Virus record (IMG/VR): IMGVR_UViG_3300021247_000931
Location: 1-55,444 of that record
DNA from: a virus
Length of the DNA stretch: 55,444 bases
Strand: one strand, 5' to 3'
Positions 1 through 55,444 of the stretch are shown here, piece by piece. The position numbers and the translations under genes were made by a program. Under the pieces are notes generated by a model. That model was not told the origin of the DNA. It saw only the letters and a program-made list of their open reading frames with translations, and did no database searches. The stretch's first letter is position 1, and each line of letters begins with the position of its first letter.

Positions 1-1149
1 ATGGCTTCCCTGTTTAAGCGGCCCCGCAGCCCATACTGGTGGATTAAGTGGTTTGACGAGTCCGGAAAGCTGACGAGAGAAAGCACCGGCAAGCGCCTGG
101 ACTCTGTTCAAGAAACGAGGGAGGCCAGAAGAATCCGGGCATCTAAGGAGATGATCGAACAGACTGCCACCCCCAAAGTTCGAGGCGAGCAGCTCATGAG
201 TGCCTGGGTTCAGCCGTGGCTGGTGGCTACCCACAAAAAAGACACCACCCTCGAGGTTTATCTGGGTGCGTGGGAGAACCTGATGCGTTTTTTTGACCAG
301 AGGGGTATCCGCGTGGCCTCCCAGATCACCCGAGAACATTGCTTTCAGTACCTTGAGTGGCGACAGGGCATGGAGAACAAGAATGAGCGGAGAAGAAGGA
401 AGAAATGCGTCTGCCGAAACACCGCGATCCATGACCTCAGAACCTTGCGCAAGGTTCTCTACGAGGCCGTGAACCGAGACATGATCGCCAAGAACCCCGC
501 GGCCAAGCTCCGGCTCAAAATGGACGCCAGGGCTCAGAAGCCGTGCATTACCGACGAGCAGCGCGCCATTGTGGAGGCGGCTGACCTTTCCGACTGGATG
601 AAGATTTCCTGGACGATTGCGATCAATCAAGGATGCCGACTCAGCGAAACAAGCCTCCCCTTGGACAGAGTGGACTTTGACAACGACCTGATCACGTTTG
701 AGATCAAGGATGGGAGCCTTCACACCACGAAGCTGACGCCCGCCGTAAAAGCCCTTCTGCTTCCCCTGCGGGATCAGGGCTGCAAGGTAACGTGGCAGTT
801 TCACCGGCTGGCTAGTCGGGACTGGTCGAGGAAGCTTAAAAACCTCGGAATGCCCTTCTCGTTTCACTCCACGAGAGTCACGGTCATCACCAAGCTCGCG
901 CGAGCCGGAGTCAACGAGCAGATGGCTCGACGCTTTATAGGGCATGCCAGTAGCGAGATTCATGCGGTCTATACTAGGCTTCAAGCCGATGACCTTTCGG
1001 CCTGCGTGAAAGCGATTTCTGGTGAGTCTTCTGACCCAACGAAGGTCGCTGTGACTTCGGGACAGCCATCGAAGGGTAAGCCTGAGCCAGTCGGAACCCC
1101 CCGTCGGGCTGCAAAGATTGGTCGGCCAGCCAAGCCAAGGCGTGGCTGA
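1..1149 (+). CDS. int: Phage integrase, tyrosine recombinase
   Basis: Site-specific recombinase that integrates and excises the phage chromosome by strand exchange at att sites. The 382-residue product has a short N-terminal segment (SPYWWIKWFDESGK), a helical core-binding region (about 60-160) and a catalytic half with the family residues R213, H289 and R292 (in HSTR), H315 (in GHAS) and the nucleophile Y324 (VYTRL). The last 50 or so residues are a basic low-complexity tail. The ATG is the first base of the window, so its promoter and any attP on that side are cut off. The 3' end overlaps the convergent small gene by 176 bp. The full set of catalytic residues makes the family call secure. 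Confidence 0.96.
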   Translation: MASLFKRPRSPYWWIKWFDESGKLTRESTGKRLDSVQETREARRIRASKEMIEQTATPKVRGEQLMSAWVQPWLVATHKKDTTLEVYLGAWENLMRFFDQRGIRVASQITREHCFQYLEWRQGMENKNERRRRKKCVCRNTAIHDLRTLRKVLYEAVNRDMIAKNPAAKLRLKMDARAQKPCITDEQRAIVEAADLSDWMKISWTIAINQGCRLSETSLPLDRVDFDNDLITFEIKDGSLHTTKLTPAVKALLLPLRDQGCKVTWQFHRLASRDWSRKLKNLGMPFSFHSTRVTVITKLARAGVNEQMARRFIGHASSEIHAVYTRLQADDLSACVKAISGESSDPTKVAVTSGQPSKGKPEPVGTPRRAAKIGRPAKPRRG

Positions 1150-1261
1150 GAGTCGTCTTGGTGCCGTACTTCATGCGGTATCCGCGGCGAACCATGCCTG
1201 AGACGTAAGTGGCCGTTCGGCCCATTTCTTCGGCGAGCTGTTTTTTGTTGAGGAGGTTCAT
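974..1261 (-). CDS. Excisionase-like small helix-turn-helix protein
   Basis: A 95-residue basic protein. Its N terminus, LNKKQLAEEMGRTATYVSGM, reads as a helix-turn-helix followed by a wing (RRGYRMKYGTKTT) and a hydrophobic helix (HALAWLAD). This is the usual shape of phage excisionases and small MerR-like binders. I chose the ATG at 1261, 4 bases after the stop of the BRO gene, over an upstream TTG. The C-terminal half is low complexity and is encoded opposite the integrase tail, so it may be poorly constrained. Position next to int and opposite to it suggests control of excision (inference). It could instead be a lysogeny regulator. Confidence 0.7.
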   Translation of the reverse strand: MNLLNKKQLAEEMGRTATYVSGMVRRGYRMKYGTKTTLSHALAWLADQSLQPDGGFRLAQAYPSMAVPKSQRPSLGQKTHQKSLSRRPKGHRLEA

Positions 1262-1265
1262 GAGA

Positions 1266-2084
1266 TCAGTCAACAGGGATCAGGGAATAAGCACGGGAAC
1301 GGCCATGGCCAGATACCTTGAATCTGAAGGTGCCTCGATCGAGTGAGAACTGCTCGCCGTGATGGCGGGAAAGCAGAAGACCCAACGATGATTTGGCGGC
1401 CGGGGTAAGCTCTCCGTTTTGAGTCTTAATAATATCCTGAAAAATTCCGATGTTTAGTGAAAGGTTAGATATTTCCAAAAATGACATCTTTGGTGACATT
1501 TTTCCGCAGGCCGTGGAGTTAAAGAGAAGCGTCAGCTCCGAAGATTCCGCCTCGAATGTGGTATTCCGAGCGATTGGGGCCGGAAGCGATTTCCTCTTAC
1601 GCAGATTGAGATGGAGGAGGCGAAGGGCCGCCGAGCAGGACTCATTCGGATCGACCTGCTGATCGCGGAGGCAGAAGAAAATATCGAAGAAATCCTGACA
1701 GGCAGGAAACCGATCGAAATCAAGAGACACCCCCCGTGGCGCGGGCGTTCCTGTTGAGAAATGTCCGGTTTTACGAAGGGTTGGCAGCACCTCGGAGGTC
1801 ACCCACTTGCGGAAAGCCTGAGCCTGCGGCTTCCGGCTCTTGAAGATCAGGGCGTAAAGGCCCGACTCGTTGATGCAGTTGGTTAATTGTTCACGGCCGA
1901 TGGCGTCGGTAATGCCGACACCATCTTTTTCGTCCGTATGGAGAGCCGCAACAGAATCCCGAGGATTGGCGATCTCCAGCACTCGGCAAACATCGGCGGC
2001 GACGAACCACGGGTTGCCATCGCGCTCGAGGGCGCGAACGGCATGGGAATTGAAATCAAAGGTCTGGATGGCTGGGGTGGACAT
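1266..2084 (-). CDS. BRO-N domain antirepressor-like protein
   Basis: 272 residues. The N-terminal ~105 residues match the BRO-N/antirepressor fold: FNSHAVRALERDGNPWFVAADVC in two pieces, VLEIANPRDSVAALHTDEKD, GLYALIFKSRKPQAQAFRKW and VTSEVLPTLRKTG. Proteins of this type bind DNA or repressors and influence the lysis-lysogeny choice. The C-terminal ~50 residues (LTPAAKSSLGLLLSRHHGEQ, then a G-x-GRSRAYSLIP ending) resemble the C terminus of the P-loop ATPase at 52013-53245, so the protein appears to be a BRO-N head joined to a module used elsewhere in this phage. The next gene, the excisionase-like one, starts 4 bp downstream, so the two are probably co-transcribed. Confidence 0.85.
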   Translation of the reverse strand: MSTPAIQTFDFNSHAVRALERDGNPWFVAADVCRVLEIANPRDSVAALHTDEKDGVGITDAIGREQLTNCINESGLYALIFKSRKPQAQAFRKWVTSEVLPTLRKTGHFSTGTPAPRGVSLDFDRFPACQDFFDIFFCLRDQQVDPNESCSAALRLLHLNLRKRKSLPAPIARNTTFEAESSELTLLFNSTACGKMSPKMSFLEISNLSLNIGIFQDIIKTQNGELTPAAKSSLGLLLSRHHGEQFSLDRGTFRFKVSGHGRSRAYSLIPVD

Positions 2085-2110
2085 GGTGTGGATCGGAGAA
2101 TGATAAAAGA

Positions 2111-2305
2111 TTAAGAAAGAGAGGATTCCCTTGCTAACTGAAGCGTCCGTGCCGCCAACTCTCGCTCGAGGAGACGGGTGACGAGTTCTGTCATTCCTCC
2201 TCGCAGATCTAGTGAAAATGCGTATTTCGCCGCCGCACTTTTGAGTGAGGCATCGAGGGTAAGATGGGTTCTCGTTGGCTTTCTATAAGTCTTGGGTCTT
2301 GCCAT
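2111..2305 (-). CDS. Ribbon-helix-helix regulator (minus-strand member of divergent pair)
   Basis: A 64-residue basic protein starting MARPKTYRKPTRTHLTL. The TRTHLTLDASLKSAAAKYA strand-helix and the following MTELVTRLLEREL helix have the spacing of a ribbon-helix-helix (Arc/CopG-like) repressor, in which the beta strand contacts DNA as a dimer. I prefer the ATG at 2305 to upstream in-frame Met codons because the preceding residues (ICALSARLMRFV) do not look like protein and their codons lie in the operator. It is transcribed away from a second RHH gene, with the shared control region between them. Confidence 0.75.
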   Translation of the reverse strand: MARPKTYRKPTRTHLTLDASLKSAAAKYAFSLDLRGGMTELVTRLLERELAARTLQLARESSLS

Positions 2306-2371
2306 AACGAAGCGCATTAGACGCGCAGATAACGCGCATATCAATCAAAATTTGCGCGGTGCGCGTTTTGT
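2306..2371. promoter_or_regulatory. Divergent operator with phased GCGCA boxes
   Basis: The 66 bases between the two RHH genes hold GCGCA at 2312-2316, 2323-2327 and 2334-2338, each exactly 11 bp apart, so all lie on one face of the helix. The inverse TGCGC occurs at 2353-2357 and 2360-2364. An imperfect palindrome covers 2346-2370: CAAAA, then GCGC, GGT, GCGC, then TTTTG. RHH repressors usually bind tandem short boxes about one helical turn apart, so autoregulation of both genes from here is likely (inference). No clear -35/-10 pair could be fixed. Confidence 0.6.
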
Positions 2372-2617
2372 GTGCATATTACCATTGTGAAAGTGAAAAA
2401 AGTTGCCACCAACATCAACCTTGGTCCGGTGCTAAAAGAAAAAGCCAAGGCCTATGCAAGAGGGTTGGAAATGGATCTTTCCGAACTCATAGGGCATTTA
2501 CTACGCGAGGAGATTGCCAATCCGACTCTCGGAAAACCAAAGATCTATTCCCTACCAGAAATCACGGCGCTTCGGGCGGCAGGGGAGACTCAAAAAGGGA
2601 ATGGCGGAAAATCTTGA
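2372..2617 (+). CDS. Ribbon-helix-helix regulator (plus-strand member of divergent pair)
   Basis: 81 residues if translation starts at GTG 2372. GTG codons at 2387 and 2393 are equally possible. KKVATNINLGPVLKEKAKAY gives a beta strand followed by helix A. GLEMDLSELIGHLLREEI gives the turn and helix B of a ribbon-helix-helix fold. The C-terminal third is polar and probably disordered. The start lies at the edge of the phased-box operator, so binding there would block its own transcription and that of the divergent gene. It is not closely similar to the other RHH protein, so the pair may compete as a small switch (inference). Confidence 0.65.
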   Translation: MHITIVKVKKVATNINLGPVLKEKAKAYARGLEMDLSELIGHLLREEIANPTLGKPKIYSLPEITALRAAGETQKGNGGKS

Positions 2618-2658
2618 GATTCCCCGGCGGCATACCATTGTAGCACGATAGAATCCCC

Positions 2659-3282
2659 ATGGAAATCAATACCGCATCTTCCGCTACGGGCGATTCGCCT
2701 GAGGAAATGTTTTTCGTTGCCAGGGAGGGCGAGAAAATCGGCGCGTGGCCTTACGATGTTGTGATTGCCTTGTTCAGATCAGGTCACCTTTTGCCAACGG
2801 ACTACTATTGGAATGGGAGGATGAACGACTGGAAGGAAATCGAGAGCCTGCTTCCACCAAGCCGCGACCGCAACAAACCCCTTCACCTTTCTGGAAGAGA
2901 AAACGACGATGATGTATGGGTGTATTATTGCCGAAAGGGCGACAGGGTAGTTGGCCCACGAACACAGACGGAGATCTTGGCGATGATATGGACTGGTGAC
3001 ATCGCAGATGAGGACGCGCTTTTCTTTGAGCCGAAAGATCGATGGATGTCTGCGGGTGACTTTATCAGGGCGGTTGAGTCAGAAAACCCAGGCTTCCAGG
3101 CAACCATTCAAAAGGTGCGCTCGGCAATCATGCCCCCTTCGCAGCAAGAAGAGCTGGGAGACATCATCCAAAACTCCCTGGAGGCCTTCTCGTCCAGCCC
3201 CCTAAAGGGCGGAATTTACGTCGGGACGAAAGTTATTCCCAAGCTGCTAGACTGGATAGCACCCTCGGGACAGCAAAAATAA
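2659..3282 (+). CDS. Tandem GYF_2-domain protein, role unknown
   Basis: 207 residues with two copies of the GYF_2 (DUF4339-type) fold. The first is near 18-64 (FFVAREGEKIGAWPYDVVIA, then LLPTDYYWNGRMNDWKEI). The second is near 87-135 (VWVYYCRKGDRVVGPRTQTE, then DRWMSAGDFI). In bacteria such domains usually sit at the N terminus of membrane or secreted proteins and are thought to bind peptides. Here there is no signal peptide or membrane helix. It lies between the regulators and the lysis block on the opposite strand from lysis, a typical place for a gene expressed from the prophage (inference). Confidence 0.7.
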   Translation: MEINTASSATGDSPEEMFFVAREGEKIGAWPYDVVIALFRSGHLLPTDYYWNGRMNDWKEIESLLPPSRDRNKPLHLSGRENDDDVWVYYCRKGDRVVGPRTQTEILAMIWTGDIADEDALFFEPKDRWMSAGDFIRAVESENPGFQATIQKVRSAIMPPSQQEELGDIIQNSLEAFSSSPLKGGIYVGTKVIPKLLDWIAPSGQQK

Positions 3283-3286
3283 CGGC

Positions 3287-3850
3287 CTAGTCCTTGAGCC
3301 AGTTGCGCGAGGAATAGACCTGCCGGATGAGGCGGCGCTTGCTCCAGATCCCTCCCCCGTCGCGGTCTGCCGAGGATCCCGCAACCGCCTCCGGACTCGT
3401 ATTGGCCTCGACGGTAATGATCGACTGACGGCCCCACTGACGGACAAGGCCGACATGGGCAACGCGCCCCTTGGATGGAAAGTAAATCCCGAATGGATCA
3501 CCAGGGCGCGGATCCATCCCTCCCCTATCCCTGCTCCAAGTAGGTCGAGCAACCCAATCCGGTGACCACGCAGATTGCGGAACCAGATCCCCCAGCCCGG
3601 CATGGAGATAGCACCAGTAGCAAAACGCAGCGCAATATGGGTCGCCCTTCTTGTTGCCGGTTGAAGCAAGGATCGCCTCTATGAGCGGCCCGTCGTTTTT
3701 CCCGCTGGCTTCCCTTGTTCCGATGAGTTCGATAGCGGCAGAGAGAATTCTTTTGCGCGCATTGCCGCTCGCCTCCGCAACTCCTTGGCAAGCCCCAGTG
3801 TGGGGAAGAGCCGCAGCAAGAAGGATGAAAGCAAAAAACGCACGGCTCAC
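3287..3850 (-). CDS. CHAP-domain endolysin with signal peptide
   Basis: Peptidoglycan-cleaving amidase/endopeptidase of the CHAP family, which uses a Cys-His pair. After a hydrophobic N terminus (RAFFAFILLAAALPHTGAC) come RILSAAIELIGTREASGKND, the catalytic-cysteine region GDPYCAAFCYWCY, the strand-loop DPRPGDPFGIYFPSKG and the histidine segment RVAHVGLV, then VEANTS. The start is a GTG (3848-3850) sharing bases with the upstream TGA (GTGA). The longer reading from 3922 would lie inside the neighbouring membrane gene and adds no protein-like sequence. The signal peptide suggests Sec export, as in signal-arrest-release endolysins, so the holin may only time release. Confidence 0.85.
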   Translation of the reverse strand: MSRAFFAFILLAAALPHTGACQGVAEASGNARKRILSAAIELIGTREASGKNDGPLIEAILASTGNKKGDPYCAAFCYWCYLHAGLGDLVPQSAWSPDWVARPTWSRDRGGMDPRPGDPFGIYFPSKGRVAHVGLVRQWGRQSIITVEANTSPEAVAGSSADRDGGGIWSKRRLIRQVYSSRNWLKD

Positions 3851-4212
3851 AAGGGAACGAGTTTGAGAGCGAGGAGGAAGAGCGCCAGCATCAGGGCGTA
3901 AGTGATCTGCGTGGCATACCACTTCTCGCGATCGGTAAGAGCCTCAAACCATTCCGAGAGGCGGCGATCTGCGGCCTTGTCGATCGAAGTGAAGGCAATT
4001 TGCCAAGAGAGCCATCCAACGAAGACCGCCCAGAACGTCAGGACTGTAGAAAGGCCAAGCCATTGTAAATAGCCCGCATCAAAGCATCCCGCCGTTGGAT
4101 CATAAGCACGAATGAATGAAGGAAGCGCCAGATAGACCCCAAGAGCCAGAAGACCAGCAAAAAGGCCCTGCCATGAGGAAAGCCAGCGGCGGATGGAGCG
4201 CAGGAAGCTCAT
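3847..4212 (-). CDS. Three-pass membrane protein, holin candidate
   Basis: 121 residues starting at an ATG (4210-4212) that overlaps the previous stop as ATGA. It has three hydrophobic segments: GLFAGLLALGVYLALPSFI, LGLSTVLTFWAVFVGWLSW, and a C-terminal YALMLALFLLALKLVPL. Size, number of membrane spans and its position directly before the endolysin fit a class I-like holin, which would open the inner membrane at the end of infection. No sequence family is recognised, so the role rests on context. Confidence 0.6.
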   Translation of the reverse strand: MSFLRSIRRWLSSWQGLFAGLLALGVYLALPSFIRAYDPTAGCFDAGYLQWLGLSTVLTFWAVFVGWLSWQIAFTSIDKAADRRLSEWFEALTDREKWYATQITYALMLALFLLALKLVPL

Positions 4213-4730
4213 GGGAGGAAAGTGGCAATGGCGCGGACAAGGAGGCGTCCGGAACCGTAGCCGGATCCAAAGCCGACGACGAAAGCCGCGCCCTTGAGCC
4301 AGAGGCGATATTGCGAGGCGACGGGGATGGCATCGGCTAGACCCATGAACCAAAGCGCAATGGCAAGAGCGCAAATGTAGGGAATGATGTCGCGCTCTTT
4401 GGCGACTTGGTGAAGCTCTTTGCGCTGTTCGGAGATCGTCACATCCCGATCGGCAACGGCTTTCACAAGTTGACCAATCTCGGCATCCTTGGATTCCAAC
4501 GCACGGGAGGATTCCTCTGCCTTCGCATCGGCTATAGCGATGGCCGCCTTGGCCGCTGGTACGTCGCCCGCATCAAGGCGGTCACGGGCTGTCTTGATGG
4601 CATCCCGCGCACGGGCGAGCGGAACGGAGACGGAAGAGAGAGCCGGAGCGGTGACGGTGTGCTGATGGGGAATAAAGAGGCCGCATCCCGTGAGGAAAAG
4701 GGAAAGCAGGATGGGAAGGGCAAGTTTCAT
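4209..4730 (-). CDS. Lipoprotein with C-terminal membrane segments, u-spanin-like
   Basis: 173 residues. The N terminus MKLALPILLSLFLTGCGLF is a clear lipobox (LTGC). It is followed by an Ala-rich helical stretch with coiled-coil character (ARARDAIKTARDRLDAGDV, AKAEESSRALESKDAEIGQL). Near 116-137 and 148-163 are two hydrophobic segments (ICALAIALWFMGLADAIPVA and KGAAFVVGFGSGYGSG). A lipid anchor at one end and membrane helix at the other is the layout of unimolecular spanins, which fuse inner and outer membranes at lysis. Known u-spanins have one C-terminal helix, so the second is unusual. It overlaps both neighbours by 4 bp. Confidence 0.6.
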   Translation of the reverse strand: MKLALPILLSLFLTGCGLFIPHQHTVTAPALSSVSVPLARARDAIKTARDRLDAGDVPAAKAAIAIADAKAEESSRALESKDAEIGQLVKAVADRDVTISEQRKELHQVAKERDIIPYICALAIALWFMGLADAIPVASQYRLWLKGAAFVVGFGSGYGSGRLLVRAIATFLP

Positions 4731-5005
4731 TTTATGGTCGTATGGGCACCAATCGCTTCCTCGATACGCTTCGTTCGTTCATCGATGCGAGCAAGGATCA
4801 CGGCTTTATCCTGAGCGGCAATTTCAATCGCCGCGATGCGGGCGTTCTGTGTCGAGTCCGCCTCTTTGAGGGTTCGGACTTGCTCAGGGAGGATGATCCA
4901 GCCACTTAGGGCAGAGAATGCCGCGATCAGCACGGCCACCGCGGCGATTGCCTCGGCGATCGTGAGCTTGATTCCTGGCTGATTTCGTACTTCGTCGAGG
5001 CTCAT
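4727..5005 (-). CDS. Small one-pass coiled-coil membrane protein of the lysis block
   Basis: 92 residues: a short polar N terminus, one membrane segment (AEAIAAVAVLIAAFSALSGW) and a C-terminal helical region (EADSTQNARIAAIEIAAQDK, RIDERTKRIEEAIG) with coiled-coil pattern. N-in membrane anchor plus periplasmic coiled coil is the shape of inner-membrane spanin subunits and of some accessory holins. It starts the lysis block and overlaps the lipoprotein gene by ATGA. With the lipoprotein it could form a two-component spanin, which would be an alternative to the u-spanin reading. Confidence 0.5.
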   Translation of the reverse strand: MSLDEVRNQPGIKLTIAEAIAAVAVLIAAFSALSGWIILPEQVRTLKEADSTQNARIAAIEIAAQDKAVILARIDERTKRIEEAIGAHTTIK

Positions 5006-5009
5006 GGAA

Positions 5010-6467
5010 TTAAATAATTGTGCCCCCGTTGTTGATGATCTGATTGGAAATTAGAAATCCGTTGCGATTGAGCGTTGCGCCAGCGTTGACCGTCACCGCC
5101 CCGCTTCCAAGAGCGCTTATGTGACCCACTACAAGAGTCCCGGCGGATACTGTGACAGGACCCGTGGTTCTATTGTTCCCAGAAAGAACAAGTGTTCCCG
5201 CTCCAGACTTAATCAGCCCAGCAGAAGTGGCTGCAATAGATCCACCAAGGGTCAATGTTTTTGCAGAAACAATGATTTGCCTAGTGGCACTCAGAGTTAT
5301 TCCTCCTACTGCTTGCAGGTCATTGGTCCCCACAAATGTCATGTTTCCATTTAGGACAATCGGGTTTTGCATGACCGGAATGGCAAGTGTGACGTAGGGA
5401 ATGCAGTCCAAAGAACCACCAGTTATGGTCAGCGGTCCGGTTCCAAGAGATTGATCGCGGCTTATGACAAGGCGCCCCTGGGCCAGTGTTGTTCCACCAC
5501 TGTAGGTGTTGTTTGGGACGAGTCGCTGCGTTCCTGATCCAGTTTTGACTACTGCGATTTTACCTCCAGATGAACCGTCCTCAATCGTGGTCCTTGTGAG
5601 GGTATCGGCACTAACTCCACTTGGGGTGTTAATGGTAAGCACAGAAGTGGTTGCAGCGAGCATGTTGCTAATGACCGTAGTGGCGTTGTCGGAACCCCTA
5701 ATGGAGGCTACCGTTTGGTTGTATCCATTGAGGTCGAAATTAAACGCCGATCCAGCAGTAGGCTGCGCCAATCCAGCCGATGGAGTCAGCGCATTTTCAA
5801 TTCCTATCCTAACGCCCCCCTGCGTACTCCCTCCGTAGTATTTTAAGTCTTGAGACCATGAGTTTTGACGCGTCAGGATGATGTACGATCCAATTCCTCC
5901 CGAGCGCATCAGAACAGGCGCCGAAACGCTGGTTATGACGCCAGATATTTCAAGCGATGCCCCATCTTGCGTTCCAATTCTTACATCAGCAGTGCCGACT
6001 GTAGTGATGTTTCCTGAATATGTGCTTTTGCCAGAACCAACAGCCTGCAAAAACCCCCTAGATGCACTAATGAATTGAGCATTTGCTGAAGATCCGGCTC
6101 CTGATCCAGTCAGGGGTTGAGAAATAACCACCCCAGGCGCTAATCCAAGCGATGTTCCGGAGGCCACTTGTATGGGAGAACTTGCTTCACCCAACGATCC
6201 GCTTGTAGCCGCAATAACCCCCCCCGAGGATCCTTGAATTACCACTCCACGGCCTGGTGCATTGCGTGGGTTAGAAAGTGTCATAACTCCAGTTCCGTAC
6301 TTCCTAATTATCCGACCAGCACCTGCAATAAGGGCGCTAACAGATATTGGAGTAAAAATGCAAAAATGAGATACTCTTAGTGTGGTATCATTGCTATCTT
6401 GGGCATCAAAATAGCATGCTGCGGCCCTTGATCCCACATATAATCCCTTTATCTGCGACAGATCCAT
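5010..6467 (-). CDS. Fibre protein with autotransporter-associated beta-strand repeats
   Basis: 485 residues, rich in Gly, Ser, Thr and Asn. It carries several copies of the autotransporter-associated beta-strand repeat (PATR): for example GSGTQRLVPNNTYSGGTTLA followed by QGRLVISRDQSLGTGPLTIT, and GAGTLVLSGNNRTTGPVTVS followed by AGTLVVGHISALGSGAVTVN. These build a right-handed beta helix and are typical of surface adhesins, notably in Verrucomicrobiota. There is no autotransporter barrel or signal peptide, and the gene is the last of the tail block, so a receptor-binding fibre or spike is likely (inference). It lies 1 bp after the previous stop. Confidence 0.75.
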   Translation of the reverse strand: MDLSQIKGLYVGSRAAACYFDAQDSNDTTLRVSHFCIFTPISVSALIAGAGRIIRKYGTGVMTLSNPRNAPGRGVVIQGSSGGVIAATSGSLGEASSPIQVASGTSLGLAPGVVISQPLTGSGAGSSANAQFISASRGFLQAVGSGKSTYSGNITTVGTADVRIGTQDGASLEISGVITSVSAPVLMRSGGIGSYIILTRQNSWSQDLKYYGGSTQGGVRIGIENALTPSAGLAQPTAGSAFNFDLNGYNQTVASIRGSDNATTVISNMLAATTSVLTINTPSGVSADTLTRTTIEDGSSGGKIAVVKTGSGTQRLVPNNTYSGGTTLAQGRLVISRDQSLGTGPLTITGGSLDCIPYVTLAIPVMQNPIVLNGNMTFVGTNDLQAVGGITLSATRQIIVSAKTLTLGGSIAATSAGLIKSGAGTLVLSGNNRTTGPVTVSAGTLVVGHISALGSGAVTVNAGATLNRNGFLISNQIINNGGTII

Positions 6468-6468
6468 A

Positions 6469-7815
6469 TCAAGTAATTATGTAGAGAGTGGTTGGGCTGG
6501 GGGTGGTTAATAGGTTATAGTCGGCCTGAGTGATAGCCACGATGGCATCTACTCCAGAGCCATTTGGAATGCAGGCAGCCCTGGCTCGCGCGGGGCTAAA
6601 ATATAAGTTGCCAGAACCCTCCGGCACGGCATCGGTCGATCCGGGACTGGACGAGATCTCAATGTAGCTCGAACCGCCCCATCGGTAAATCTTCCCTGTG
6701 TCTATGACGGTGTAAATCTTTCCACCCTCACCAGTAGTAAGGAGCAAGGCCGATAAGGTGGGGTACTCAATAACGTCATCAACGTAGCTCGGCAAAAGTG
6801 ATGCCGGAATCTTGTTGCTGCTGTCCAGAGTCGCATAATTCCCTGCCGCCTGCTTGCCATCCAGAACCGACTGAAAGCCGCTAATGGCCGAGGATACCCA
6901 GGCCTGCGTGGCATACCCTAAAAGGGTAGAGGAGAGTGCCGATACCGCCCTAGCTGCGCTGAAATAAAGATTAACACTCCCCTCCGGCACGGCATCGGTC
7001 GATCCGGGACTGGACGAGATCTCAATGTAGCTCGAACCGCCCCATCGGTAAATCTTCCCTGTGTCTATGACGGTGTAAATCTTTCCACCCTCACCAGTAG
7101 TAAGGAGCAAGGCCGATAAGGTGGGGTACTCAATAACGTCATCAACGTAGCTCGGCAAAAGTGATGCCGGAATCTTGTTGCTGCTGTCCAGCGTCGCATA
7201 ATTCCCTGCGGCCTGCTTGCCATCTAAGGCAGACTGTATCGCGGCAATGGCCGAGGAGATGGCAGCGGCCACAGAGGAGGTTGTCGCAAAACTCCGCACC
7301 GACACCCAGGCAGCGATAGCTTGGAAAGTCGAGAGAGGAGTCATCCACTTGGAATTATTCTGCCCGGCTTCTGCCTCGGCGCGATTCGCCTTAGGGTCTT
7401 CGTTGGCTGTAGGTGTGCCCTCCTCGCCAGTAATAATCGTCTTGGCAATGACTACCGGAATCGATGCGCTATAGAATCTGTACCCTCCATAGTGCCACTC
7501 AACTTCCAGGAATGCAGGAATTGAGTTGGTGGAGCCGAGTGCGGTAAGGATGGCCTCCGTATTGAAGTTCAGATCAAAGGTGTAAACAGCAGTGCTTCCA
7601 ATTCCGCTTTTGCTCCACGAGGAGGACTGCGAAAGAAACTCTGCATCAGAAGGGTTTCTTTTAATGCCAATGCGACCGGACGCATCCATCGGTAAATCAA
7701 CAAAATTCGTGCCGCTGAGAAATGAAACCTCAACGGGAACAAGATCTAGGCTTTTGAAAACAAGATCAGCCCCACCGACCTTCTGTTTTGTCTCAAGATT
7801 GATTGTCAGTTTCAT
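6469..7815 (-). CDS. Baseplate/tail fibre protein with duplicated module
   Basis: 448 residues from the ATG at 7815. An earlier non-ATG start at 7860 would overlap the upstream gene by 68 bp. The N-terminal ~140 residues (KLTINLETKQKVGGADLVFK) resemble baseplate-attachment domains. The rest holds two nearly identical modules (GKQAAGNYATLDSSNKIPAS, PSYVDDVIEYPTLSALLLTT, GEGGKIYTVIDTGKIYRWGG, then STDAVPEGS and NLYFS), a pattern common in siphovirus upper-baseplate and fibre proteins. It ends soon after the second copy (VDAIVAITQADYNLL). Likely part of the adsorption apparatus together with the PATR protein downstream. Confidence 0.75.
   Translation of the reverse strand: MKLTINLETKQKVGGADLVFKSLDLVPVEVSFLSGTNFVDLPMDASGRIGIKRNPSDAEFLSQSSSWSKSGIGSTAVYTFDLNFNTEAILTALGSTNSIPAFLEVEWHYGGYRFYSASIPVVIAKTIITGEEGTPTANEDPKANRAEAEAGQNNSKWMTPLSTFQAIAAWVSVRSFATTSSVAAAISSAIAAIQSALDGKQAAGNYATLDSSNKIPASLLPSYVDDVIEYPTLSALLLTTGEGGKIYTVIDTGKIYRWGGSSYIEISSSPGSTDAVPEGSVNLYFSAARAVSALSSTLLGYATQAWVSSAISGFQSVLDGKQAAGNYATLDSSNKIPASLLPSYVDDVIEYPTLSALLLTTGEGGKIYTVIDTGKIYRWGGSSYIEISSSPGSTDAVPEGSGNLYFSPARARAACIPNGSGVDAIVAITQADYNLLTTPSPTTLYIIT
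6617..6861. repeat. Direct repeat copy 1 (245 bp) inside fibre gene
   Basis: A 245-base segment repeated at 6980-7224 (offset 363) with only about two mismatches by eye (in GTCCAGAGTCGC versus GTCCAGCGTCGC, and CCTGCCGCC versus CCTGCGGCC). It encodes the module from GKQAAGNYATL to the PEGS motif. Near-identity of the DNA, not just the protein, indicates a recent duplication or ongoing homogenisation. Confidence 0.9.
6980..7224. repeat. Direct repeat copy 2 (245 bp) inside fibre gene
   Basis: Partner of the repeat at 6617-6861, encoding the N-terminal-most copy of the module. The sequence between the copies differs from both flanks (TLLGYATQAWVSSAISGFQS linker), so the duplicated unit is about 121 codons, of which roughly 82 are nearly identical. 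Confidence 0.9.
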
Positions 7816-8224
7816 CACCCGATACGCGGGCGTCAACAGAGAGCCACTTTGGCGGGTCAAGAGGACACCGCGCCGTTGCCAAGCGAAGCTTGGCCTGCGT
7901 CGAGCAGCCTGGGCATTTCAGGCATTTCCCGGTGCCAGAGAACCCTGAAGGGTCCCAGAATCCGCATGATTTGCATAGGTCGAGGCGAGCCTGAAACTGA
8001 TCATCGGAAACAGTTTGAAACCCCGAAGATGCCCAGTCGATCATAGCGGACCCAAAAGACTGAACCTTTTCGAGCAAAGAAGGGTCTTCAAGTGACTTAA
8101 GGGATTCCTCTAGCAGCTCCTCATGACAGAGATCAGGTTTTGAGAAAGATAACTCCATGTAAACAGCGGCGATTTGCTCGGCTGAAAACTCACCAATCGC
8201 CTTGAATGTGTATTCGGTTTGCAT
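7793..8224 (-). CDS. Tail-module protein with cysteine-rich C terminus
   Basis: 143 residues, family not recognised. The N-terminal two thirds are acidic and helical. The C-terminal part carries six closely spaced cysteines (LCKSCGFWDP, GKCLKCPGCSTQ, TARCPLDPPKW), consistent with one or two zinc knots. Similar small Cys-rich proteins ending in RCPLDPPKW-like sequence accompany fibre genes in other phages as far as I recall. The start overlaps the previous stop (TGATG), so it is translationally coupled to the large upstream gene. It may be a fibre assembly factor or a small tail component. Confidence 0.65.
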   Translation of the reverse strand: MQTEYTFKAIGEFSAEQIAAVYMELSFSKPDLCHEELLEESLKSLEDPSLLEKVQSFGSAMIDWASSGFQTVSDDQFQARLDLCKSCGFWDPSGFSGTGKCLKCPGCSTQAKLRLATARCPLDPPKWLSVDARVSGDETDNQS

Positions 8225-10302
8225 CAGATGAAATAAAATGTAATGTAAGCGTTTCTTAGGGCCGTCGGTGCGCCACAGTTGCTTGAGGAAATGCTGTATT
8301 CGACTCCAATCCGACGTGTAGATGAATCAGTAATGACGGCCACCGGAACAGGAGAAGATATTGTGGTGATCCTGCCGCTGGGGCAGTCTTTGTTGTTTTT
8401 CAACAACACTCCACCAACCGTTCCATAATCATCGAGACCGCCCTGGAATGTTGCCGCGGGCTTGGCGTATTTTAGGCATCCATTCCAAACGTCTTCAGGA
8501 AACGCGTCACTCCACATTGTCCCAGACAAAGAAAGATCGCGGGTGCTGTCATTGAATAGCTTGATCTGCTGGATGCAGTTGTAGCAAAGCGGAGGCGCCG
8601 GAACAACGATAGGCTGGCTCCAATCGCCATAAGTGGATCCCGCAGCCCTGACTCTCGCTGCAAAAGTAAAACTTCCACTGCCAGGAGCGCACCATTTCCT
8701 TATTCTGAAATCTTGGCACTGGCCCGGAAACAACCTGAAAGTACCTACATTATATACCTCAACAAGATAAGCTGTATATCCACGGCCTCCAACAGCAGTA
8801 TCAATCGTTGTTCCAAGGCAAACTGATCCAACAAATGTTGCTTTTGTAATGTTCTTATTTGGAGGTAAGTCTAAACATGTGTCAGTGGTCATTACCCAAG
8901 TCAAAGATGCCTGCGGTGGGATAATTGGGTCTGGAAGCCCGCCAGGGCCTCCAGTTCCGGTTCCGCCACCTCCGCCACCGCCACCCGTGCCGCCACCGCC
9001 ACCCGTGCCGCCACCGCCGACACCCCCCCCATCACCCGCCGGGGGATCTGGAGTAAGCGGATCATCAATCGGCGGATCTACAGGGGGAAGAGGCGGAAGA
9101 GGCGGGTCAACCACTGGCGGCGGATTCTTCCTTTGAATTGTGTTATCAACAGTCGTGGTAACCTTATTTCCTAGAAAATCGGTAACTGTAATTTTGTAAA
9201 TATCTTTATTAGCAAGAATCCTAAAACTCCAATTGCCTGTTTCATCAGATGTGGCCGAACCGCTTAATGCGTTCCATTGAATATTAATGGTGGTTCCAGG
9301 CCATGAAGTTCCCCTTAAAATAATAGAATCGCCAGAAAGCACCGCATCCAACGTCGCGTAAGTTAAGCTTGCTTCCCAAGATCCAAGAAATCTTCCAACA
9401 AGGTTCTGCTCATCGCCTATGATCAAGATCCACGCGCCAGTTGTATCCGTGATGGGGTTTTTAGCGGAGTTGCTTTGAGTTGCCTTGTAGAAAGTAAGAT
9501 CCGATACTTGCACCACATCTCCGAGCGCGTAAGTTGAGGAAGGAGACCATTGGGAATACTCAGCCCAATACGCGTCAGCGCCTCCTGAGAACCGTGTTGC
9601 GGTTCCAACCGTAAGCCCCGCCCCAGCCGTGGAGATCGCCGGGGTAAATGCGTTGAAAGAAGCGCCGGGTGGAGAGGTGATCGTAACCGTGGAACCTGCG
9701 GCAGTAGCCGTGTATCCACTGCCAATCGCCGCTGCGATAGCGGTTGCCGTGGCAGTCGTAGTCGAGGTCCCGGCAACTGTGCCGGAAAGCACGTTCAAGC
9801 CATTGATAGCGACCGCCGTGACCGATCCTGTCGTCGCAGAAGCCGTGACGGTGAACAAGGCGGTTGCCGCAGTATTGGTTGCATTCGGATCTTGTCCGAT
9901 AGACGGCCTAAGCGCTACATGGGTGCCTCCAGGAACAAGGAGGCTTGCTGTAATTTTAAGCGCATATTGATCAGGCGCCCCATCACTTGTCCAGTCCGTG
10001 GAAAGATAGTCGTCATGAGCAAAATCCACCGCGCTACCCGGGATGGACCCTCCGGATGATCCAACTACTTTTCCTTGGATCAATCCAAGAGATACCGCTG
10101 AACCAGCTAGGTGTTTCTCGAATGGATTATCATATAATGGAGGTTGATTTGCCCTGATAACTGACTCTAGGGCAATCCAACACCCGGAGACATTGGCAAT
10201 CCATCCTTTAGGCCAAGATCCCCTGCGAATAGGACATGCGGCATACCTGGCACGAGCCCAGGGATGTCTTCCTGAAAGATCTGCCGCCAACAGTTTGATC
10301 AT
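8224..10302 (-). CDS. Large tail protein with Ig-like/CBM-like domains and Gly-Pro linker
   Basis: 692 residues. The first ~90 form an unrecognised head-proximal domain. Residues ~140-250 are Ala/Thr-rich beta structure (TVTASATTGSVTAVAINGLN, GSTVTITSPPGASFNAFTPA). Near 250 is a carbohydrate-binding-like motif (YSQWSPSSTYALGDVVQVSD, LTFYKATQSNSAKNP). Next is an Ig-like domain (TSWPGTTINIQWNALSGSAT), a Pro-rich then Gly-rich flexible linker, and a C-terminal beta domain. This is typical of receptor-binding tail proteins that bind sugars. It overlaps both neighbours by a few bases (ATGA and TGATG). Confidence 0.75.
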   Translation of the reverse strand: MIKLLAADLSGRHPWARARYAACPIRRGSWPKGWIANVSGCWIALESVIRANQPPLYDNPFEKHLAGSAVSLGLIQGKVVGSSGGSIPGSAVDFAHDDYLSTDWTSDGAPDQYALKITASLLVPGGTHVALRPSIGQDPNATNTAATALFTVTASATTGSVTAVAINGLNVLSGTVAGTSTTTATATAIAAAIGSGYTATAAGSTVTITSPPGASFNAFTPAISTAGAGLTVGTATRFSGGADAYWAEYSQWSPSSTYALGDVVQVSDLTFYKATQSNSAKNPITDTTGAWILIIGDEQNLVGRFLGSWEASLTYATLDAVLSGDSIILRGTSWPGTTINIQWNALSGSATSDETGNWSFRILANKDIYKITVTDFLGNKVTTTVDNTIQRKNPPPVVDPPLPPLPPVDPPIDDPLTPDPPAGDGGGVGGGGTGGGGGTGGGGGGGGTGTGGPGGLPDPIIPPQASLTWVMTTDTCLDLPPNKNITKATFVGSVCLGTTIDTAVGGRGYTAYLVEVYNVGTFRLFPGQCQDFRIRKWCAPGSGSFTFAARVRAAGSTYGDWSQPIVVPAPPLCYNCIQQIKLFNDSTRDLSLSGTMWSDAFPEDVWNGCLKYAKPAATFQGGLDDYGTVGGVLLKNNKDCPSGRITTISSPVPVAVITDSSTRRIGVEYSISSSNCGAPTALRNAYITFYFI
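8935..9135. repeat. Low-complexity Gly/Pro-coding repeat
   Basis: On the plus strand this is a GCCACC-type repeat with units close to GCCACCGCCACCCGTGCC. On the coding (minus) strand it gives a run of Gly broken by Thr and Val, preceded by a Pro/Asp-rich stretch (NPPPVVDPPLPPLPPVDPP). It forms a flexible tether between the Ig-like part and the terminal domain of the tail protein, and is a likely slippage site. Confidence 0.85.
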
Positions 10303-12350
10303 ACATCAAGAATGTTCCTAGTGATTTTCACAGGAAGGCTCTGGCTGATTTTTTTCAAAGTTCGTTGAACCCCCCTTGAGGATTGTTGGTGGATAAATCG
10401 GAACTCAGCGACGGCATTCAAGATCACTCCATCAGGGGAGACAACCGATGGCTCATCCTCAAAAAAGCTGTCAAAAACATCTCCGCGGCAACTCACTTTG
10501 AGTTCGTAGTGCCTGTCTGAAACATCACCAAGCATAACGTATTCTCCTCCTGTACGGCAGAGCACATCCTCCCCCGATGCGGAGCGCAGCACAAATTCAA
10601 GATCGACGAGATCTGGCACAACCAAAACGCCTTTTGGGTCATAAAATGCAACATTGAAGAGCAAATCAGTATCCGTTTTGAGATCCATGGGGAAAGCAGG
10701 AGAAAGCAACTTGCCGGTAGCTGTATCGATCTTTACCTCGATGGAGCTGAGGTTGTTCCAAGCTCCAGTGAAAATGGAAATTGGTATTTCCATGGCATCG
10801 CTGATTCCCCGGTCATTGCTTGCCCGCACGGTGGCCACCCAGACGCCCTGGACAAGAACAGTTCCCCCAATGGCCCCCGTCTTGCTATCGGAGGTGATCC
10901 CCGGGGGAAGGTTTTGCCAAGTCCATGAGGTTGGAGAATTGGAGGCATTTGGCTGAAAGATCCAAGGCTCCCCGATAGGGTAATCCAGAACGCTAGATGT
11001 ATTGCTAATGGAGGGCCTGCCGTAACCGAAACCCGTCGATAGAAATGATGTAGTGACTTCAGGTGCCGCAAAGTAGTTTGTGTTCCCCGATTGGTTTGCC
11101 GCCAAAACAATTTGACCAGGACCGGATAAAGTAACGGTATTCCCGCTAATCGTGGCTGGTCCGCTTTTAACCGTAACCGCGACTGTAAGCCCAGCCGAGG
11201 ATGTTGGCCTCGTAATGGTGACAGATGTGCCAGACTGGTCGGGTATCGATGAAAATCCTGTGATTTGCTGTGTCGCCCGCTGGATGAAAAAAGATGTCGT
11301 CGAGGAGGCGGGTGAATAGCCGCTATTTCCTGCTTGAGTTGCAGAGAGTGTAACAGATCCCGCGCCCGTAATGCTGATGATATTGCCGCTAATGCTGGCA
11401 GGACCGCTCTTAACAGTAACTGTTACCGGAAGACCGGAAGAGGCTGTAGGCGGGACAATAGTAAAGGATAGGCCCGGCGAATAAGTCCTAGTTGGAATAT
11501 CGTTCCAATCAGAAATCGACTGGCCAGCCTTAACATTAAAAGAGGTTGTTACTTCAGCCGCTGGGGAATAGGTAGTATCGCCGCCCTGATTGGCTGCAAG
11601 AACAACAGTTCCGGACCCGTTGAGGGTCACTGTGTTTCCGATAATTGATGCCGGACCACTTTTGACTGAAACAGTAACGGGAAGACCCGAGGAAGATTTT
11701 GGAGGCGAAATAATAAGGGTCGCCCCAGAGGTGTATGCTTGATCCGAAATTGGAACCCATGAAGAAATTTGCTGTAAGTATGAACCAACCTCAACAGCAA
11801 TAGGCGGCCATTCAATACTTCCGCTTGGCCGAGTAAATTCTGACCTGGTGTTTGTCCAGAAATTCAGAAGATTTGATGAAAATGTTCCAGATGGACGAGG
11901 AAGTATAATATCCTTGCTCGCAGCTACCGGAACTAGGGCAGGAACAGGAGTGCCAGTGCCGTCTTGTCGCGAGTAATATATTAAACCGCTAACACCCGAC
12001 TTGGTTGATATATTATTGCTAAATATTGGAAGGTCTTTTGCAAGCAATCCAATCATTTGCAATGGATCCGCGAGGCAAGAAACAGAGAGCGTGCTAAACT
12101 TAATGTAGCAATAAGCCCCAGACCAAGCAACATTCTGATACCAGAAAACAACCCTCTTAACTTCATTTGCAGCAAATTGAAGCTGCAGTTCAGGGCCAAG
12201 TTGAGTAAATTCTGACCCATCGACCGAATAGTTAATTACATCATCTACACTTGTATTTGAAAGTGTATAAGTACCAGCCGTGGTTGCTTTTAGGTAAACT
12301 GGAATGACTGCAGTAAATATCGTTCCCCCATTGATTGATGTAGTTGCCAT
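10299..12350 (-). CDS. Tail protein with tandem bacterial-surface-type beta repeats
   Basis: 683 residues. The N-terminal ~180 form a unique domain. Then come about three copies of a ~90-residue repeat of the kind seen in bacterial surface proteins (YTSGATLIISPPKSSSGLPV, TVSVKSGPASIIGNTVTLNG, SGTVVLAANQGGDTTYSPAA), followed by a putative-Ig (He_PIG) domain (WTWQNLPPGITSDSKTGAIG) and a ~130-residue beta domain at the C terminus. These repeats are common in Verrucomicrobiota and Planctomycetota surface proteins, so the phage may have taken them from a host. Likely a tail tip or fibre component. ATGA overlap with the next gene. Confidence 0.75.
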   Translation of the reverse strand: MATTSINGGTIFTAVIPVYLKATTAGTYTLSNTSVDDVINYSVDGSEFTQLGPELQLQFAANEVKRVVFWYQNVAWSGAYCYIKFSTLSVSCLADPLQMIGLLAKDLPIFSNNISTKSGVSGLIYYSRQDGTGTPVPALVPVAASKDIILPRPSGTFSSNLLNFWTNTRSEFTRPSGSIEWPPIAVEVGSYLQQISSWVPISDQAYTSGATLIISPPKSSSGLPVTVSVKSGPASIIGNTVTLNGSGTVVLAANQGGDTTYSPAAEVTTSFNVKAGQSISDWNDIPTRTYSPGLSFTIVPPTASSGLPVTVTVKSGPASISGNIISITGAGSVTLSATQAGNSGYSPASSTTSFFIQRATQQITGFSSIPDQSGTSVTITRPTSSAGLTVAVTVKSGPATISGNTVTLSGPGQIVLAANQSGNTNYFAAPEVTTSFLSTGFGYGRPSISNTSSVLDYPIGEPWIFQPNASNSPTSWTWQNLPPGITSDSKTGAIGGTVLVQGVWVATVRASNDRGISDAMEIPISIFTGAWNNLSSIEVKIDTATGKLLSPAFPMDLKTDTDLLFNVAFYDPKGVLVVPDLVDLEFVLRSASGEDVLCRTGGEYVMLGDVSDRHYELKVSCRGDVFDSFFEDEPSVVSPDGVILNAVAEFRFIHQQSSRGVQRTLKKISQSLPVKITRNILDV

Positions 12351-12358
12351 GGCAGTGT

Positions 12359-13375
12359 TTATTTTAGGATAGGATCGGTAATGACATAACCGACGTATCC
12401 CGAGAGATCGGTGACATCATCCTGAATATCGAAGTTTCCAAGGCGGACGCGCAGGATAAAATCATCCTGAGTTGGAGTTGTGCCTGGAATGATTTTGGTG
12501 GCCGAAGAATAAAGAAGCCTAGAGCCGGTAATGAAGTTTTCTGGGTCCCCTGTTTTTTGAAAAGTCAGCCCAAAATTGTGCGTTGTCGTCAGGTCGGTGA
12601 GAACCACTTGTTGATCGATAGCCGGAGGCAAAAATTCGTATTGCTGGATGTTCGGACCGATGGGTGCTGGCGATGTTTTGTTTCGGCGCTGACCAAACTC
12701 AAAGATCACATTCCAAACCACTGCGGTATTTGCGGCTACGGCCCGGAATGTGAATGCTCGACTAAGGGTAAAAAGACTTCCTGCTTTCAGTGATGCCCCC
12801 GTAAAGGAGGCAGAATATGCGATGCGCTCAAAATGTGCCGGATAGTAGGAGTTGGTGGAGTAGGTGTGGATCCATCCGGCCACTGCAGCCGAAGCATTGG
12901 TAATGAGATCTCCATTGGAATCCTTGAGCTGAAAGGTGTTTCCATCGATGTTCGCGATGGTGTAATCGGAGTCATTGAAGAAGCCAATGGGATTCACAAA
13001 ACCTGCTACCTTTGCGAGTTGGCCGTTGGCGATCCCGTTTTCCAAATTGATAGCCGTGAAAACTCCGTCCGACACATTGAAAACCGCTCTGGAGTTCCCC
13101 TTCTTATTGATCACCTTGTAGTAGAGCCAAGGATTGGTTCCGGCATACTCATTCGGGTAGAGGGGGCGATCCGGATAGTTTCCAGAGGCCGGAAGAATGA
13201 CAACATTTGCCGTATCGTTGCGAAGCACTAAATTCGACGCGGAGGGATTCGATGGAAGCACTCCATTCACAAGCACGGAACTCATAGGCGTAACCGTAGA
13301 GGTATGGATGGCATTGAGCAGGCCCAACCCGGGGCTTGGAAGCTGGGATAGCTTGGAAAGGTCGGTGATGAGCAT
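12359..13375 (-). CDS. Tail-module structural protein, family unknown
   Basis: 338 residues starting MLITDLSKLSQLPSPGLGLL. The composition is that of a beta-rich virion protein (VLVNGVLPSNPSASNLVLRN, YTIANIDGNTFQLKDSNGD). I recognise no domain. It lies between the 882-residue tip protein and the repeat protein and shares their orientation and short spacing (8 bp on each side), so a minor tail or adsorption role is likely. Confidence 0.7.
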   Translation of the reverse strand: MLITDLSKLSQLPSPGLGLLNAIHTSTVTPMSSVLVNGVLPSNPSASNLVLRNDTANVVILPASGNYPDRPLYPNEYAGTNPWLYYKVINKKGNSRAVFNVSDGVFTAINLENGIANGQLAKVAGFVNPIGFFNDSDYTIANIDGNTFQLKDSNGDLITNASAAVAGWIHTYSTNSYYPAHFERIAYSASFTGASLKAGSLFTLSRAFTFRAVAANTAVVWNVIFEFGQRRNKTSPAPIGPNIQQYEFLPPAIDQQVVLTDLTTTHNFGLTFQKTGDPENFITGSRLLYSSATKIIPGTTPTQDDFILRVRLGNFDIQDDVTDLSGYVGYVITDPILK

Positions 13376-13383
13376 AAAACTTC

Positions 13384-16032
13384 TTATCCGTTGGTGATGA
13401 CAATCTGGCTTGCCGGGATGACTAGGCCAAGTTGGCCCACGGGAACTTCAGAGCTGTCCACGTCAAATCTCGTCAGGTCAACAAGCAGCGCGAAATCCCC
13501 ATCTGGAACTGGTGCTCCATTGATCGCTTTTCCATAGATGGTTGCCGTGGAGTTGGATCCGTCGCGTTTTGCAGAAAGTGAGATTACTCGCTGCTCAGAC
13601 GAGGTGGAGAATCCAAGCGTGGTCTCAAAAAGGAGAGATGGCGCCCCCTCAATCAAGTCGCCAGAGATAGGAAACGCCTGCGCCCGTAGTCTGTAGGCAC
13701 ATCCGTTGTTAATTCCTTGCTTATCGAAAGTCGGCGTCAAGAGCATCGTGGTAATATTGAGATCCATCGACAGGATTGATCCCTCCGGGAACGTGGATTC
13801 AGTGATGAGAGTTCGGGATAGCTCCCGATCCATCTCAATGGGATACCAGAAGTCATCTCCTTGACTTGCAACGCCGTAATAGATTTTTCCATCGAAGGCG
13901 AAATTCGAGTTCGCGGCGGCGGTGAAGGCCCTTCTGCCAGACCCTCCCGGGAGGGAGATGTCGGTGATGGCGCGATAAACACCCGCCGAAGAGGGGATAG
14001 AAGAAATAGCGATCGGAGCCTCCTGTCGGGCGGAAGGCAAGCGGCGATACTTTCCATTGTTCATCGGGGGCCAATACATCGGCGCGGAGGAAGTGCCGAT
14101 GGCCGGTATCATGAACCGAGTAACAAGAGTCTTGTCGCGAGAGGCAGTAACGGCGGCCTGCGTGGTAGTCGTCTCCTTGACTTGCGCAGCAGCCGCGGCG
14201 GCGGCTGCCTTTGCCCCCTCGATCTGCGCTTGGATCTTGGCCAACTCTGCTTGTGCCTCTTGGGTCTGTTTCTGAAGATCGGTTCCAGGGATGACCGTAA
14301 TGGCCGGTGCTGCAGGAGGAGTTTGCCCAGCCGGGGCAGTCGTGACGATCTGAGCAGAGATGGATGGAACTGCCGGAGGCGTGACATCCCCCTCCTTGGG
14401 AATGATCGTGTTTTCCAGCGAAAGGTCTGGAAGAATTTCTCCAAAACTCGGGAAGACGCTGATTTGATCGGGCATATTTGTTGCCGCTGCGACCGAGGAT
14501 GTGGATGGAACGAGGTTTTCCAGATAGGCAATCCTCTTAGATAACTCGTTGAGTCGGTCTCCGAGATTCTCTACTTGCTCAATGGTATGGTTATGCGCCA
14601 GAAACCTGCTTATCGGGCCAGCCGTAGTTACGGCAACCGCAAGGGAGGCGAATTCGGGAGCCTCGGCGAAAATGAGTGTGAGGGAATTTAGATCGTTATG
14701 GATAACCTGATATTCCGAATCTCTATAAACCCTTCCTGAGGATTTGTTTTCACGAACAAGAATCGATGCCAGATTGTCGGTATTGAGATTGTGGGCAACA
14801 ACAAAACTCGTGGCGCTGCCATCCCCTAAAACCGTCGTGTAATTCTGCTGGCCGGTAATGATCTGATTAGGGGAAAAGGGAATGTACGTTTTACCGGAAG
14901 GTGGCTCCAACCACTCGATAGCTTGGGCTGTTTGGAATTCTTGACGAATCAAGGGCTCCGTCACCGTAACCGGCATGCTCCAGAGCTTTTTGCGAAAGGT
15001 GGCCGGAAGAGGCTGCCCCGGCAGCGGGGTAGAGACATAAAAATCCGCCTCTGCCTCAAACTGCAGGGTCCTGAGATTTTGGCCGCGCAAATACTCTTGA
15101 AGCGGAATCGTATCTAGGTTCAGAAAGATCGTCCAATCAGCAGGCGGGGCGGAATAAATGGGTACAAGCAACGGAGGCACATCCGTGCCCATGAAGCCTC
15201 CCGAGACTTCATTATACCCGTTAAAGGTGATATGGACATTGAAGCTCGTTGGGTTGGTGACCGTCACTGTATATCCAGGCCCCTTTGCCGCCCACATCTT
15301 GTTCAGATTTGCCTGAATCTGGGACGCCCCATCCGTGATGTCCATCAGGTCACTCTTGTAGATCCCATCGGTAAGTTGGAATGTCCCCTGAAAAGTTGGT
15401 GGAATGAAGAGATTCTGGATGGTGGGCCACATGGCCCCGCCGGAATCAGTTCCGCCATGTTGCAAGACACTAATGACGGGCGGTGGCGGAAGAATTTGCT
15501 CTCCTCCTGTAGTGAAAGCAAGGGGTGCCGCCTCAAACGTCATCTTGTATTTCAGGCGTCCGTTTGTGGTCTTCCCACGAAATGCTATGAACGAGGAAGG
15601 AACCAGGGCGTTTCCGGTCGATGTAATGGTGAAATCGGAACCATTGGCGCGGGAGATATAAATCCCCGTAGCGTCTTGCTCGCAGGAAAAGAGATTAGAA
15701 GAGACCAGGGCATTAAGGCTGTCCTGGACGCGCTTGCTATTTGCGGAATACGGAATATCAGCCGTAGTTCCCTCGGAAATTACCAGCCGATACTGGCCGG
15801 ACTCCACAGAGTAATCCTTAACCCCCAAACCACATCGGACCCCCGCGCATCGGTTTGAGTAAGCCGAGTCGAGAACATACCCTCCCGAGCCGTCGCCCGT
15901 AAGAAAACGAACCCCGATGTTTTGAACCCCTCCGGCAACAAAAGAAGGCCAGGTCATCGCCTCGCCGGTCTGATTGGAAAATACCCGAGATGACTGAAGA
16001 TCTACATAAACGATTTGGGCCGGATAGGACAT
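13384..16032 (-). CDS. Large tail tip/baseplate protein
   Basis: 882 residues from the ATG at 16032, giving 21 bases from the previous stop. A TTG at 16050 is the alternative. The N-terminal ~350 residues are beta-rich (TWPSFVAGGVQNIGVRFLTG). Near 390-470 is a domain common in phage fibre and tip proteins (LGDGSATSFVVAHNLNTDNL, then NDLNSLTLIFAEAPEFASLA). Next comes a Pro-rich linker and an Ala/Gln coiled coil near 600-640 (IQAQIEGAKAAAAAAAAQVK), then a C-terminal beta domain. Size and position between the small conserved tail genes and the adsorption genes suggest a hub or central tip. Confidence 0.7.
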   Translation of the reverse strand: MSYPAQIVYVDLQSSRVFSNQTGEAMTWPSFVAGGVQNIGVRFLTGDGSGGYVLDSAYSNRCAGVRCGLGVKDYSVESGQYRLVISEGTTADIPYSANSKRVQDSLNALVSSNLFSCEQDATGIYISRANGSDFTITSTGNALVPSSFIAFRGKTTNGRLKYKMTFEAAPLAFTTGGEQILPPPPVISVLQHGGTDSGGAMWPTIQNLFIPPTFQGTFQLTDGIYKSDLMDITDGASQIQANLNKMWAAKGPGYTVTVTNPTSFNVHITFNGYNEVSGGFMGTDVPPLLVPIYSAPPADWTIFLNLDTIPLQEYLRGQNLRTLQFEAEADFYVSTPLPGQPLPATFRKKLWSMPVTVTEPLIRQEFQTAQAIEWLEPPSGKTYIPFSPNQIITGQQNYTTVLGDGSATSFVVAHNLNTDNLASILVRENKSSGRVYRDSEYQVIHNDLNSLTLIFAEAPEFASLAVAVTTAGPISRFLAHNHTIEQVENLGDRLNELSKRIAYLENLVPSTSSVAAATNMPDQISVFPSFGEILPDLSLENTIIPKEGDVTPPAVPSISAQIVTTAPAGQTPPAAPAITVIPGTDLQKQTQEAQAELAKIQAQIEGAKAAAAAAAAQVKETTTTQAAVTASRDKTLVTRFMIPAIGTSSAPMYWPPMNNGKYRRLPSARQEAPIAISSIPSSAGVYRAITDISLPGGSGRRAFTAAANSNFAFDGKIYYGVASQGDDFWYPIEMDRELSRTLITESTFPEGSILSMDLNITTMLLTPTFDKQGINNGCAYRLRAQAFPISGDLIEGAPSLLFETTLGFSTSSEQRVISLSAKRDGSNSTATIYGKAINGAPVPDGDFALLVDLTRFDVDSSEVPVGQLGLVIPASQIVITNG

Positions 16033-16053
16033 ACCTATCCGTTTTGGCAATCG

Positions 16054-16266
16054 TCAACTTCCCTCGTATCCGTTTGCCTTCACCCCGGCAGCATCGGGAA
16101 GATAAGCGAGTCCTTTGAAAAAGGAAGCGGGAGGGGCGATGACTAGCCAGGGGAAGTCCGGCTCAAGCAATGGAGCAACACCGGCATTATTTTCCTCAAG
16201 AATGCGCTGCTGCGCACGCTTGGCCTTGTTTGACCCAAAAGAATCGGTGGTATTTACCGCTGTCAT
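16054..16266 (-). CDS. Small tail-module protein, family unknown
   Basis: 70 residues starting MTAVNTTDSFGSNKAKRAQQ at an ATG that overlaps the upstream TGA (ATGA at 16263-16266). The track start four codons earlier is TTG. The N-terminal half is charged and helical. The C-terminal half is hydrophobic and Pro-rich (EPDFPWLVIAPPASFFKGLA). No family recognised. It is coupled to its tail-module neighbour and so is likely a small structural or assembly protein. Confidence 0.65.
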   Translation of the reverse strand: MTAVNTTDSFGSNKAKRAQQRILEENNAGVAPLLEPDFPWLVIAPPASFFKGLAYLPDAAGVKANGYEGS

Positions 16267-17354
16267 GTGGTCCAAAACATCCCGGACTGGTCAACCTGGT
16301 TGCTGATGTTGTTGATGATCTCCTGCTCGAGAGCACCGGCGGCTCCAATTGTGGCCGCAGGTGCAAAAGAATAGCGGCCCACAAACCACGCAAGGAACGG
16401 ATCGAGGGTTTGCTGCTGCAGGTTAAATGGGATGACGTTTTTCTTGTAGTAACTCAGATTAAAAAAAAGGTCGTGCCTTGTGAAGACAGTCCACGTTGCA
16501 AAACCTTCATCGCTTACATCATTCGGGCTGCTGACCTTGAGTTTGGATGTGGTTCTATCCGGAGAGAGCCAGTAGATGGTTCCAATCTGAAGAAAATCGA
16601 TGCCAAGCTGATTTCCCTTAGAATCGATGTAAGCAAAGTTTGTTTGACCAATTTTAGGGAAGATGGTTTTAGTCGGAATGATAGGACCTATGACGACCTT
16701 TGGGCGATTTCCCAGAAGGAGTGATGAGGAATCAATATCCACTCGGTAGTCCACAAGGTCACCCGTGACAAGATTCCCGGGTATGTCTGCATTGACGGTG
16801 TAGGTTGTTCTGGCCTGCTCAATCCAGACATCACATTTGTAGAGAAGGCGTGATGGTGGGGTAATATCGGAAAGGGTGGTAATCAAGGAGTTTGCATTTC
16901 CCTGAAGTGCCGCGTTTATTTGGCTTTCAGAAATTACTGGTGGAGGAGTGATCTTATAGACCTGCTTGAAGAATGCAGGAATCACATCAGGATTGGATGG
17001 AGCCCCTATCGGGGGCTCATTGATGTCTTTCCAGTCGCCTGCGTTGATTGTAACAGGATCGGCATCCATAATGCCAATCTCGACTCCGGAGAGAAGTCGG
17101 CCAGAATTGTTGTAAACAGGTCGCGAGGTCCCGCTTCCCTGTTTTTGCTTGGCCAGATACTCCGATTCAGCGCGAGGAAATCTTGGATCCATGGCGTTGA
17201 TGAATCCTGGTTCGATTGAGAGCTTCCAACACTTTGCCGAAGGGTCGAAAATGACATCCATCTCCCACGGATGTCCCGGCTTCGGTGAAGATCGAGGGGG
17301 CGAGTCGATCCACGGGAGTCTTTTCTTGGGCTTCTGGAGGTAGATTTGGATCAT
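16263..17354 (-). CDS. Tail-module structural protein, family unknown
   Basis: 363 residues. The N-terminal half contains WEMDVIFDPSAKCWKLSIEP and GINAMDPRF-like turns. The C-terminal part is helical (LQQQTLDPFLAWFVGRYSFA, ALEQEIINNISNQVDQSG). No recognised domain. 4-bp overlaps on both sides place it within a tightly translated string of tail genes downstream of the tape measure, where distal tail and baseplate proteins are normally found. Confidence 0.65.
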   Translation of the reverse strand: MIQIYLQKPKKRLPWIDSPPRSSPKPGHPWEMDVIFDPSAKCWKLSIEPGFINAMDPRFPRAESEYLAKQKQGSGTSRPVYNNSGRLLSGVEIGIMDADPVTINAGDWKDINEPPIGAPSNPDVIPAFFKQVYKITPPPVISESQINAALQGNANSLITTLSDITPPSRLLYKCDVWIEQARTTYTVNADIPGNLVTGDLVDYRVDIDSSSLLLGNRPKVVIGPIIPTKTIFPKIGQTNFAYIDSKGNQLGIDFLQIGTIYWLSPDRTTSKLKVSSPNDVSDEGFATWTVFTRHDLFFNLSYYKKNVIPFNLQQQTLDPFLAWFVGRYSFAPAATIGAAGALEQEIINNISNQVDQSGMFWTT

Positions 17355-17857
17355 GATGCCACCATAAAATGCCGAAATGCTCCGTACTGCTTGACGCTTA
17401 CATGAAGGAGATCGTGGTAGGCGAGCTGTCTAAATCCCTGCTCTTTTTTCTCCAGTGCGATGGGGTGGTAGTGGATAGCGGGATCATCCGAGTGAAAGTC
17501 ATCTACAGCCTCAATGGTAAGGTTGATGGGAGTCACATCAGCTTGCGTTCTGGCAACCATGAGCCCGCTGGCCGGATCTATCTGTAGCTTGATGCAGATA
17601 TAACAGCGGTTCATGGAGTCATATTTGGCTTTGAGGTTCAGGTAAGGCTGGGAGTCATCGTTGCCTCCGATGAGATCGCCTGACTCAGAAACAGGTTCCA
17701 GTCCATTGACATACCCGCGATCAACCTGAACAGTCATCACCCCGTTGAGATTTGATCCATCGACATAAAAAGCCCCCATGAAGAGATTGCTTTTTTGCCT
17801 TCGATAGTCGGGAATCTTGAGCGCCTTAGATTCCTTGATGAACCCTGGTAAAATCAT
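17351..17857 (-). CDS. Tail-module protein, family unknown
   Basis: 168 residues with beta-type sequence (FMGAFYVDGSNLNGVMTVQV, INLTIEAVDDFHSDDPAIHY). It has no transmembrane or signal sequence. Coupled by ATGA to both neighbours. By order after the tape measure it could be a distal tail or tail-completion component, but I see no diagnostic motif. Confidence 0.65.
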   Translation of the reverse strand: MILPGFIKESKALKIPDYRRQKSNLFMGAFYVDGSNLNGVMTVQVDRGYVNGLEPVSESGDLIGGNDDSQPYLNLKAKYDSMNRCYICIKLQIDPASGLMVARTQADVTPINLTIEAVDDFHSDDPAIHYHPIALEKKEQGFRQLAYHDLLHVSVKQYGAFRHFMVAS

Positions 17858-18636
17858 GATGATGGGGTATAGAGGATGTTATTCCATTGGCCAGACTGCC
17901 ACCCCTTGGTGATTTCTAGGTCAGCACCATGTTGAGAGGCGGAGTTTTCTGTCATGAGCCACTCAGAGTATGCCGCAGGCCCGCTGGACCCGGTTGATGA
18001 GGGCATCCATCCGATAAGTCTCGCTATCTCTCCAGGGGGTGTATCCGTGAACCCGAAGTTTCCACTAAGGCTGGGGGTCGCGTACGCGCCAATCTGCATG
18101 GTTGATGCGCGCAATGTCACCGATGGGGCGAGATATTCCTGAACCCCATACATCGGGTTAATCCCCGAAATTGTGTTTCCGTTCTTGTCGGTTCCACTTC
18201 TGGTGCTTGTTCCGGTGGGATCAATCTGCGGCCAGTCCCACTCGCCATAGAGAAGACGACCTCCGTACTTTCGCTTGATTTCAGCAAATTTCTGATGCAT
18301 CCCGATCGGCTGCCTAGTCAATGTCACAGAAGCGGAAACGACGGCCCCCTGCAAATCACCGGATCTTAAGTCAGATGGAGATGATGGGCCGCCATTGGTA
18401 GCACATTCGTAAGTGTAGTGATAGACGCCCAGATGGGCCTCTTGACGCGCTAGTTCTTTTTTAGTGCAAACCCAGTTGGATCCGCCCACGCTAGGTAGAA
18501 GAGATTGATCTGGGGCCGCATGCGATCCCGCAAATTCATCAACTTCGATGATGCATGTCCATTTGCCAGGAACGGCAAATTCGCATGAATAAAGCCTGGA
18601 AACAGGGTTGCCTATGAGTTTTGCTGGGATAGCCAT
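17854..18636 (-). CDS. Distal tail protein candidate, paralogue B
   Basis: 260 residues from ATG 18636 (MAIPAKLIGNPVSRLYSCEF). The upstream extension to 18816 lies inside the preceding gene and is rejected. The second half follows the same plan as the preceding gene: GTDKNGNTISGINPMYGVQE here against GTDINGNAVSNLNPFSNVES there, then YLAPSVTL against FLNPSMTY, and a GWQ-x-x(n)-Y ending in both. They look like an old tandem duplication. Position directly after the tape measure pair suggests distal tail or tail-tip adaptor. Confidence 0.65.
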   Translation of the reverse strand: MAIPAKLIGNPVSRLYSCEFAVPGKWTCIIEVDEFAGSHAAPDQSLLPSVGGSNWVCTKKELARQEAHLGVYHYTYECATNGGPSSPSDLRSGDLQGAVVSASVTLTRQPIGMHQKFAEIKRKYGGRLLYGEWDWPQIDPTGTSTRSGTDKNGNTISGINPMYGVQEYLAPSVTLRASTMQIGAYATPSLSGNFGFTDTPPGEIARLIGWMPSSTGSSGPAAYSEWLMTENSASQHGADLEITKGWQSGQWNNILYTPSS

Positions 18637-18640
18637 GGGT

Positions 18641-19342
18641 TTATCCGTAAATGTCTTCCTGCCACCCACCCGGAGCGGATTTAAGGTAGTGGAGCGTTGC
18701 TTGATAGACGGCACCGCGCTGTTGAATTGCAAACCCTCCGTAGAGCCACCCGCTGCCATAATTTGTTGGAAGCTGGGGGAGGTTCCCAAAAATTGCTGAT
18801 CTAGCAATTTTTCCAACAGATCGCAACTGCAGGTTTGGTAGATCCTTGAAGCTTTTGGCGATGGTATAAGTCATCGATGGATTGAGAAATGACTCCACGT
18901 TACTAAATGGATTTAGGTTGGAGACGGCATTTCCGTTAATGTCGGTTCCATTGGATCCACCTCCCTGCACATACTCCTTCCATAGTATTTTGCCTGACCT
19001 CATTCCCTTTGCATATTGAGATACCAATGAGGCAATCTTCGGATGGGCAGTGATTGGGTCAGTAGAGAGTCCACCCTCGGCGCTTTGAACCAGGTCATCT
19101 TGAACACCAATGGCTCGCTCTCCTTGAAAATAAAAATCAATACGGGCAATTCCATCCCTGAAGTTGGCAACGATACCTGTCAGGGCTCCAAAGAATCCAG
19201 GATGCGGAACCTTGGTGAGATCGGGACTGCGACCGTTTTGCATTTTCTGCAAGCGTGTCACCACGACCTGTCGGTAAAATGAATTGGAGACATCCTGACT
19301 CACAAACTCAACCAAGTCGTCGTTTCCGCTAAAGGAATTCAT
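18641..19342 (-). CDS. Distal tail protein candidate, paralogue A
   Basis: 233 residues starting MNSFSGNDDLVEFVSQDVSN. It is the first gene after the tape measure (TAATATG junction), a place usually taken by the distal tail protein. The C-terminal half (GTDINGNAVSNLNPFSNVES, LHYLKSAPGGWQEDIYG) is mirrored in the following gene. The mid part (GFFGALTGIVANFRDGIARI) is unique. No named domain seen. Confidence 0.65.
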   Translation of the reverse strand: MNSFSGNDDLVEFVSQDVSNSFYRQVVVTRLQKMQNGRSPDLTKVPHPGFFGALTGIVANFRDGIARIDFYFQGERAIGVQDDLVQSAEGGLSTDPITAHPKIASLVSQYAKGMRSGKILWKEYVQGGGSNGTDINGNAVSNLNPFSNVESFLNPSMTYTIAKSFKDLPNLQLRSVGKIARSAIFGNLPQLPTNYGSGWLYGGFAIQQRGAVYQATLHYLKSAPGGWQEDIYG

Positions 19343-19343
19343 A

Positions 19344-22300
19344 TTACTTGTTGTTGTTAAGAATAGTGCGCGCGTAACTCATGCTTTGAGCCGAGTCGCT
19401 CGCCAAGGACGCCAAAAGGTTGACCATCTGCTGGTTCAACTGCTCCAACTTCGCCTGTTTGTCCTGAGTAGCTCCTCCGACCATTCCGGCCCATCCAGAG
19501 GAACCGCCAATTCGGGCCATGGAGGAGACTTCTGGCCTTCCCTCTTTTTCGATATTTGAGAGAATACGAGAACGCTGCACCTCGATGTCGGCGACGCGCT
19601 CGGCGTTTTCGGCGCTCATCCCGTCCGGCCCTGAGGTTAGTTGCTTAACTCTATCAGCTTTTGACATCTGATCCTCGAGCTTGTCGGCTAGGACTTTCGC
19701 GCTTTGGGATGCCTCTGAATTTGGTGCGTACTGCTCTTGGATGCGCGCCCCCTGGATCTGCATCTCCACTTGAGATCTATTGTTGCGCTCGGCCCTTCCG
19801 AAAAGCGCATCGGCTCGCTGGGCGTTGAGTTGCTGAAGTTCCGCCTTTATGTCAGTGGTTTTTGTATCCTTGGTGACGCCGACCTTGGCGGCTTCTTCAT
19901 TGGCTTTGCGGACAGCCTCGGCTGTAGCCTCGGAAGGATTTGCTATATTGGCTGCCTCGGCAGCGTCACGAGCTTCAGCGGCCTTGAGCGCCTCTTCTTT
20001 TTTGGCGATTTCCTTATCCTGAGCCTCACCTTTAAGTTCGCCCTCCCCTTTAACTCCATACCCGTCCCCCATAAGTTGCTGGGCCTGACTCCCCCTCAGT
20101 TCCACCATCTGCCTTTCAAGGGCGAGTCGCCGCTGGGTTGCCTCATACTCTGCCTTGGCTGCATTTTCAGCAATCTTGGCTGCGTTGAGTTTAACCTGAA
20201 GGATCTGCTGCTCGGCATTGAGTTTCTGTTGAATCTCAGCCACGGATTGCCCTTCTGTGCCCGCCTTGGCAGCATTGATTTTAGCCTGCTCTAGCTCTTT
20301 TTTCTTTGTCTCTTCGTCTGCCCCACCCTTGCTGGCCTGATATTCCTTGGATTTTTGGTCGTACTCCTGAGCTGCCGTAAGAGCGGTTTTAAGCTGATCA
20401 ACCCGTTGCTTGCTTTCGGCCCCAGCTTTGAATGCCAAGTTGGCCTCATTATCCGAAAGAGTGGAAACTTGAGCCTCCAATGATGCCCTTTGTCCCTCGC
20501 GCTGAAGTGCTGAGTCTTTTTCCGCACTCTCCACCTTTGCATTGGTCTTGCTAATTTCTGACTGCTGGCGCTGATCTGTGATCTTTTGATCGATCTGCTC
20601 TGCGGTCATGTCGCCTGCGCCGGCTCTGACCGCATTAACCTCGGCTTTCTGTAATGCCTTCTTCCTATCTTCTTCATCAGCCGTTCCGATGCTTTGCTGA
20701 TATGCAATGGCGGCGGTCTCTCTTTCAACTGCGGCAGCTTTTGCTTGTTCCAGTTGTCTGACTTGCTGATCGGACGATGCGCCAGCCTTAAGTTCATTGT
20801 TAGTGTTATTGTTGGATAGATAAGCTAGCTGGCCTTCAAGGCTAGTTCGCTCTCTCTGTTTCTGAAGGGTATTTTCCCGCGCAGCCTTGGCCACCTCCAT
20901 CCTCTGATTTTGATCCATTTGGCCCTGCATCTGCCTGCGCAACTCGACCGGATCCATGCGCTTGATGGCATCATCTCTTTGCCGCGCCAAAGACTGCGTG
21001 GTTTCCGCGGAGATCTGCGACTCATCGCCACCATATCGCTGGGCGATTGTTTGGTTGATGGCCGCAAGTTTTGCCCGTGCGTCTTTTTGGATTTGCACCC
21101 CTTCGCTCATGCGACGTGCGTTGGCCTCCTCTTGAGTTTCCCTGACCTCCACACCATCCGACCGCTTGATGACCTTTCGTTCCGCATTACCCGTGAAATT
21201 CAGCGCCTGAGAAGCAATAAATTCCTGATTAGCTTTTTGCTCCCTTAAGGCAGTTCGGAGCTCCACTTCTTTGTCCAGGCTTCCCGCCTCAGTGGTCGTT
21301 TTTGATTCGGAAAGCTCGCCAAGAGATTGAGTGAAGTCGGAAACAGTCTTAGCGGCATCGACTTTTTTGGTTAGAGAATTTGTTTGTCTTCGCTCAGATT
21401 CGATTTTGGGAGCTTCCACAATCGCCTTGTTGTAGTCCCCTTGGATTCGCTCAAGTTCCTTCTTCCCGATTTCGAGACCCATCTCAGGTGATAATGCTGA
21501 CTGGAGATCTTGTATGCCTTGATTCCGGATATTGCGCTCAAGGACAGCGGACTCGCGAAGCCTTTGGTCCTCTGCATTATCTACGCCAGTACCCTTCGCC
21601 ATGAGGCGCTGTTTTTGAGCAATCAAGGCGCGCTCCTGAGCGGCAATTCTCTGAGATTTTCCTTCCTCCGCTTCTACACGCGCTTGGTCTTGCCACCTGT
21701 CGGTAATGGCAAGATTCCAATCAGCGTTTACAATCCACCCATTTTTACGCCTCTGTTGCGTTTCCCTTGCTTCGGCAAGCGCCTTCTGATTCGTTTCCTT
21801 TTCTTGATTAAGATCAGCGATCTGTGCGTCGATCTCGTCAGCTTTTTTCTGTTGCTCCTCGGGGTTTCTTACAAGAGCTATGTCTTTTTGGTTCTGATTA
21901 AACTGCGTTTGCTTTGTTGATATGTCTTTTTCGGCCTCTTCTCGGAATTTGTTGATGTTCTTGTAGGCATTGTATGCATCGATCCCCGCTTTCACCAGAG
22001 CCGCCCCAAGCAGTGTCAATCCGGCAGTGGTAGTCATCAGGATGCTTGCACCAACTCTCAAGCCAGCCCACAGAACTCCCATTCCTGCTCGAAGGGCAGC
22101 CGAACTGCTTAAAACCGTCCCCATGACCGATGCAATCGGTCGCAGTGCAGTTATCAGGAATGAAGCACCCTGGACGATAGCCGAAAAGATCCCACCAGCC
22201 GCAACAAGCACCAACGCTTTAAGGGCAACAGTGAGTCCTTTGACAACGGAAATAGCCGCATCTGATGAGAAAATGGCTTCCTTGAGTTCATTCCAGGCAC

Positions 22301-23093
22301 TGCTCATGGGAGCAATGGAATCAGCCAAACCGCTCTGAAGAATGTCTTTAAGCTTCTGGAAGGCGATAGCCGCACGCAGGCCAGCTTTTTCCCCCTCCAA
22401 AAACTTATTCCCAATTTCAATATTGCTTGCCTGCTCAAGATTCCTGAGTTGAGCCTCCAAACCAGCCACAGAGTCCCGCATGGCCTCGCTCGCACCCTTG
22501 GTGGAATCCATGGCCATCTGCATTGTACGCAAAACAGCAGCCGAAGAGGCACCTGCGGCGGCCATATCCCTGATTTTTGCCGCTGCATTCTGTGTGATGC
22601 CACCGAGATTGGCCATATCCTGGGCGGCGCCACTAACGTCTCCGCCCTGTTGGATCGCCTGATAAAACTGCGCATAGGCGGCAGCCACGGCATTTACCGG
22701 GGCACCAGATGCGGCAAAAACATCACTGATCTGCCTTATATTGCGCTCGGTATCAGCCGCCGCTCCCCCAAGAACCCTTAGTGTCTTTGAGGCATTTCCA
22801 AGCGACTCAAAGGAGACCGCGCCGGAGGCCGCCATTTTGGCCAGAGAGGCCACCTTCTCCTCAGCTTGGGAAGCACTCTGGCCAAGGGCAATGAATTGAC
22901 TTTTAAGAGTTTCAGCACCCGCGCTTGCCTTCAGTGCCTCCTGAATCTTTCGGGCGGACAAATAGACGCCTATCAGAGCAGTTGTGAATCCAGCGACTTT
23001 GCCCAGAAGGAGGTCGAAGGAAATACCCGCGATGATGTCTTTTGCCTGCTGAAGAACCCCCACTGGGGATCCGCTTGTTCTCGGAGGTGCCAT
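19344..23093 (-). CDS. Tape measure protein
   Basis: 1249 residues from ATG 23093 (MAPPRTSGSPVGVLQQAKDI). The 1266-residue version starts at a TTG upstream. It sets tail length and is ejected on infection. The N-terminal third shows the usual tape-measure helices (SAGAETLKSQFIALGQSASQ, AAAGASSAAVLRTMQMAMDS). A hydrophobic region follows (TVALKALVLVAAGGIFSAIV, GLTLLGAALVKAGIDAYNAY). The last ~800 residues are charged coiled coil rich in A, E, K and Q. Two clear and one weaker ~122-residue repeats lie near 20120-20870. By the usual rule of about 0.15 nm per residue, a long tail is expected. Confidence 0.92.
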   Translation of the reverse strand: MAPPRTSGSPVGVLQQAKDIIAGISFDLLLGKVAGFTTALIGVYLSARKIQEALKASAGAETLKSQFIALGQSASQAEEKVASLAKMAASGAVSFESLGNASKTLRVLGGAAADTERNIRQISDVFAASGAPVNAVAAAYAQFYQAIQQGGDVSGAAQDMANLGGITQNAAAKIRDMAAAGASSAAVLRTMQMAMDSTKGASEAMRDSVAGLEAQLRNLEQASNIEIGNKFLEGEKAGLRAAIAFQKLKDILQSGLADSIAPMSSAWNELKEAIFSSDAAISVVKGLTVALKALVLVAAGGIFSAIVQGASFLITALRPIASVMGTVLSSSAALRAGMGVLWAGLRVGASILMTTTAGLTLLGAALVKAGIDAYNAYKNINKFREEAEKDISTKQTQFNQNQKDIALVRNPEEQQKKADEIDAQIADLNQEKETNQKALAEARETQQRRKNGWIVNADWNLAITDRWQDQARVEAEEGKSQRIAAQERALIAQKQRLMAKGTGVDNAEDQRLRESAVLERNIRNQGIQDLQSALSPEMGLEIGKKELERIQGDYNKAIVEAPKIESERRQTNSLTKKVDAAKTVSDFTQSLGELSESKTTTEAGSLDKEVELRTALREQKANQEFIASQALNFTGNAERKVIKRSDGVEVRETQEEANARRMSEGVQIQKDARAKLAAINQTIAQRYGGDESQISAETTQSLARQRDDAIKRMDPVELRRQMQGQMDQNQRMEVAKAARENTLQKQRERTSLEGQLAYLSNNNTNNELKAGASSDQQVRQLEQAKAAAVERETAAIAYQQSIGTADEEDRKKALQKAEVNAVRAGAGDMTAEQIDQKITDQRQQSEISKTNAKVESAEKDSALQREGQRASLEAQVSTLSDNEANLAFKAGAESKQRVDQLKTALTAAQEYDQKSKEYQASKGGADEETKKKELEQAKINAAKAGTEGQSVAEIQQKLNAEQQILQVKLNAAKIAENAAKAEYEATQRRLALERQMVELRGSQAQQLMGDGYGVKGEGELKGEAQDKEIAKKEEALKAAEARDAAEAANIANPSEATAEAVRKANEEAAKVGVTKDTKTTDIKAELQQLNAQRADALFGRAERNNRSQVEMQIQGARIQEQYAPNSEASQSAKVLADKLEDQMSKADRVKQLTSGPDGMSAENAERVADIEVQRSRILSNIEKEGRPEVSSMARIGGSSGWAGMVGGATQDKQAKLEQLNQQMVNLLASLASDSAQSMSYARTILNNNK

Positions 23094-23110
23094 AACCCCT
23101 AAAGCAGCGG

Positions 23111-23905
23111 TCAACTTTTTTGACGCTCGCAAACTTCCTGCCAATATTTGACGGGAGCAAGGGCGTTGACCACCTCTTGTGGGAGCTCAGGATGCTCCTT
23201 GGCAAGCTCCTTTGCTTTTATCGCAATTTTCTCTCTTCTCTGAATAAGGTTTTTTTGGAAAAACTCCTCATCCATAGGGGTCCAGATGTTGATTTCTGCT
23301 CCCTCGCGTTTTGCCAGGGCCACACTCATCCATCCGAGTTCGCCGATCGGCATGTCCCATGCCTCTTTGGGTGATCTGCCGGTGAGGTGGACATAGGCAG
23401 AAACCGAATGAAGCGTATCGTCTATTTGTTTTTCCTCCGCATCTTGCAAGCTTGCCTCGTAATGCGTTCTTGAGGCGAGACGGGCATGGTCGGGATCCTT
23501 GGTGACCGCATAGAGTTCCTCGTACGCCTCGGCTAGTTTTTTCCGCGAAGAGGATTTTCCTCCCCACAGCTTTGGTGGGCTCGCGTAGTCGTCCAGATAG
23601 TCGTAAAACCTTTTTACCTCCTTCTTCCAAGGCGTCAGCAGGTAACGAATTTTCCATATTACGGCACGCACTCCGCGCAAAGTTGTTACATTAGCGGCGT
23701 TTGGATAATCCGTAGAGCAAATCTTGGCAGCGGCATAGACATCCCACTTCGATGGACTACCCAGCAGCATCTTTGAGTCGATCCACTCAAGCTGAAGCCG
23801 GTGCCAGGTACTAAATGGCTTGAGCTTGATTCCAAAAACACGATGAGGCTTGTGGAGGAACGCCTCCGCAAACCTCTCGTCGAAGATGTAGTGGTGAGAT
23901 CCCAA
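23111..23905 (-). CDS. Tail assembly chaperone candidate
   Basis: 264 residues immediately upstream of the tape measure, the normal site of tail chaperones. The N terminus (FGIKLKPFSTWHRLQLEWID) resembles the opening helix of such proteins. The start appears to be TTG 23905, directly after the preceding TAA (TAATTG), because no ATG occurs until residue 46, well into the conserved-looking N terminus. Helical and charged throughout (PWKKEVKRFYDYLDDYASPP, EEFFQKNLIQRREKIAIKAK). I found no convincing slippery heptamer leading to a frameshift partner. Confidence 0.6.
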   Translation of the reverse strand: MGSHHYIFDERFAEAFLHKPHRVFGIKLKPFSTWHRLQLEWIDSKMLLGSPSKWDVYAAAKICSTDYPNAANVTTLRGVRAVIWKIRYLLTPWKKEVKRFYDYLDDYASPPKLWGGKSSSRKKLAEAYEELYAVTKDPDHARLASRTHYEASLQDAEEKQIDDTLHSVSAYVHLTGRSPKEAWDMPIGELGWMSVALAKREGAEINIWTPMDEEFFQKNLIQRREKIAIKAKELAKEHPELPQEVVNALAPVKYWQEVCERQKS

Positions 23906-24229
23906 TTAGAGGCCCTTGCCCGAGACCGAGACCTTCACAAAGTCTTGATTTGAGGCTTCGACCTTGGAGCTCATGATCTTCTGGGTTCCGCCGACGCCGG
24001 TGATCCCGCCACCAAGAGCAGGAGCCGAGATCGCATTGGAGTATCCAGAGACCTCGGAAGTGTAGGTTCCTTTGGACATGAAAATAGCGCCCAACTCTCC
24101 GTCGCTCTTCTTGGCGCGGGAGATATTGCCGTATTCTTCTCCGGAAGAAACGCTGGTGATCTGGGAAATTCCTGGCACAGAAACGCCAGAAACGCCGATT
24201 TCGGCACCATTGAATGTTTGGAGAGCCAT
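23906..24229 (-). CDS. Small tail tube candidate, paralogue A
   Basis: 107 residues, Gly/Ser-rich beta protein (GAEIGVSGVSVPGISQITSV, SNAISAPALGGGITGVGG) ending SSKVEASNQDFVKVSVSGKG. The ending aligns loosely with that of the next gene upstream (STVLRSNEDVSKVQSEALGA), so the two seem to be diverged copies. Position between terminator-like and chaperone genes is where the major tail (tube) protein is expected. It is short for a siphovirus tube protein, so a pair of small proteins may share that role (inference). Confidence 0.55.
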   Translation of the reverse strand: MALQTFNGAEIGVSGVSVPGISQITSVSSGEEYGNISRAKKSDGELGAIFMSKGTYTSEVSGYSNAISAPALGGGITGVGGTQKIMSSKVEASNQDFVKVSVSGKGL

Positions 24230-24247
24230 AGTATTAATTAGGGTTGA

Positions 24248-24580
24248 TTAGTTGGATGATGCCAGACCTGGGGCTCCCAGAGCCTCGCTCTGGACCTTGC
24301 TCACATCCTCGTTGCTGCGAAGGACTGTGGACTTGGTGACGTATCCCGTGGTTCCAGCAAATTCGATTGACTCGCCAAGAGGATCCACTTCGGATCCATA
24401 TTTCGTTACGGAGACTTTGTGCTCCTCTCCTCCGTAGGCGATGTCGGTGAGTTGGCCGGTGCCATCCACGATGTCGAGATTGACCGTGTAGGATTTTTCT
24501 ACGGATCCAGAAACGATGTCGACATTTCCTGTTCCAAAAACGAAATCAGGTCCGCCGATTTTTTTAGAAGCAATAGCCAT
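24248..24580 (-). CDS. Small tail tube candidate, paralogue B
   Basis: 110 residues: GGPDFVFGTGNVDIVSGSVE, then SYTVNLDIVDGTGQLTDIAY and EEHKVSVTKYGSEVDPLGES, a beta-strand-rich pattern. Its C terminus (STVLRSNEDVSKVQSEALGA) parallels that of the downstream gene. No SD sequence before the ATG (leader ACCCCTAAAAAATATGGC). Possible tail tube or collar protein. Confidence 0.55.
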   Translation of the reverse strand: MAIASKKIGGPDFVFGTGNVDIVSGSVEKSYTVNLDIVDGTGQLTDIAYGGEEHKVSVTKYGSEVDPLGESIEFAGTTGYVTKSTVLRSNEDVSKVQSEALGAPGLASSN

Positions 24581-24616
24581 ATTTTTTAGGGGTTTGGTTA
24601 TCCTTATGAGTCGGTG

Positions 24617-25015
24617 TCAACTGGCGGCCGCTCCAACCTTGAAGGTCAATATCTCGGCGCGCTGCATATCCTTGACCTGACTGGAGAGATTGGCGGGAGA
24701 ATGACCAAAGATCTCAAGGCCGTTTGCGTCGTAGGATTTAAGAGGGGACTCATCTGCCGTAAGCCACAAATAGACAGCCCCCAGACGGTCCTGCAGTGTT
24801 TCTACCGACGCAGAAAACACCGGCCCAACAATTCGGACTTCTAGTTCGATAAGATGTGCCGTAGACCGATGCTCTCCACCCGTCGCAACGACAGAAACAT
24901 ACTGATCGGGACGAGCGACGTCACTTTGCCCCGGAAGCACAGGGACGCCGGCCACTCCAGAGGCATCAAGGGCCGCTGCGATCTCGGACTCAAGAAGTGA
25001 GAGAAGTCCTTTCAT
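24617..25015 (-). CDS. Tail terminator-like protein
   Basis: 132 residues: an N-terminal helix (GLLSLLESEIAAALDASGVA), a strand pair (YVSVVATGGEHRSTAHLIEL, EVRIVGPVFSASVETLQDR), a helix (LGAVYLWLTAD) and a last strand (RAEILTFKVGAA). This order matches small alpha-beta tail terminators and completion proteins that cap the tube. It lies just after the head-tail joiner, the expected location. Confidence 0.6.
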   Translation of the reverse strand: MKGLLSLLESEIAAALDASGVAGVPVLPGQSDVARPDQYVSVVATGGEHRSTAHLIELEVRIVGPVFSASVETLQDRLGAVYLWLTADESPLKSYDANGLEIFGHSPANLSSQVKDMQRAEILTFKVGAAAS

Positions 25016-25016
25016 G

Positions 25017-25355
25017 CTAGAATTGGGAAGCGGTGCCAGCCGTGGATGCCAGGATGAGTGTCGTAGTCAGCCCGTTTTGCTTGATTTCCACGACGCGATA
25101 GTTGCGGCCGGATATGGTGGCCAGGTGTCCGGTCTTTAGAATGCCGCCACCAGCAGCCACGGCATCTTCCGATCTGATTTCGGCCTTGGCCCCCTCTAGT
25201 TTCTGAAATCCTCCAGATCCATCGGGAATCGTCTGATAACTCGAAAGAGGGGATACGACAGCAGGGATTGGTGCTCCGTTCAGAAAGATGGTTGATCCCA
25301 TCTCGGAAAAAAGAGCGGGGTCAGCCAGTGCCATCGCATCATCAAAACTGCTCAT
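25017..25355 (-). CDS. Head-tail joining (head closure) protein candidate
   Basis: 112 residues with a compact beta core: MGSTIFLNGAPIPAVVSPLS, GHLATISGRNYRVVEIKQNG and LTTTLILAST. The closing strand pair with a RNYRV-x(n)-TTLIL pattern is like that of small head closure proteins (for example lambda FII or gp6-type joiners). It is the first gene after the capsid-tRNA-terminator interval, so it begins the tail part of the late block. Confidence 0.55.
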   Translation of the reverse strand: MSSFDDAMALADPALFSEMGSTIFLNGAPIPAVVSPLSSYQTIPDGSGGFQKLEGAKAEIRSEDAVAAGGGILKTGHLATISGRNYRVVEIKQNGLTTTLILASTAGTASQF

Positions 25356-25393
25356 GACTCAACGGAAGCGGGTCAACTTTTCCATTAAAAGGG

Positions 25394-25435
25394 ATCACCC
25401 TCCGTCCGGGAGGGCAGCTCCGGGCGGAGGGTGAT
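25394..25435 (-). terminator. Strong intrinsic terminator/hairpin after the tRNA
   Basis: Arms 25394-25409 and 25420-25435 (ATCACCCTCCGYCCGG and its complement) pair over 16 positions with one G-U type mismatch and a 10-base loop. Read on the minus strand, the hairpin is followed by CCCTTTTAATGG. It would end or attenuate the capsid-tRNA transcript and protect its 3' end. Confidence 0.75.
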
Positions 25436-25467
25436 TGGAGGAGACCCTTTCGGGCCTGAGGAGGAAT

Positions 25468-25544
25468 TGGTTGCGGGAGTAGGATTTGAACCTACGACCT
25501 TCAGGTTATGGGCCTGACGAGCTACCGGGCTGCTCCATCCCGCG
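25468..25544 (-). tRNA. Initiator-type tRNA-Met (CAT), CCA encoded
   Basis: A complete 77-base cloverleaf including CCA. The acceptor arm is CGCGGGA against TCCCGCA, leaving the unpaired C1-A72 that marks bacterial initiator tRNA. The D arm GAGC/GCTC and T arm GTAGG-TTCAAAT-CCTAC are standard, and the overall sequence is close to E. coli tRNA-fMet. The anticodon loop is CCCATAA (25506-25512): anticodon CAT at 25508-25510, but position 33 is C instead of the near-universal U. The third anticodon-stem pair is A29-U41, not G-C, so only two of the three consecutive G-C pairs of initiators remain. It sits in the late operon between capsid and head-tail genes. Confidence 0.95.
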
Positions 25545-25560
25545 GTGATTGGTCACACAA

Positions 25561-25596
25561 GAGGCCCGGTCCCCCACCCCTGGGTTACCGGGCCTC
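25561..25596 (-). promoter_or_regulatory. Hairpin between capsid gene and tRNA
   Basis: GAGGCCCGGT (25561-25570) and ACCGGGCCTC (25587-25596) are perfect 10-bp arms, 14 bases after the capsid stop. On the minus strand it is followed by TTGTGTGACC, a weak U tract, so it may act as a partial terminator that sets capsid mRNA level, as an mRNA 3' end, or as a processing site that frees the tRNA. Confidence 0.6.
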
Positions 25597-25609
25597 CCGA
25601 TGTGGTTGA

Positions 25610-26569
25610 TTAGTCCTGAACCGTGGCGATCAGGTAACCCGCATTGGGGTTAATGATCTTCTCGACGCGGTTGGAGCGGACGCGAACGATGTCGCCGCGG
25701 CGCTTCTCATCGCGATAGGTGTCGGTCGTGAAAAGACCACCCTCGCTGTCGGCGTCCCAGATCATGGTGCGGCCGATACCGCCTGCCTTGAAGTCACCAC
25801 CCTGGATGTCAGCAAGCAGCATGTAGCCGTTGCCCCACACGGGCTGGATGTTGGGGGCCTTACCGGCAACCGAGACATCGACCGTCTTGCGGGCGATGAT
25901 GATCTGGCCGATGTTGAAGGCCTCTGCAACCGCCTGGGTGGTGATGTTGGAACCGCCCTGGGTGGTGTTGAGGAAGCCGTAGAGGTAGGTCTGAAGCCTG
26001 CGGCTCCTCTTGATGAGGTTCCAGAGGTGCAGGGAGAGGACGAGCGTGTTGGGCTGCTCTCCGACGTTGTTCATCGCCTCGATGGCGGCGTTGAGGTCGG
26101 CGGGCACGTCCATGGTGTCCAGGTTGGCGTCCGAGTAGGTCGCCGCGGGATTACCCACGTTGAAGGTGTCGGGATCGAGCACCGTGTTGGCCACCTGAAC
26201 CTCATAGTCCAGCATGACCTTGCGCATGCAATCCTTGGCGGTGATCACCTCGGCGTCGAAGAAGTTCTTCATCCGCTTCTTGATCACGTCGTCGATGCGC
26301 TCCTCATGACCGTATTCCTCGGTCTGATAGTTGTCCCACTCGAACGAGATGTTGCTCTCGTTGTAAGTGCCGGACTGATTGCGCTTCTGGCTCTGCTTGC
26401 GCAGGAGGCCACCGGAGGCGATGCGGAACTTGGGATAGCGCCCATACTCCATTTCGCTCTCGTTGACGGGCAGCACAAGCTGTCCGATGAATTGCTCGTC
26501 CTGGTGAACCGCCTCCATAAGGACGGTGGAGAGGTCGATGCGGGGAACTGCGTCGGTCGTGTTATACAT
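25610..26569 (-). CDS. Major capsid protein
   Basis: 319 residues, the shell subunit. Its HK97-type fold is inferred from order (decoration and protease-scaffold genes directly upstream, head-tail joiner downstream) and from sequence: an extended N-arm (RIDLSTVLMEAVHQDEQFIG), an E-loop-like region (KQSQKRNQSGTYNESNISFE), a long spine helix (DDVIKKRMKNFFDAEVITAK, CMRKVMLDYEVQVANTVLD) and A-domain segments (PNTLVLSLHLWNLIKRSRRL, NGYMLLADIQGGDFKAGGIG). No SD precedes the ATG. The leader is AACCCTCAACCGAACACGACC-like, as for other genes here. Confidence 0.85.
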   Translation of the reverse strand: MYNTTDAVPRIDLSTVLMEAVHQDEQFIGQLVLPVNESEMEYGRYPKFRIASGGLLRKQSQKRNQSGTYNESNISFEWDNYQTEEYGHEERIDDVIKKRMKNFFDAEVITAKDCMRKVMLDYEVQVANTVLDPDTFNVGNPAATYSDANLDTMDVPADLNAAIEAMNNVGEQPNTLVLSLHLWNLIKRSRRLQTYLYGFLNTTQGGSNITTQAVAEAFNIGQIIIARKTVDVSVAGKAPNIQPVWGNGYMLLADIQGGDFKAGGIGRTMIWDADSEGGLFTTDTYRDEKRRGDIVRVRSNRVEKIINPNAGYLIATVQD

Positions 26570-26593
26570 GGTCGTGTTCGGTTGAGGGTTGGA

Positions 26594-26950
26594 TTAGAGG
26601 AGCACGACGTGGATGCGACCGCCGGAGGATCCAGCCGGAGCGGCCTCCCAGGCGACGGCGGCGGCAGTGCCGCCGTTTGCGTGTTCGACGAAGGTGCCGC
26701 CCGAGGCGAGGTCGAGCAGATCGCCAGGGGCGACCTCTGCATCGCTGCCGAGCACGATCTCGTGGAGACCGCTGCGCTTGAGGAAGACATCGACGGCCTT
26801 GCCCTCGGAAGCCCCGGTAACGAGGACGCCAACGGCGGTGTCGGTTGCTCCCGCCAGGGCGATGCCTGCGGGGGTGATCTTGACGGCCTTATACTCCTGG
26901 CCGCCGAGGTTGGAGGCGGCGATGCCGCTGACTACGGGTTGGAAGTTCAT
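26594..26950 (-). CDS. Capsid decoration/cement protein candidate (DUF2190-like)
   Basis: 118 residues, Ala/Gly-rich beta protein: AVKITPAGIALAGATDTAVG, VLVTGASEGKAVDVFLKRSG, LGSDAEVAPGDLLDLASGG. This is the pattern of small head-decoration proteins encoded just before the capsid gene (lambda gpD position, DUF2190-like sequence). One of few genes here with a reasonable SD (AAGGAA about 10 bases before the ATG), in keeping with a need for high expression. Confidence 0.75.
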   Translation of the reverse strand: MNFQPVVSGIAASNLGGQEYKAVKITPAGIALAGATDTAVGVLVTGASEGKAVDVFLKRSGLHEIVLGSDAEVAPGDLLDLASGGTFVEHANGGTAAAVAWEAAPAGSSGGRIHVVLL

Positions 26951-26977
26951 GATATATGGTTCCTTGGTTGAGGGTGA

Positions 26978-28255
26978 TTAGGCGCGCTGGGATTCGAGCC
27001 AGTCGCGGTGAAGCTCGGGGTTGGTCTTGATGACCGACTCGAAGGCCTTGGCGCGGGACTTGCCGCTCTTCTCGATCTCGGAGACCTTCTGCTCAAACTC
27101 ATGCACCTTCCCGTCCTTGGAGGTCACGGGGGAGATGGTGCCGTCGGCGGAGAAGGAGAGGACGCGGGTGCCCGTCTTGATCGCGTGGAGGAGAACCTCG
27201 TTGCGGGACTTGAGCGCGGCGACCTCGGACTTGAGCGAGGCATTCTCGTCGCTGAAGGCCTTAAGGTTGCCCTCGATGGTCTCGAAGTGATGGGCGACCT
27301 CGGCCTCTTCGGCGGCGATGTCATCGCGGGTGAGGCGAGCCTGGAGCATGCGAACCTCGCGGGTCAGGGCCGAAAGGGCCGTGCCAGCCTCGGCTCCGGC
27401 AGGAGCGGCTTCACCCTCGGCGGGAGCGCCTTCGGTGGATCCTTCACCCTCTCCGTCACCGGCGGCGTGTTCGGCCTGGAGGGCGACGATGCCAGCGGCA
27501 TCCTCTTCGGTGATCTCACCAGCGGCGACGAGATCGGCAATCTGCTCCTCGCTCAGGGAGAGAATCTCCTCGAGGGAGGGGCCTTCATCGTGAGAGGCGG
27601 CCTCCTGGATTTCGGCGATCTGCTGCCCCTGGGCGGCGACCGTCTCGGTGAGTGCGTTGACCGCAGCCAGGAGATCCGTCAGGGTGGGCTCCGGTGCGCT
27701 ATTGGGTGTGTTTTTGGGGTCCATAGAGGTTTCGTCATTTGCACGGCCGTCAACTAACTCGGGCAATTTGGCCTCAAGGAGGCCGCTCGGATTAGCAGCG
27801 GGGGTTGCGACTAAATCGACGGAAATCAGGGAATCACACCGGGCAGCCATGAGTTTCTTGCCCTCCTTTTCGATCGGCTCGTCATCGCCCAGGAAAGCGG
27901 CCGAGAGTCCGACGTTTTTGGGCATGCGCTCGGCAAGCTCCAGGGCCTGGTCGTATTGGGAGTGGCTCTTGAGCAGGTGCCAGTCGGCGCGGAGTTGATT
28001 CCCGTCGATCTGGAAGTTTTTGAGGTAACCATTCACGGCATCAGCGCCGGTCTTGTGGTTCCATTTGGTGGGAACGGTGCCCATCTTCTCGGCGCACTCC
28101 TTGATCTGGCGGAGCGTCGTCATATCGACTTCCAGATCGTGGCCTCGGGCGGTGATTCCAGCCGTGATGACCGAGACCCCGCGGATAATGCCGTTGGAGC
28201 GATCCACCTGGACTCCGGAGAGTCCCAAACCATTGTCAAAAAGATGCTGCTTCAT
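26978..28255 (-). CDS. Prohead protease fused to scaffolding domain
   Basis: 425 residues. The N-terminal ~165 look like a capsid-maturation serine protease: H67 in TKWNHKTGADAVNGYLKNFQ, S118 in KNVGLSAAFLG, and the strand SLISVDLVATPAANPSGLLE near 142-161. The remainder is an acidic, Ala/Glu-rich coiled coil (LLAAVNALTETVAAQGQQIA, NLKAFSDENASLKSEVAALK) ending in a basic tail (HRDWLESQRA), as in scaffolds that nucleate the shell. Such fusions are known in several phages. The protein would line the procapsid, cleave itself and other internal proteins, and leave. Confidence 0.85.
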   Translation of the reverse strand: MKQHLFDNGLGLSGVQVDRSNGIIRGVSVITAGITARGHDLEVDMTTLRQIKECAEKMGTVPTKWNHKTGADAVNGYLKNFQIDGNQLRADWHLLKSHSQYDQALELAERMPKNVGLSAAFLGDDEPIEKEGKKLMAARCDSLISVDLVATPAANPSGLLEAKLPELVDGRANDETSMDPKNTPNSAPEPTLTDLLAAVNALTETVAAQGQQIAEIQEAASHDEGPSLEEILSLSEEQIADLVAAGEITEEDAAGIVALQAEHAAGDGEGEGSTEGAPAEGEAAPAGAEAGTALSALTREVRMLQARLTRDDIAAEEAEVAHHFETIEGNLKAFSDENASLKSEVAALKSRNEVLLHAIKTGTRVLSFSADGTISPVTSKDGKVHEFEQKVSEIEKSGKSRAKAFESVIKTNPELHRDWLESQRA

Positions 28256-28271
28256 GCCCCCTTGCGGGGGG
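28256..28271 (-). promoter_or_regulatory. GNRA hairpin overlapping the protease-scaffold ribosome site
   Basis: On the minus strand the bases before the ATG read CCCCCC-GCAA-GGGGGC-ATG: a 5-bp G-C stem with a GCAA tetraloop whose 3' arm is the only SD-like sequence (AAGGGGG). Folding would hide the ribosome site next to the start codon, so translation of the scaffold may be controlled (inference). Confidence 0.5.
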
Positions 28272-28308
28272 TGTCAACACCTGCAATCCACCACCAAGAA
28301 GGAAAAGG

Positions 28309-29127
28309 CTAAAGGGTTGTTCCGGCGCTACCCACGCCACCGCCGGGAGCCTCCTCGCCAACCGGGGCTTTGATGCCCCGGGTACGATACGCGCGGATCT
28401 TGCGAGAGAGCTGGCTCTCATTGCCGCCGACACGCTCATCGATGGCAGCGACATTACGCTCAGGATCCTGCGTCCCGTAGGCCGCATGCATGGCATCGGG
28501 CGTCAGGCCGCTCTCGATATTAGGCTCATACTGGCCGTTGGCATTGCGCGGGCGGCTATCCAGCTCGCGAAGCCGCGAGGAGCGGGAGGCAAGAGAGCGT
28601 ATCCTGGCTGAAAAATCCTTCTCAGGGGAGCAGCAACCAATCCGCTGACCGATCTTGTAGGATCGAACCTTGGACTGCTCGGCAAGGGTGCCGATCGTCT
28701 GGAGGATCCCTTGGTCGCTCACAGTGGAAGCGATCTCATTGATCTCGTGCTGGATTTGCTGCTCTCGATCCTGCAGCTCCGCAAAAAAGTCGGAATTGGA
28801 CATTCCCTGTAGGAATGCCATGGCCGACTGCTGAACATCCGATAGATTGAGCGCGACACCCTCACCGATCATCAGTTCAACGAGCCTGTCATAAGCAGCC
28901 TCATAGGCGCCATAAAGCTCCCCCAGGAACTCGTGATCCTCGAAGAACGATGGGCCGCTGGTCAGATTGTGGGCGTTGTGGGCATAGAGCTGCAACCCTC
29001 GGAATAGGGCCGCCAGTTCTGTTATTGCCTCGATGGGCGCAGATCGCTCCATCGACTCCTCTTCAGCGAACGCACGAAGCCGAGCGGATCGAATGGCAAA
29101 CTCGCGGAGGCGGGGGAGGAAGCTCAT
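28309..29127 (-). CDS. Dps/ferritin-like protein with terminal LREFA motifs
   Basis: 272 residues. Residues ~35-165 resemble the Dps four-helix bundle: GLQLYAHNAHNLTSGPSFFE followed by DHEFLGELYGAYEAAYDRLV and ELMIGEGVAL lines up with the Dps helix A/B region (LQLY...AHW, then HEMLDGF...ID...ER...GGVAL). Candidate metal ligands are H53, H65, D80 and E84. Family members bind iron and protect or bind DNA. The N terminus (FLPRLREFAIRSARLRAFAE) and a mid segment (DFSARIRSLASRSSRLRELD) carry a motif shared with adjacent head proteins. The ATG overlaps the upstream TAA (TAATG). Location in the head module suggests packaging in the virion (inference). Confidence 0.65.
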   Translation of the reverse strand: MSFLPRLREFAIRSARLRAFAEEESMERSAPIEAITELAALFRGLQLYAHNAHNLTSGPSFFEDHEFLGELYGAYEAAYDRLVELMIGEGVALNLSDVQQSAMAFLQGMSNSDFFAELQDREQQIQHEINEIASTVSDQGILQTIGTLAEQSKVRSYKIGQRIGCCSPEKDFSARIRSLASRSSRLRELDSRPRNANGQYEPNIESGLTPDAMHAAYGTQDPERNVAAIDERVGGNESQLSRKIRAYRTRGIKAPVGEEAPGGGVGSAGTTL

Positions 29128-30923
29128 TATCGCATGCGGGAGAGGAATCCACGAATCACAGCACCAATACCGCCCACCTTGGATCCAGCGCGGGAAAGCA
29201 CTGAAGCCTCCTCGCCTGCCTTGGCAGCCCCTGCAAACTTGGCCCCATCGTGGGAAAGAGGGGAGTTGGTGGCCGCCGTAGCGACCGATCCGGCTCCATC
29301 ACTTGTGGAGGGAGGGTTGAAGGAGCTGGTGAAGCCACCCTTGAAGTCATTGGCCGCAGCACCATAGGCCTGGCCAACGGAGGCACCATTCTGGCCATAC
29401 TTCTTCATGACGGCCTGATGGCCCAGCACGGCACCAGCACCAAGACCGGCACCCACGGCGGCATCTCGGATGGGATGGCCGTTCTCATCGAGCTTTTCGT
29501 CGAAAGACTTGAGTGCGGAGGAGGCGGCGGAGAGCTCGCGGAGGCGATCCTTGGCGGAGAGTGGGATGTAGGCCATCGTTCCATCGCCACCATCATAGAC
29601 TCGGTGCGACGAGCGTGCGGCGGCATGCTTGGGTAGCTTGGGGACCAAGGGATTGATGGAATCGATATGCGTTTTTAGGATATTCCCATTTTTCCTGATA
29701 CCATCGATACCTGCACCAATCAGGGGAGCAATTCCAAGAGAAGGAAGAGCGAGCGGCGCTGAGATATACAGTCCCGCATGGCGCTTGAGGTGGCCTTTCA
29801 CGCCAGGCTCTTTGTAAATCGTAGTTTTGTCCCCTTCTTTCATGGCGTATCCACCAGCCAGCTCCTTCAGGCGATCCTTGGCGGAGAGATGGCGATCGCG
29901 AATTTCTTTGGCACGGGGATCGCGGATTCCTTTGATGTATCCGGCAGTTTCCCCGGCGATCGCTCCCCCGAGGCCACCAACAACAGCAGGGAACGCCCGT
30001 CCGCCCTTTTTGCCAAGAAGGGCGCCAATTCCAGCACCGGCAGCGCCACCGAGAGCGCCGCCAGCCAGAACATGTTTGGCATCGTGAATGTATCCGTCTT
30101 TGTAGGCCTTGGCCTTCTTGCCCCAAGGGGCGTTGTAAGCGCCGACGTTGGCGGTTCCCAGGACAGCATGGGCCACAGGGCCTGCGGCGAGTTCACGCAG
30201 GCGATCCTTGGCGGAGAAACGCTTGGCGGCCACGCGCTTGATGGCGGCGAGGGCATCGGATCCAGCGACCTTGTAAGCACCACCAACAGAGCGCTTTACT
30301 TCCCGAGGCTTGATAAAGCGACCGTTCTCGCGGCGAAGCGTCTCGGTGCCATACTTCTTCATAATGCCGACATGACCTGCGCCAAGACCGGCGCCCACCA
30401 GCGCAGCGCCACCTGCCGCCTCGGCGATGCCGGGGCCGTTGTAGTGGTTCTCAACTCCCGTGAAGGTGCCATCCTTGTCGAAGGCGGGCTCATTTTTGGT
30501 CAGAAGACCGAATTCCTTGTTTTTGAACCGCTCCTCATCACGGCCCTTGATTCTTGATCCAGCGAAAGCGCCGCCAATTCCTCCGACAATAGCCGCACGC
30601 TTTCCGATATGATGTCCGGTCGCTAATCCGGTAGCCCCGGCAACTGCAGCGGTATTGTTTGGGATTCCGTGAGCCTTCATGGTGGCGCGAATGGGCTTTA
30701 AGCCTTTCACTAAAGAACGTGGCGCGGATTTCCCTAGAGCCAGCATGCTTCCGCCAACAAGCGCACCACCTCCGACGGCGCCCAGGCCATATCCCGCGAG
30801 AGCACCACTAATTGCGCTTCGGGTCACCGGAGCAACCGTAGGGTATTCTTTTTCCTTGGTGGCCAGTTCCTTGATCTGGCAGGACTTTTCAGAGAGTTCG
30901 CGGAGGCGGGAGAGAGGAGTCAT
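29127..30923 (-). CDS. Glycine-zipper internal head protein with SAKDRLRELA repeats
   Basis: 598 residues, family not recognised. It has repeated Gly/Ala-rich hydrophobic stretches (GALAGYGLGAVGGGALVGGS, VLAGGALGGAAGAGIGALLG, VVGGLGGAIAGETAGYIKG), like glycine-zipper domains that insert into membranes. Between them recur FSAKDRLRELAAG, LSAKDRLKELAGG and LSAKDRLRELSAA, and the N terminus MTPLSRLRELSEKSCQIKEL is a variant. Another repeat is AGLGAG-x(n)-MKKYG (two copies). Such composition is typical of internal or ejection proteins that cross the host membrane. It lies between the Dps-like and HExxH proteins. Confidence 0.7.
   Translation of the reverse strand: MTPLSRLRELSEKSCQIKELATKEKEYPTVAPVTRSAISGALAGYGLGAVGGGALVGGSMLALGKSAPRSLVKGLKPIRATMKAHGIPNNTAAVAGATGLATGHHIGKRAAIVGGIGGAFAGSRIKGRDEERFKNKEFGLLTKNEPAFDKDGTFTGVENHYNGPGIAEAAGGAALVGAGLGAGHVGIMKKYGTETLRRENGRFIKPREVKRSVGGAYKVAGSDALAAIKRVAAKRFSAKDRLRELAAGPVAHAVLGTANVGAYNAPWGKKAKAYKDGYIHDAKHVLAGGALGGAAGAGIGALLGKKGGRAFPAVVGGLGGAIAGETAGYIKGIRDPRAKEIRDRHLSAKDRLKELAGGYAMKEGDKTTIYKEPGVKGHLKRHAGLYISAPLALPSLGIAPLIGAGIDGIRKNGNILKTHIDSINPLVPKLPKHAAARSSHRVYDGGDGTMAYIPLSAKDRLRELSAASSALKSFDEKLDENGHPIRDAAVGAGLGAGAVLGHQAVMKKYGQNGASVGQAYGAAANDFKGGFTSSFNPPSTSDGAGSVATAATNSPLSHDGAKFAGAAKAGEEASVLSRAGSKVGGIGAVIRGFLSRMR
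29532..30217. repeat. Dispersed 30-bp repeat encoding SAKDRLRELA
   Basis: Three copies of a segment close to CAGGCGATCCTTGGCGGAGA occur at 29532-29561, 29859-29889 and 30189-30217, spaced about 330 bases. They encode SAKDRL(R/K)EL(A/S). Conservation of both DNA and protein between otherwise different segments suggests duplicated units, each a tag plus a glycine-zipper stretch. Confidence 0.8.
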
Positions 30924-30986
30924 GGGTAGAAAGGTTCATTTCCCCTCCACTCGTCAACTTGAGCCCCCGACTCTCGACTCTCGACT

Positions 30987-31181
30987 TTAGCCCTTCCCCT
31001 GTTCCTGATTTCCTAAGTTCCTGATTTGTTTTCTGAACGACTTGACCTGGTGGACGAGTCGTTTCAGATCCTTGGTCGTCACGCGCAGCCGAAAAGGTAG
31101 CTTCACTCCCGGGAGCCAGACCACAAGCGACAGCTCGTATTTGATCTCACGGGGGCGCGAGGCGGCCTTGGCCGGGATCAT
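30987..31181 (-). CDS. Small basic protein of the head module, unknown
   Basis: 64 residues, strongly basic at the C terminus (TTKDLKRLVHQVKSFRKQIR). Middle segment IKYELSLVVWLPGVKLPFRL is strand-like. ATG lies 3 bases after the stop of the large HExxH gene, which supports translation. The last bases of the gene lie in a short sequence repeat (GACTCTCGACTCTCGACTTT) shared with another intergenic site. A nucleic-acid-binding role is possible from the charge only. Confidence 0.5.
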   Translation of the reverse strand: MIPAKAASRPREIKYELSLVVWLPGVKLPFRLRVTTKDLKRLVHQVKSFRKQIRNLGNQEQGKG

Positions 31182-31184
31182 GGA

Positions 31185-34100
31185 TCAGGCGATTTTCTTC
31201 GGGAACTTGATGATGTTCGAGACGGGAGCAGCCGCGGCTTTCTTGGGGAAAACGGAAAGACCCGAGAGCTTTCTCGCAGCGACCGCTCCGCCAGCCACAC
31301 CGAGGAGGCCTGTTCCGACGATGGCCCCCTTGAGCAGGGCCTCGCGGTTTTCCTTCTTCTCATGCCACTCTTTCTGACGGCGGAAGCGGGGACGGCTACC
31401 AGGAGCGAAAACCCGGGCACTCTTGCCGCGGGGATCCCGGACATCCCATCCGGCCAGGGTCGCATCGAGGTCGAACTGCTTGAGCGTGCGGCGGAGCTTC
31501 GCCCCGAAGAGGCTGACTCCGTGCTTCTGGGTAAAGGCATCTGCCTTTCGGAGATGGGGCATGATGTTTTTCTGGCCAAATCCGGTCTTGGTTGCCACGG
31601 CCGCGCCACCAAGGAGGGCGGCACCCGCGGCGGCGGATCCAACGGCGCGGCGAAACCATGCCTTTTCCCATTCGCGCTTCTGGGGCCTGCCAGCCTGATC
31701 AATGCGGCGGCCGCGTCCGGCGAGGACATCACCCGTGTCGCGGAGCAGCCCGGTGCCACGGCCACCCCAGCGGTTGATCGCCTTGCCCTTGTTGTAGAAT
31801 CCGCGGATCGTCTGAACTCCGGTCATGGAGACAGGGCTTCCCGAAGCATCGACCACATCGCCATGGAGGCCATAAGCGGCACGCGTCGGGCTGACAAAAC
31901 GCTGCGAGTCCCGCTCGCGGGGCTGATTGGAGTAGCCAAATTCCTTAAGGAGGCCGCGAATCTTTGTGGAAAGGTTTTTCCGACCCTCCTGACGGGCAGC
32001 AATCTGGGAGTTGTTGATGGCATCTACGAGCATTCCTTCATCGGCCCCCTGATGGGCACCATAGAGAGCTCCAGCTCCAGCGCCGATTGCAGCGGCAGTG
32101 GGAGAACCAGCCGTCTTAATGGCATGCAGAGGGCGCCAGGTCTTGGCTCCTTTGGTGAAAGCCGAGGTTGCCTTGGCCCCGAGAGCGCCCTTCTTGAGCG
32201 CAACGGCCCCCAGCCCGCCGAGGGCGGCCCCGGCAAGGGCACCGCCCACGGCTGCGCGCTTGGTAAAGGCAGCCCTGTCGTTGGGATCAGGGTTTCCGAG
32301 CACTTTGTTTCCAATCGCAGTCCCGCCACCAGCCAGCGCACCCATCGCGCCGGCACCGATCCCTGCGGCATGCAGGGCGGATTTGAGGGATTTCCCTCGG
32401 GTCAATAGAGCAGTGCCGCCGCCCAGCAGGGCCCCAGAGGCTGCCCCTGAAAGGGCGGCCTTGATCTCCTGCTTGCGAGGACTCTCGGAAGGAAGGGAAA
32501 ATTCTTTCTTCTCCTTGCGTCCAGCCGCATAGCCAACCAGGGCTCCACCGGCACCCGCAACGGCCAGAGCAGGAGTTAGGCGCCTTGGCGCCTTGGGAGT
32601 GAGGCCAGCCTTCTTGAGGGCAGCAGCGGAGGCTTCCTTGCGGACAGCATTGTAGAGAGGGCGAAGCCTTTTGCCATGCGTGGCTAGAACTTTTCTTAAA
32701 ACGGGAACCTGACGATGAGCCGCACCCAAAGAAACGCCAGCGTCGGTGGCGTAACGCTCCACATCGCGCCTAATCACCGAATCATAAGCCGCTGGATGGA
32801 CAAATTGCGACATGGGAGTGGCTCCCGGAACTTTGCGAATGTAATCCCCACGGGAAAACAGCTTGGCCTTCTTGGCTAGGATCGCACCGGCGGCACCCAC
32901 CCCGGCAAGGGTGGGAAGTGCCTCGGCGCGCTTGGCCCAGCGGGGGCGATCCCCGTAGATGTCGCGATGCTTGTCGGTGATGGCGCGAACGGCGAGGACG
33001 CCACCCATACCGGCTGCGGCACCCAGGCCCGAGCGGACCAGGCGCTGCTTGAGAGTCGATCCCTTGCCGTGAGTAAGCCACCCGGCAGCGGATCCGGCCA
33101 TGGCGGCGTTGTTGATGTTGCGGTCGCGTCGGTCGAGGTCACTCTCCCGCACGGTCTTCACGAATCGATCGTGAGCGGTCTTGCCGGTCAGGGGAACCCC
33201 ATCCTCGTCGGTCTTGAGGGAGAAGCGTTTCATAAGCGGATCCCTGGAAGAGAGGCGGAGGATTTTTCCAATCCATCCCTTGCGGAGATTTCCGGCAGCC
33301 GATTCCCCGTGAGCGAGCACGGCACGGATGGCGCGGGCCGTAGGCGTAACCTCATCGGCCGCCTTTCCCACCTTGAGCCCTGCATGGAGAACCCCCGCTC
33401 CTGCAGCAAGCGCTCCGGCACCTACGGCCCCATCACGCAGCTTCTCGGAACCGGAGTGCTTTTCAGCAAATTCCTTGTTGGGATTGGCAGCCTTCCAAAT
33501 TGAGTGGGTGCGCTTGACGGCGGCTTTCTCACCCTTGGTGAGATTGGGATTGCGGGCGAGATCGCGGAAAGAGGCATCTCCCGCCTTGTAGCGGGCCTTG
33601 GCGGCAACGGTGGCTGCCTTTGCCCCCTCGGCGGAGCGGGCTTCCCCGGCGACACGGGCATTGCGACGCGCAGCCACGATGCGGTTGGCGGTGGAGCGCT
33701 GGATGGCGACTTTCTCAGCCGCACCGACAGTGCCACGGAGTCCACGACCGGCCAGGGCGAGGCCCCCGGCGAGACCCGCCGAGAGGATTCCAGTCTTGAG
33801 CAGCTCATGACGCTCCTCTTCGGGAGTCTGCGAAAATTCCTTCACCTTCTGCAGGAGCGCGGAGCAGTTCCAGCGCTTGAGGGCGGCACCCTTGGGGGTG
33901 AGCTTGCCATCCTTGGAGGTCGGACCCTTGACGCCGCTCATGCGGGCGCAGAAGGATTCGCGCCTCTTGGCCGACTTGCTCCCCGGCTTCAGCTCGGATG
34001 GCTTCTTGGTGACGGGCCGCTTCAGGTTCGATCCGTTCTCGCGGTTGTATTTCTCCCTGAAGGAATCATTAAGTCCCCCGGTGCGGGCATGGCGCTTGGA

Positions 34101-34814
34101 GTTGTATCGCAGAAACGGCTTTTCAAATTCCTTCATGCCCTTTTCCCAAGCGGTCAACTCTTGAAACCATTTGGTGATCCCGCCTTTTTCAACTTGATAC
34201 TTGGTGCTTCGGTAGGCCCCCCGAAGTGTTCTCTTGAGCCGATCGAGGAGGGGGCGGTCTTTGTTCGGGGAATTTTTCCCGAGGAACTGGTTTTTGTGAG
34301 CGGCTAGTTCTTCCGCAAAAACCGATGCAATACTGCCAGGAGGACCGCCCCTCCTTTGCTGAAGAACGCTATGAGTGATTTCGTGCTTCCGGATGCCCCG
34401 TTGGGCATTGTGGACTAAAATTCCATAGTCGGAATCCCCAGCCGACGATCCCGAAGGTCGCGGAATGACATTTCGCAGGGAGTGCTCGGGAGGGATGGAG
34501 ATAAGCCCTCCTTCACGAAGCCGCCGCTCGGCGAGGCCTCTCCTCTGCTCGAAGGTGTCAGAGGGATGCTTGGGAACGATGGCTTCTGCCCGCTCTTTGT
34601 AAATACTATCAATGGATTTGGGAGGATCCTGTTGAGCATCCTTTTCATAAGCGGAACGAAGAGTGGTTGGGTGGGCATAAGATCCAAGAGGCTCGGACGG
34701 CGGAGGTGGGCGGCGATCGATCGCGGGACGAATGTACCCCTCCGGGATCATCCGGGCAAATTCTTTTAGTCGCCCCAGAGCCTCCAGGACATGCTCAAGA
34801 GAGGAGGCGCTCAT
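31185..34814 (-). CDS. Giant internal virion protein: HExxH domain, DUF6321-like domain, glycine zippers
   Basis: 1209 residues. Residues 144-148 are HEITH inside GIRKHEITHSVLQQRRGG, with E168/E169 (FAEELAAH) 20 residues later, the layout of gluzincin-type zinc metallopeptidases. Near 245-318 is a Cys-containing domain (SKSAKRRESFCARMSGVKGP, LTPKGAALKRWNC) resembling one I recall as DUF6321 in other phages. The remaining ~870 residues alternate basic helices with Gly/Ala-rich hydrophobic stretches (AALSGAASGALLGGGTALLT, GAVGAGALAAGAGVLHAG). LKEF-type motifs recur: LGRLKEFARM at the N terminus, LLQKVKEFSQ, LLKEFGYSNQ. It overlaps the portal gene by ATGA. An ejected protein acting in the host envelope or on capsid assembly is plausible. 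Confidence 0.7.
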   Translation of the reverse strand: MSASSLEHVLEALGRLKEFARMIPEGYIRPAIDRRPPPPSEPLGSYAHPTTLRSAYEKDAQQDPPKSIDSIYKERAEAIVPKHPSDTFEQRRGLAERRLREGGLISIPPEHSLRNVIPRPSGSSAGDSDYGILVHNAQRGIRKHEITHSVLQQRRGGPPGSIASVFAEELAAHKNQFLGKNSPNKDRPLLDRLKRTLRGAYRSTKYQVEKGGITKWFQELTAWEKGMKEFEKPFLRYNSKRHARTGGLNDSFREKYNRENGSNLKRPVTKKPSELKPGSKSAKRRESFCARMSGVKGPTSKDGKLTPKGAALKRWNCSALLQKVKEFSQTPEEERHELLKTGILSAGLAGGLALAGRGLRGTVGAAEKVAIQRSTANRIVAARRNARVAGEARSAEGAKAATVAAKARYKAGDASFRDLARNPNLTKGEKAAVKRTHSIWKAANPNKEFAEKHSGSEKLRDGAVGAGALAAGAGVLHAGLKVGKAADEVTPTARAIRAVLAHGESAAGNLRKGWIGKILRLSSRDPLMKRFSLKTDEDGVPLTGKTAHDRFVKTVRESDLDRRDRNINNAAMAGSAAGWLTHGKGSTLKQRLVRSGLGAAAGMGGVLAVRAITDKHRDIYGDRPRWAKRAEALPTLAGVGAAGAILAKKAKLFSRGDYIRKVPGATPMSQFVHPAAYDSVIRRDVERYATDAGVSLGAAHRQVPVLRKVLATHGKRLRPLYNAVRKEASAAALKKAGLTPKAPRRLTPALAVAGAGGALVGYAAGRKEKKEFSLPSESPRKQEIKAALSGAASGALLGGGTALLTRGKSLKSALHAAGIGAGAMGALAGGGTAIGNKVLGNPDPNDRAAFTKRAAVGGALAGAALGGLGAVALKKGALGAKATSAFTKGAKTWRPLHAIKTAGSPTAAAIGAGAGALYGAHQGADEGMLVDAINNSQIAARQEGRKNLSTKIRGLLKEFGYSNQPRERDSQRFVSPTRAAYGLHGDVVDASGSPVSMTGVQTIRGFYNKGKAINRWGGRGTGLLRDTGDVLAGRGRRIDQAGRPQKREWEKAWFRRAVGSAAAGAALLGGAAVATKTGFGQKNIMPHLRKADAFTQKHGVSLFGAKLRRTLKQFDLDATLAGWDVRDPRGKSARVFAPGSRPRFRRQKEWHEKKENREALLKGAIVGTGLLGVAGGAVAARKLSGLSVFPKKAAAAPVSNIIKFPKKIA

Positions 34815-36544
34815 TCTTCAGAGTTGGTTGGAGGATTCTCGGGAGGGGTGGAGGCATCAGGCCTCGGAGCCGGGCGCGGCACCATCAGCTCGGCATCCTG
34901 CGGGGCTATTCCGTAGAGGGTGACCAGCGTGGCCACTGCGGCCTTGCGATCCATGGTCCCCTCCCCTGCCTGCTTGAGGACTTCGAGCAGAGGCTTGGTG
35001 TCTGCCCCTTGAGGGACAAGCCCCTGGGGCGGAGGTGAAGGAGGTGTATTGATAGCGGCCAGCGTCTGTGTCGGGTTGGTAAGGCGGGCGGTAATCAGCT
35101 CGATCGGAACCTGAGTCTCGGCGGCTAGGCCCTGATAGAACTTCACCTCGCTCGCAGCACGGCGGGCGACATCCTCAAAATTGCCGCCGTTGTCGCTGAT
35201 CATGTCGCTGACCGTAATGACTCCCGCATTAAGAAGCGCAAGCTTGGCCTGCACGTCGTTGCCGTAGTCGCCGGTAAGCGTGGCACCGAATCCCCAGCGT
35301 CCCTGCCTCCAGTTGGGGTGGAATCCGAGTTGTCCGGTCGCAATGGCGCGGGAAAGCACCCGGTCACGCACTGGATTGAGAGCCTGGGCGACAAGGAGCT
35401 TCTGCAGGCGGGCGATGGCACGGGTGGCCTGGGCAATCTCGACGCGGCCGGTATGACCGGAAAGGGCGCTCATGTCGTAGAGGAATCCATACGGCATGTT
35501 GAGCGGCTGGCAGATCGCCCGAACCGTGGCCGAGTAGAGAGCCATGAAGGCGCCCGAGGGACGGGTCGTTCCCGGGGCAAACTGGATCTTCTCACCCTGG
35601 ACAAGCCGGAGAACCTTGCCTGCCTTCATGGAGATCTCCGAGGGACGGCTTGCGCCGGAGGATCCACCACCAGCAGTGGCGTCGGAGGTATTCCAGGCGC
35701 TGTCGTTGCCCGGCTTGTAGGGATCGTCGGTGTAGATCATGCCTGCATGGCCGACCTGCCACTTGGCGGCCTGCATCTCAGCCGAAGCAATCTCATAGAG
35801 GTCTCTGGCGGGGGCCAGGGCTGCCGCGAGGGCGCTCACGCCCCGGTATTGATCAACCCTCCAAGGGTCGAAGATGTGCAGGAAGCTATCTGCAGGAACC
35901 TCATGTTCAAAGGTGACATTGGAGGTGATACGATCGCGCTTGTAGATTGCGTAGGAGAGGACACGGCCCACCTCGTCGATATTGACGCCGCCGATGCAGA
36001 GAGGATTGCCCGCGTCGGCGGGATTGAGGACGTTGCCGATGCGGTCGGCCTCGATCGGCTGGATGCGGATCTGGAATTCCCCCGCCTCCTCGACATCGAC
36101 CATGTTCCACCCGTGATCTCCATCCACGAGCATGGCCGTCTCGGCCATGCGCAAGAGCTGGCCGAGTTGATGGCGGCCGGTCACATCGCACCGCTCGCCC
36201 CACTCGCGCATGAAGGCCTGATACTCCCCGTCGGCCACCTTGTCGCCCGTGGAGGCGATGTAGAGGATGTCGTCGGTGGCATACTGGACGATCCGGGAGA
36301 CCATTCCCTGGAGAATCCCGAAATTGCGGTGTAGATCCCGGGCATCCCAGAGCAGCTCGATGCGGTCGCGCCCCATGCGCCAGCTCTCCGAGGAGGCGTT
36401 CTTCATGCGCCCCCCGGATCCGCCGCGGCGGCGTCCAGGGTTGGCAGCATCATGGGAAAAATACTTCAGGCGGTCGCGCGCGATGGCGCGGTGGAGCGCC
36501 CGCTCGGGGGCGATGGAGGCGATGGTGCGTTCGAGCAGGTTCAT
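34811..36544 (-). CDS. Portal protein (lambda gpB-like)
   Basis: 577 residues, the dodecameric vertex ring through which DNA enters and leaves. Recognisable lambda-type portal segments are RRRGGSGGRMKNASSESWRM, ARDLHRNFGILQGMVSRIVQ, ETAMLVDGDHGWNMVDVEEA, FLHIFDPWRVDQYRGVSALA (the conserved H-x-F-x-P-x-R-x-x-Q-x-RG-S region) and PYGFLYDMSALSGHTGRVEI. The C terminus is Pro-rich and probably disordered. The N terminus (ALHRAIARDRLKYFSHDAAN) includes a DRLKYFS stretch reminiscent of the SAKDRLKELA motif of its neighbours. Last-but-one gene of the late block before the control region. Confidence 0.93.
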   Translation of the reverse strand: MNLLERTIASIAPERALHRAIARDRLKYFSHDAANPGRRRGGSGGRMKNASSESWRMGRDRIELLWDARDLHRNFGILQGMVSRIVQYATDDILYIASTGDKVADGEYQAFMREWGERCDVTGRHQLGQLLRMAETAMLVDGDHGWNMVDVEEAGEFQIRIQPIEADRIGNVLNPADAGNPLCIGGVNIDEVGRVLSYAIYKRDRITSNVTFEHEVPADSFLHIFDPWRVDQYRGVSALAAALAPARDLYEIASAEMQAAKWQVGHAGMIYTDDPYKPGNDSAWNTSDATAGGGSSGASRPSEISMKAGKVLRLVQGEKIQFAPGTTRPSGAFMALYSATVRAICQPLNMPYGFLYDMSALSGHTGRVEIAQATRAIARLQKLLVAQALNPVRDRVLSRAIATGQLGFHPNWRQGRWGFGATLTGDYGNDVQAKLALLNAGVITVSDMISDNGGNFEDVARRAASEVKFYQGLAAETQVPIELITARLTNPTQTLAAINTPPSPPPQGLVPQGADTKPLLEVLKQAGEGTMDRKAAVATLVTLYGIAPQDAELMVPRPAPRPDASTPPENPPTNSEE

Positions 36545-36549
36545 GAAAG

Positions 36550-36804
36550 TCAGTTGCCGGGGCCGAAGTTGGAGAAGTCCGGCAGCGCGACGGACGGACG
36601 GCGCGACCCGATGGTGCGCTCATTGCGGATGCGGATGGCTGCCTGGAGGCGATCCTGGACGAGCCTCAGATCCTTGGTGTAGCTCTTCTCGCCCGAGGTT
36701 TGCTGGGTGTAGAGCGTCGCCTGATTCTTCAGGGTTGTGATCTCGGTCTCGATTTCCGCGGGCGTGTAGGCCCGGTAGATTTCCATCCATTCGCTTGATG
36801 CCAT
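36550..36804 (-). CDS. gpW-like head-tail adaptor
   Basis: 84 residues from ATG 36804 (MASSEWMEIYRAYTPAEIET). The upstream extension to 36870 is low quality. The segment YTPAEIETEITTLKNQATLY, QQTSGEKSYTKDLRLVQDRL, AAIRIRNER is the helix-hairpin-helix pattern of small gpW-type proteins that join terminase and portal in lambda-like gene orders. Here it is the first gene of the head block, and the terminase that normally precedes it is 11.8 kb away. Confidence 0.65.
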   Translation of the reverse strand: MASSEWMEIYRAYTPAEIETEITTLKNQATLYTQQTSGEKSYTKDLRLVQDRLQAAIRIRNERTIGSRRPSVALPDFSNFGPGN

Positions 36805-36841
36805 GACCCACTTGCGAGTGGTCAACTTGTTGGCGAAGTCG

Positions 36842-36861
36842 AAAGTCGAGGGTCGAGGGTC
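36842..36861 (-). repeat. Intergenic 20-mer repeat (copy near gpW)
   Basis: On the minus strand this reads GACCCTCGACCCTCGACTTT. A copy differing at two positions, GACTCTCGACTCTCGACTTT, lies on the plus strand at 30969-30988. Both are in or beside intergenic DNA. Heptamer-like CTCGACY arrays of this sort are frequent intergenic repeats in some bacterial genomes, so these may be host-derived. Confidence 0.55.
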
Positions 36862-37108
36862 GAGCGACAACGCGACGGCGTGCTAATTACCGATTCGGTA
36901 GGTTTTGGTAGTCGGGCGGTAATTGCCAAAAATGACACCACCAGCTCCAGGGGAAATCAAATGTTAGAAGGCCTAAAAAGCAAACTAACAACTCCGATGG
37001 ATAGCGCCACACAACATTTTTTAACGGGCGGATATTTAGTTATACATAACTATGTATGTTTGTGGATTTCTCCTGGGCGATTTTTCCCGAAAGATTTTTC
37101 GGGATAGG

Positions 37109-37164
37109 GGGCGAAGATTAGGGGTGATATTCCCTTAATAGTGGAAAGGGAAACGGATTTTTCC
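37109..37164. repeat. 56-bp direct repeat, copy 1
   Basis: Perfectly repeated at 37198-37253, offset 89. Each copy contains TTCCCTT and AAGGGAA arms (37130-37136 and 37146-37152) around a 9-base loop, followed by CGGATTTTTCC. Each copy is preceded by a TCCCGAAA-type hairpin, so the full unit is 89 bp in two copies. Confidence 0.92.
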
Positions 37165-37197
37165 CCTTAGTTTTTCCGAAAGTTTTTTCGGGAAAAT

Positions 37198-37253
37198 GGG
37201 CGAAGATTAGGGGTGATATTCCCTTAATAGTGGAAAGGGAAACGGATTTTTCC
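37198..37253. repeat. 56-bp direct repeat, copy 2
   Basis: Second perfect copy of the repeat at 37109-37164, ending 39 bases before the next gene. The copies diverge immediately outside the 56 bp except for the related upstream hairpin, here TCCGAAA with a slightly imperfect right arm. Function could be protein binding, attenuation or replication start. Confidence 0.92.
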
Positions 37254-37292
37254 GCTTTCTTTTTCCTCTTAAAAATGAGAAATTAAGGCCCT

Positions 37293-38153
37293 ATGAAAAA
37301 CAAAAAAGAAATCCAAGAAATCCAAGAAAACGCGCTCCCGATTGCCTTTGATTCTTCAAAGGAAAAAACCTTCAAGGGGGCCTTTTCTCCCGTGAAGATT
37401 AGAAGGGGGGAGAGACGCCTTTCCTCCCCTTCCCCCGAAGCTTCCCGCCTTGCAATGTCAATCTGTCACCGCTTGGAAAATCCCGATTCTCCCCGCGCTT
37501 GGCTTGCTAGGATAAAGGAAGGGAAGCAAGGGCAAGCGAAGATGACGCGGGAGAAATCCCTTTCCATGAAACCGCATCGCCCCCTATCCCTGCAGGATAA
37601 GCAGGACGTGTGCCAGGAAGTTTTTGCCATGCTGGCAATGGGAATTGAACCTGAAACGCTCTATTTTTTCACCAAAAAGGAAGGGGAAGAGCTGCAGGAA
37701 GTCGCGGGAATTTCTCTCATCTTCCGCGCTTGTCGCGACTTGTTAAAGATGAACGGGGGAAATCATGACCTTTCCCGCCGCGACTCCATAGACGACTTGG
37801 CGATTTTGCGCCCTTCCGCTCTTGCTATGCCTCACGCAAGCGAAGAGGAACGGGAGCGGGAGAGAATCGCCCTTGCGGATAAAATCCGCGCCTTGCGGAA
37901 AAGGGCCTTTTCCGCTTTCTCCCGCGATTCTTCCCGCCAAAAAAGGCAAAATCTAAAAAGCGCGCTTTCCATTATTCGTCACCTTTGCGCATCACTTAAT
38001 GCGGGAGGGGCCTTGCGCCCTAGGCAATGGGAAAACGGAAATCATGCATCAAAGGATAGGGAAAACGCTTTTTCCCGTTTCCGCTCTTACATTTCCGCCG
38101 CGCCCTCTTCCCTTGCGGAAGAATTGCGCGCCAGCATGACGGCCCTGAGCTGA
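37293..38153 (+). CDS. First gene of the early cluster, unknown (possible sigma-like regulator)
   Basis: 286 residues, very basic, first gene after the tandem-repeat region and followed at once by a strong terminator, so it is a one-gene unit. The segment LQDKQDVCQEVFAMLAMGIE with ISLIFRACRDLLKMNGGNHD has a loose likeness to sigma-factor region 2 (D-x-x-Q-E-V-F). A C-terminal helical basic part (RKRAFSAFSRDSSRQKRQNL) could bind nucleic acid. This is weak evidence. Otherwise unrecognised. Its position suggests a regulator of the following cluster. Confidence 0.6.
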   Translation: MKNKKEIQEIQENALPIAFDSSKEKTFKGAFSPVKIRRGERRLSSPSPEASRLAMSICHRLENPDSPRAWLARIKEGKQGQAKMTREKSLSMKPHRPLSLQDKQDVCQEVFAMLAMGIEPETLYFFTKKEGEELQEVAGISLIFRACRDLLKMNGGNHDLSRRDSIDDLAILRPSALAMPHASEEERERERIALADKIRALRKRAFSAFSRDSSRQKRQNLKSALSIIRHLCASLNAGGALRPRQWENGNHASKDRENAFSRFRSYISAAPSSLAEELRASMTALS

Positions 38154-38170
38154 TTTCATAGGCCCCCGAA

Positions 38171-38206
38171 AGGCGGGAGGGGAGAAATCCCTTCCCGCCT
38201 TTTTTG
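38171..38206 (+). terminator. Intrinsic terminator after 37293 gene
   Basis: AGGCGGGAGGGGA (38171-38183) pairs with TCCCTTCCCGCCT (38188-38200) over 13 positions with one G-T wobble, closed by a GAAA tetraloop, then six T. A textbook Rho-independent terminator, 18 bases after the stop codon. Confidence 0.92.
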
Positions 38207-38236
38207 TGTAGAGACCACTCCAACCGACCTTTTTTT

Positions 38237-38482
38237 ATGAAAATTCAATCCCATCAGAAACTTCAACAACCCCAGCGCACGCTCGAAGAGTGGGCACCCG
38301 AAGAGGCCGCCCCCTGGGGCCGCCGCGACGACGTGCGCGAGGATCAGGCGCGACGCGCCAAGATTTACCTCGCCCGCCGCGCCAAGAAATCCCAAAAGCC
38401 CGACCGCTCCGCGGCTGTGCGCGAGGGGATAGAACGCGCCTATGCTTCCTTCATGCTTAGGAAGCAAGGCATTTTCGCCTGA
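38237..38482 (+). CDS. Small charged protein, unknown
   Basis: 81 residues from ATG 38237 (MKIQSHQKLQQPQRTLEEWA). An upstream in-frame TTG at 38204 lies in the terminator T-run and is rejected. It is rich in Arg, Lys and Glu with a helical C terminus (DQARRAKIYLARRAKKSQKP, AVREGIERAYASFMLRKQG). No family recognised. The ATG follows a run of T with no SD. Confidence 0.55.
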   Translation: MKIQSHQKLQQPQRTLEEWAPEEAAPWGRRDDVREDQARRAKIYLARRAKKSQKPDRSAAVREGIERAYASFMLRKQGIFA

Positions 38483-38676
38483 CAATTTTCAGCCCAGAAA
38501 CCCCGGCAGGGGGACGCGGCTAATGACCATGCATGGGGCAAAAACGGCAAATTGCCGCCCCTAACCTTGGCGCCGCGAGGGAGGCCGATAAGTCCCAAGC
38601 CACCGGCACGCGCCCTCGCCTCACCCCCTGCGCGGGGATTTTTTTTGGACGGGTCACGCCGTCCGCATTTTTCACC
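38483..38676 (+). promoter_or_regulatory. Structured noncoding leader
   Basis: 194 bases without a convincing gene but with several hairpins: CGGCAA-A-TTGCCG (38545-38557) nested in GGGG/CCCC; CCCC-TGCGC-GGGG followed by eight T (38625-38646), a possible attenuator; and GGACGG-GTCACG-CCGTCC (38647-38664) just before the next ATG at 38677. The series stem, T-run, stem resembles a transcription-attenuated leader, but I recognise no riboswitch class. Confidence 0.45.
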
Positions 38677-38838
38677 ATGAAACGAGATCCAAAAGTCATC
38701 TCCATGACCAGGCTGTTCCCCTCGGGGGCCTGGGAATGCTCAACGATCCACAAAGGGTATCTGACACGCAGGGTTTACTACTTCTACACAAAGCGCGAAG
38801 CCCGCGCCGCGTTCCTGTCCGAACTGAAATCACTATGA
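38677..38838 (+). CDS. Small early protein, unknown
   Basis: 53 residues (MKRDPKVISMTRLFPSGAWE, then YFYTKREARAAFLSELKSL). ATG 38677 chosen because the upstream extension covers the structured leader. The C-terminal tyrosine-rich strand followed by a basic helix is like other very small phage early proteins that begin with a strand and end in an A-x-x-A helix. ATGA overlap with the next gene supports it being real. Confidence 0.55.
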   Translation: MKRDPKVISMTRLFPSGAWECSTIHKGYLTRRVYYFYTKREARAAFLSELKSL

Positions 38839-38987
38839 CCACGACACGCCTTTACTACTGCGTCAGGGCATCCCTTTTGGAAGGGATCGCTCCTTGCTCG
38901 GATGAGGAATTTGACCGGCGATGCCGCGTCCTGCACTACCTGCAGCGTCGGTTGGAACGCCTAACAGCCTCACAGTCTTCAGCCTAA
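38835..38987 (+). CDS. Small early protein, unknown
   Basis: 50 residues (MTTTRLYYCVRASLLEGIAP, then EFDRRCRVLHYLQRRLERLT). The ATG overlaps the previous stop (ATGA). The helical basic C terminus suggests a binding protein. Below the usual length cut-off for gene callers. Confidence 0.5.
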   Translation: MTTTRLYYCVRASLLEGIAPCSDEEFDRRCRVLHYLQRRLERLTASQSSA

Positions 38988-38999
38988 CCACCTATCTCC

Positions 39000-39431
39000 A
39001 TGACTGAACCCATCACCGCCACCTTTGATCCCAAGAAAGGAAAGGGCATGAATGCCAAGGCCCACCGCAAGGAAGGCAAGTGCTTCTTTGAGTCCTACGC
39101 GATCCTCGATCCAGACCGCCTTTGGGAACGCGCAGAAGGCAATGAAGCCCCCTCGACAGTCGAGATCCGTCTCTATGGCACCGGCAGCAAGAACTACGCC
39201 TGCCTCTGGGTCGGCAAGGAGCCATGGGGATGGGCGAGCGGATCCGGATCTGCCGGAGGGTGCGGCTATCACCGCCCCAGCGCCGCCGCCCAGGAGGCGA
39301 TCGACAATGCAGGATTCACCCTGAGCCGTCCGATCGACGGACGCGGGGAGGCGGCGATCGTCGAGGCTCTCTTTGCCATCGCCAAGCTGATCGGCGTCAA
39401 AAAACCGATCCTCTTTCACGCCAAACAATGA
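39000..39431 (+). CDS. Conserved-type phage early protein, unknown
   Basis: 143 residues. GKCFFESYAILDPDRLWERA, PSTVEIRLYGTGSKNYACLW, SGSGSAGGCGYHRPSAAAQE and AIVEALFAIAKLIGVKKPIL resemble a family of small phage proteins I have seen annotated only as hypothetical. The G-x-G-x-x-GG-x-GYHR-x-SAA stretch suggests a ligand or nucleotide-binding turn. Its leader (AGCCTAACCACCTATCTCC before ATG) recurs before two other genes of the cluster. Confidence 0.7.
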   Translation: MTEPITATFDPKKGKGMNAKAHRKEGKCFFESYAILDPDRLWERAEGNEAPSTVEIRLYGTGSKNYACLWVGKEPWGWASGSGSAGGCGYHRPSAAAQEAIDNAGFTLSRPIDGRGEAAIVEALFAIAKLIGVKKPILFHAKQ

Positions 39432-39622
39432 CCACCCATCACGTCGTTCCGGCCTCCAAGGAGGAGGCTGACAAGATCCGCGTGGCGCGGGGATGGCCAT
39501 CCTTCCGCGAGTGGAAGAAAAACCATCTCCAAGCCATCGCCACCAATAAGCTCCGAGGACGCACTGAGCTGGTCGAGGTGCTGGAGCGCGAGTTTTACCA
39601 ATACATCCGACCCCACCTCTAA
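39428..39622 (+). CDS. Small early protein, unknown
   Basis: 64 residues (MTTHHVVPASKEEADKIRVA, RGWPSFREWKKNHLQAIATN, LEREFYQYIRPHL), coupled to the previous gene by ATGA. Helical with basic and aromatic residues. No family recognised. Confidence 0.6.
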   Translation: MTTHHVVPASKEEADKIRVARGWPSFREWKKNHLQAIATNKLRGRTELVEVLEREFYQYIRPHL

Positions 39623-39627
39623 CCGCC

Positions 39628-39825
39628 ATGACCACTTACAAAATCATTCGATTCCATCGGGACGGGGAGCGCCGAGTCATCACCGAGGGACTGACCCTCG
39701 AAGAGGCCCGGGAGCACTGCAATGACCCAGAAACCTCCTCGCGGACATGTTCCGTTCAGGCCGCCGTCGAGGAGGCCTCCCTGGGCGATACCAGCCCATG
39801 GTTCGACGGCTACGAGGAGGAATGA
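39628..39825 (+). CDS. Widespread small phage protein, unknown function
   Basis: 65 residues: MTTYKIIRFHRDGERRVITE, LTLEEAREHCNDPETSSRTC. The pattern YKI-R-F, then GLTLEEA-x-x-HC-x-DPETSSRTC is familiar from many actinobacterial and other siphophages, always of unknown function. The conserved HC...SSRTC pair could bind a metal. It shows that this cluster shares genes with distant phages. Confidence 0.75.
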   Translation: MTTYKIIRFHRDGERRVITEGLTLEEAREHCNDPETSSRTCSVQAAVEEASLGDTSPWFDGYEEE

Positions 39826-39828
39826 GTC

Positions 39829-40056
39829 ATGAACTGCCCATCCTGCGAGTTAATGGTGATCCAAGGGGTCATCTGTCACGAAAGAGGATGCCCCGACGAC
39901 CATCTCTTCACCACCCAGGAATGCAAGTGGTGCGGGACGGAGTTTCGACCCGCCGAGTGGCAGCGTGATTACTTCTGCTGCGCTTCGTGCGCCGCCTCCC
40001 ATCACGGACTCCCCGAACCCGAATTTGACGAATCCTACGCACTACAACCCGACTGA
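39829..40056 (+). CDS. Small zinc-finger protein
   Basis: 75 residues with three Cys pairs: MNCPSCEL, CHERGCPDDH, and CKWCGTEFRP paired with YFCCASCAASHH. This gives at least one and probably two zinc-binding sites. Such proteins usually bind nucleic acid or protein partners in phage early regions. Only 3 bases separate it from the upstream gene. Confidence 0.65.
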   Translation: MNCPSCELMVIQGVICHERGCPDDHLFTTQECKWCGTEFRPAEWQRDYFCCASCAASHHGLPEPEFDESYALQPD

Positions 40057-40058
40057 TC

Positions 40059-40778
40059 ATGAGCCACACCATCGACACCATCGAGTATCGCGGTTGCACG
40101 ATCCGCATCGTCTCCGACGATGACCCGATCAATCCCCGCAAGGATTTTGACCATCTGGGCAAGATGGTCTGCTGGCATCGCCGTTACGATCTTGGCGATG
40201 AGCAACCCAAAGAGGACGCCGGTGAGTATCTCTGCCGTCTGGCCTCCGAAGCGGACGCTGACTTTTCCAAGCTGAATGACCTCTATGATGAGGCACTCCG
40301 ACGCGGCAGCAGCCGAGCATGCGAACGCATCAATCGTCGTCTGGGGCGCGAGCGCGAGCGCATCCTTGCCGAGCATTTCGTCATCCTGCCGCTCTATCTT
40401 TACGATCACTCCGGCATCACCATCAGCACGGGATCCTTTTCGTGCCCGTGGGACAGCGGCCAGGTGGGATTCATCTACGTCCCGATCTGCCGTCTTAGCC
40501 AGGAATGGGGCGAGGCCTTCCCCGACGGCCACACCGCCCAATCATGGGGCAGGAAGATTCTCGAGAGTGAAGTGGGCGAATACGACGCCTACCTGACCGG
40601 CGATGTCGTCGGTGTGATCGCCGAGGATGAGGAGGGGGAGGAAATCGATTCCTGCTGGGGATATTTCCCCGACGAGAAAGGCCGTCACGATTACGCGATC
40701 GTCGAGGCGAAACGTCACATCGACTGGCATCTCAAGGAGCAGGAAAAGCTCCAGACCGACCTCTGCTGCAACATCTAA
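40059..40778 (+). CDS. Conserved phage/plasmid protein of unknown function
   Basis: 239 residues. Motifs KDFDHLGKMVCWHRRYDLGD, LPLYLYDHSGITISTGSFSC, PWDSGQVGFIYVPICRLS and EVGEYDAYLTGDVVGVIAED are characteristic of a protein I recall from many phages and mobile elements with no assigned role. The conserved CPWDSGQVGFI core and paired H/D residues suggest an enzyme or metal-binding fold. Next to other small early genes, so an antirestriction or host-takeover role is possible (inference). Confidence 0.75.
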   Translation: MSHTIDTIEYRGCTIRIVSDDDPINPRKDFDHLGKMVCWHRRYDLGDEQPKEDAGEYLCRLASEADADFSKLNDLYDEALRRGSSRACERINRRLGRERERILAEHFVILPLYLYDHSGITISTGSFSCPWDSGQVGFIYVPICRLSQEWGEAFPDGHTAQSWGRKILESEVGEYDAYLTGDVVGVIAEDEEGEEIDSCWGYFPDEKGRHDYAIVEAKRHIDWHLKEQEKLQTDLCCNI

Positions 40779-40792
40779 CCTAACCAACAATC

Positions 40793-41407
40793 ATGGGAGA
40801 ATACGCCATCAGAAAATCCGACGGATCCAATATCAAGATCGGCACCATGGAGGACATGTATTACCTCCGCGCCGATCAGATAGGCCGGATCCAGGGGCAA
40901 CGCGGCAGCGTCGATCCCTCTGACCGGAAAACGGCGGAGAAACTACGATTCCGATTCCCCTTCCCATGGGAGGATGACATCGCCCCAGGAGACTTCGCCG
41001 ATCACAACTTCGGCCTCTCCGTTCACGGGGCGGATCTTCCCGAGGAGATCGATCACTATCCGATCCAGTTTGCCAATTCACGCGGCCTTCTCGTCTCCCT
41101 CCCCTGCCCCGAGGGCAAGGAGGGCAAGGCGAGCGGCCTGAAGTTCCACTACAACGGCTACGGAGGCAAAGTCCGCATCGTCCAGCAAAAGCTCGTCGGC
41201 GATCGGCTTGTGCTCATCTGTGAGTGTGGATCCTGCGGGGCGAAATACAGGCTCCCCGAATTGACCGATGCCGCAGACATCATCGCCCGCCTCAACGAAG
41301 AGGCCGATGCCGCCGACAAGCGTGCAACCGAAGGAGGAGCGGCACTTCGCGCCATCGTCCAGCGCATCGTGGACGGCTACACCAAACCCAACTATTGGAG
41401 CGTATGA
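40793..41407 (+). CDS. Early protein with zinc-ribbon-like pair, unknown
   Basis: 204 residues: MGEYAIRKSDGSNIKIGTME with DMYYLRADQIGRIQGQRGSV, then ADLPEEIDHYPIQFANSRGL. Central CECGSCGAKYRLP could hold a zinc. The C-terminal helix (ADKRATEGGAALRAIVQRIV) is amphipathic. The opening ADQ-x-x-R pattern is similar to small phage proteins annotated hypothetical. Leader ACCTAACCAACAATC before ATG lacks an SD and matches the leader of the ATPase gene at 53245. Confidence 0.65.
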   Translation: MGEYAIRKSDGSNIKIGTMEDMYYLRADQIGRIQGQRGSVDPSDRKTAEKLRFRFPFPWEDDIAPGDFADHNFGLSVHGADLPEEIDHYPIQFANSRGLLVSLPCPEGKEGKASGLKFHYNGYGGKVRIVQQKLVGDRLVLICECGSCGAKYRLPELTDAADIIARLNEEADAADKRATEGGAALRAIVQRIVDGYTKPNYWSV

Positions 41408-42018
41408 GCACCACCGATACACCTACCGACACCCTCTCCGCGGCCCTGCCGTGGTTCCCTGGATTCTACGAGTCCATCCTAGACAGTCTGATGGATCGCA
41501 CCATCGAGATGGAGATGGAGCATACCGGCGAGACCTACGAGCAGGTCATGGATCGCTACTCCTACCCGATTGCCATCGATGCCCTTGCCAAGGGCTGGGT
41601 CAAGGCCTTCTCCAAGGAGACCGGAATCCCGATGGAGTTCGAGGAGATGATCTCCCCGCGAGAATACAACTTCACGACCGATCGCGTCTTCGTCCGCATC
41701 CCCGTCGATGCCATCGAGAAGATCGCCACCGAGATGGATGACAAGATCCTGCGCGAGACGATCCGCAAGAATCACTCCAGCTATGACGGCTTCATCAGCT
41801 TCTACGCCGATGACCTCGATGACCCCCTCTGGCAGAAACCCGTCCGCGAGTGGGATGCCAACCAGCTCGGGACGCTTCTGGAGGCCAAGCTCCTCCAGGA
41901 CGAGCACGAGCGCGATTACATTGAGGACAGCATCTATTCCGACCTCTCAATGTGGTTTTACGAGGACACGGGCTGGATCAAAGAAGCTCCCGAGAAGGAG
42001 GCCCCATGCGCGACATGA
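41404..42018 (+). CDS. Early acidic protein, unknown
   Basis: 204 residues, ATGA-coupled to the previous gene. LPWFPGFYESILDSLMDRTI, YPIAIDALAKGWVKAFSKET and FEEMISPREYNFTTDRVFVR resemble a conserved phage family whose function is not known to me. Acidic overall (many D/E), a feature of DNA-mimic anti-restriction proteins, but the charge spacing alone proves nothing. Confidence 0.65.
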   Translation: MSTTDTPTDTLSAALPWFPGFYESILDSLMDRTIEMEMEHTGETYEQVMDRYSYPIAIDALAKGWVKAFSKETGIPMEFEEMISPREYNFTTDRVFVRIPVDAIEKIATEMDDKILRETIRKNHSSYDGFISFYADDLDDPLWQKPVREWDANQLGTLLEAKLLQDEHERDYIEDSIYSDLSMWFYEDTGWIKEAPEKEAPCAT

Positions 42019-42083
42019 TCGAAGACATCTTCGGGGCCGTCGGCCTCTTCATCCTCATCTATGTGGTTTTCATCCTGATATGA
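42006..42083 (+). CDS. 25-residue single-span membrane peptide
   Basis: ATG 42006 to TGA 42083 encodes MRDMIEDIFGAVGLF followed by ILIYVVFILI: a short acidic head and one full membrane helix. It overlaps the end of the preceding gene by 13 bases and its stop is shared with the next ATG (ATGA at 42080-42083), so it fills exactly what would otherwise be the only break in the coupled string. That is good support for translation despite its size. Confidence 0.6.
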   Translation: MRDMIEDIFGAVGLFILIYVVFILI

Positions 42084-42370
42084 GCAACCAACACACACCC
42101 GGCCCGTGGGCGATTTCCAAGTGGGCCAATCATTACGACGATTACTCGGTCTATTCAGAAATTGACCCTCAACGAAACATAGCCAACTCCGTCAGCGGTA
42201 AAGCCAATGCCCTTCTCATGGCGGCCGCACCCGATCTCCTTTTCTCCCTGCAAGAACTCGAGGAACTCGCCCGCCGCCAACTCGACCAATCAGCCACCCA
42301 CGAGGGGCTAGAGAACTGCCTCGCACTGGCCGAGGCCCGCCGCGCCATCGCCAAAGCAATCTACCCATGA
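42080..42370 (+). CDS. HTPGPW-family small phage protein, copy 1
   Basis: 96 residues beginning MSNQHTPGPWAISKW, then ANALLMAAAPDLLFSLQELE and AEARRAIAKAIY. The HTPGPW start, NA-x-L-x-AAAPDLL core and AR-A-IAKA end define a very common phage protein of unknown function. A second, shorter version follows directly. Confidence 0.8.
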   Translation: MSNQHTPGPWAISKWANHYDDYSVYSEIDPQRNIANSVSGKANALLMAAAPDLLFSLQELEELARRQLDQSATHEGLENCLALAEARRAIAKAIYP

Positions 42371-42642
42371 GCTCACAACATGCACCCGGGCCGTGGACGG
42401 AAGACCCCGAAGGCGAGATAGCTGTCTGCATTGAGGACGCGAACGGAACCGTAATTGCAACGGTTCTAGGACCTGCCAACGAAAACCCCAATGCCCGCCT
42501 CATTGCCGCTGCACCCACGATGCTGGCGACCCTGCAAGCCATCCTGGAGTCGATGGGCGACACCTACGAAGCCAGAGATAACGACGCTGAAAACCTACAC
42601 GATCTCGTCGAATCCACCATCCAACTCGCCACCAAATCATGA
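42367..42642 (+). CDS. HTPGPW-family small phage protein, copy 2
   Basis: 91 residues: MSSQHAPGPWTEDPEGEIAV, then ENPNARLIAAAPTMLATLQA. Same start and AAAP core as the preceding gene but a different C terminus. ATGA-coupled. The tandem pair suggests duplication followed by divergence. Confidence 0.8.
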   Translation: MSSQHAPGPWTEDPEGEIAVCIEDANGTVIATVLGPANENPNARLIAAAPTMLATLQAILESMGDTYEARDNDAENLHDLVESTIQLATKS

Positions 42643-42941
42643 GCAATTCCCTTCTAACAAAGACCTCCAATCATCAGATTGGTAAGTATCAAGTGCAGTT
42701 GTTTTGGCGAGTCGGAGATCCTTGGTGGCCTCATGCCTTTGAGGTTACCCAGGCCGAAACGAGCAATCTGAACGGCTATTACGCCGAGGGATCCCTCGAA
42801 ATCGAGGACGACATCGTGACCGGCTATGACGGGGTGTATTTACTGCCGCTGCCTGTAGCCATCGCCCTTGCCGATCTGGGATTGGGATTCGCCCCGTTTG
42901 TCTTCCCCGCCGAACTGGCAAAAAACCTTCTCCGATTGTAA
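42639..42941 (+). CDS. Small early protein, unknown
   Basis: 100 residues, ATGA-coupled: NHQIGKYQVQLFWRVGDPWW, then DIVTGYDGVYLLPLPVAIAL. The N-terminal half is strand-like, the C-terminal half has hydrophobic helices (ALADLGLGFAPFVFPAELAK) that are short for membrane spans. No family recognised. Confidence 0.6.
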   Translation: MSNSLLTKTSNHQIGKYQVQLFWRVGDPWWPHAFEVTQAETSNLNGYYAEGSLEIEDDIVTGYDGVYLLPLPVAIALADLGLGFAPFVFPAELAKNLLRL

Positions 42942-42944
42942 CCC

Positions 42945-43115
42945 ATGAAAACCTACGAAGTCGGCATCCGCGCCACCGTTTGCAAGCGCCTCAGGATCGA
43001 GGCCGAGTCCGAAGAGGAAGCCATCGAGGCCGCTCACGAGCAGTTCAGCGTTCTCAATGACGACATCCCAGAAGACTACGACCAGGAAATGGATTTCTGC
43101 CGCGAGATAAAATGA
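42945..43115 (+). CDS. Small DpnD-like protein, copy 1
   Basis: 56 residues (MKTYEVGIRATVCKRLRIEA, then ESEEEAIEAAHEQF). A strand-strand-helix unit of the type MKTYEV-x(n)-V-A-S-E-A-E-A: the DpnD/PcfM-like fold common in phage early regions. The next gene has the same plan. Too short for many gene callers but flanked without gaps (3 bp before, ATGA after). Confidence 0.6.
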   Translation: MKTYEVGIRATVCKRLRIEAESEEEAIEAAHEQFSVLNDDIPEDYDQEMDFCREIK

Positions 43116-43303
43116 TGAAAACCTATATCTTCAAATCCTACTGCACCGGCTACTGGCCCAGAACTTACACCGTCCAGGCAAAGTCCGAAAAGCAGGCCAT
43201 TGCGCTAATTGAGGATGGCGATTGCCTCATCGAAGACGACCTCCTCGATGCCGAATGTACCGATGAGCATGAGCGGGAACTCGTCTCTTCTTACAAAAAA
43301 TGA
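43112..43303 (+). CDS. Small DpnD-like protein, copy 2
   Basis: 63 residues: MMKTYIFKSYCTGYWPRTYT, then VQAKSEKQAIALIEDGDCLI. Same strand-strand-helix plan as the upstream copy with YTVQAKSEKQAI replacing RIEAESEEEAI. The exact start could be either Met. Function unknown. Confidence 0.6.
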   Translation: MMKTYIFKSYCTGYWPRTYTVQAKSEKQAIALIEDGDCLIEDDLLDAECTDEHERELVSSYKK

Positions 43304-43596
43304 ACCCCGCTTTTTTCAAAACTTACCCCAACCCCCTCCACAAAAAGAAGTCCCCCACGGAGGTCCAGGTCTTTGACTTCTTCGAGATTCAGTCGATGCA
43401 GGAATTTGCTGACCCACGAGGCGGCACCAATGTCGAACCATATCACGGCGATGACTCCGGCGAAGACATGCGCGAGGGGGACATCTTCTACGGCATCTAC
43501 GGCCACTTCAAGACCGGCGGCGCCGTCCACTTTGCCGACCGCTCCACGCCCGAGGAGGCGGAGCTTCTCCTTCAAATGATCGGAGTCATTTCATGA
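43300..43596 (+). CDS. Small early protein, unknown
   Basis: 98 residues, ATGA-coupled: VQVFDFFEIQSMQEFADPRG, MREGDIFYGIYGHFKTGGAV, then HFADRSTPEEAELLLQMIG. Acidic, with a mixed alpha-beta pattern that could form a small compact domain. No family recognised. Confidence 0.6.
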   Translation: MNPAFFKTYPNPLHKKKSPTEVQVFDFFEIQSMQEFADPRGGTNVEPYHGDDSGEDMREGDIFYGIYGHFKTGGAVHFADRSTPEEAELLLQMIGVIS

Positions 43597-43802
43597 CCTT
43601 CAAGATCCAAACCGCCGGTGCCTACGGATGGGGCGATGTCAAAGTCGCCTATGACGACAGCGAGGACTATGAGGACTGGCACTTCAAGACTCGAAAAGAG
43701 GCCCAGGCGGAACTCGAAGATTTCCGCCAGATCGATCCCGATCTCTCCGACTACCGAATCGTTCCAACCACAACCCCGTCAGAGGAGGACTTTTATTCAT
43801 GA
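43593..43802 (+). CDS. Small early protein, unknown
   Basis: 69 residues, very acidic, ATGA-coupled: MTFKIQTAGAYGWGDVKVAY, DDSEDYEDWHFKTRKEAQAE, then LEDFRQIDPDLSDYRIVPTT. The strand, FKTRKEAQAEL helix, strand (YRIVP) plan is the same as in many phage proteins that end in YRIVP-like sequence. Function unknown. Confidence 0.65.
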   Translation: MTFKIQTAGAYGWGDVKVAYDDSEDYEDWHFKTRKEAQAELEDFRQIDPDLSDYRIVPTTTPSEEDFYS

Positions 43803-44212
43803 CAACCGCGATATCCACATCAGAAATCGAATCTAACATCAGGAAAGCAGCCCTCAAAGAAGCTCAGGACGCATGGGATAATCTGCATGAAGAGGTCGTT
43901 GAAAACTTCCTTTGCCTCATGAGCCAAACTCTCAAAGAGGATACCTACGGGCGGCGTATCCTGCCGCATCGGAAACTGGGCGATACTGTGCCTACCTTGG
44001 CAGTTGTTAGGCACATAGGCGACGATTCACGAAGGAATCGGATCGATATTCCCAAGTATTCTTACCACGACGATTGCGGCATCAAACGCGTCGAGTTCCA
44101 TCCCCTCGTTCTTAAAGAGGAGATGAAAGAAAGTTGGATTGCAAAAGAATGCGACCGCCTGGCCGCCCTCAAGATCAAGCACCTCCTAGAAAGCGTCGGC
44201 GTGATCTCTTGA
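43799..44212 (+). CDS. Early protein, unknown
   Basis: 137 residues, ATGA-coupled. N-terminal helices (IESNIRKAALKEAQDAWDNL, HEEVVENFLCLMSQTLKEDT), a middle basic loop, and a C-terminal helix (WIAKECDRLAALKIKHLLES). No known domain. Last gene of a coupled run of eight. Confidence 0.6.
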   Translation: MTTAISTSEIESNIRKAALKEAQDAWDNLHEEVVENFLCLMSQTLKEDTYGRRILPHRKLGDTVPTLAVVRHIGDDSRRNRIDIPKYSYHDDCGIKRVEFHPLVLKEEMKESWIAKECDRLAALKIKHLLESVGVIS

Positions 44213-44237
44213 CGATCATTAATACCCCTTCAATTCC

Positions 44238-44717
44238 ATGACCACCAAGCACCCATTCCAGAAAGTCAACGAGGACTCGATGCACATCGATTACGAGGCC
44301 TACATCGACCTGCCCACTCTCGATGGTAAGGAGCGCGCTATCGTCGTGCGACTAAGCTTCGATAAGGAAAAGCAGTCGGCATACTCCACCCTCACCTATG
44401 AGGTCGATGGGAGTCATACCGATCTCTCAGCCGTGTCGGAGGATGGCATCACCAGGAATCTCTACAACGAGATGACCGGCGCCCAGATCCCAAAGGTGGT
44501 ATTCAATCACCGCGTCTGCCTTCCGGCCGACATCTGCGTGGATGTCATCAGTGATCGGAAGCTCACCCTGATCGAGGCTATCAATAAGGCATGGGATAAC
44601 TTTCCCTGCGACGGGGCCGACATCGAGGGTGCCGAAAGCGGCAGGGTTTATGTTGTCGAGCGTCTTGTTTGCCAGAGAGCCGGACGCATCGAAACCATCG
44701 ACACCGAGGAAGTATGA
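44238..44717 (+). CDS. Early protein, unknown
   Basis: 159 residues: beta-rich (IDYEAYIDLPTLDGKERAIV, LSFDKEKQSAYSTLTYEVDG), then KLTLIEAINKAWDNFPCDGA. No domain recognised. Short leader TACCCCTTCAATTCC before the ATG, without SD. Confidence 0.6.
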   Translation: MTTKHPFQKVNEDSMHIDYEAYIDLPTLDGKERAIVVRLSFDKEKQSAYSTLTYEVDGSHTDLSAVSEDGITRNLYNEMTGAQIPKVVFNHRVCLPADICVDVISDRKLTLIEAINKAWDNFPCDGADIEGAESGRVYVVERLVCQRAGRIETIDTEEV

Positions 44718-44980
44718 CCTTCGAGGAATACCAAGACTCGATCACAGCCAAGCAGGACGAACTCACCGACCTGCTGCTCGAACTCCGAAAAGAAGAAGGA
44801 GAAGCCTTTGTGAAGCAATTCCTTCGCATGGCGATCGTGAACTATGTCGCCGAGGCCACCGGAGCCGAGGAGGGAGAAGACCTCTTCCGCGAAACCATGA
44901 GCATCGCCGACGCCATCACCACCCCTTGCTACCTTCACCAATTACCACCCAAGAATTTCTTCAGAAGTTTCCCGAGGTAA
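44714..44980 (+). CDS. Small helical early protein, unknown
   Basis: 88 residues, ATGA-coupled: MTFEEYQDSITAKQDELTDL, LLELRKEEGEAFVKQFLRMA, IVNYVAEATGAEEGEDLF. Strongly helical and acidic with a basic tail (LHQLPPKNFFRSFPR). The tail is read from DNA shared with the start of the next gene in another frame. Confidence 0.6.
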   Translation: MTFEEYQDSITAKQDELTDLLLELRKEEGEAFVKQFLRMAIVNYVAEATGAEEGEDLFRETMSIADAITTPCYLHQLPPKNFFRSFPR

Positions 44981-45219
44981 AGAAAATCAACCGCAACGTA
45001 CTCGAAGACATCGCGTGCCCTGAATGCGGCAGCCGATCAGAGTTTGCAATCGAATACAACAGCATCGGAGTTTACGGTGATGACGGCTGCGCCGATGGCG
45101 GCGACAACGAATTTGCAGAGAATGGTTACTGCCGCTGCGAAGAGTGCGATCATGAAGGCGAGATTCACAAATTCACCTTCCCTGGACTGGATGACTCTTT
45201 GCTAGACAAACATCCGTGA
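44926..45219 (+). CDS. Zinc-ribbon phage protein with non-ATG start
   Basis: 97 residues if started at TTG 44926 (then LLPSP deduced as MLPSPITTQEFLQKF). Other options are ATT 44941 or a lost ATG. The body is clear: EFLQKFPEVKKINRNVLEDI followed by ACPECGSRSEF and YCRCEECDHEGEIHKF, a four-cysteine zinc ribbon with a G/D-rich middle, common in phages. No in-frame ATG exists before the conserved part, so either a rare start codon is used or the gene was damaged at its start. Overlaps the end of the upstream gene by 55 bases. Confidence 0.6.
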   Translation: MLPSPITTQEFLQKFPEVKKINRNVLEDIACPECGSRSEFAIEYNSIGVYGDDGCADGGDNEFAENGYCRCEECDHEGEIHKFTFPGLDDSLLDKHP

Positions 45220-45267
45220 CCCCATGCGCCTAAAAGTCTCACAGCCTAAAGCCTAAACACCTATTCC

Positions 45268-45759
45268 ATGCCGACCCTGACCCACCCGATTGCGAAACGG
45301 AGCACCTCTGCTACAGTGGGCTCCATGAACTTCCTCTACATCTACCGCCATCTGGGAACCTGGTGCTATGATGACCCGCGTAGTGATATTATCGCCGAAC
45401 CGTTTGTCCAGGGAGCCGACAAGATCATCGATCATGCCTTAGCCGGAGAGGGTTTCTCGCCAGATACCGAGCTGGTCAAGCTCTACTGGAATACCAAGCC
45501 ACGATGGACAATCGAGCGTCTGTCCTCGGAGATCCGCAACGGAGAGGAGTGGAATCACTACAGACTTCTTTACACCGACATCACAGGCTGGCTCTGCCCG
45601 CAGCTTCTCGCCTTCTTTTCAAAGGCCCCCGAGAAGCTCGATTTCTGCCTCCAGAAGCTCGATGCGAAGGACTTAGAGTTCCTGCGAGGGTTTCCGAATC
45701 ATTGGAATAGCCCGGTGCGTCATATCGTGCCGTTTTATGTTCCTGACCCAGGGGTTTGA
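45268..45759 (+). CDS. Early protein, YDDP/EPFV family (DUF6717-like)
   Basis: 163 residues. MNFLYIYRHLGTWCYDDPRS, DIIAEPFVQGADKIIDHALA and LLYTDITGWLCPQLLAFFSK fit a phage/bacterial protein type with W-x-(Y/F)-DDP and EPFV-x-GAD motifs, which I recall as DUF6717 (not certain). Start may be ATG 45268 or ATG 45325. Its leader (CAGCCTAAAGCCTAAACACC) matches those of two other genes in the cluster. The 3' end overlaps the lone minus-strand gene by 87 bases. Confidence 0.65.
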   Translation: MPTLTHPIAKRSTSATVGSMNFLYIYRHLGTWCYDDPRSDIIAEPFVQGADKIIDHALAGEGFSPDTELVKLYWNTKPRWTIERLSSEIRNGEEWNHYRLLYTDITGWLCPQLLAFFSKAPEKLDFCLQKLDAKDLEFLRGFPNHWNSPVRHIVPFYVPDPGV

Positions 45760-46248
45760 TTCCTCGGCAAGGGATTGCCGGATTGCGGGTCGATCAATCA
45801 CGAATCCGTTGGTCGAGTAGGATTTGGCTAGTTTCTTGGTTGAAACATTACCCTGATCGCCGCGAGCGCCATGAGCCTGGGCAATCGTCGTTGCCGTAAG
45901 ACCACGATGATCCAAGTGAGGGATGATCGTTCTCCTGATTTTTAGGGAATCTCTGATTCGATCAGCTTTGCTTTTTCTTACCCCACTCCAGATCTCATCG
46001 ATATGAGCCGTGGTTCCTCGCCGGTGATACTGAAGGTAGGAATCCGTTTCCCGTGAGATATTGATCGGCTTGAATGCGGCGATCTCCTTGGCATCAACCG
46101 GAGTCGTTCCGGGAGAAACGATGTGAATTTTTCTGGCGCGGTCGATGGCTCCACTGCCCGCAAACAAAGGATCGCGAGTCACCAAAAGTCCGTTTCGCAA
46201 TTTGATTGCAAACTCCGACAGTCTCTCCAATCGCTCCATGAACGTCAT
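45673..46248 (-). CDS. Lone minus-strand gene with LSEFA N-terminal motif, unknown
   Basis: 191 residues from ATG 46248 (MTFMERLERLSEFAIKLRNG). ATGs at 46239 and 46263 are alternatives. The opening closely resembles the Dps-like head protein (MSFLPRLREFAIRSARLRAF). The rest (RARKIHIVSPGTTPVDAKEI, IWSGVRKSKADRIRDSLKIR, HGARGDQGNVSTKKLAKSYS) is basic and unrecognised. It is the only leftward gene among about 30 rightward ones and has the same orientation as the head genes. The plus strand is otherwise empty here for 558 bases, supporting it as real. It may be a late, virion-associated protein (inference). Confidence 0.6.
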   Translation of the reverse strand: MTFMERLERLSEFAIKLRNGLLVTRDPLFAGSGAIDRARKIHIVSPGTTPVDAKEIAAFKPINISRETDSYLQYHRRGTTAHIDEIWSGVRKSKADRIRDSLKIRRTIIPHLDHRGLTATTIAQAHGARGDQGNVSTKKLAKSYSTNGFVIDRPAIRQSLAEESNPWVRNIKRHDMTHRAIPMIRKPSQEL

Positions 46249-46317
46249 CACCCACCACATCATGTCAATTCTATGACCCAATTCTCCTAACAGCCTACAG
46301 CCTAAACCCCTACTCCC

Positions 46318-46773
46318 ATGACCACCACCCACACCACCATTGCCGCAGGCAAACTGCTCAACTTCGACCGGAGCAAGCCCGATTCCAAAGATCTAGTGGA
46401 GGTATTTGACGAAAACAACAACAAGTGCCGGATGACCATTGCAGAGGCCGAAGAGTTTCACTCCATGACCGGCAAGGATCCCACCGCGGCGGACATTCTC
46501 TCTCCGGAGGTCTTCGACGAGCTGATCGGGTGGCTCCGCGAGGAGGAGCTTCTCGAGAAGGAAAAGACCGATCCGAGGAATGGCATGCTTGCGCCGCCAA
46601 CCCCAGCAAATCGGATAGATGAGCGCTACCGAGGAGCCGCCAGGGAATATCATGCCTCAACCGATCTGCAGATCGACGATCATGCCATCGTTTCCCACGG
46701 TGAAAACGGGGCCTGGGTTCAGGCATGGGTCTGGATCGATGATTGTCATATCATACCCAACCCGACTTTCTGA
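46318..46773 (+). CDS. Conserved phage early protein, QAWVWI type
   Basis: 151 residues. The C-terminal half NRIDERYRGAAREYHASTDL, QIDDHAIVSHGENGAWVQAW is a widespread phage motif (IDD-x-A-x-VS-x-G-x-x-GA-W-V-QAWVW) in proteins of unknown function. The N-terminal half contains VEVFDENNNKCRMTIAEAEE. Third gene with the leader AACAGCCTACAGCCTAAACC. Confidence 0.75.
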   Translation: MTTTHTTIAAGKLLNFDRSKPDSKDLVEVFDENNNKCRMTIAEAEEFHSMTGKDPTAADILSPEVFDELIGWLREEELLEKEKTDPRNGMLAPPTPANRIDERYRGAAREYHASTDLQIDDHAIVSHGENGAWVQAWVWIDDCHIIPNPTF

Positions 46774-46776
46774 TTT

Positions 46777-47058
46777 ATGAGCACACCACACACCATCCCC
46801 ACCGACAAAGGCCCCCGCGACATTTGGAGGGAGCTGGAATCAGCAGACAAGAATAACCACCCAGAACCCGCTGGACGCATTGCCTTCAGCTTCACCGTGA
46901 CGCTGGAGGCGGCTCCCGGAACGCCCGGGATCCCCACACTCGACCTCAAGCGATCAGCCCGTGAGGCCGTCAAGAACGCCATGCGAAGAGCCTACGAGGA
47001 AGGATTCACCCACCCCCTCGAAGGCGAAACCGAACTCCACATCGTCTCTGTAGAATGA
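46777..47058 (+). CDS. Small early protein, unknown
   Basis: 93 residues: HPEPAGRIAFSFTVTLEAAP, then LDLKRSAREAVKNAMRRAYE and ETELHIVSVE. Strand, amphipathic helix, strand. Resembles other small alpha-beta phage proteins with the AxxEAVxNAxxxAxxxGF pattern. ATGA overlap with next gene. Confidence 0.6.
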   Translation: MSTPHTIPTDKGPRDIWRELESADKNNHPEPAGRIAFSFTVTLEAAPGTPGIPTLDLKRSAREAVKNAMRRAYEEGFTHPLEGETELHIVSVE

Positions 47059-47354
47059 GCACCGAAACCACCATCCAACCCACTTTTGAAGAACTCGGGT
47101 ATCCTGCCCTGGAGTCCCTTGAGTCATGGATCGTCGATAATATCGACGGCGACTCGGAGATCTTCTTTGAGGAAAAAGAAGACGGATCCCAAGTCGATTC
47201 CCTTCAGGTTCACGAAGACCTGAATTTCCTTCAGGAAAACTACGCCAGAATGCTCGATTTCATCGAGACGGTAGCCTCCGGGAACACCGAGATCGAGGCC
47301 CTGGAAAACCATGCCAGAAACATTCTCGACACCATATCTCACGCGGGAGCATAA
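47055..47354 (+). CDS. Small acidic early protein, unknown
   Basis: 99 residues, very acidic and helical: LESLESWIVDNIDGDSEIFF, EEKEDGSQVDSLQVHEDLNF, LQENYARMLDFIETVASGNT. High D/E content could reflect DNA mimicry, but the length of acidic runs is modest. ATGA-coupled to the previous gene. Confidence 0.6.
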   Translation: MSTETTIQPTFEELGYPALESLESWIVDNIDGDSEIFFEEKEDGSQVDSLQVHEDLNFLQENYARMLDFIETVASGNTEIEALENHARNILDTISHAGA

Positions 47355-47408
47355 ATCAGCTCACAACGACACCTCCTGTCACCCCAACCCACCCATCATC
47401 ACCACCCA

Positions 47409-47576
47409 ATGAAAGCCCTGCTATTCTTGCTCTGTCTGACCTCCCTAGGAATAGCCAGAGACTCCCGTGACGGGATCAGATACCAGTGCCCACAATGCGG
47501 CCAGGTTGAGTATCACCCTCATCCTGGATACTGGCGCTGCAGCTCCTGCAGGACCCGCATGATTTACAGCCCATGA
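47409..47576 (+). CDS. 55-residue exported zinc-ribbon protein
   Basis: MKALLFLLCLTSLGIARDSR is a signal peptide with a likely cut near A17-R-D. The mature part has two Cys pairs, YQCPQCGQVEYH and YWRCSSCRTRMIY, an ideal zinc ribbon. The ATG of the next gene overlaps its TGA. A secreted zinc ribbon of about 38 residues is unusual in a phage and could act in the periplasm. Confidence 0.65.
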   Translation: MKALLFLLCLTSLGIARDSRDGIRYQCPQCGQVEYHPHPGYWRCSSCRTRMIYSP

Positions 47577-47923
47577 ATACCCCCATCCTGCGCCGCTTGA
47601 TAGCCCGATGGTGCGCCAGATATGAACCAGAGGGAAATTTCGTCCCTCAGAAATACAAGGATCACTCCATGGGTCTGATCATCGGAGTCAGGGCGGTTTG
47701 CCTGGTCGGGTTTTTCTTAACAGGATCCTGCCTGTGGACTTGGCTTATCTGGTGGCCGATCATCCTGGCATTCAATAGCGAGGATTTTGAAAAGGTCTAT
47801 GAGGAGTATTGGGAAATCCGAATCAAAAGAAAACTCACTCTCACCGAGGCGGCCTACAAAATCAGCAATCTCTTTGCAGATAGGGCAATCGAGTGGCTTG
47901 AAAATAAAGGCCGAAAGAAATGA
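47573..47923 (+). CDS. Small membrane protein, unknown
   Basis: 116 residues with a basic N terminus (RRLIARWCARYEPEGNFVPQ) and two close hydrophobic segments (MGLIIGVRAVCLVGFFLTGS, LWTWLIWWPIILAF) forming a hairpin, then an acidic/basic cytoplasmic helix (EYWEIRIKRKLTLTEAAYKI). ATGA-coupled at both ends. Could serve superinfection exclusion, but nothing is diagnostic. Confidence 0.6.
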   Translation: MNTPILRRLIARWCARYEPEGNFVPQKYKDHSMGLIIGVRAVCLVGFFLTGSCLWTWLIWWPIILAFNSEDFEKVYEEYWEIRIKRKLTLTEAAYKISNLFADRAIEWLENKGRKK

Positions 47924-48426
47924 ATGCACGCCACCCTCCCAATGAAGAGGATCCCGAAGATGTTCGGAGATATTCCCCTGATACCAACCCAAACCTACAC
48001 GACAACCCAATGATCAAACCCATCCCCGTAGAAAACGACGATAATCTGGCCGAGCGCATCATGCTTGATGAACTTACCGGACGCACCAACAAGAGCGAGG
48101 AGCAGCTTCACCTCGAGCTAGAGCGAGAGCTTGCCGAATCCACTTCCGCTATCCGCATCGATCCAACCAATCCCCCAAAAGAAATCTGCTGGGTTGAGGT
48201 TCCGGCCAAGGTGACGGTAGCCCTACGCAACATCATAGCCTCCAACGACCTTCCCATCGACGATCTCACGCGCGACTGGCTCGAGGCGGAGGTCGCCGAT
48301 CACAACGGGGTTTCCGCCGAGCATATCGCCGCCGATGACTGCATCATCCGCACCGGCAAGTCTTGGCGCTATGTTCCCGAGAGCGCCAAGTCCAACACGG
48401 GTTTTTCTTTTTACCCTGAACTTTGA
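47920..48426 (+). CDS. Early protein, unknown
   Basis: 168 residues. The N-terminal ~70 are polar and acidic; the rest contains EICWVEVPAKVTVALRNIIA, SNDLPIDDLTRDWLEAEVAD and HIAADDCIIRTGKSWRYVPE. No recognised domain. ATG within the previous gene's stop (ATGA). Confidence 0.6.
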   Translation: MNARHPPNEEDPEDVRRYSPDTNPNLHDNPMIKPIPVENDDNLAERIMLDELTGRTNKSEEQLHLELERELAESTSAIRIDPTNPPKEICWVEVPAKVTVALRNIIASNDLPIDDLTRDWLEAEVADHNGVSAEHIAADDCIIRTGKSWRYVPESAKSNTGFSFYPEL

Positions 48427-48451
48427 AATTAACCAACCCACACCACCACCC

Positions 48452-48670
48452 ATGAAAACCGAGTTCACCATCGACAAGGACACCAACCAGCTCCTCATCG
48501 CGATCCTCCTGATCGCCGTGGCAATCCCCCTCCTGATGCGCGGCGTCCGCCAGGGCAATCTCCTCCTGATGACCGGCATCACGCTGATGCAGCGCTATTT
48601 CTCCCTTGAGGAGCGCATGGGAGAGTTCGCTGAGTCGATCATATCACTGTTTGGACGTAAGCAGGCGTAG
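48452..48670 (+). CDS. Small membrane protein at the end of the early cluster
   Basis: 72 residues: MKTEFTIDKDTNQLLIAILL, IAVAIPLLMRGVRQGNLLLM, TGITLMQRYFSLEERMGEFA. One or two membrane segments and an amphipathic C-terminal helix. Leader AACCAACCCACACCACCACCC before ATG, no SD. Its last 32 bases overlap the 3' end of terL on the opposite strand, and no terminator is visible between them. Confidence 0.55.
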   Translation: MKTEFTIDKDTNQLLIAILLIAVAIPLLMRGVRQGNLLLMTGITLMQRYFSLEERMGEFAESIISLFGRKQA

Positions 48671-50528
48671 GATCCCCCTGATCCAGCGAGGCCTCGAGCT
48701 TTAAGATCTGCTGCTGGTCGTTTACTGCCCTCAGAGCGTCGTCTTCAAGAACCCCTCCCGATAGGGCCATGACGATCTGCATGCACTCGCAATCCCAAAG
48801 GTGGTTGGCCTTGCGGAAGGCCTTCCAGTAATAGATGAGTCGGCCGGTTCGGGTTTCCTTGGGAACCCTTTTCTCGGAGTTCATTTGGTGAACGTAATCC
48901 CGCGTGACCTGAGCGTGAACGTGCCAGCGGGGAGGATTGAGCCCACGGAGGGCCGCAAGGCGATCTTTGATCCGGTCGGTCGCCCAGTATCGGTACTTGG
49001 CCCGGGCGTTGTTTTCATTTTGATGAATCGTGCCCAGGTGCGGGTCACGGAACTGGACAGTTGAGTATTCTCTCATGACGCGCAGCCCTGGCCCCAAGCT
49101 GTGCGGGTAAGCCTGGCGATCCTGCCCCCAAAGTCCGCGCCATCCGTTTTTCACCAAGAGGGCCGCCACCATGTTTGGTCGGTGAGCCATGTCGAGCGCC
49201 ACGCGCTGAGACTCCACGCCGTAGTCGGCCTGCAGCTTTTCCAACTCTTCGGGCGTATCCACCCGATCCCCGAAGAGAAGCCAGCTTTCCTGGCCATTGG
49301 GACCATTTGGATGACCCCAGCTTCGGATAACAGCCCAGAAGTGTCCCTCCTGTACGTCCACCGTCATGATCGGGATCCGCTTTTCCGGCAGGCTCTCCGT
49401 CGTGTAGATGGTCGTCGGGATAGGCTCGTCGTCCACCGCCCTCTCGTCGTCGAAGGGCTCGGCTAGGGTCGAGTTGATGAAGTTCTGCCGCAGGGTCATG
49501 CTTCCCTTGGTCTGGAGCCATTTGGCCGCCAGGAGGCCCCAATGGCACTCCTTGAGCGGGGCGTAGAGGGAATTAAGGTGGTAGGATCGGAATCCGCGGA
49601 GAGGATTGGGATTGGTGGCCCTCCAATCCCCCTTGAGGAGCATCGATTCTTTCTCGTGGTTGTAGATTTTTTGGTCGCACTCTTGGCAGCGGTAAAAGGA
49701 GTTGCGGATTACCTTTTCCAGATCCCAGTCGCCGCTTGCCGTCTTGCTCTCCGATTCATCCTTGTCCCACCAGCGGATTTGTTTCCACTTCAGTTGGATC
49801 ATGTTCTGGCAGATCGGACACGGGACGTGAAAGTATCTTTGATCTCCCTTGAGAAACTCACCCCATATCACCCCGTCGGTGGTCGTAGGGGTACTGGTCT
49901 TCACGCGAAGCGGGTAGTGAAAGCTCTTGGAGCGCTCTTCGGCGTTCTGAAGCGCTCCCGCCTCTCGTGCCGTGCGGAGCTTAAACTTATCCGTCTCATC
50001 CATGACGATGAATCCGGCGGGGTGCGATGCCAGGTTGGCCGGGCTGTTACTGCCCACGAACTTGAGCGTCGCCCTGGAGAAGGTCTGCCCGCATGTCGTG
50101 TAGAGATGCCGGTCATTGGGCTTCTGAGCCCTCATTGGAGGGCAGTCCTCCACGAATGGCCGCCATCGATTGGTGGAGAAGGTGCGCGCCAAATCTAGGT
50201 TCGGCATTACCCACAGCAGGTTCATGGGGTCGTTGCAAAGCTTCCAAGCCGTTCCGCCCATGATCGTCATTGTTTTTGCCGTCTGAGTGCCAAAGCACAG
50301 CACCAGATCAGTCACCGATTTGTCGCGAAATCCCTCAAGCGGCTCGCGGACGTAAGGACGGGTATCCGTCCTAAACGCACCAGGGGTCGCCGTTTCCCGC
50401 TCTGTAAGGACAACGTGCTTCTCTAGCCACTGCCATACCGGCATGTCTTCCGGCTGGGATAGCACTTCCCACATGGCCGTTTCCACGGCCTGCGCAGCAC
50501 CTGGATTACTCTGTAGGTGGAGGGCCAT
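48639..50528 (-). CDS. terL: Terminase large subunit, lambda gpA-like
   Basis: 629 residues, the packaging motor and nuclease. ATPase: Walker A-like GTQTAKT at 80-86 and Walker B FIVMDETD at 173-180. The gpA-type zinc-binding insertion has C237/C240 (PCPICQNM) and C281/C284 (YRCQECDQK). Nuclease domain begins with IPIMTVDVQEGHFWAVIRSW (D391) and includes VALDMAHRPNMVAALL. The N-terminal opening (DMPVWQWLEKHVVLTERETA) and PGAFRTDTRPYVREPLEG are family hallmarks. gpA-type terminases cut at cos sites, which argues for cohesive ends. The 5' end overlaps terS by 23 bases. Confidence 0.95.
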   Translation of the reverse strand: MALHLQSNPGAAQAVETAMWEVLSQPEDMPVWQWLEKHVVLTERETATPGAFRTDTRPYVREPLEGFRDKSVTDLVLCFGTQTAKTMTIMGGTAWKLCNDPMNLLWVMPNLDLARTFSTNRWRPFVEDCPPMRAQKPNDRHLYTTCGQTFSRATLKFVGSNSPANLASHPAGFIVMDETDKFKLRTAREAGALQNAEERSKSFHYPLRVKTSTPTTTDGVIWGEFLKGDQRYFHVPCPICQNMIQLKWKQIRWWDKDESESKTASGDWDLEKVIRNSFYRCQECDQKIYNHEKESMLLKGDWRATNPNPLRGFRSYHLNSLYAPLKECHWGLLAAKWLQTKGSMTLRQNFINSTLAEPFDDERAVDDEPIPTTIYTTESLPEKRIPIMTVDVQEGHFWAVIRSWGHPNGPNGQESWLLFGDRVDTPEELEKLQADYGVESQRVALDMAHRPNMVAALLVKNGWRGLWGQDRQAYPHSLGPGLRVMREYSTVQFRDPHLGTIHQNENNARAKYRYWATDRIKDRLAALRGLNPPRWHVHAQVTRDYVHQMNSEKRVPKETRTGRLIYYWKAFRKANHLWDCECMQIVMALSGGVLEDDALRAVNDQQQILKLEASLDQGDPTPAYVQTVI

Positions 50529-51192
50529 TGGATAGAGCTTTTTGGTAGCTCGTTTGGCCCTCTAAAATTGCTGATTCAATCTCCTCCGAGATCACTCTTT
50601 CCGCCATCACATCGTCCACAGGGTTGGCCTTGGAGGCACAACGCTTGCCAACGGCCCTCAGTCGCGTCAGGAGAGGCCCCCAGGCCCTCCTGATGATGTC
50701 CTTGGCTTCCTCTACTGAAATCAGCTCTCCGCGCTTTTTCTGAAGCTCTAGGACAGATTCCTCCATCTCGATTCTGTTAGCACTGGCCTTGTTGTAGGCA
50801 TTGATAGCCGTCACCAGCTTATCGGCGTGCTTTCCACCCTGGCACTCCTGGACAACCTCTGCAGCCTGTTCTTCAACCTCAATCGCCTGCTTCAAAGCCC
50901 TCTCGATCGTATTGAGCCGAAGGCGCTTTCTGCGATACCCCCCGAACCCCGGTTGTTGGTTTGTTCGATTTTCGACCCCTGCACCTTGTTCATCTGAGAT
51001 GGAATCGGGGCGAGTGTTACCCGAGCGGTATCCGACACCCAGCTTGGCGTTGGCATTCCTCCACTCGGTCGCCGCCTCGAGCGAATCGACCGGACACCCC
51101 TTGGAGATGAGCTTGTAAACGTAGGCCCTGGACGTTCCCCAGGCCTGAGCGATGGCCGGAACGAGGCTTCTTGAATGAGAACCTGATGTCAC
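50506..51192 (-). CDS. terS: Terminase small subunit candidate
   Basis: 228 residues from GTG 51192. The N terminus SLVPAIAQAWGTSRAYVYKL, ISKGCPVDSLEAATEWRNAN is a winged helix of the Nu1 type that finds the packaging site. The middle is basic (GYRRKRLRLNTIERALKQAI) and is followed by coiled coil (RIEMEESVLELQKKRGELIS), then VEEAKDIIRRAWGPLLTRLR, which is typical of small terminase oligomerisation regions. It lies directly before terL. The 600-base noncoding region just upstream is where its binding site should be. Confidence 0.85.
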   Translation of the reverse strand: MTSGSHSRSLVPAIAQAWGTSRAYVYKLISKGCPVDSLEAATEWRNANAKLGVGYRSGNTRPDSISDEQGAGVENRTNQQPGFGGYRRKRLRLNTIERALKQAIEVEEQAAEVVQECQGGKHADKLVTAINAYNKASANRIEMEESVLELQKKRGELISVEEAKDIIRRAWGPLLTRLRAVGKRCASKANPVDDVMAERVISEEIESAILEGQTSYQKALSNGPPPTE

Positions 51193-51288
51193 AACCTAAC
51201 TGCAACTTGTCAACTAATCAGTCACACACAAAGTAACATGACACTGGCTTACGCCTAACCTGTTGAAACCTGTAACAAATAGATTCCT

Positions 51289-51306
51289 TTACCACCATGG
51301 TGGTAA
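51289..51306. repeat. 18-bp perfect palindrome TTACCACCATGGTGGTAA
   Basis: Perfect two-fold symmetry with no spacer, about 100 bases before terS. Good size for a dimeric DNA-binding protein site, or for a symmetric cos nicking site (cosN-like). No other copy was noticed in the window. Confidence 0.8.
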
Positions 51307-51493
51307 CATTTCTATGCACAGGTCGAGCGCTGGTTGCTCGGTATACCAGTGCATTCGCGATCATAGATGCCGAGCGGCACGGCGGACGACGAGACATGGT
51401 AGCATGGGTTGCACAGGTCTCTTCCGCTTTTTCCCTATATGAATTCCACGCTTTTCATTTTCCGCACCTTTTCATCCCAGCAAACCCCAATAT

Positions 51494-51524
51494 ACCTATG
51501 CAACCTATGCAACCTTTGCATAGG
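51494..51524. repeat. CCTATGCAA tandem and inverted repeats
   Basis: ACCTATGCAA is followed at once by CCTATGCAA (9-bp period), then CCT and TTGCATAGG, the exact complement. The last two form a 9-bp inverted repeat with a 3-base spacer (51504-51512 and 51516-51524). Looks like a multi-site binding element or iteron cluster. Confidence 0.75.
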
Positions 51525-51811
51525 GGTCGGCAACGCATTCAATGAAAGTGACTTGCGATATGCACAGGTTAATCCAATACCTTGACAATACCTGTGCAAA
51601 AACACCCAAAATCATAGCATTTGAGACAGATCGACCCATAAAATCCCAATTTTTGAACAATAACGACAATCCTAGTCGTCCGTACTGATTCGATCCTAGT
51701 CGCAACGCGACGATTATTCCTCAATAAAATAACATGCGCACATTTAACATAGGTGCTTAGGTTGCTAAATCAATTACATGGGTCGCAGGGAAAAATGGTA
51801 AATTGGCGAGA

Positions 51812-51976
51812 CTAAATTTCCCCAGGGAGCACCACAACTTTAGCGCCGGAGCCGGCAGCCTTGATCCCATCCACGAACCCCTTGGAGTAAGAGGAAAGGG
51901 CCTCATCACCACTTCTATAGTGAGCACATCCGGAGAACCCCAAACACAGCAGCGCAAGAAAAAGGCCCCTGCTCAT
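51812..51976 (-). CDS. 54-residue lipoprotein
   Basis: ATG 51976 to TAG 51812 encodes MSRGLFLALLCLGFSGCAHY then RSGDEALSSYSKGFVDGIKA and a short tail AGSGAKVVVLPGEI. The lipobox FSGC is ideal. The mature part is about 38 residues with a small amphipathic helix. Its start codon lies within the 3' half of the terminator hairpin that follows the ATPase gene. Small phage lipoproteins often block superinfection at the cell surface or act as outer spanins. There is no partner here, so exclusion is the better guess. Confidence 0.65.
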   Translation of the reverse strand: MSRGLFLALLCLGFSGCAHYRSGDEALSSYSKGFVDGIKAAGSGAKVVVLPGEI

Positions 51977-52000
51977 GGGAACACCATGACACAGGGGCCG
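51965..52000 (-). terminator. Intrinsic terminator after the ATPase gene, overlapping the lipoprotein start
   Basis: Arms GGCCCCTG (51964-51971) and CAGGGGCC (51992-51999) enclose a second short stem CATGG/CCATG. On the minus strand the closing arm is followed by TTTTTCTT. It lies about 13 bases after the ATPase stop. The ATG of the small lipoprotein (51974-51976) is inside the hairpin, so terminated and read-through transcripts differ in whether that start is exposed. Confidence 0.75.
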
Positions 52001-52012
52001 GGATCTCGCAAA

Positions 52013-53245
52013 TCAGGACGCCTCTTGATCTTGTGCTGGCTCTGACTCTAATGAGGGATCCTCGATGAAATACCTCTTCGCCCTACCCTTCCCTGAAGAT
52101 CCGAACTGAATCGACCTGCCATCTGATAGTCTAAAGGAGCGAGGCTTGGCTCTCAGATCGATATTGGGGCCATATCTACCTAGCAGAAGACCGAACGACG
52201 ACTTGGCCTTCGCCGACAACATGAAATCCCCGTCCGACATACGGCCGTCGAGTAGCCAGGTGAAGAGATCATTCTCGTGACAGGCATTGACGACCTCCTG
52301 GAACGTGAACTCCCGACGAGGAGAGAACATCCCCTCCATCAGAACAGCCAAGAGATCCCTGATCTGCCTGACCTCATTATTTCCACCGACAGCGAGCTGC
52401 GGAGCCTCAAGGCAGTTTCCGAAACCCGCATGGGCGACGATGCCGCCGATGAGATCACCCCATTGCTCGAATCCCAGCTTCGGTTTGAAACCGAACGAAG
52501 AGGCGGTGGGGCGACCGGCATCCTGCCACGAGCGGACGATAGCCCAGAGAGCAGAGAGAATATCGATGCGATTCTCCCGTTTCATCAGCCACGAGTCATC
52601 GAGGACAAAAGGAGGCTTACGCTCCTGCACATCACCCTCCGAGACCTGGAGATCACAGAAGAGGAAACGGTGAGCCAGATCGGGCGAGACCATGAGATCA
52701 TTCCCCGTGACGAACAGGGAAATCTTATTCGGAGCCACGACGATTTCCGAAGTCCCCAGCACACGCGCTTCCCAGAAAGGCGTTGTAAGAAGCGCCTCAA
52801 GCGCCTGACTGGATAAATAACCCCGCACGTTATCGAAGCAAATATAGTTCGATGCCTTGATGATCGCGGCATCGATCCGTTTCACCTGCTCCTCCTCCTT
52901 GGCGTGCCATGTCTGCACGCTGAAATGCCCATAGACAGGAATGATGGCGACCTTGGCTAGAAGGGATTTTCCGCTGCGCTGGGAATTTGCGTTGAAGATG
53001 AAACCCATGCGCGAGGCGCCCTCCGGCAGGAGGCCTACGCAGAACTGGGCGACCATCGCCGCGACTTGAACGGCAAGGGAGCGGCAATTCTCATCAGCCC
53101 GTAGGCGCTCACCCTTGCGTTCAGCGAAAGGAAATTCCCGTAGCAAGGCGCGGAGATATGTCGTGGAGGTAATCAGATCCCAGTGATGGTAGAACTGGTT
53201 GGGTGGAACAACTGCGGGGTCCGGGGTGGATAATGAAACGCTCAT
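52013..53245 (-). CDS. P-loop replication ATPase (primase/helicase-like, no primase domain)
   Basis: 410 residues. Walker A NANSQRSGKS (85-94), Walker B NYICFDN (133-139), a sensor-like asparagine in SLFVTGNDL (N182) and an arginine-finger-like R193 in SPDLAHRFLFCDL fit the ATPase half of phage/plasmid D5-like or DUF927-like helicase-primases. The segment SSFGFKPKLGFEQWGDLIGG, IVAHAGFGNCLEAP is also usual there. The primase half is absent. The last ~60 residues (LSAKAKSSFGLLLGRYGPNI, then GSSGKGRAKRYFIEDP) resemble the BRO protein C terminus. Leader CAAACCAACAATAATCTC before the ATG has no SD. Confidence 0.75.
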   Translation of the reverse strand: MSVSLSTPDPAVVPPNQFYHHWDLITSTTYLRALLREFPFAERKGERLRADENCRSLAVQVAAMVAQFCVGLLPEGASRMGFIFNANSQRSGKSLLAKVAIIPVYGHFSVQTWHAKEEEQVKRIDAAIIKASNYICFDNVRGYLSSQALEALLTTPFWEARVLGTSEIVVAPNKISLFVTGNDLMVSPDLAHRFLFCDLQVSEGDVQERKPPFVLDDSWLMKRENRIDILSALWAIVRSWQDAGRPTASSFGFKPKLGFEQWGDLIGGIVAHAGFGNCLEAPQLAVGGNNEVRQIRDLLAVLMEGMFSPRREFTFQEVVNACHENDLFTWLLDGRMSDGDFMLSAKAKSSFGLLLGRYGPNIDLRAKPRSFRLSDGRSIQFGSSGKGRAKRYFIEDPSLESEPAQDQEAS

Positions 53246-53249
53246 GAGA

Positions 53250-53483
53250 TTATTGTTGGTTTGTGCTGAGATAGGATGGGTTGTGGGGATGAGGAACGCC
53301 TTTTTGATCGAGATGGAGGATAGGCCGACCGCAATAGTAACACTTTCCAGTTTCTAACGATCTCTTCATGGCCTGATTAGAAAATCCCGCACGGCCGCGG
53401 ATGCAATTCGACCACACCTTGCCGGACAACATCGACTGCCTATGGACACAATAGGATCTATCCCTCAAGAAAGTCGCAGTCAT
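53250..53483 (-). CDS. Small Cys-pair protein, unknown
   Basis: 77 residues, basic: MTATFLRDRSYCVHRQSMLS, WSNCIRGRAGFSNQAMKRSL, then ETGKCYYCGRPILHLDQKG. The last CYYCGRP knuckle with upstream Cys may bind zinc. The WSNCIRGRAGFSNQAMKRSLETGKCYYCG pattern could be an R/H-rich nucleic-acid-binding patch. ATGA-coupled to the previous gene, and its stop is 4 bases before the ATPase ATG. Confidence 0.55.
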   Translation of the reverse strand: MTATFLRDRSYCVHRQSMLSGKVWSNCIRGRAGFSNQAMKRSLETGKCYYCGRPILHLDQKGVPHPHNPSYLSTNQQ

Positions 53484-53956
53484 TTGTTGGTTTCCTCCAG
53501 GTATTGGTCGAATGCTTTCTCAATGCGCGAAAGCTCTGCGCCGCCATCCCATCCCTCGGGATCGGAGACAGCGAGTTCGTCGATGAGATTGGTGCTGGTA
53601 AGGAAACTGCAGAACTGCTCGAAAGACTCGAACGGGTAGCGCGGCTTCTTCAGCATCTCAACCTCGGATTTCAACTTCGCATTTAGATTGCATGCCGAAA
53701 AGATCGCGAGGCGGAACATCTCGACCTCGGCCTCTGCTCTCTGCAGTTTCAGCGTAGTCTCAACGTCATCGTTGTAATACTTGCTGGCCACTTCATCGGC
53801 CTTTCGGAGCAGGTCTTCCAGCATCCGAACATGATCCTCCCAGACGGGACAGGTTCGCAGTTCAGCGATGCGGGTTTCGATGTCAATGCTGATGTCGTAA
53901 TCATTATTGGATTCGGCAATAGGATTCTTATTGGATTCGTTTGAGTTATTTGTCAT
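53480..53956 (-). CDS. Coiled-coil early protein, unknown
   Basis: 158 residues from ATG 53956, preceded by AAGAAG. A TTG at 53971 is the alternative. Asn/Ser-rich N terminus (TNNSNESNKNPIAESNNDYD), then long helices (HVRMLEDLLRKADEVASKYY, TLKLQRAEAEVEMFRLAIFS, NAKLKSEVEMLKKPRYPF) and an acidic C terminus. Likely a dimeric accessory protein of the replication block. No family recognised. Confidence 0.6.
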   Translation of the reverse strand: MTNNSNESNKNPIAESNNDYDISIDIETRIAELRTCPVWEDHVRMLEDLLRKADEVASKYYNDDVETTLKLQRAEAEVEMFRLAIFSACNLNAKLKSEVEMLKKPRYPFESFEQFCSFLTSTNLIDELAVSDPEGWDGGAELSRIEKAFDQYLEETNK

Positions 53957-53995
53957 CTTCTTGCGGTTCAACGGGTTTTGTTGAGGTATTTGTCA

Positions 53996-54283
53996 TCATT
54001 TCTTGTCGGTGTTGAATTTGTCGAGATTGCCAAGAAATGCGCTGAATTGGTCAGAAGCATCAGACCAGCCTTCGTCGTATCGGTGGGCTACTTCGATGGC
54101 TTGCTTCAACTTTTCCCGAAGCCGCTCGACCTCGGCCTCTAACTTCTTGATACGGTCGTCCTTTGGATCACATCTGCATAACGTTGGGGTTCCAGCATAG
54201 ATGCCCTCCACAAAGCCGCCGCATTTATCGCACCACCTTTGGCGGTTGAGCATCGGGCGGTAGTTGATGGTTGGCATGGTCAT
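53996..54283 (-). CDS. Zinc-knuckle plus coiled-coil protein, copy 1
   Basis: 95 residues from ATG 54283, which overlaps the previous TGA. Cys motifs RWCDKCGGFVEG and TPTLCRCDP are followed by a coiled coil (DDRIKKLEAEVERLREKLKQ, AIEVAHRYDEGWSDASDQF). The next gene upstream has the same plan, with REKLKQAIEVAHRYDE matching LRRAIEVAEDSNDSLMDWDE, so the two are probably paralogues. Confidence 0.6.
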   Translation of the reverse strand: MTMPTINYRPMLNRQRWCDKCGGFVEGIYAGTPTLCRCDPKDDRIKKLEAEVERLREKLKQAIEVAHRYDEGWSDASDQFSAFLGNLDKFNTDKK

Positions 54284-54699
54284 TTCTTGTCTTGGTTGAT
54301 TGTTGCTTTGAGTTGGTTGAGTTCGGCGCGGTTCTTTTTCTGAGTCTCGCACCTGCTGTTCTCATCCCAGTCCATTAGGGAGTCGTTGGAGTCCTCCGCA
54401 ACTTCGATGGCCCTACGAAGGTTGGCCTTCAGCCTCACGACCACGGCCTCTAGCTTCTGACGCTTCTCATCAAGGTCGAACCACGACTGCTTCCATTTCT
54501 GAAGCTCATCTCGGGAATCTCTATAATGCAGATGCCATGTTCTAACTTCGGATTCTGCTCTCTGACGCGCTCTCCGTTCCAAACAAAGCTCGGTCGGTTG
54601 AACCTTATTTATGTTCGGAGATGTTCCGCACCACCACAGATACCAATTCTTGTTCCATTCCACCCCGCAATTCGGGCACTTCGTCTGTTGATGATTCAT
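54280..54699 (-). CDS. Zinc-knuckle plus coiled-coil protein, copy 2
   Basis: 139 residues: KCPNCGVEWNKNWYLWWCGT gives a Cys pair plus a third Cys, then a long coiled coil (RRARQRAESEVRTWHLHYRD, SRDELQKWKQSWFDLDEKRQ, KLEAVVVRLKANLRRAIEVA). Same plan as the following gene and partly as the coiled-coil gene after that. ATGA-coupled on both sides. Function unknown. Confidence 0.6.
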   Translation of the reverse strand: MNHQQTKCPNCGVEWNKNWYLWWCGTSPNINKVQPTELCLERRARQRAESEVRTWHLHYRDSRDELQKWKQSWFDLDEKRQKLEAVVVRLKANLRRAIEVAEDSNDSLMDWDENSRCETQKKNRAELNQLKATINQDKK

Positions 54700-54902
54700 T
54701 GGTCGGACTTCAGGAGTTGGTCATATTCCCCGTCCTGGTAGTATTGTATCCAGTAGTAACGGGCCTCGCGTTCAGCAGATTCTGGGTTGTAAGAGGTGAT
54801 CCCCCAGAGGCCGAGCTTGCAGTCGATGGATCGGCCGCCCTCTGATCGATTGATACACTTCTCAAACTCATCATTGAGACATGGATAGGTCGGGGTGGTC
54901 AT
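54696..54902 (-). CDS. Small Cys-containing protein, unknown
   Basis: 68 residues: YPCLNDEFEKCINRSEGGRS, IDCKLGLWGITSYNPESAER, then EARYYWIQYYQDGEYDQLL. Three Cys and a tyrosine-rich helix. No family recognised. ATGA-coupled at both ends, so it is part of the same string. Confidence 0.55.
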   Translation of the reverse strand: MTTPTYPCLNDEFEKCINRSEGGRSIDCKLGLWGITSYNPESAEREARYYWIQYYQDGEYDQLLKSDQ

Positions 54903-55099
54903 TTCAGCTTCTTCCCAGTGTAGTAGTAGTAAACGGCTTTGAAGGCGTTCTTCAGCGCCTCCTGATCCTCGATATGAGCATGTTCATCTGGCGTGGACTT
55001 CAGACGGCGGAACGACTCAGCGATGGAGATGCCGACGAGCTGATCTTCCTGATAGCCGTCGATCTCGATTTTAAGAATTAAGGGTTTTTTTCTTTTCAT
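54899..55099 (-). CDS. Small early protein, unknown
   Basis: 66 residues from ATG 55099 (MKRKKPLILKIEIDGYQEDQ), then LVGISIAESFRRLKSTPDEH and EALKNAFKAVYYYYTGKKL. Strand followed by two helices. Its 5' end overlaps the Lar-like gene by 29 bases. The longer reading from 55237 would lie wholly within that gene and is rejected. Confidence 0.55.
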   Translation of the reverse strand: MKRKKPLILKIEIDGYQEDQLVGISIAESFRRLKSTPDEHAHIEDQEALKNAFKAVYYYYTGKKLK

Positions 55100-55280
55100 A
55101 GGGTTTGGGTTTTGTTCTTCGATTCCATAATCTGATTGCACAGGCTTTTGTGTCGCCGCCCCTCTCCCATGTTTGGGCAAAGCAGGTTGGGCAGACCACA
55201 ACATGGCCGTATTGATCTTCGTAAAGATCGGTGCCATCGAGACGAGTGCCGCAGAAAGGGCATGGCTTGAGCGCAGTCAT
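55071..55280 (-). CDS. Lar-like restriction-alleviation zinc protein
   Basis: 69 residues from ATG 55280: MTALKPCPFCGTRLDG, VVVCPTCFAQTWERGG, then KACAIRLWNRRTKP. The LKPCPFCG start, second Cys pair and A-x-x-x-WN-x-R end are the signature of Lar-family proteins. The founder (Rac prophage Lar) eases type I restriction by promoting host methylation. Many family members lack that proof, so the role here is by homology. The ATG overlaps the previous stop. Confidence 0.75.
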   Translation of the reverse strand: MTALKPCPFCGTRLDGTDLYEDQYGHVVVCPTCFAQTWERGGDTKACAIRLWNRRTKPKPYEKKKTLNS

Positions 55281-55444
55281 GAGTGCTTCAGGGTAACGGC
55301 CGTTGTGATGATCAGTGCCCCCAGCCAATAGAGCCCGTCCTTCCAGAACCCCCCGCAGCACTGCCTGGCGCAGTTGGCCGTGTAGAGCGCGAGCAGGACG
55401 TAGTTCAGGAACCGTGGATCCTGCAAGAGAGTGAGGAACTTCAT
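55277..55444 (-). CDS. 55-residue membrane protein at window edge
   Basis: ATG at 55442-55444, the last bases of the window, to TGA 55277: MKFLTLLQDPRFLNYVLLAL then YTANCARQCCGGFWKDGLYW and LGALIITTAVTLKHS. Two membrane segments separated by a Cys-rich loop. It is ATGA-coupled to the Lar-like gene. Its promoter lies outside the window. Unknown function. Confidence 0.55.
   Translation of the reverse strand: MKFLTLLQDPRFLNYVLLALYTANCARQCCGGFWKDGLYWLGALIITTAVTLKHS

Follow-up and report, generated by a model that had tools for sequence, protein, structure and literature searches.

The head-gene cluster and its tagged proteins

The window, that is, the whole 55,444-nt stretch of DNA analysed here (IMG/VR virus record IMGVR_UViG_3300021247_000931), carries a head-gene cluster on its minus strand. 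The genes are read in the order portal, 1209-aa protein, 64-aa protein, 598-aa protein, 272-aa Dps-like protein, 425-aa protein, decoration protein candidate and major capsid protein. Profile matches place the portal (34811–36544) in the lambda family (PF05136), and the major capsid protein (25610–26569) corresponds to phrog_1005. All coordinates given below for genes and tags are on the minus strand.

The 425-aa protein (26978–28255) looks like a T4 gp21/herpesvirus-type prohead protease fused to a coiled-coil scaffold. Its AlphaFold2 model (mean pLDDT 69) has a protease fold followed by long helices, and the top Foldseek matches were the KSHV protease and T4 gp21 (probability 0.99–1.00, albeit with E values of only ~4e-3). 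Residues H39, H67 and S118 were invariant in 19 protease sequences and are probably catalytic.

None of the annotated phages had DNA similar to the window, a tblastn search of cultured phages with the 425-aa protease gave no matches, and the only match to the capsid protein among cultured phages was KS10, at 24% identity. The 598-aa protein, used as a query in IMG/VR, found no relatives. Relatives were gathered from IMG/VR with the capsid and protease proteins, and 19 further contigs were read whole and analysed together with the window. The protease is also encoded in two MAG contigs, one from Spartobacteria and one from Akkermansiaceae, both Verrucomicrobiota. The hosts of this family of uncultured phages are Verrucomicrobiota bacteria.

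A short sequence, here called the tag, recurs in three of the head-cluster proteins. The 272-aa protein (28309–29127) starts with a doublet, RLREFA at residues 6–11 (29095–29112) and RLRAFA at residues 16–21 (29065–29082), 10 residues after the first. A Dps-like domain (approximately residues 34–146) lies between this doublet and two further tags at 172–190: FSARIRSLAS (residues 172–181, 28585–28614), C-terminal to the domain, and RLRELD (residues 185–190, 28558–28575), immediately ahead of a DSRPRNANGQ module; in relatives, stand-alone proteins start with this module. The Dps/ferritin-like matches were weak but mutually consistent (phrog_3636, 5.9e-7; PF00210, 2.3e-3; H. pylori NAP, 7.8e-4). 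As the AlphaFold model of this protein had a pLDDT of 42, the domain limits were taken from the profile matches.

The glycine-zipper-rich 598-aa protein (29127–30923) consists of modules separated by tags. It has a double tag, LSRLRELSEKSCQIKELA, at residues 4–21 (30861–30914; core from residue 6), a weak tag, KNKEFG, at 134–139 (30507–30524), FSAKDRLRELAAG (FSAKDRLRELA) at 236–248 (30180–30218), LSAKDRLKELAGG (LSAKDRLKELA) at 346–358 (29850–29888) and a second double tag, LSAKDRLRELSAASSALKSFD (LSAKDRLRELS), at 455–475 (29499–29561).

The 1209-aa protein (31185–34814) is multidomain, with DUF6321, a HEITH stretch and glycine zippers. EALGRLKEFA lies at residues 11–20 (34755–34784; core from residue 15). 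The DUF6321 domain (residues 243–315) is bracketed by the weak tag EKGMKEFEKPF on its N-terminal side (residues 224–234, 34113–34145) and by ALLQKVKEFS (residues 319–328, 33831–33860; KVKEFS at 323) directly C-terminal to it. Two weak tags, NPNKEFAE (residues 444–451, 33462–33485) and EKKEFSLP (residues 768–775, 32490–32513), are followed by LSTKIRGLLKEFGY at residues 948–961 (31932–31973), and the LLKEFGY copy was confirmed in the translation. All the motif copies cited in the sequence-only reading that preceded this work are present in the translations of the open reading frames 28309–29127, 29127–30923 and 31185–34814.

The portal contains a weaker, tag-like form, RDRLKYFS, at residues 23–30 (36455–36478; RLKYFS at 25–30), whose counterparts in the portals of relatives are RLKMFGYDAA and KLTLFGYDAA. 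The HEITH stretch (34371–34385, residues 144–148 of the 1209-aa protein; RKHEITHSVLQQ...AEELAAHK) was spotted by eye as zincin metallopeptidase-like; the relative L002 has two copies, one HEITP and the other HEIVH. DUF6321 is found in the window and in L002, and InPase (PF18823), a domain typical of polyvalent proteins, in the homologues of the 1209-aa protein in L002 and G008. DUF6321 modules also occur, as hypothetical proteins, in at least 71 phage records, mostly of cyanophages and Pelagibacter phages.

A recurrent tag restricted to the head cluster

Searching the whole gene set of the window for a strict core, R[LI][RK]E[FL][AS], returned six copies, confined to the 272-, 598- and 1209-aa proteins, whose genes all lie in the stretch from the portal to the protease-scaffold gene. 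Twelve close relatives, defined as genomes with a major capsid protein at least 60% identical, contained 45 copies, every one in the head-gene cluster. Proteins from portal to protease held 38 of these in 35.8 kaa, compared to 7 in 207 kaa elsewhere, and these 7 were all in genes immediately upstream of the portal. When the module proteins were shuffled, the mean was 0.1 copies.

A 14-residue profile gave a similar picture. It was trained each time without the genome under test, and its threshold allowed approximately one hit per genome by chance. In 72.8 kaa of head-cluster protein it found 125 tags; the other 162.6 kaa yielded 16, no more than chance would give. Back-translated SAKLRLRELA, used for an exact search of 2.9 million virus contigs, matched 15 stretches. 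These lie in 13 contigs, all from this group: nine were relatives already known and the other four carry the group's portal and neighbouring head genes. Operon neighbours that resemble intracellular enzymes (metallophosphoesterases, an acetyltransferase) had no tag. The tag is real and recurrent. The earlier description, in which capsid-module proteins that otherwise differ have a tag in common, is well supported by the core counts, the profile scan and the exact-tag search. That reading had also asked whether the motif occurs only beside protease-scaffold genes; among the relatives it is found in the head cluster only.

The motif is longer than first stated, reaches other head genes in relatives and is often a 10-residue doublet. 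The full tag is [LF]-S-A-K-x-R-L-[RK]-E-[LF]-[ASD], and the consensus from unique copies is [LFM]-S-A-K-[LD]-R-L-[RK]-E-[LF]-[ASD]. The S-A-K upstream of the core is conserved although copies were picked without it. Choosing in reverse, by the prefix [LFMY]S[AST][KR], showed that [LIV][KRH]x[FL] followed in 40 of 53 cases in the module, compared to 1 of 62 elsewhere. Paired tags are spaced by exactly 10 residues (for example LRELAARSEQLKEFA), and the Glu is not constant in either half of the doublet. L-x-E is present in 27 of 40 full tags and absent from the other 13. Judged by its residue pattern, the tag is a short amphipathic stretch that is probably helical.

Genomes carry between 4 and 18 tags. 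Most tags are internal (73 of 92), 16 lie within 25 residues of the N-terminus, where 4.9 were expected, and three are C-terminal.

Module borders and tags of distant lineages

Tags mark the borders of modules. They lie at the ends of unrelated modules or where two such modules meet (Dps-like, DUF6321, DUF5872, glycine-zipper and RPRN), and module fusions, fissions and one deletion coincide with them. The deletion involves the 598-aa protein, whose 289-aa counterpart in the close relative L002 is homologous over residues 95–246 and then 456–576, in one frame; the difference is a tag-to-tag segment, with FSAKDRLRELAAG as its left and LSAKDRLRELSAASSALKSFD as its right border. Stand-alone homologues start where the tag of the fused form ends: MxDSRPRN corresponds to RLREL|DSRPRN, to RLRQF|DSRPRN and, in a distant lineage, to MIEF|SDPRPRN. 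Some stand-alone proteins retain an N-terminal tag of their own (MNLKSRLKELAAK..., MNIRLKLHELAAK...), and one has a tag at its C-terminus (...SFKERLKELAMRK, directly before the stop).

Could the tag be a functionless by-product of gene duplication or of a spreading DNA repeat? Some arrays do contain duplicated modules (RGDYAIPALGKMLRD), and the window and L002 are separated by a deletion or insertion from tag to tag. However, tags precede unrelated modules, and identical tag residues are encoded by different codons in 52–60% of comparisons. These two observations largely refute an origin by duplication or as a DNA repeat, and we give the by-product explanation very little credence. Since the copies differ in their codons, it is the amino-acid sequence of the tag that is under selection; the tag is no DNA repeat.

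An amphipathic helix might also act after ejection, by binding membrane or DNA or by bundling the injected proteins into coiled coils, and have no part in head assembly. The basic amphipathic pattern would suit such a role, and glycine-zipper segments abound in many of the tagged proteins. Tags are however also attached to soluble modules (Dps-like, DUF6321, DUF5872), and the sharp consensus and fixed spacing go beyond what a membrane helix needs. We consider this explanation quite improbable.

The strict core was absent from eight genomes whose protease is ~40% identical. Five of the eight have a different tag, with the heart L-[RTA]-P-G-M-[IV]-x-F, ahead of the same RPRN module. This distant tag is restricted to the head cluster with one exception, which arose with the shortest search pattern, and GMIAF or GMVAF is about as frequent in it as GMIEF. 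Another distant genome has F-x-T-P-A repeats. The element common to the lineages is a hydrophobic residue and, after it, F or L with a small residue next to it.

The SALRPGMIEFA form is carried by G014 (L100–L103), G017, G019, G023 and G024. A third tag-like repeat, [KR]xFxTPA or KEFSTPAS, occurs in the homologue of the 1209-aa protein in G016 (L104–L107), L046 and L062. In L093, L088 and L094 a translated simple interspersed repeat (‘NHRGHREHGG’, ‘HGGHGEHGG’) lies beside the tags of several head proteins, which gives the impression that the borders of modules had taken up a DNA repeat.

Probable capsid targeting and possible protease cleavage

What might the tag do? We think it probable, from its sequence and distribution, that the motif is a capsid-targeting tag that loads internal proteins into the head and works like that of T4. 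The phage would attach the tag to modules of internal, ejected proteins, and the tagged proteins would be captured inside the prohead ahead of DNA packaging, most likely by the protease-scaffold core. The tag would serve many times in each genome, including in the interior of multidomain ‘polyvalent’ proteins and at their C-terminal ends, and some copies may additionally be cut by the adjoining protease. Here we infer the targeting role, the scaffold as reader of the tag and the presence of the tagged proteins in the virion.

The best-studied comparison is the T4 targeting sequence, in which residues 4 and 7 matter mainly for targeting, and residues 8 and 10 for processing (PMC9026906). In the T4 record, IPII and IPIII start with MKTYQEFIAE and IPI with MKTFKEF. 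T4 and the window group both have a short tag common to otherwise unrelated internal proteins (IPI, IPII and IPIII in T4) and both encode a protease with the gp21 fold. Hydrophobic-x-E-F is common to the two tags, and T4 residues 4 and 7 correspond to constant positions of the tag described here. The T4 sequence, however, is a single N-terminal copy of ~10 residues that gp21 removes after I-x-E, whereas the tag here is often doubled, mostly internal and inconstant in L-x-E, and contains nothing that corresponds to the T4 cut site. T4 internal proteins scored with the tag profile were not significant, so that the likeness is one of a four-residue pattern only. By this analogy, T4 offers a functional parallel, not a family to which the tag belongs.

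A second comparison is DarB of P1, a 250-kDa internal virion protein with an N-terminal targeting signal in its first 30 residues; the P1 Dar proteins share no common consensus (PMC9024508). The DarB signal likewise brings an internal protein of large size into the head, but a clear consensus across many predicted cargo proteins is a feature of the phages described here and not of P1. The P1 and T4 signals are both N-terminal, in contrast to the predominantly internal tags of this group.

The sequence-only reading had offered two explanations, capsid targeting and a T4-type L-x-E maturation site. Of these, targeting fits better. Prohead protease cleavage at the motif, either C-terminal to L-x-E or at the bond that joins F/L to the small residue, would free the modules of a polyprotein in the head. 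The predicted gp21/herpesvirus fold of the adjoining protease is consistent with this, as T4 gp21 cuts after L/I-x-E (PMC9026906), and so are the L-x-E in about two thirds of the full tags, the position of the tags at module borders and the start of stand-alone homologues at the residue that follows the tag in fused forms (RLREL|DSRPRN against MxDSRPRN). Known prohead-protease motifs (T4 L/I-x-E, phiKZ S/A-x-E) are also repeated in internal head proteins. These motifs, however, are three residues long with a constant final Glu, while the conserved stretch here covers at least 11 residues and its Glu is replaceable; 13 of 40 tags lack L-x-E, and the distant tag often has Ala in place of Glu. 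In addition, a cut at the extreme N- or C-terminal tags of stand-alone proteins would trim only a few residues. Because a third of the tags have no L-x-E and stand-alone proteins keep their terminal tags, capsid targeting is favoured over a pure L-x-E site, and we regard cleavage as the sole role as unlikely.

Both roles might be combined in a T4-like signal: the tag would first bring its protein to the core, and the protease would afterwards cut the tag or remove it. The T4 sequence does have both roles, with separate residues for each (PMC9026906), and doublets spaced by 10 residues could give each role one half. Yet no I/L-x-E is found at the T4 distance after the targeting-like half, and the Glu is inconstant in both halves. 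This combination seems less likely still than cleavage.

Encapsulin cargo peptides are mostly C-terminal and bind the encapsulin shell. The sequence-only reading had likened the motif to these peptides, and the two do share the proposal of a short tag on a ferritin-like protein. The idea of targeting stands, but encapsulin itself serves as an analogy only: the tags are mostly N-terminal or internal, with 3 of 92 C-terminal, and the head genes (portal, protease-scaffold, phage capsid protein) are those of an ordinary tailed-phage head.

If the targeting reading holds, what would recognize the tag? In several relatives a scaffold helix, LSALQKQV[KR]ELSAR, resembles the tag (P 0.004–0.01); the corresponding helix of the window, LSALTREVRMLQARL (27332–27376), has P 0.16. 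Mimicry of the scaffold by the tag is at best suggestive on this evidence. A more ambitious and tentative proposal, which we hold to be possible though rather doubtful, is that the arrays of tags and modules follow one consensus loading code. Each tag would be an independent docking helix that mimics a scaffold segment, recombination at tags would bring in new cargo, and the lineages would have ‘dialects’ (SAKLRLRELA, SALRPGMIEFA), each matched to its own protease-scaffold.

The gene position of the tagged proteins suggests that they are packaged in the virion and injected. They resemble polyvalent proteins (Iyer et al. 2017, PMC5512222), described in passages of that paper as large and multidomain, encoded in the head cluster and bearing InPase and metallopeptidase-like domains, with packaging and injection as their predicted fate; those passages mention no common packaging tag. 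Head loading of cargo proteins is known in few phages, namely T4 and, for one protein, P1. The tag system of the window group is real and unusually clear. If its targeting role is true, a clear consensus tag would allow one to predict from sequence which polyvalent proteins (ejected, probably anti-defence) are loaded and would aid the annotation of such proteins in uncultured phages. Foreign proteins could then also be packed into phage heads by means of a short tag.

Tags are also accompanied by HExxH-like stretches (HEIVH, HEHGH and HEAGH) in L082 (4756–6692) and L088 (1431–3257), just upstream of the portal.
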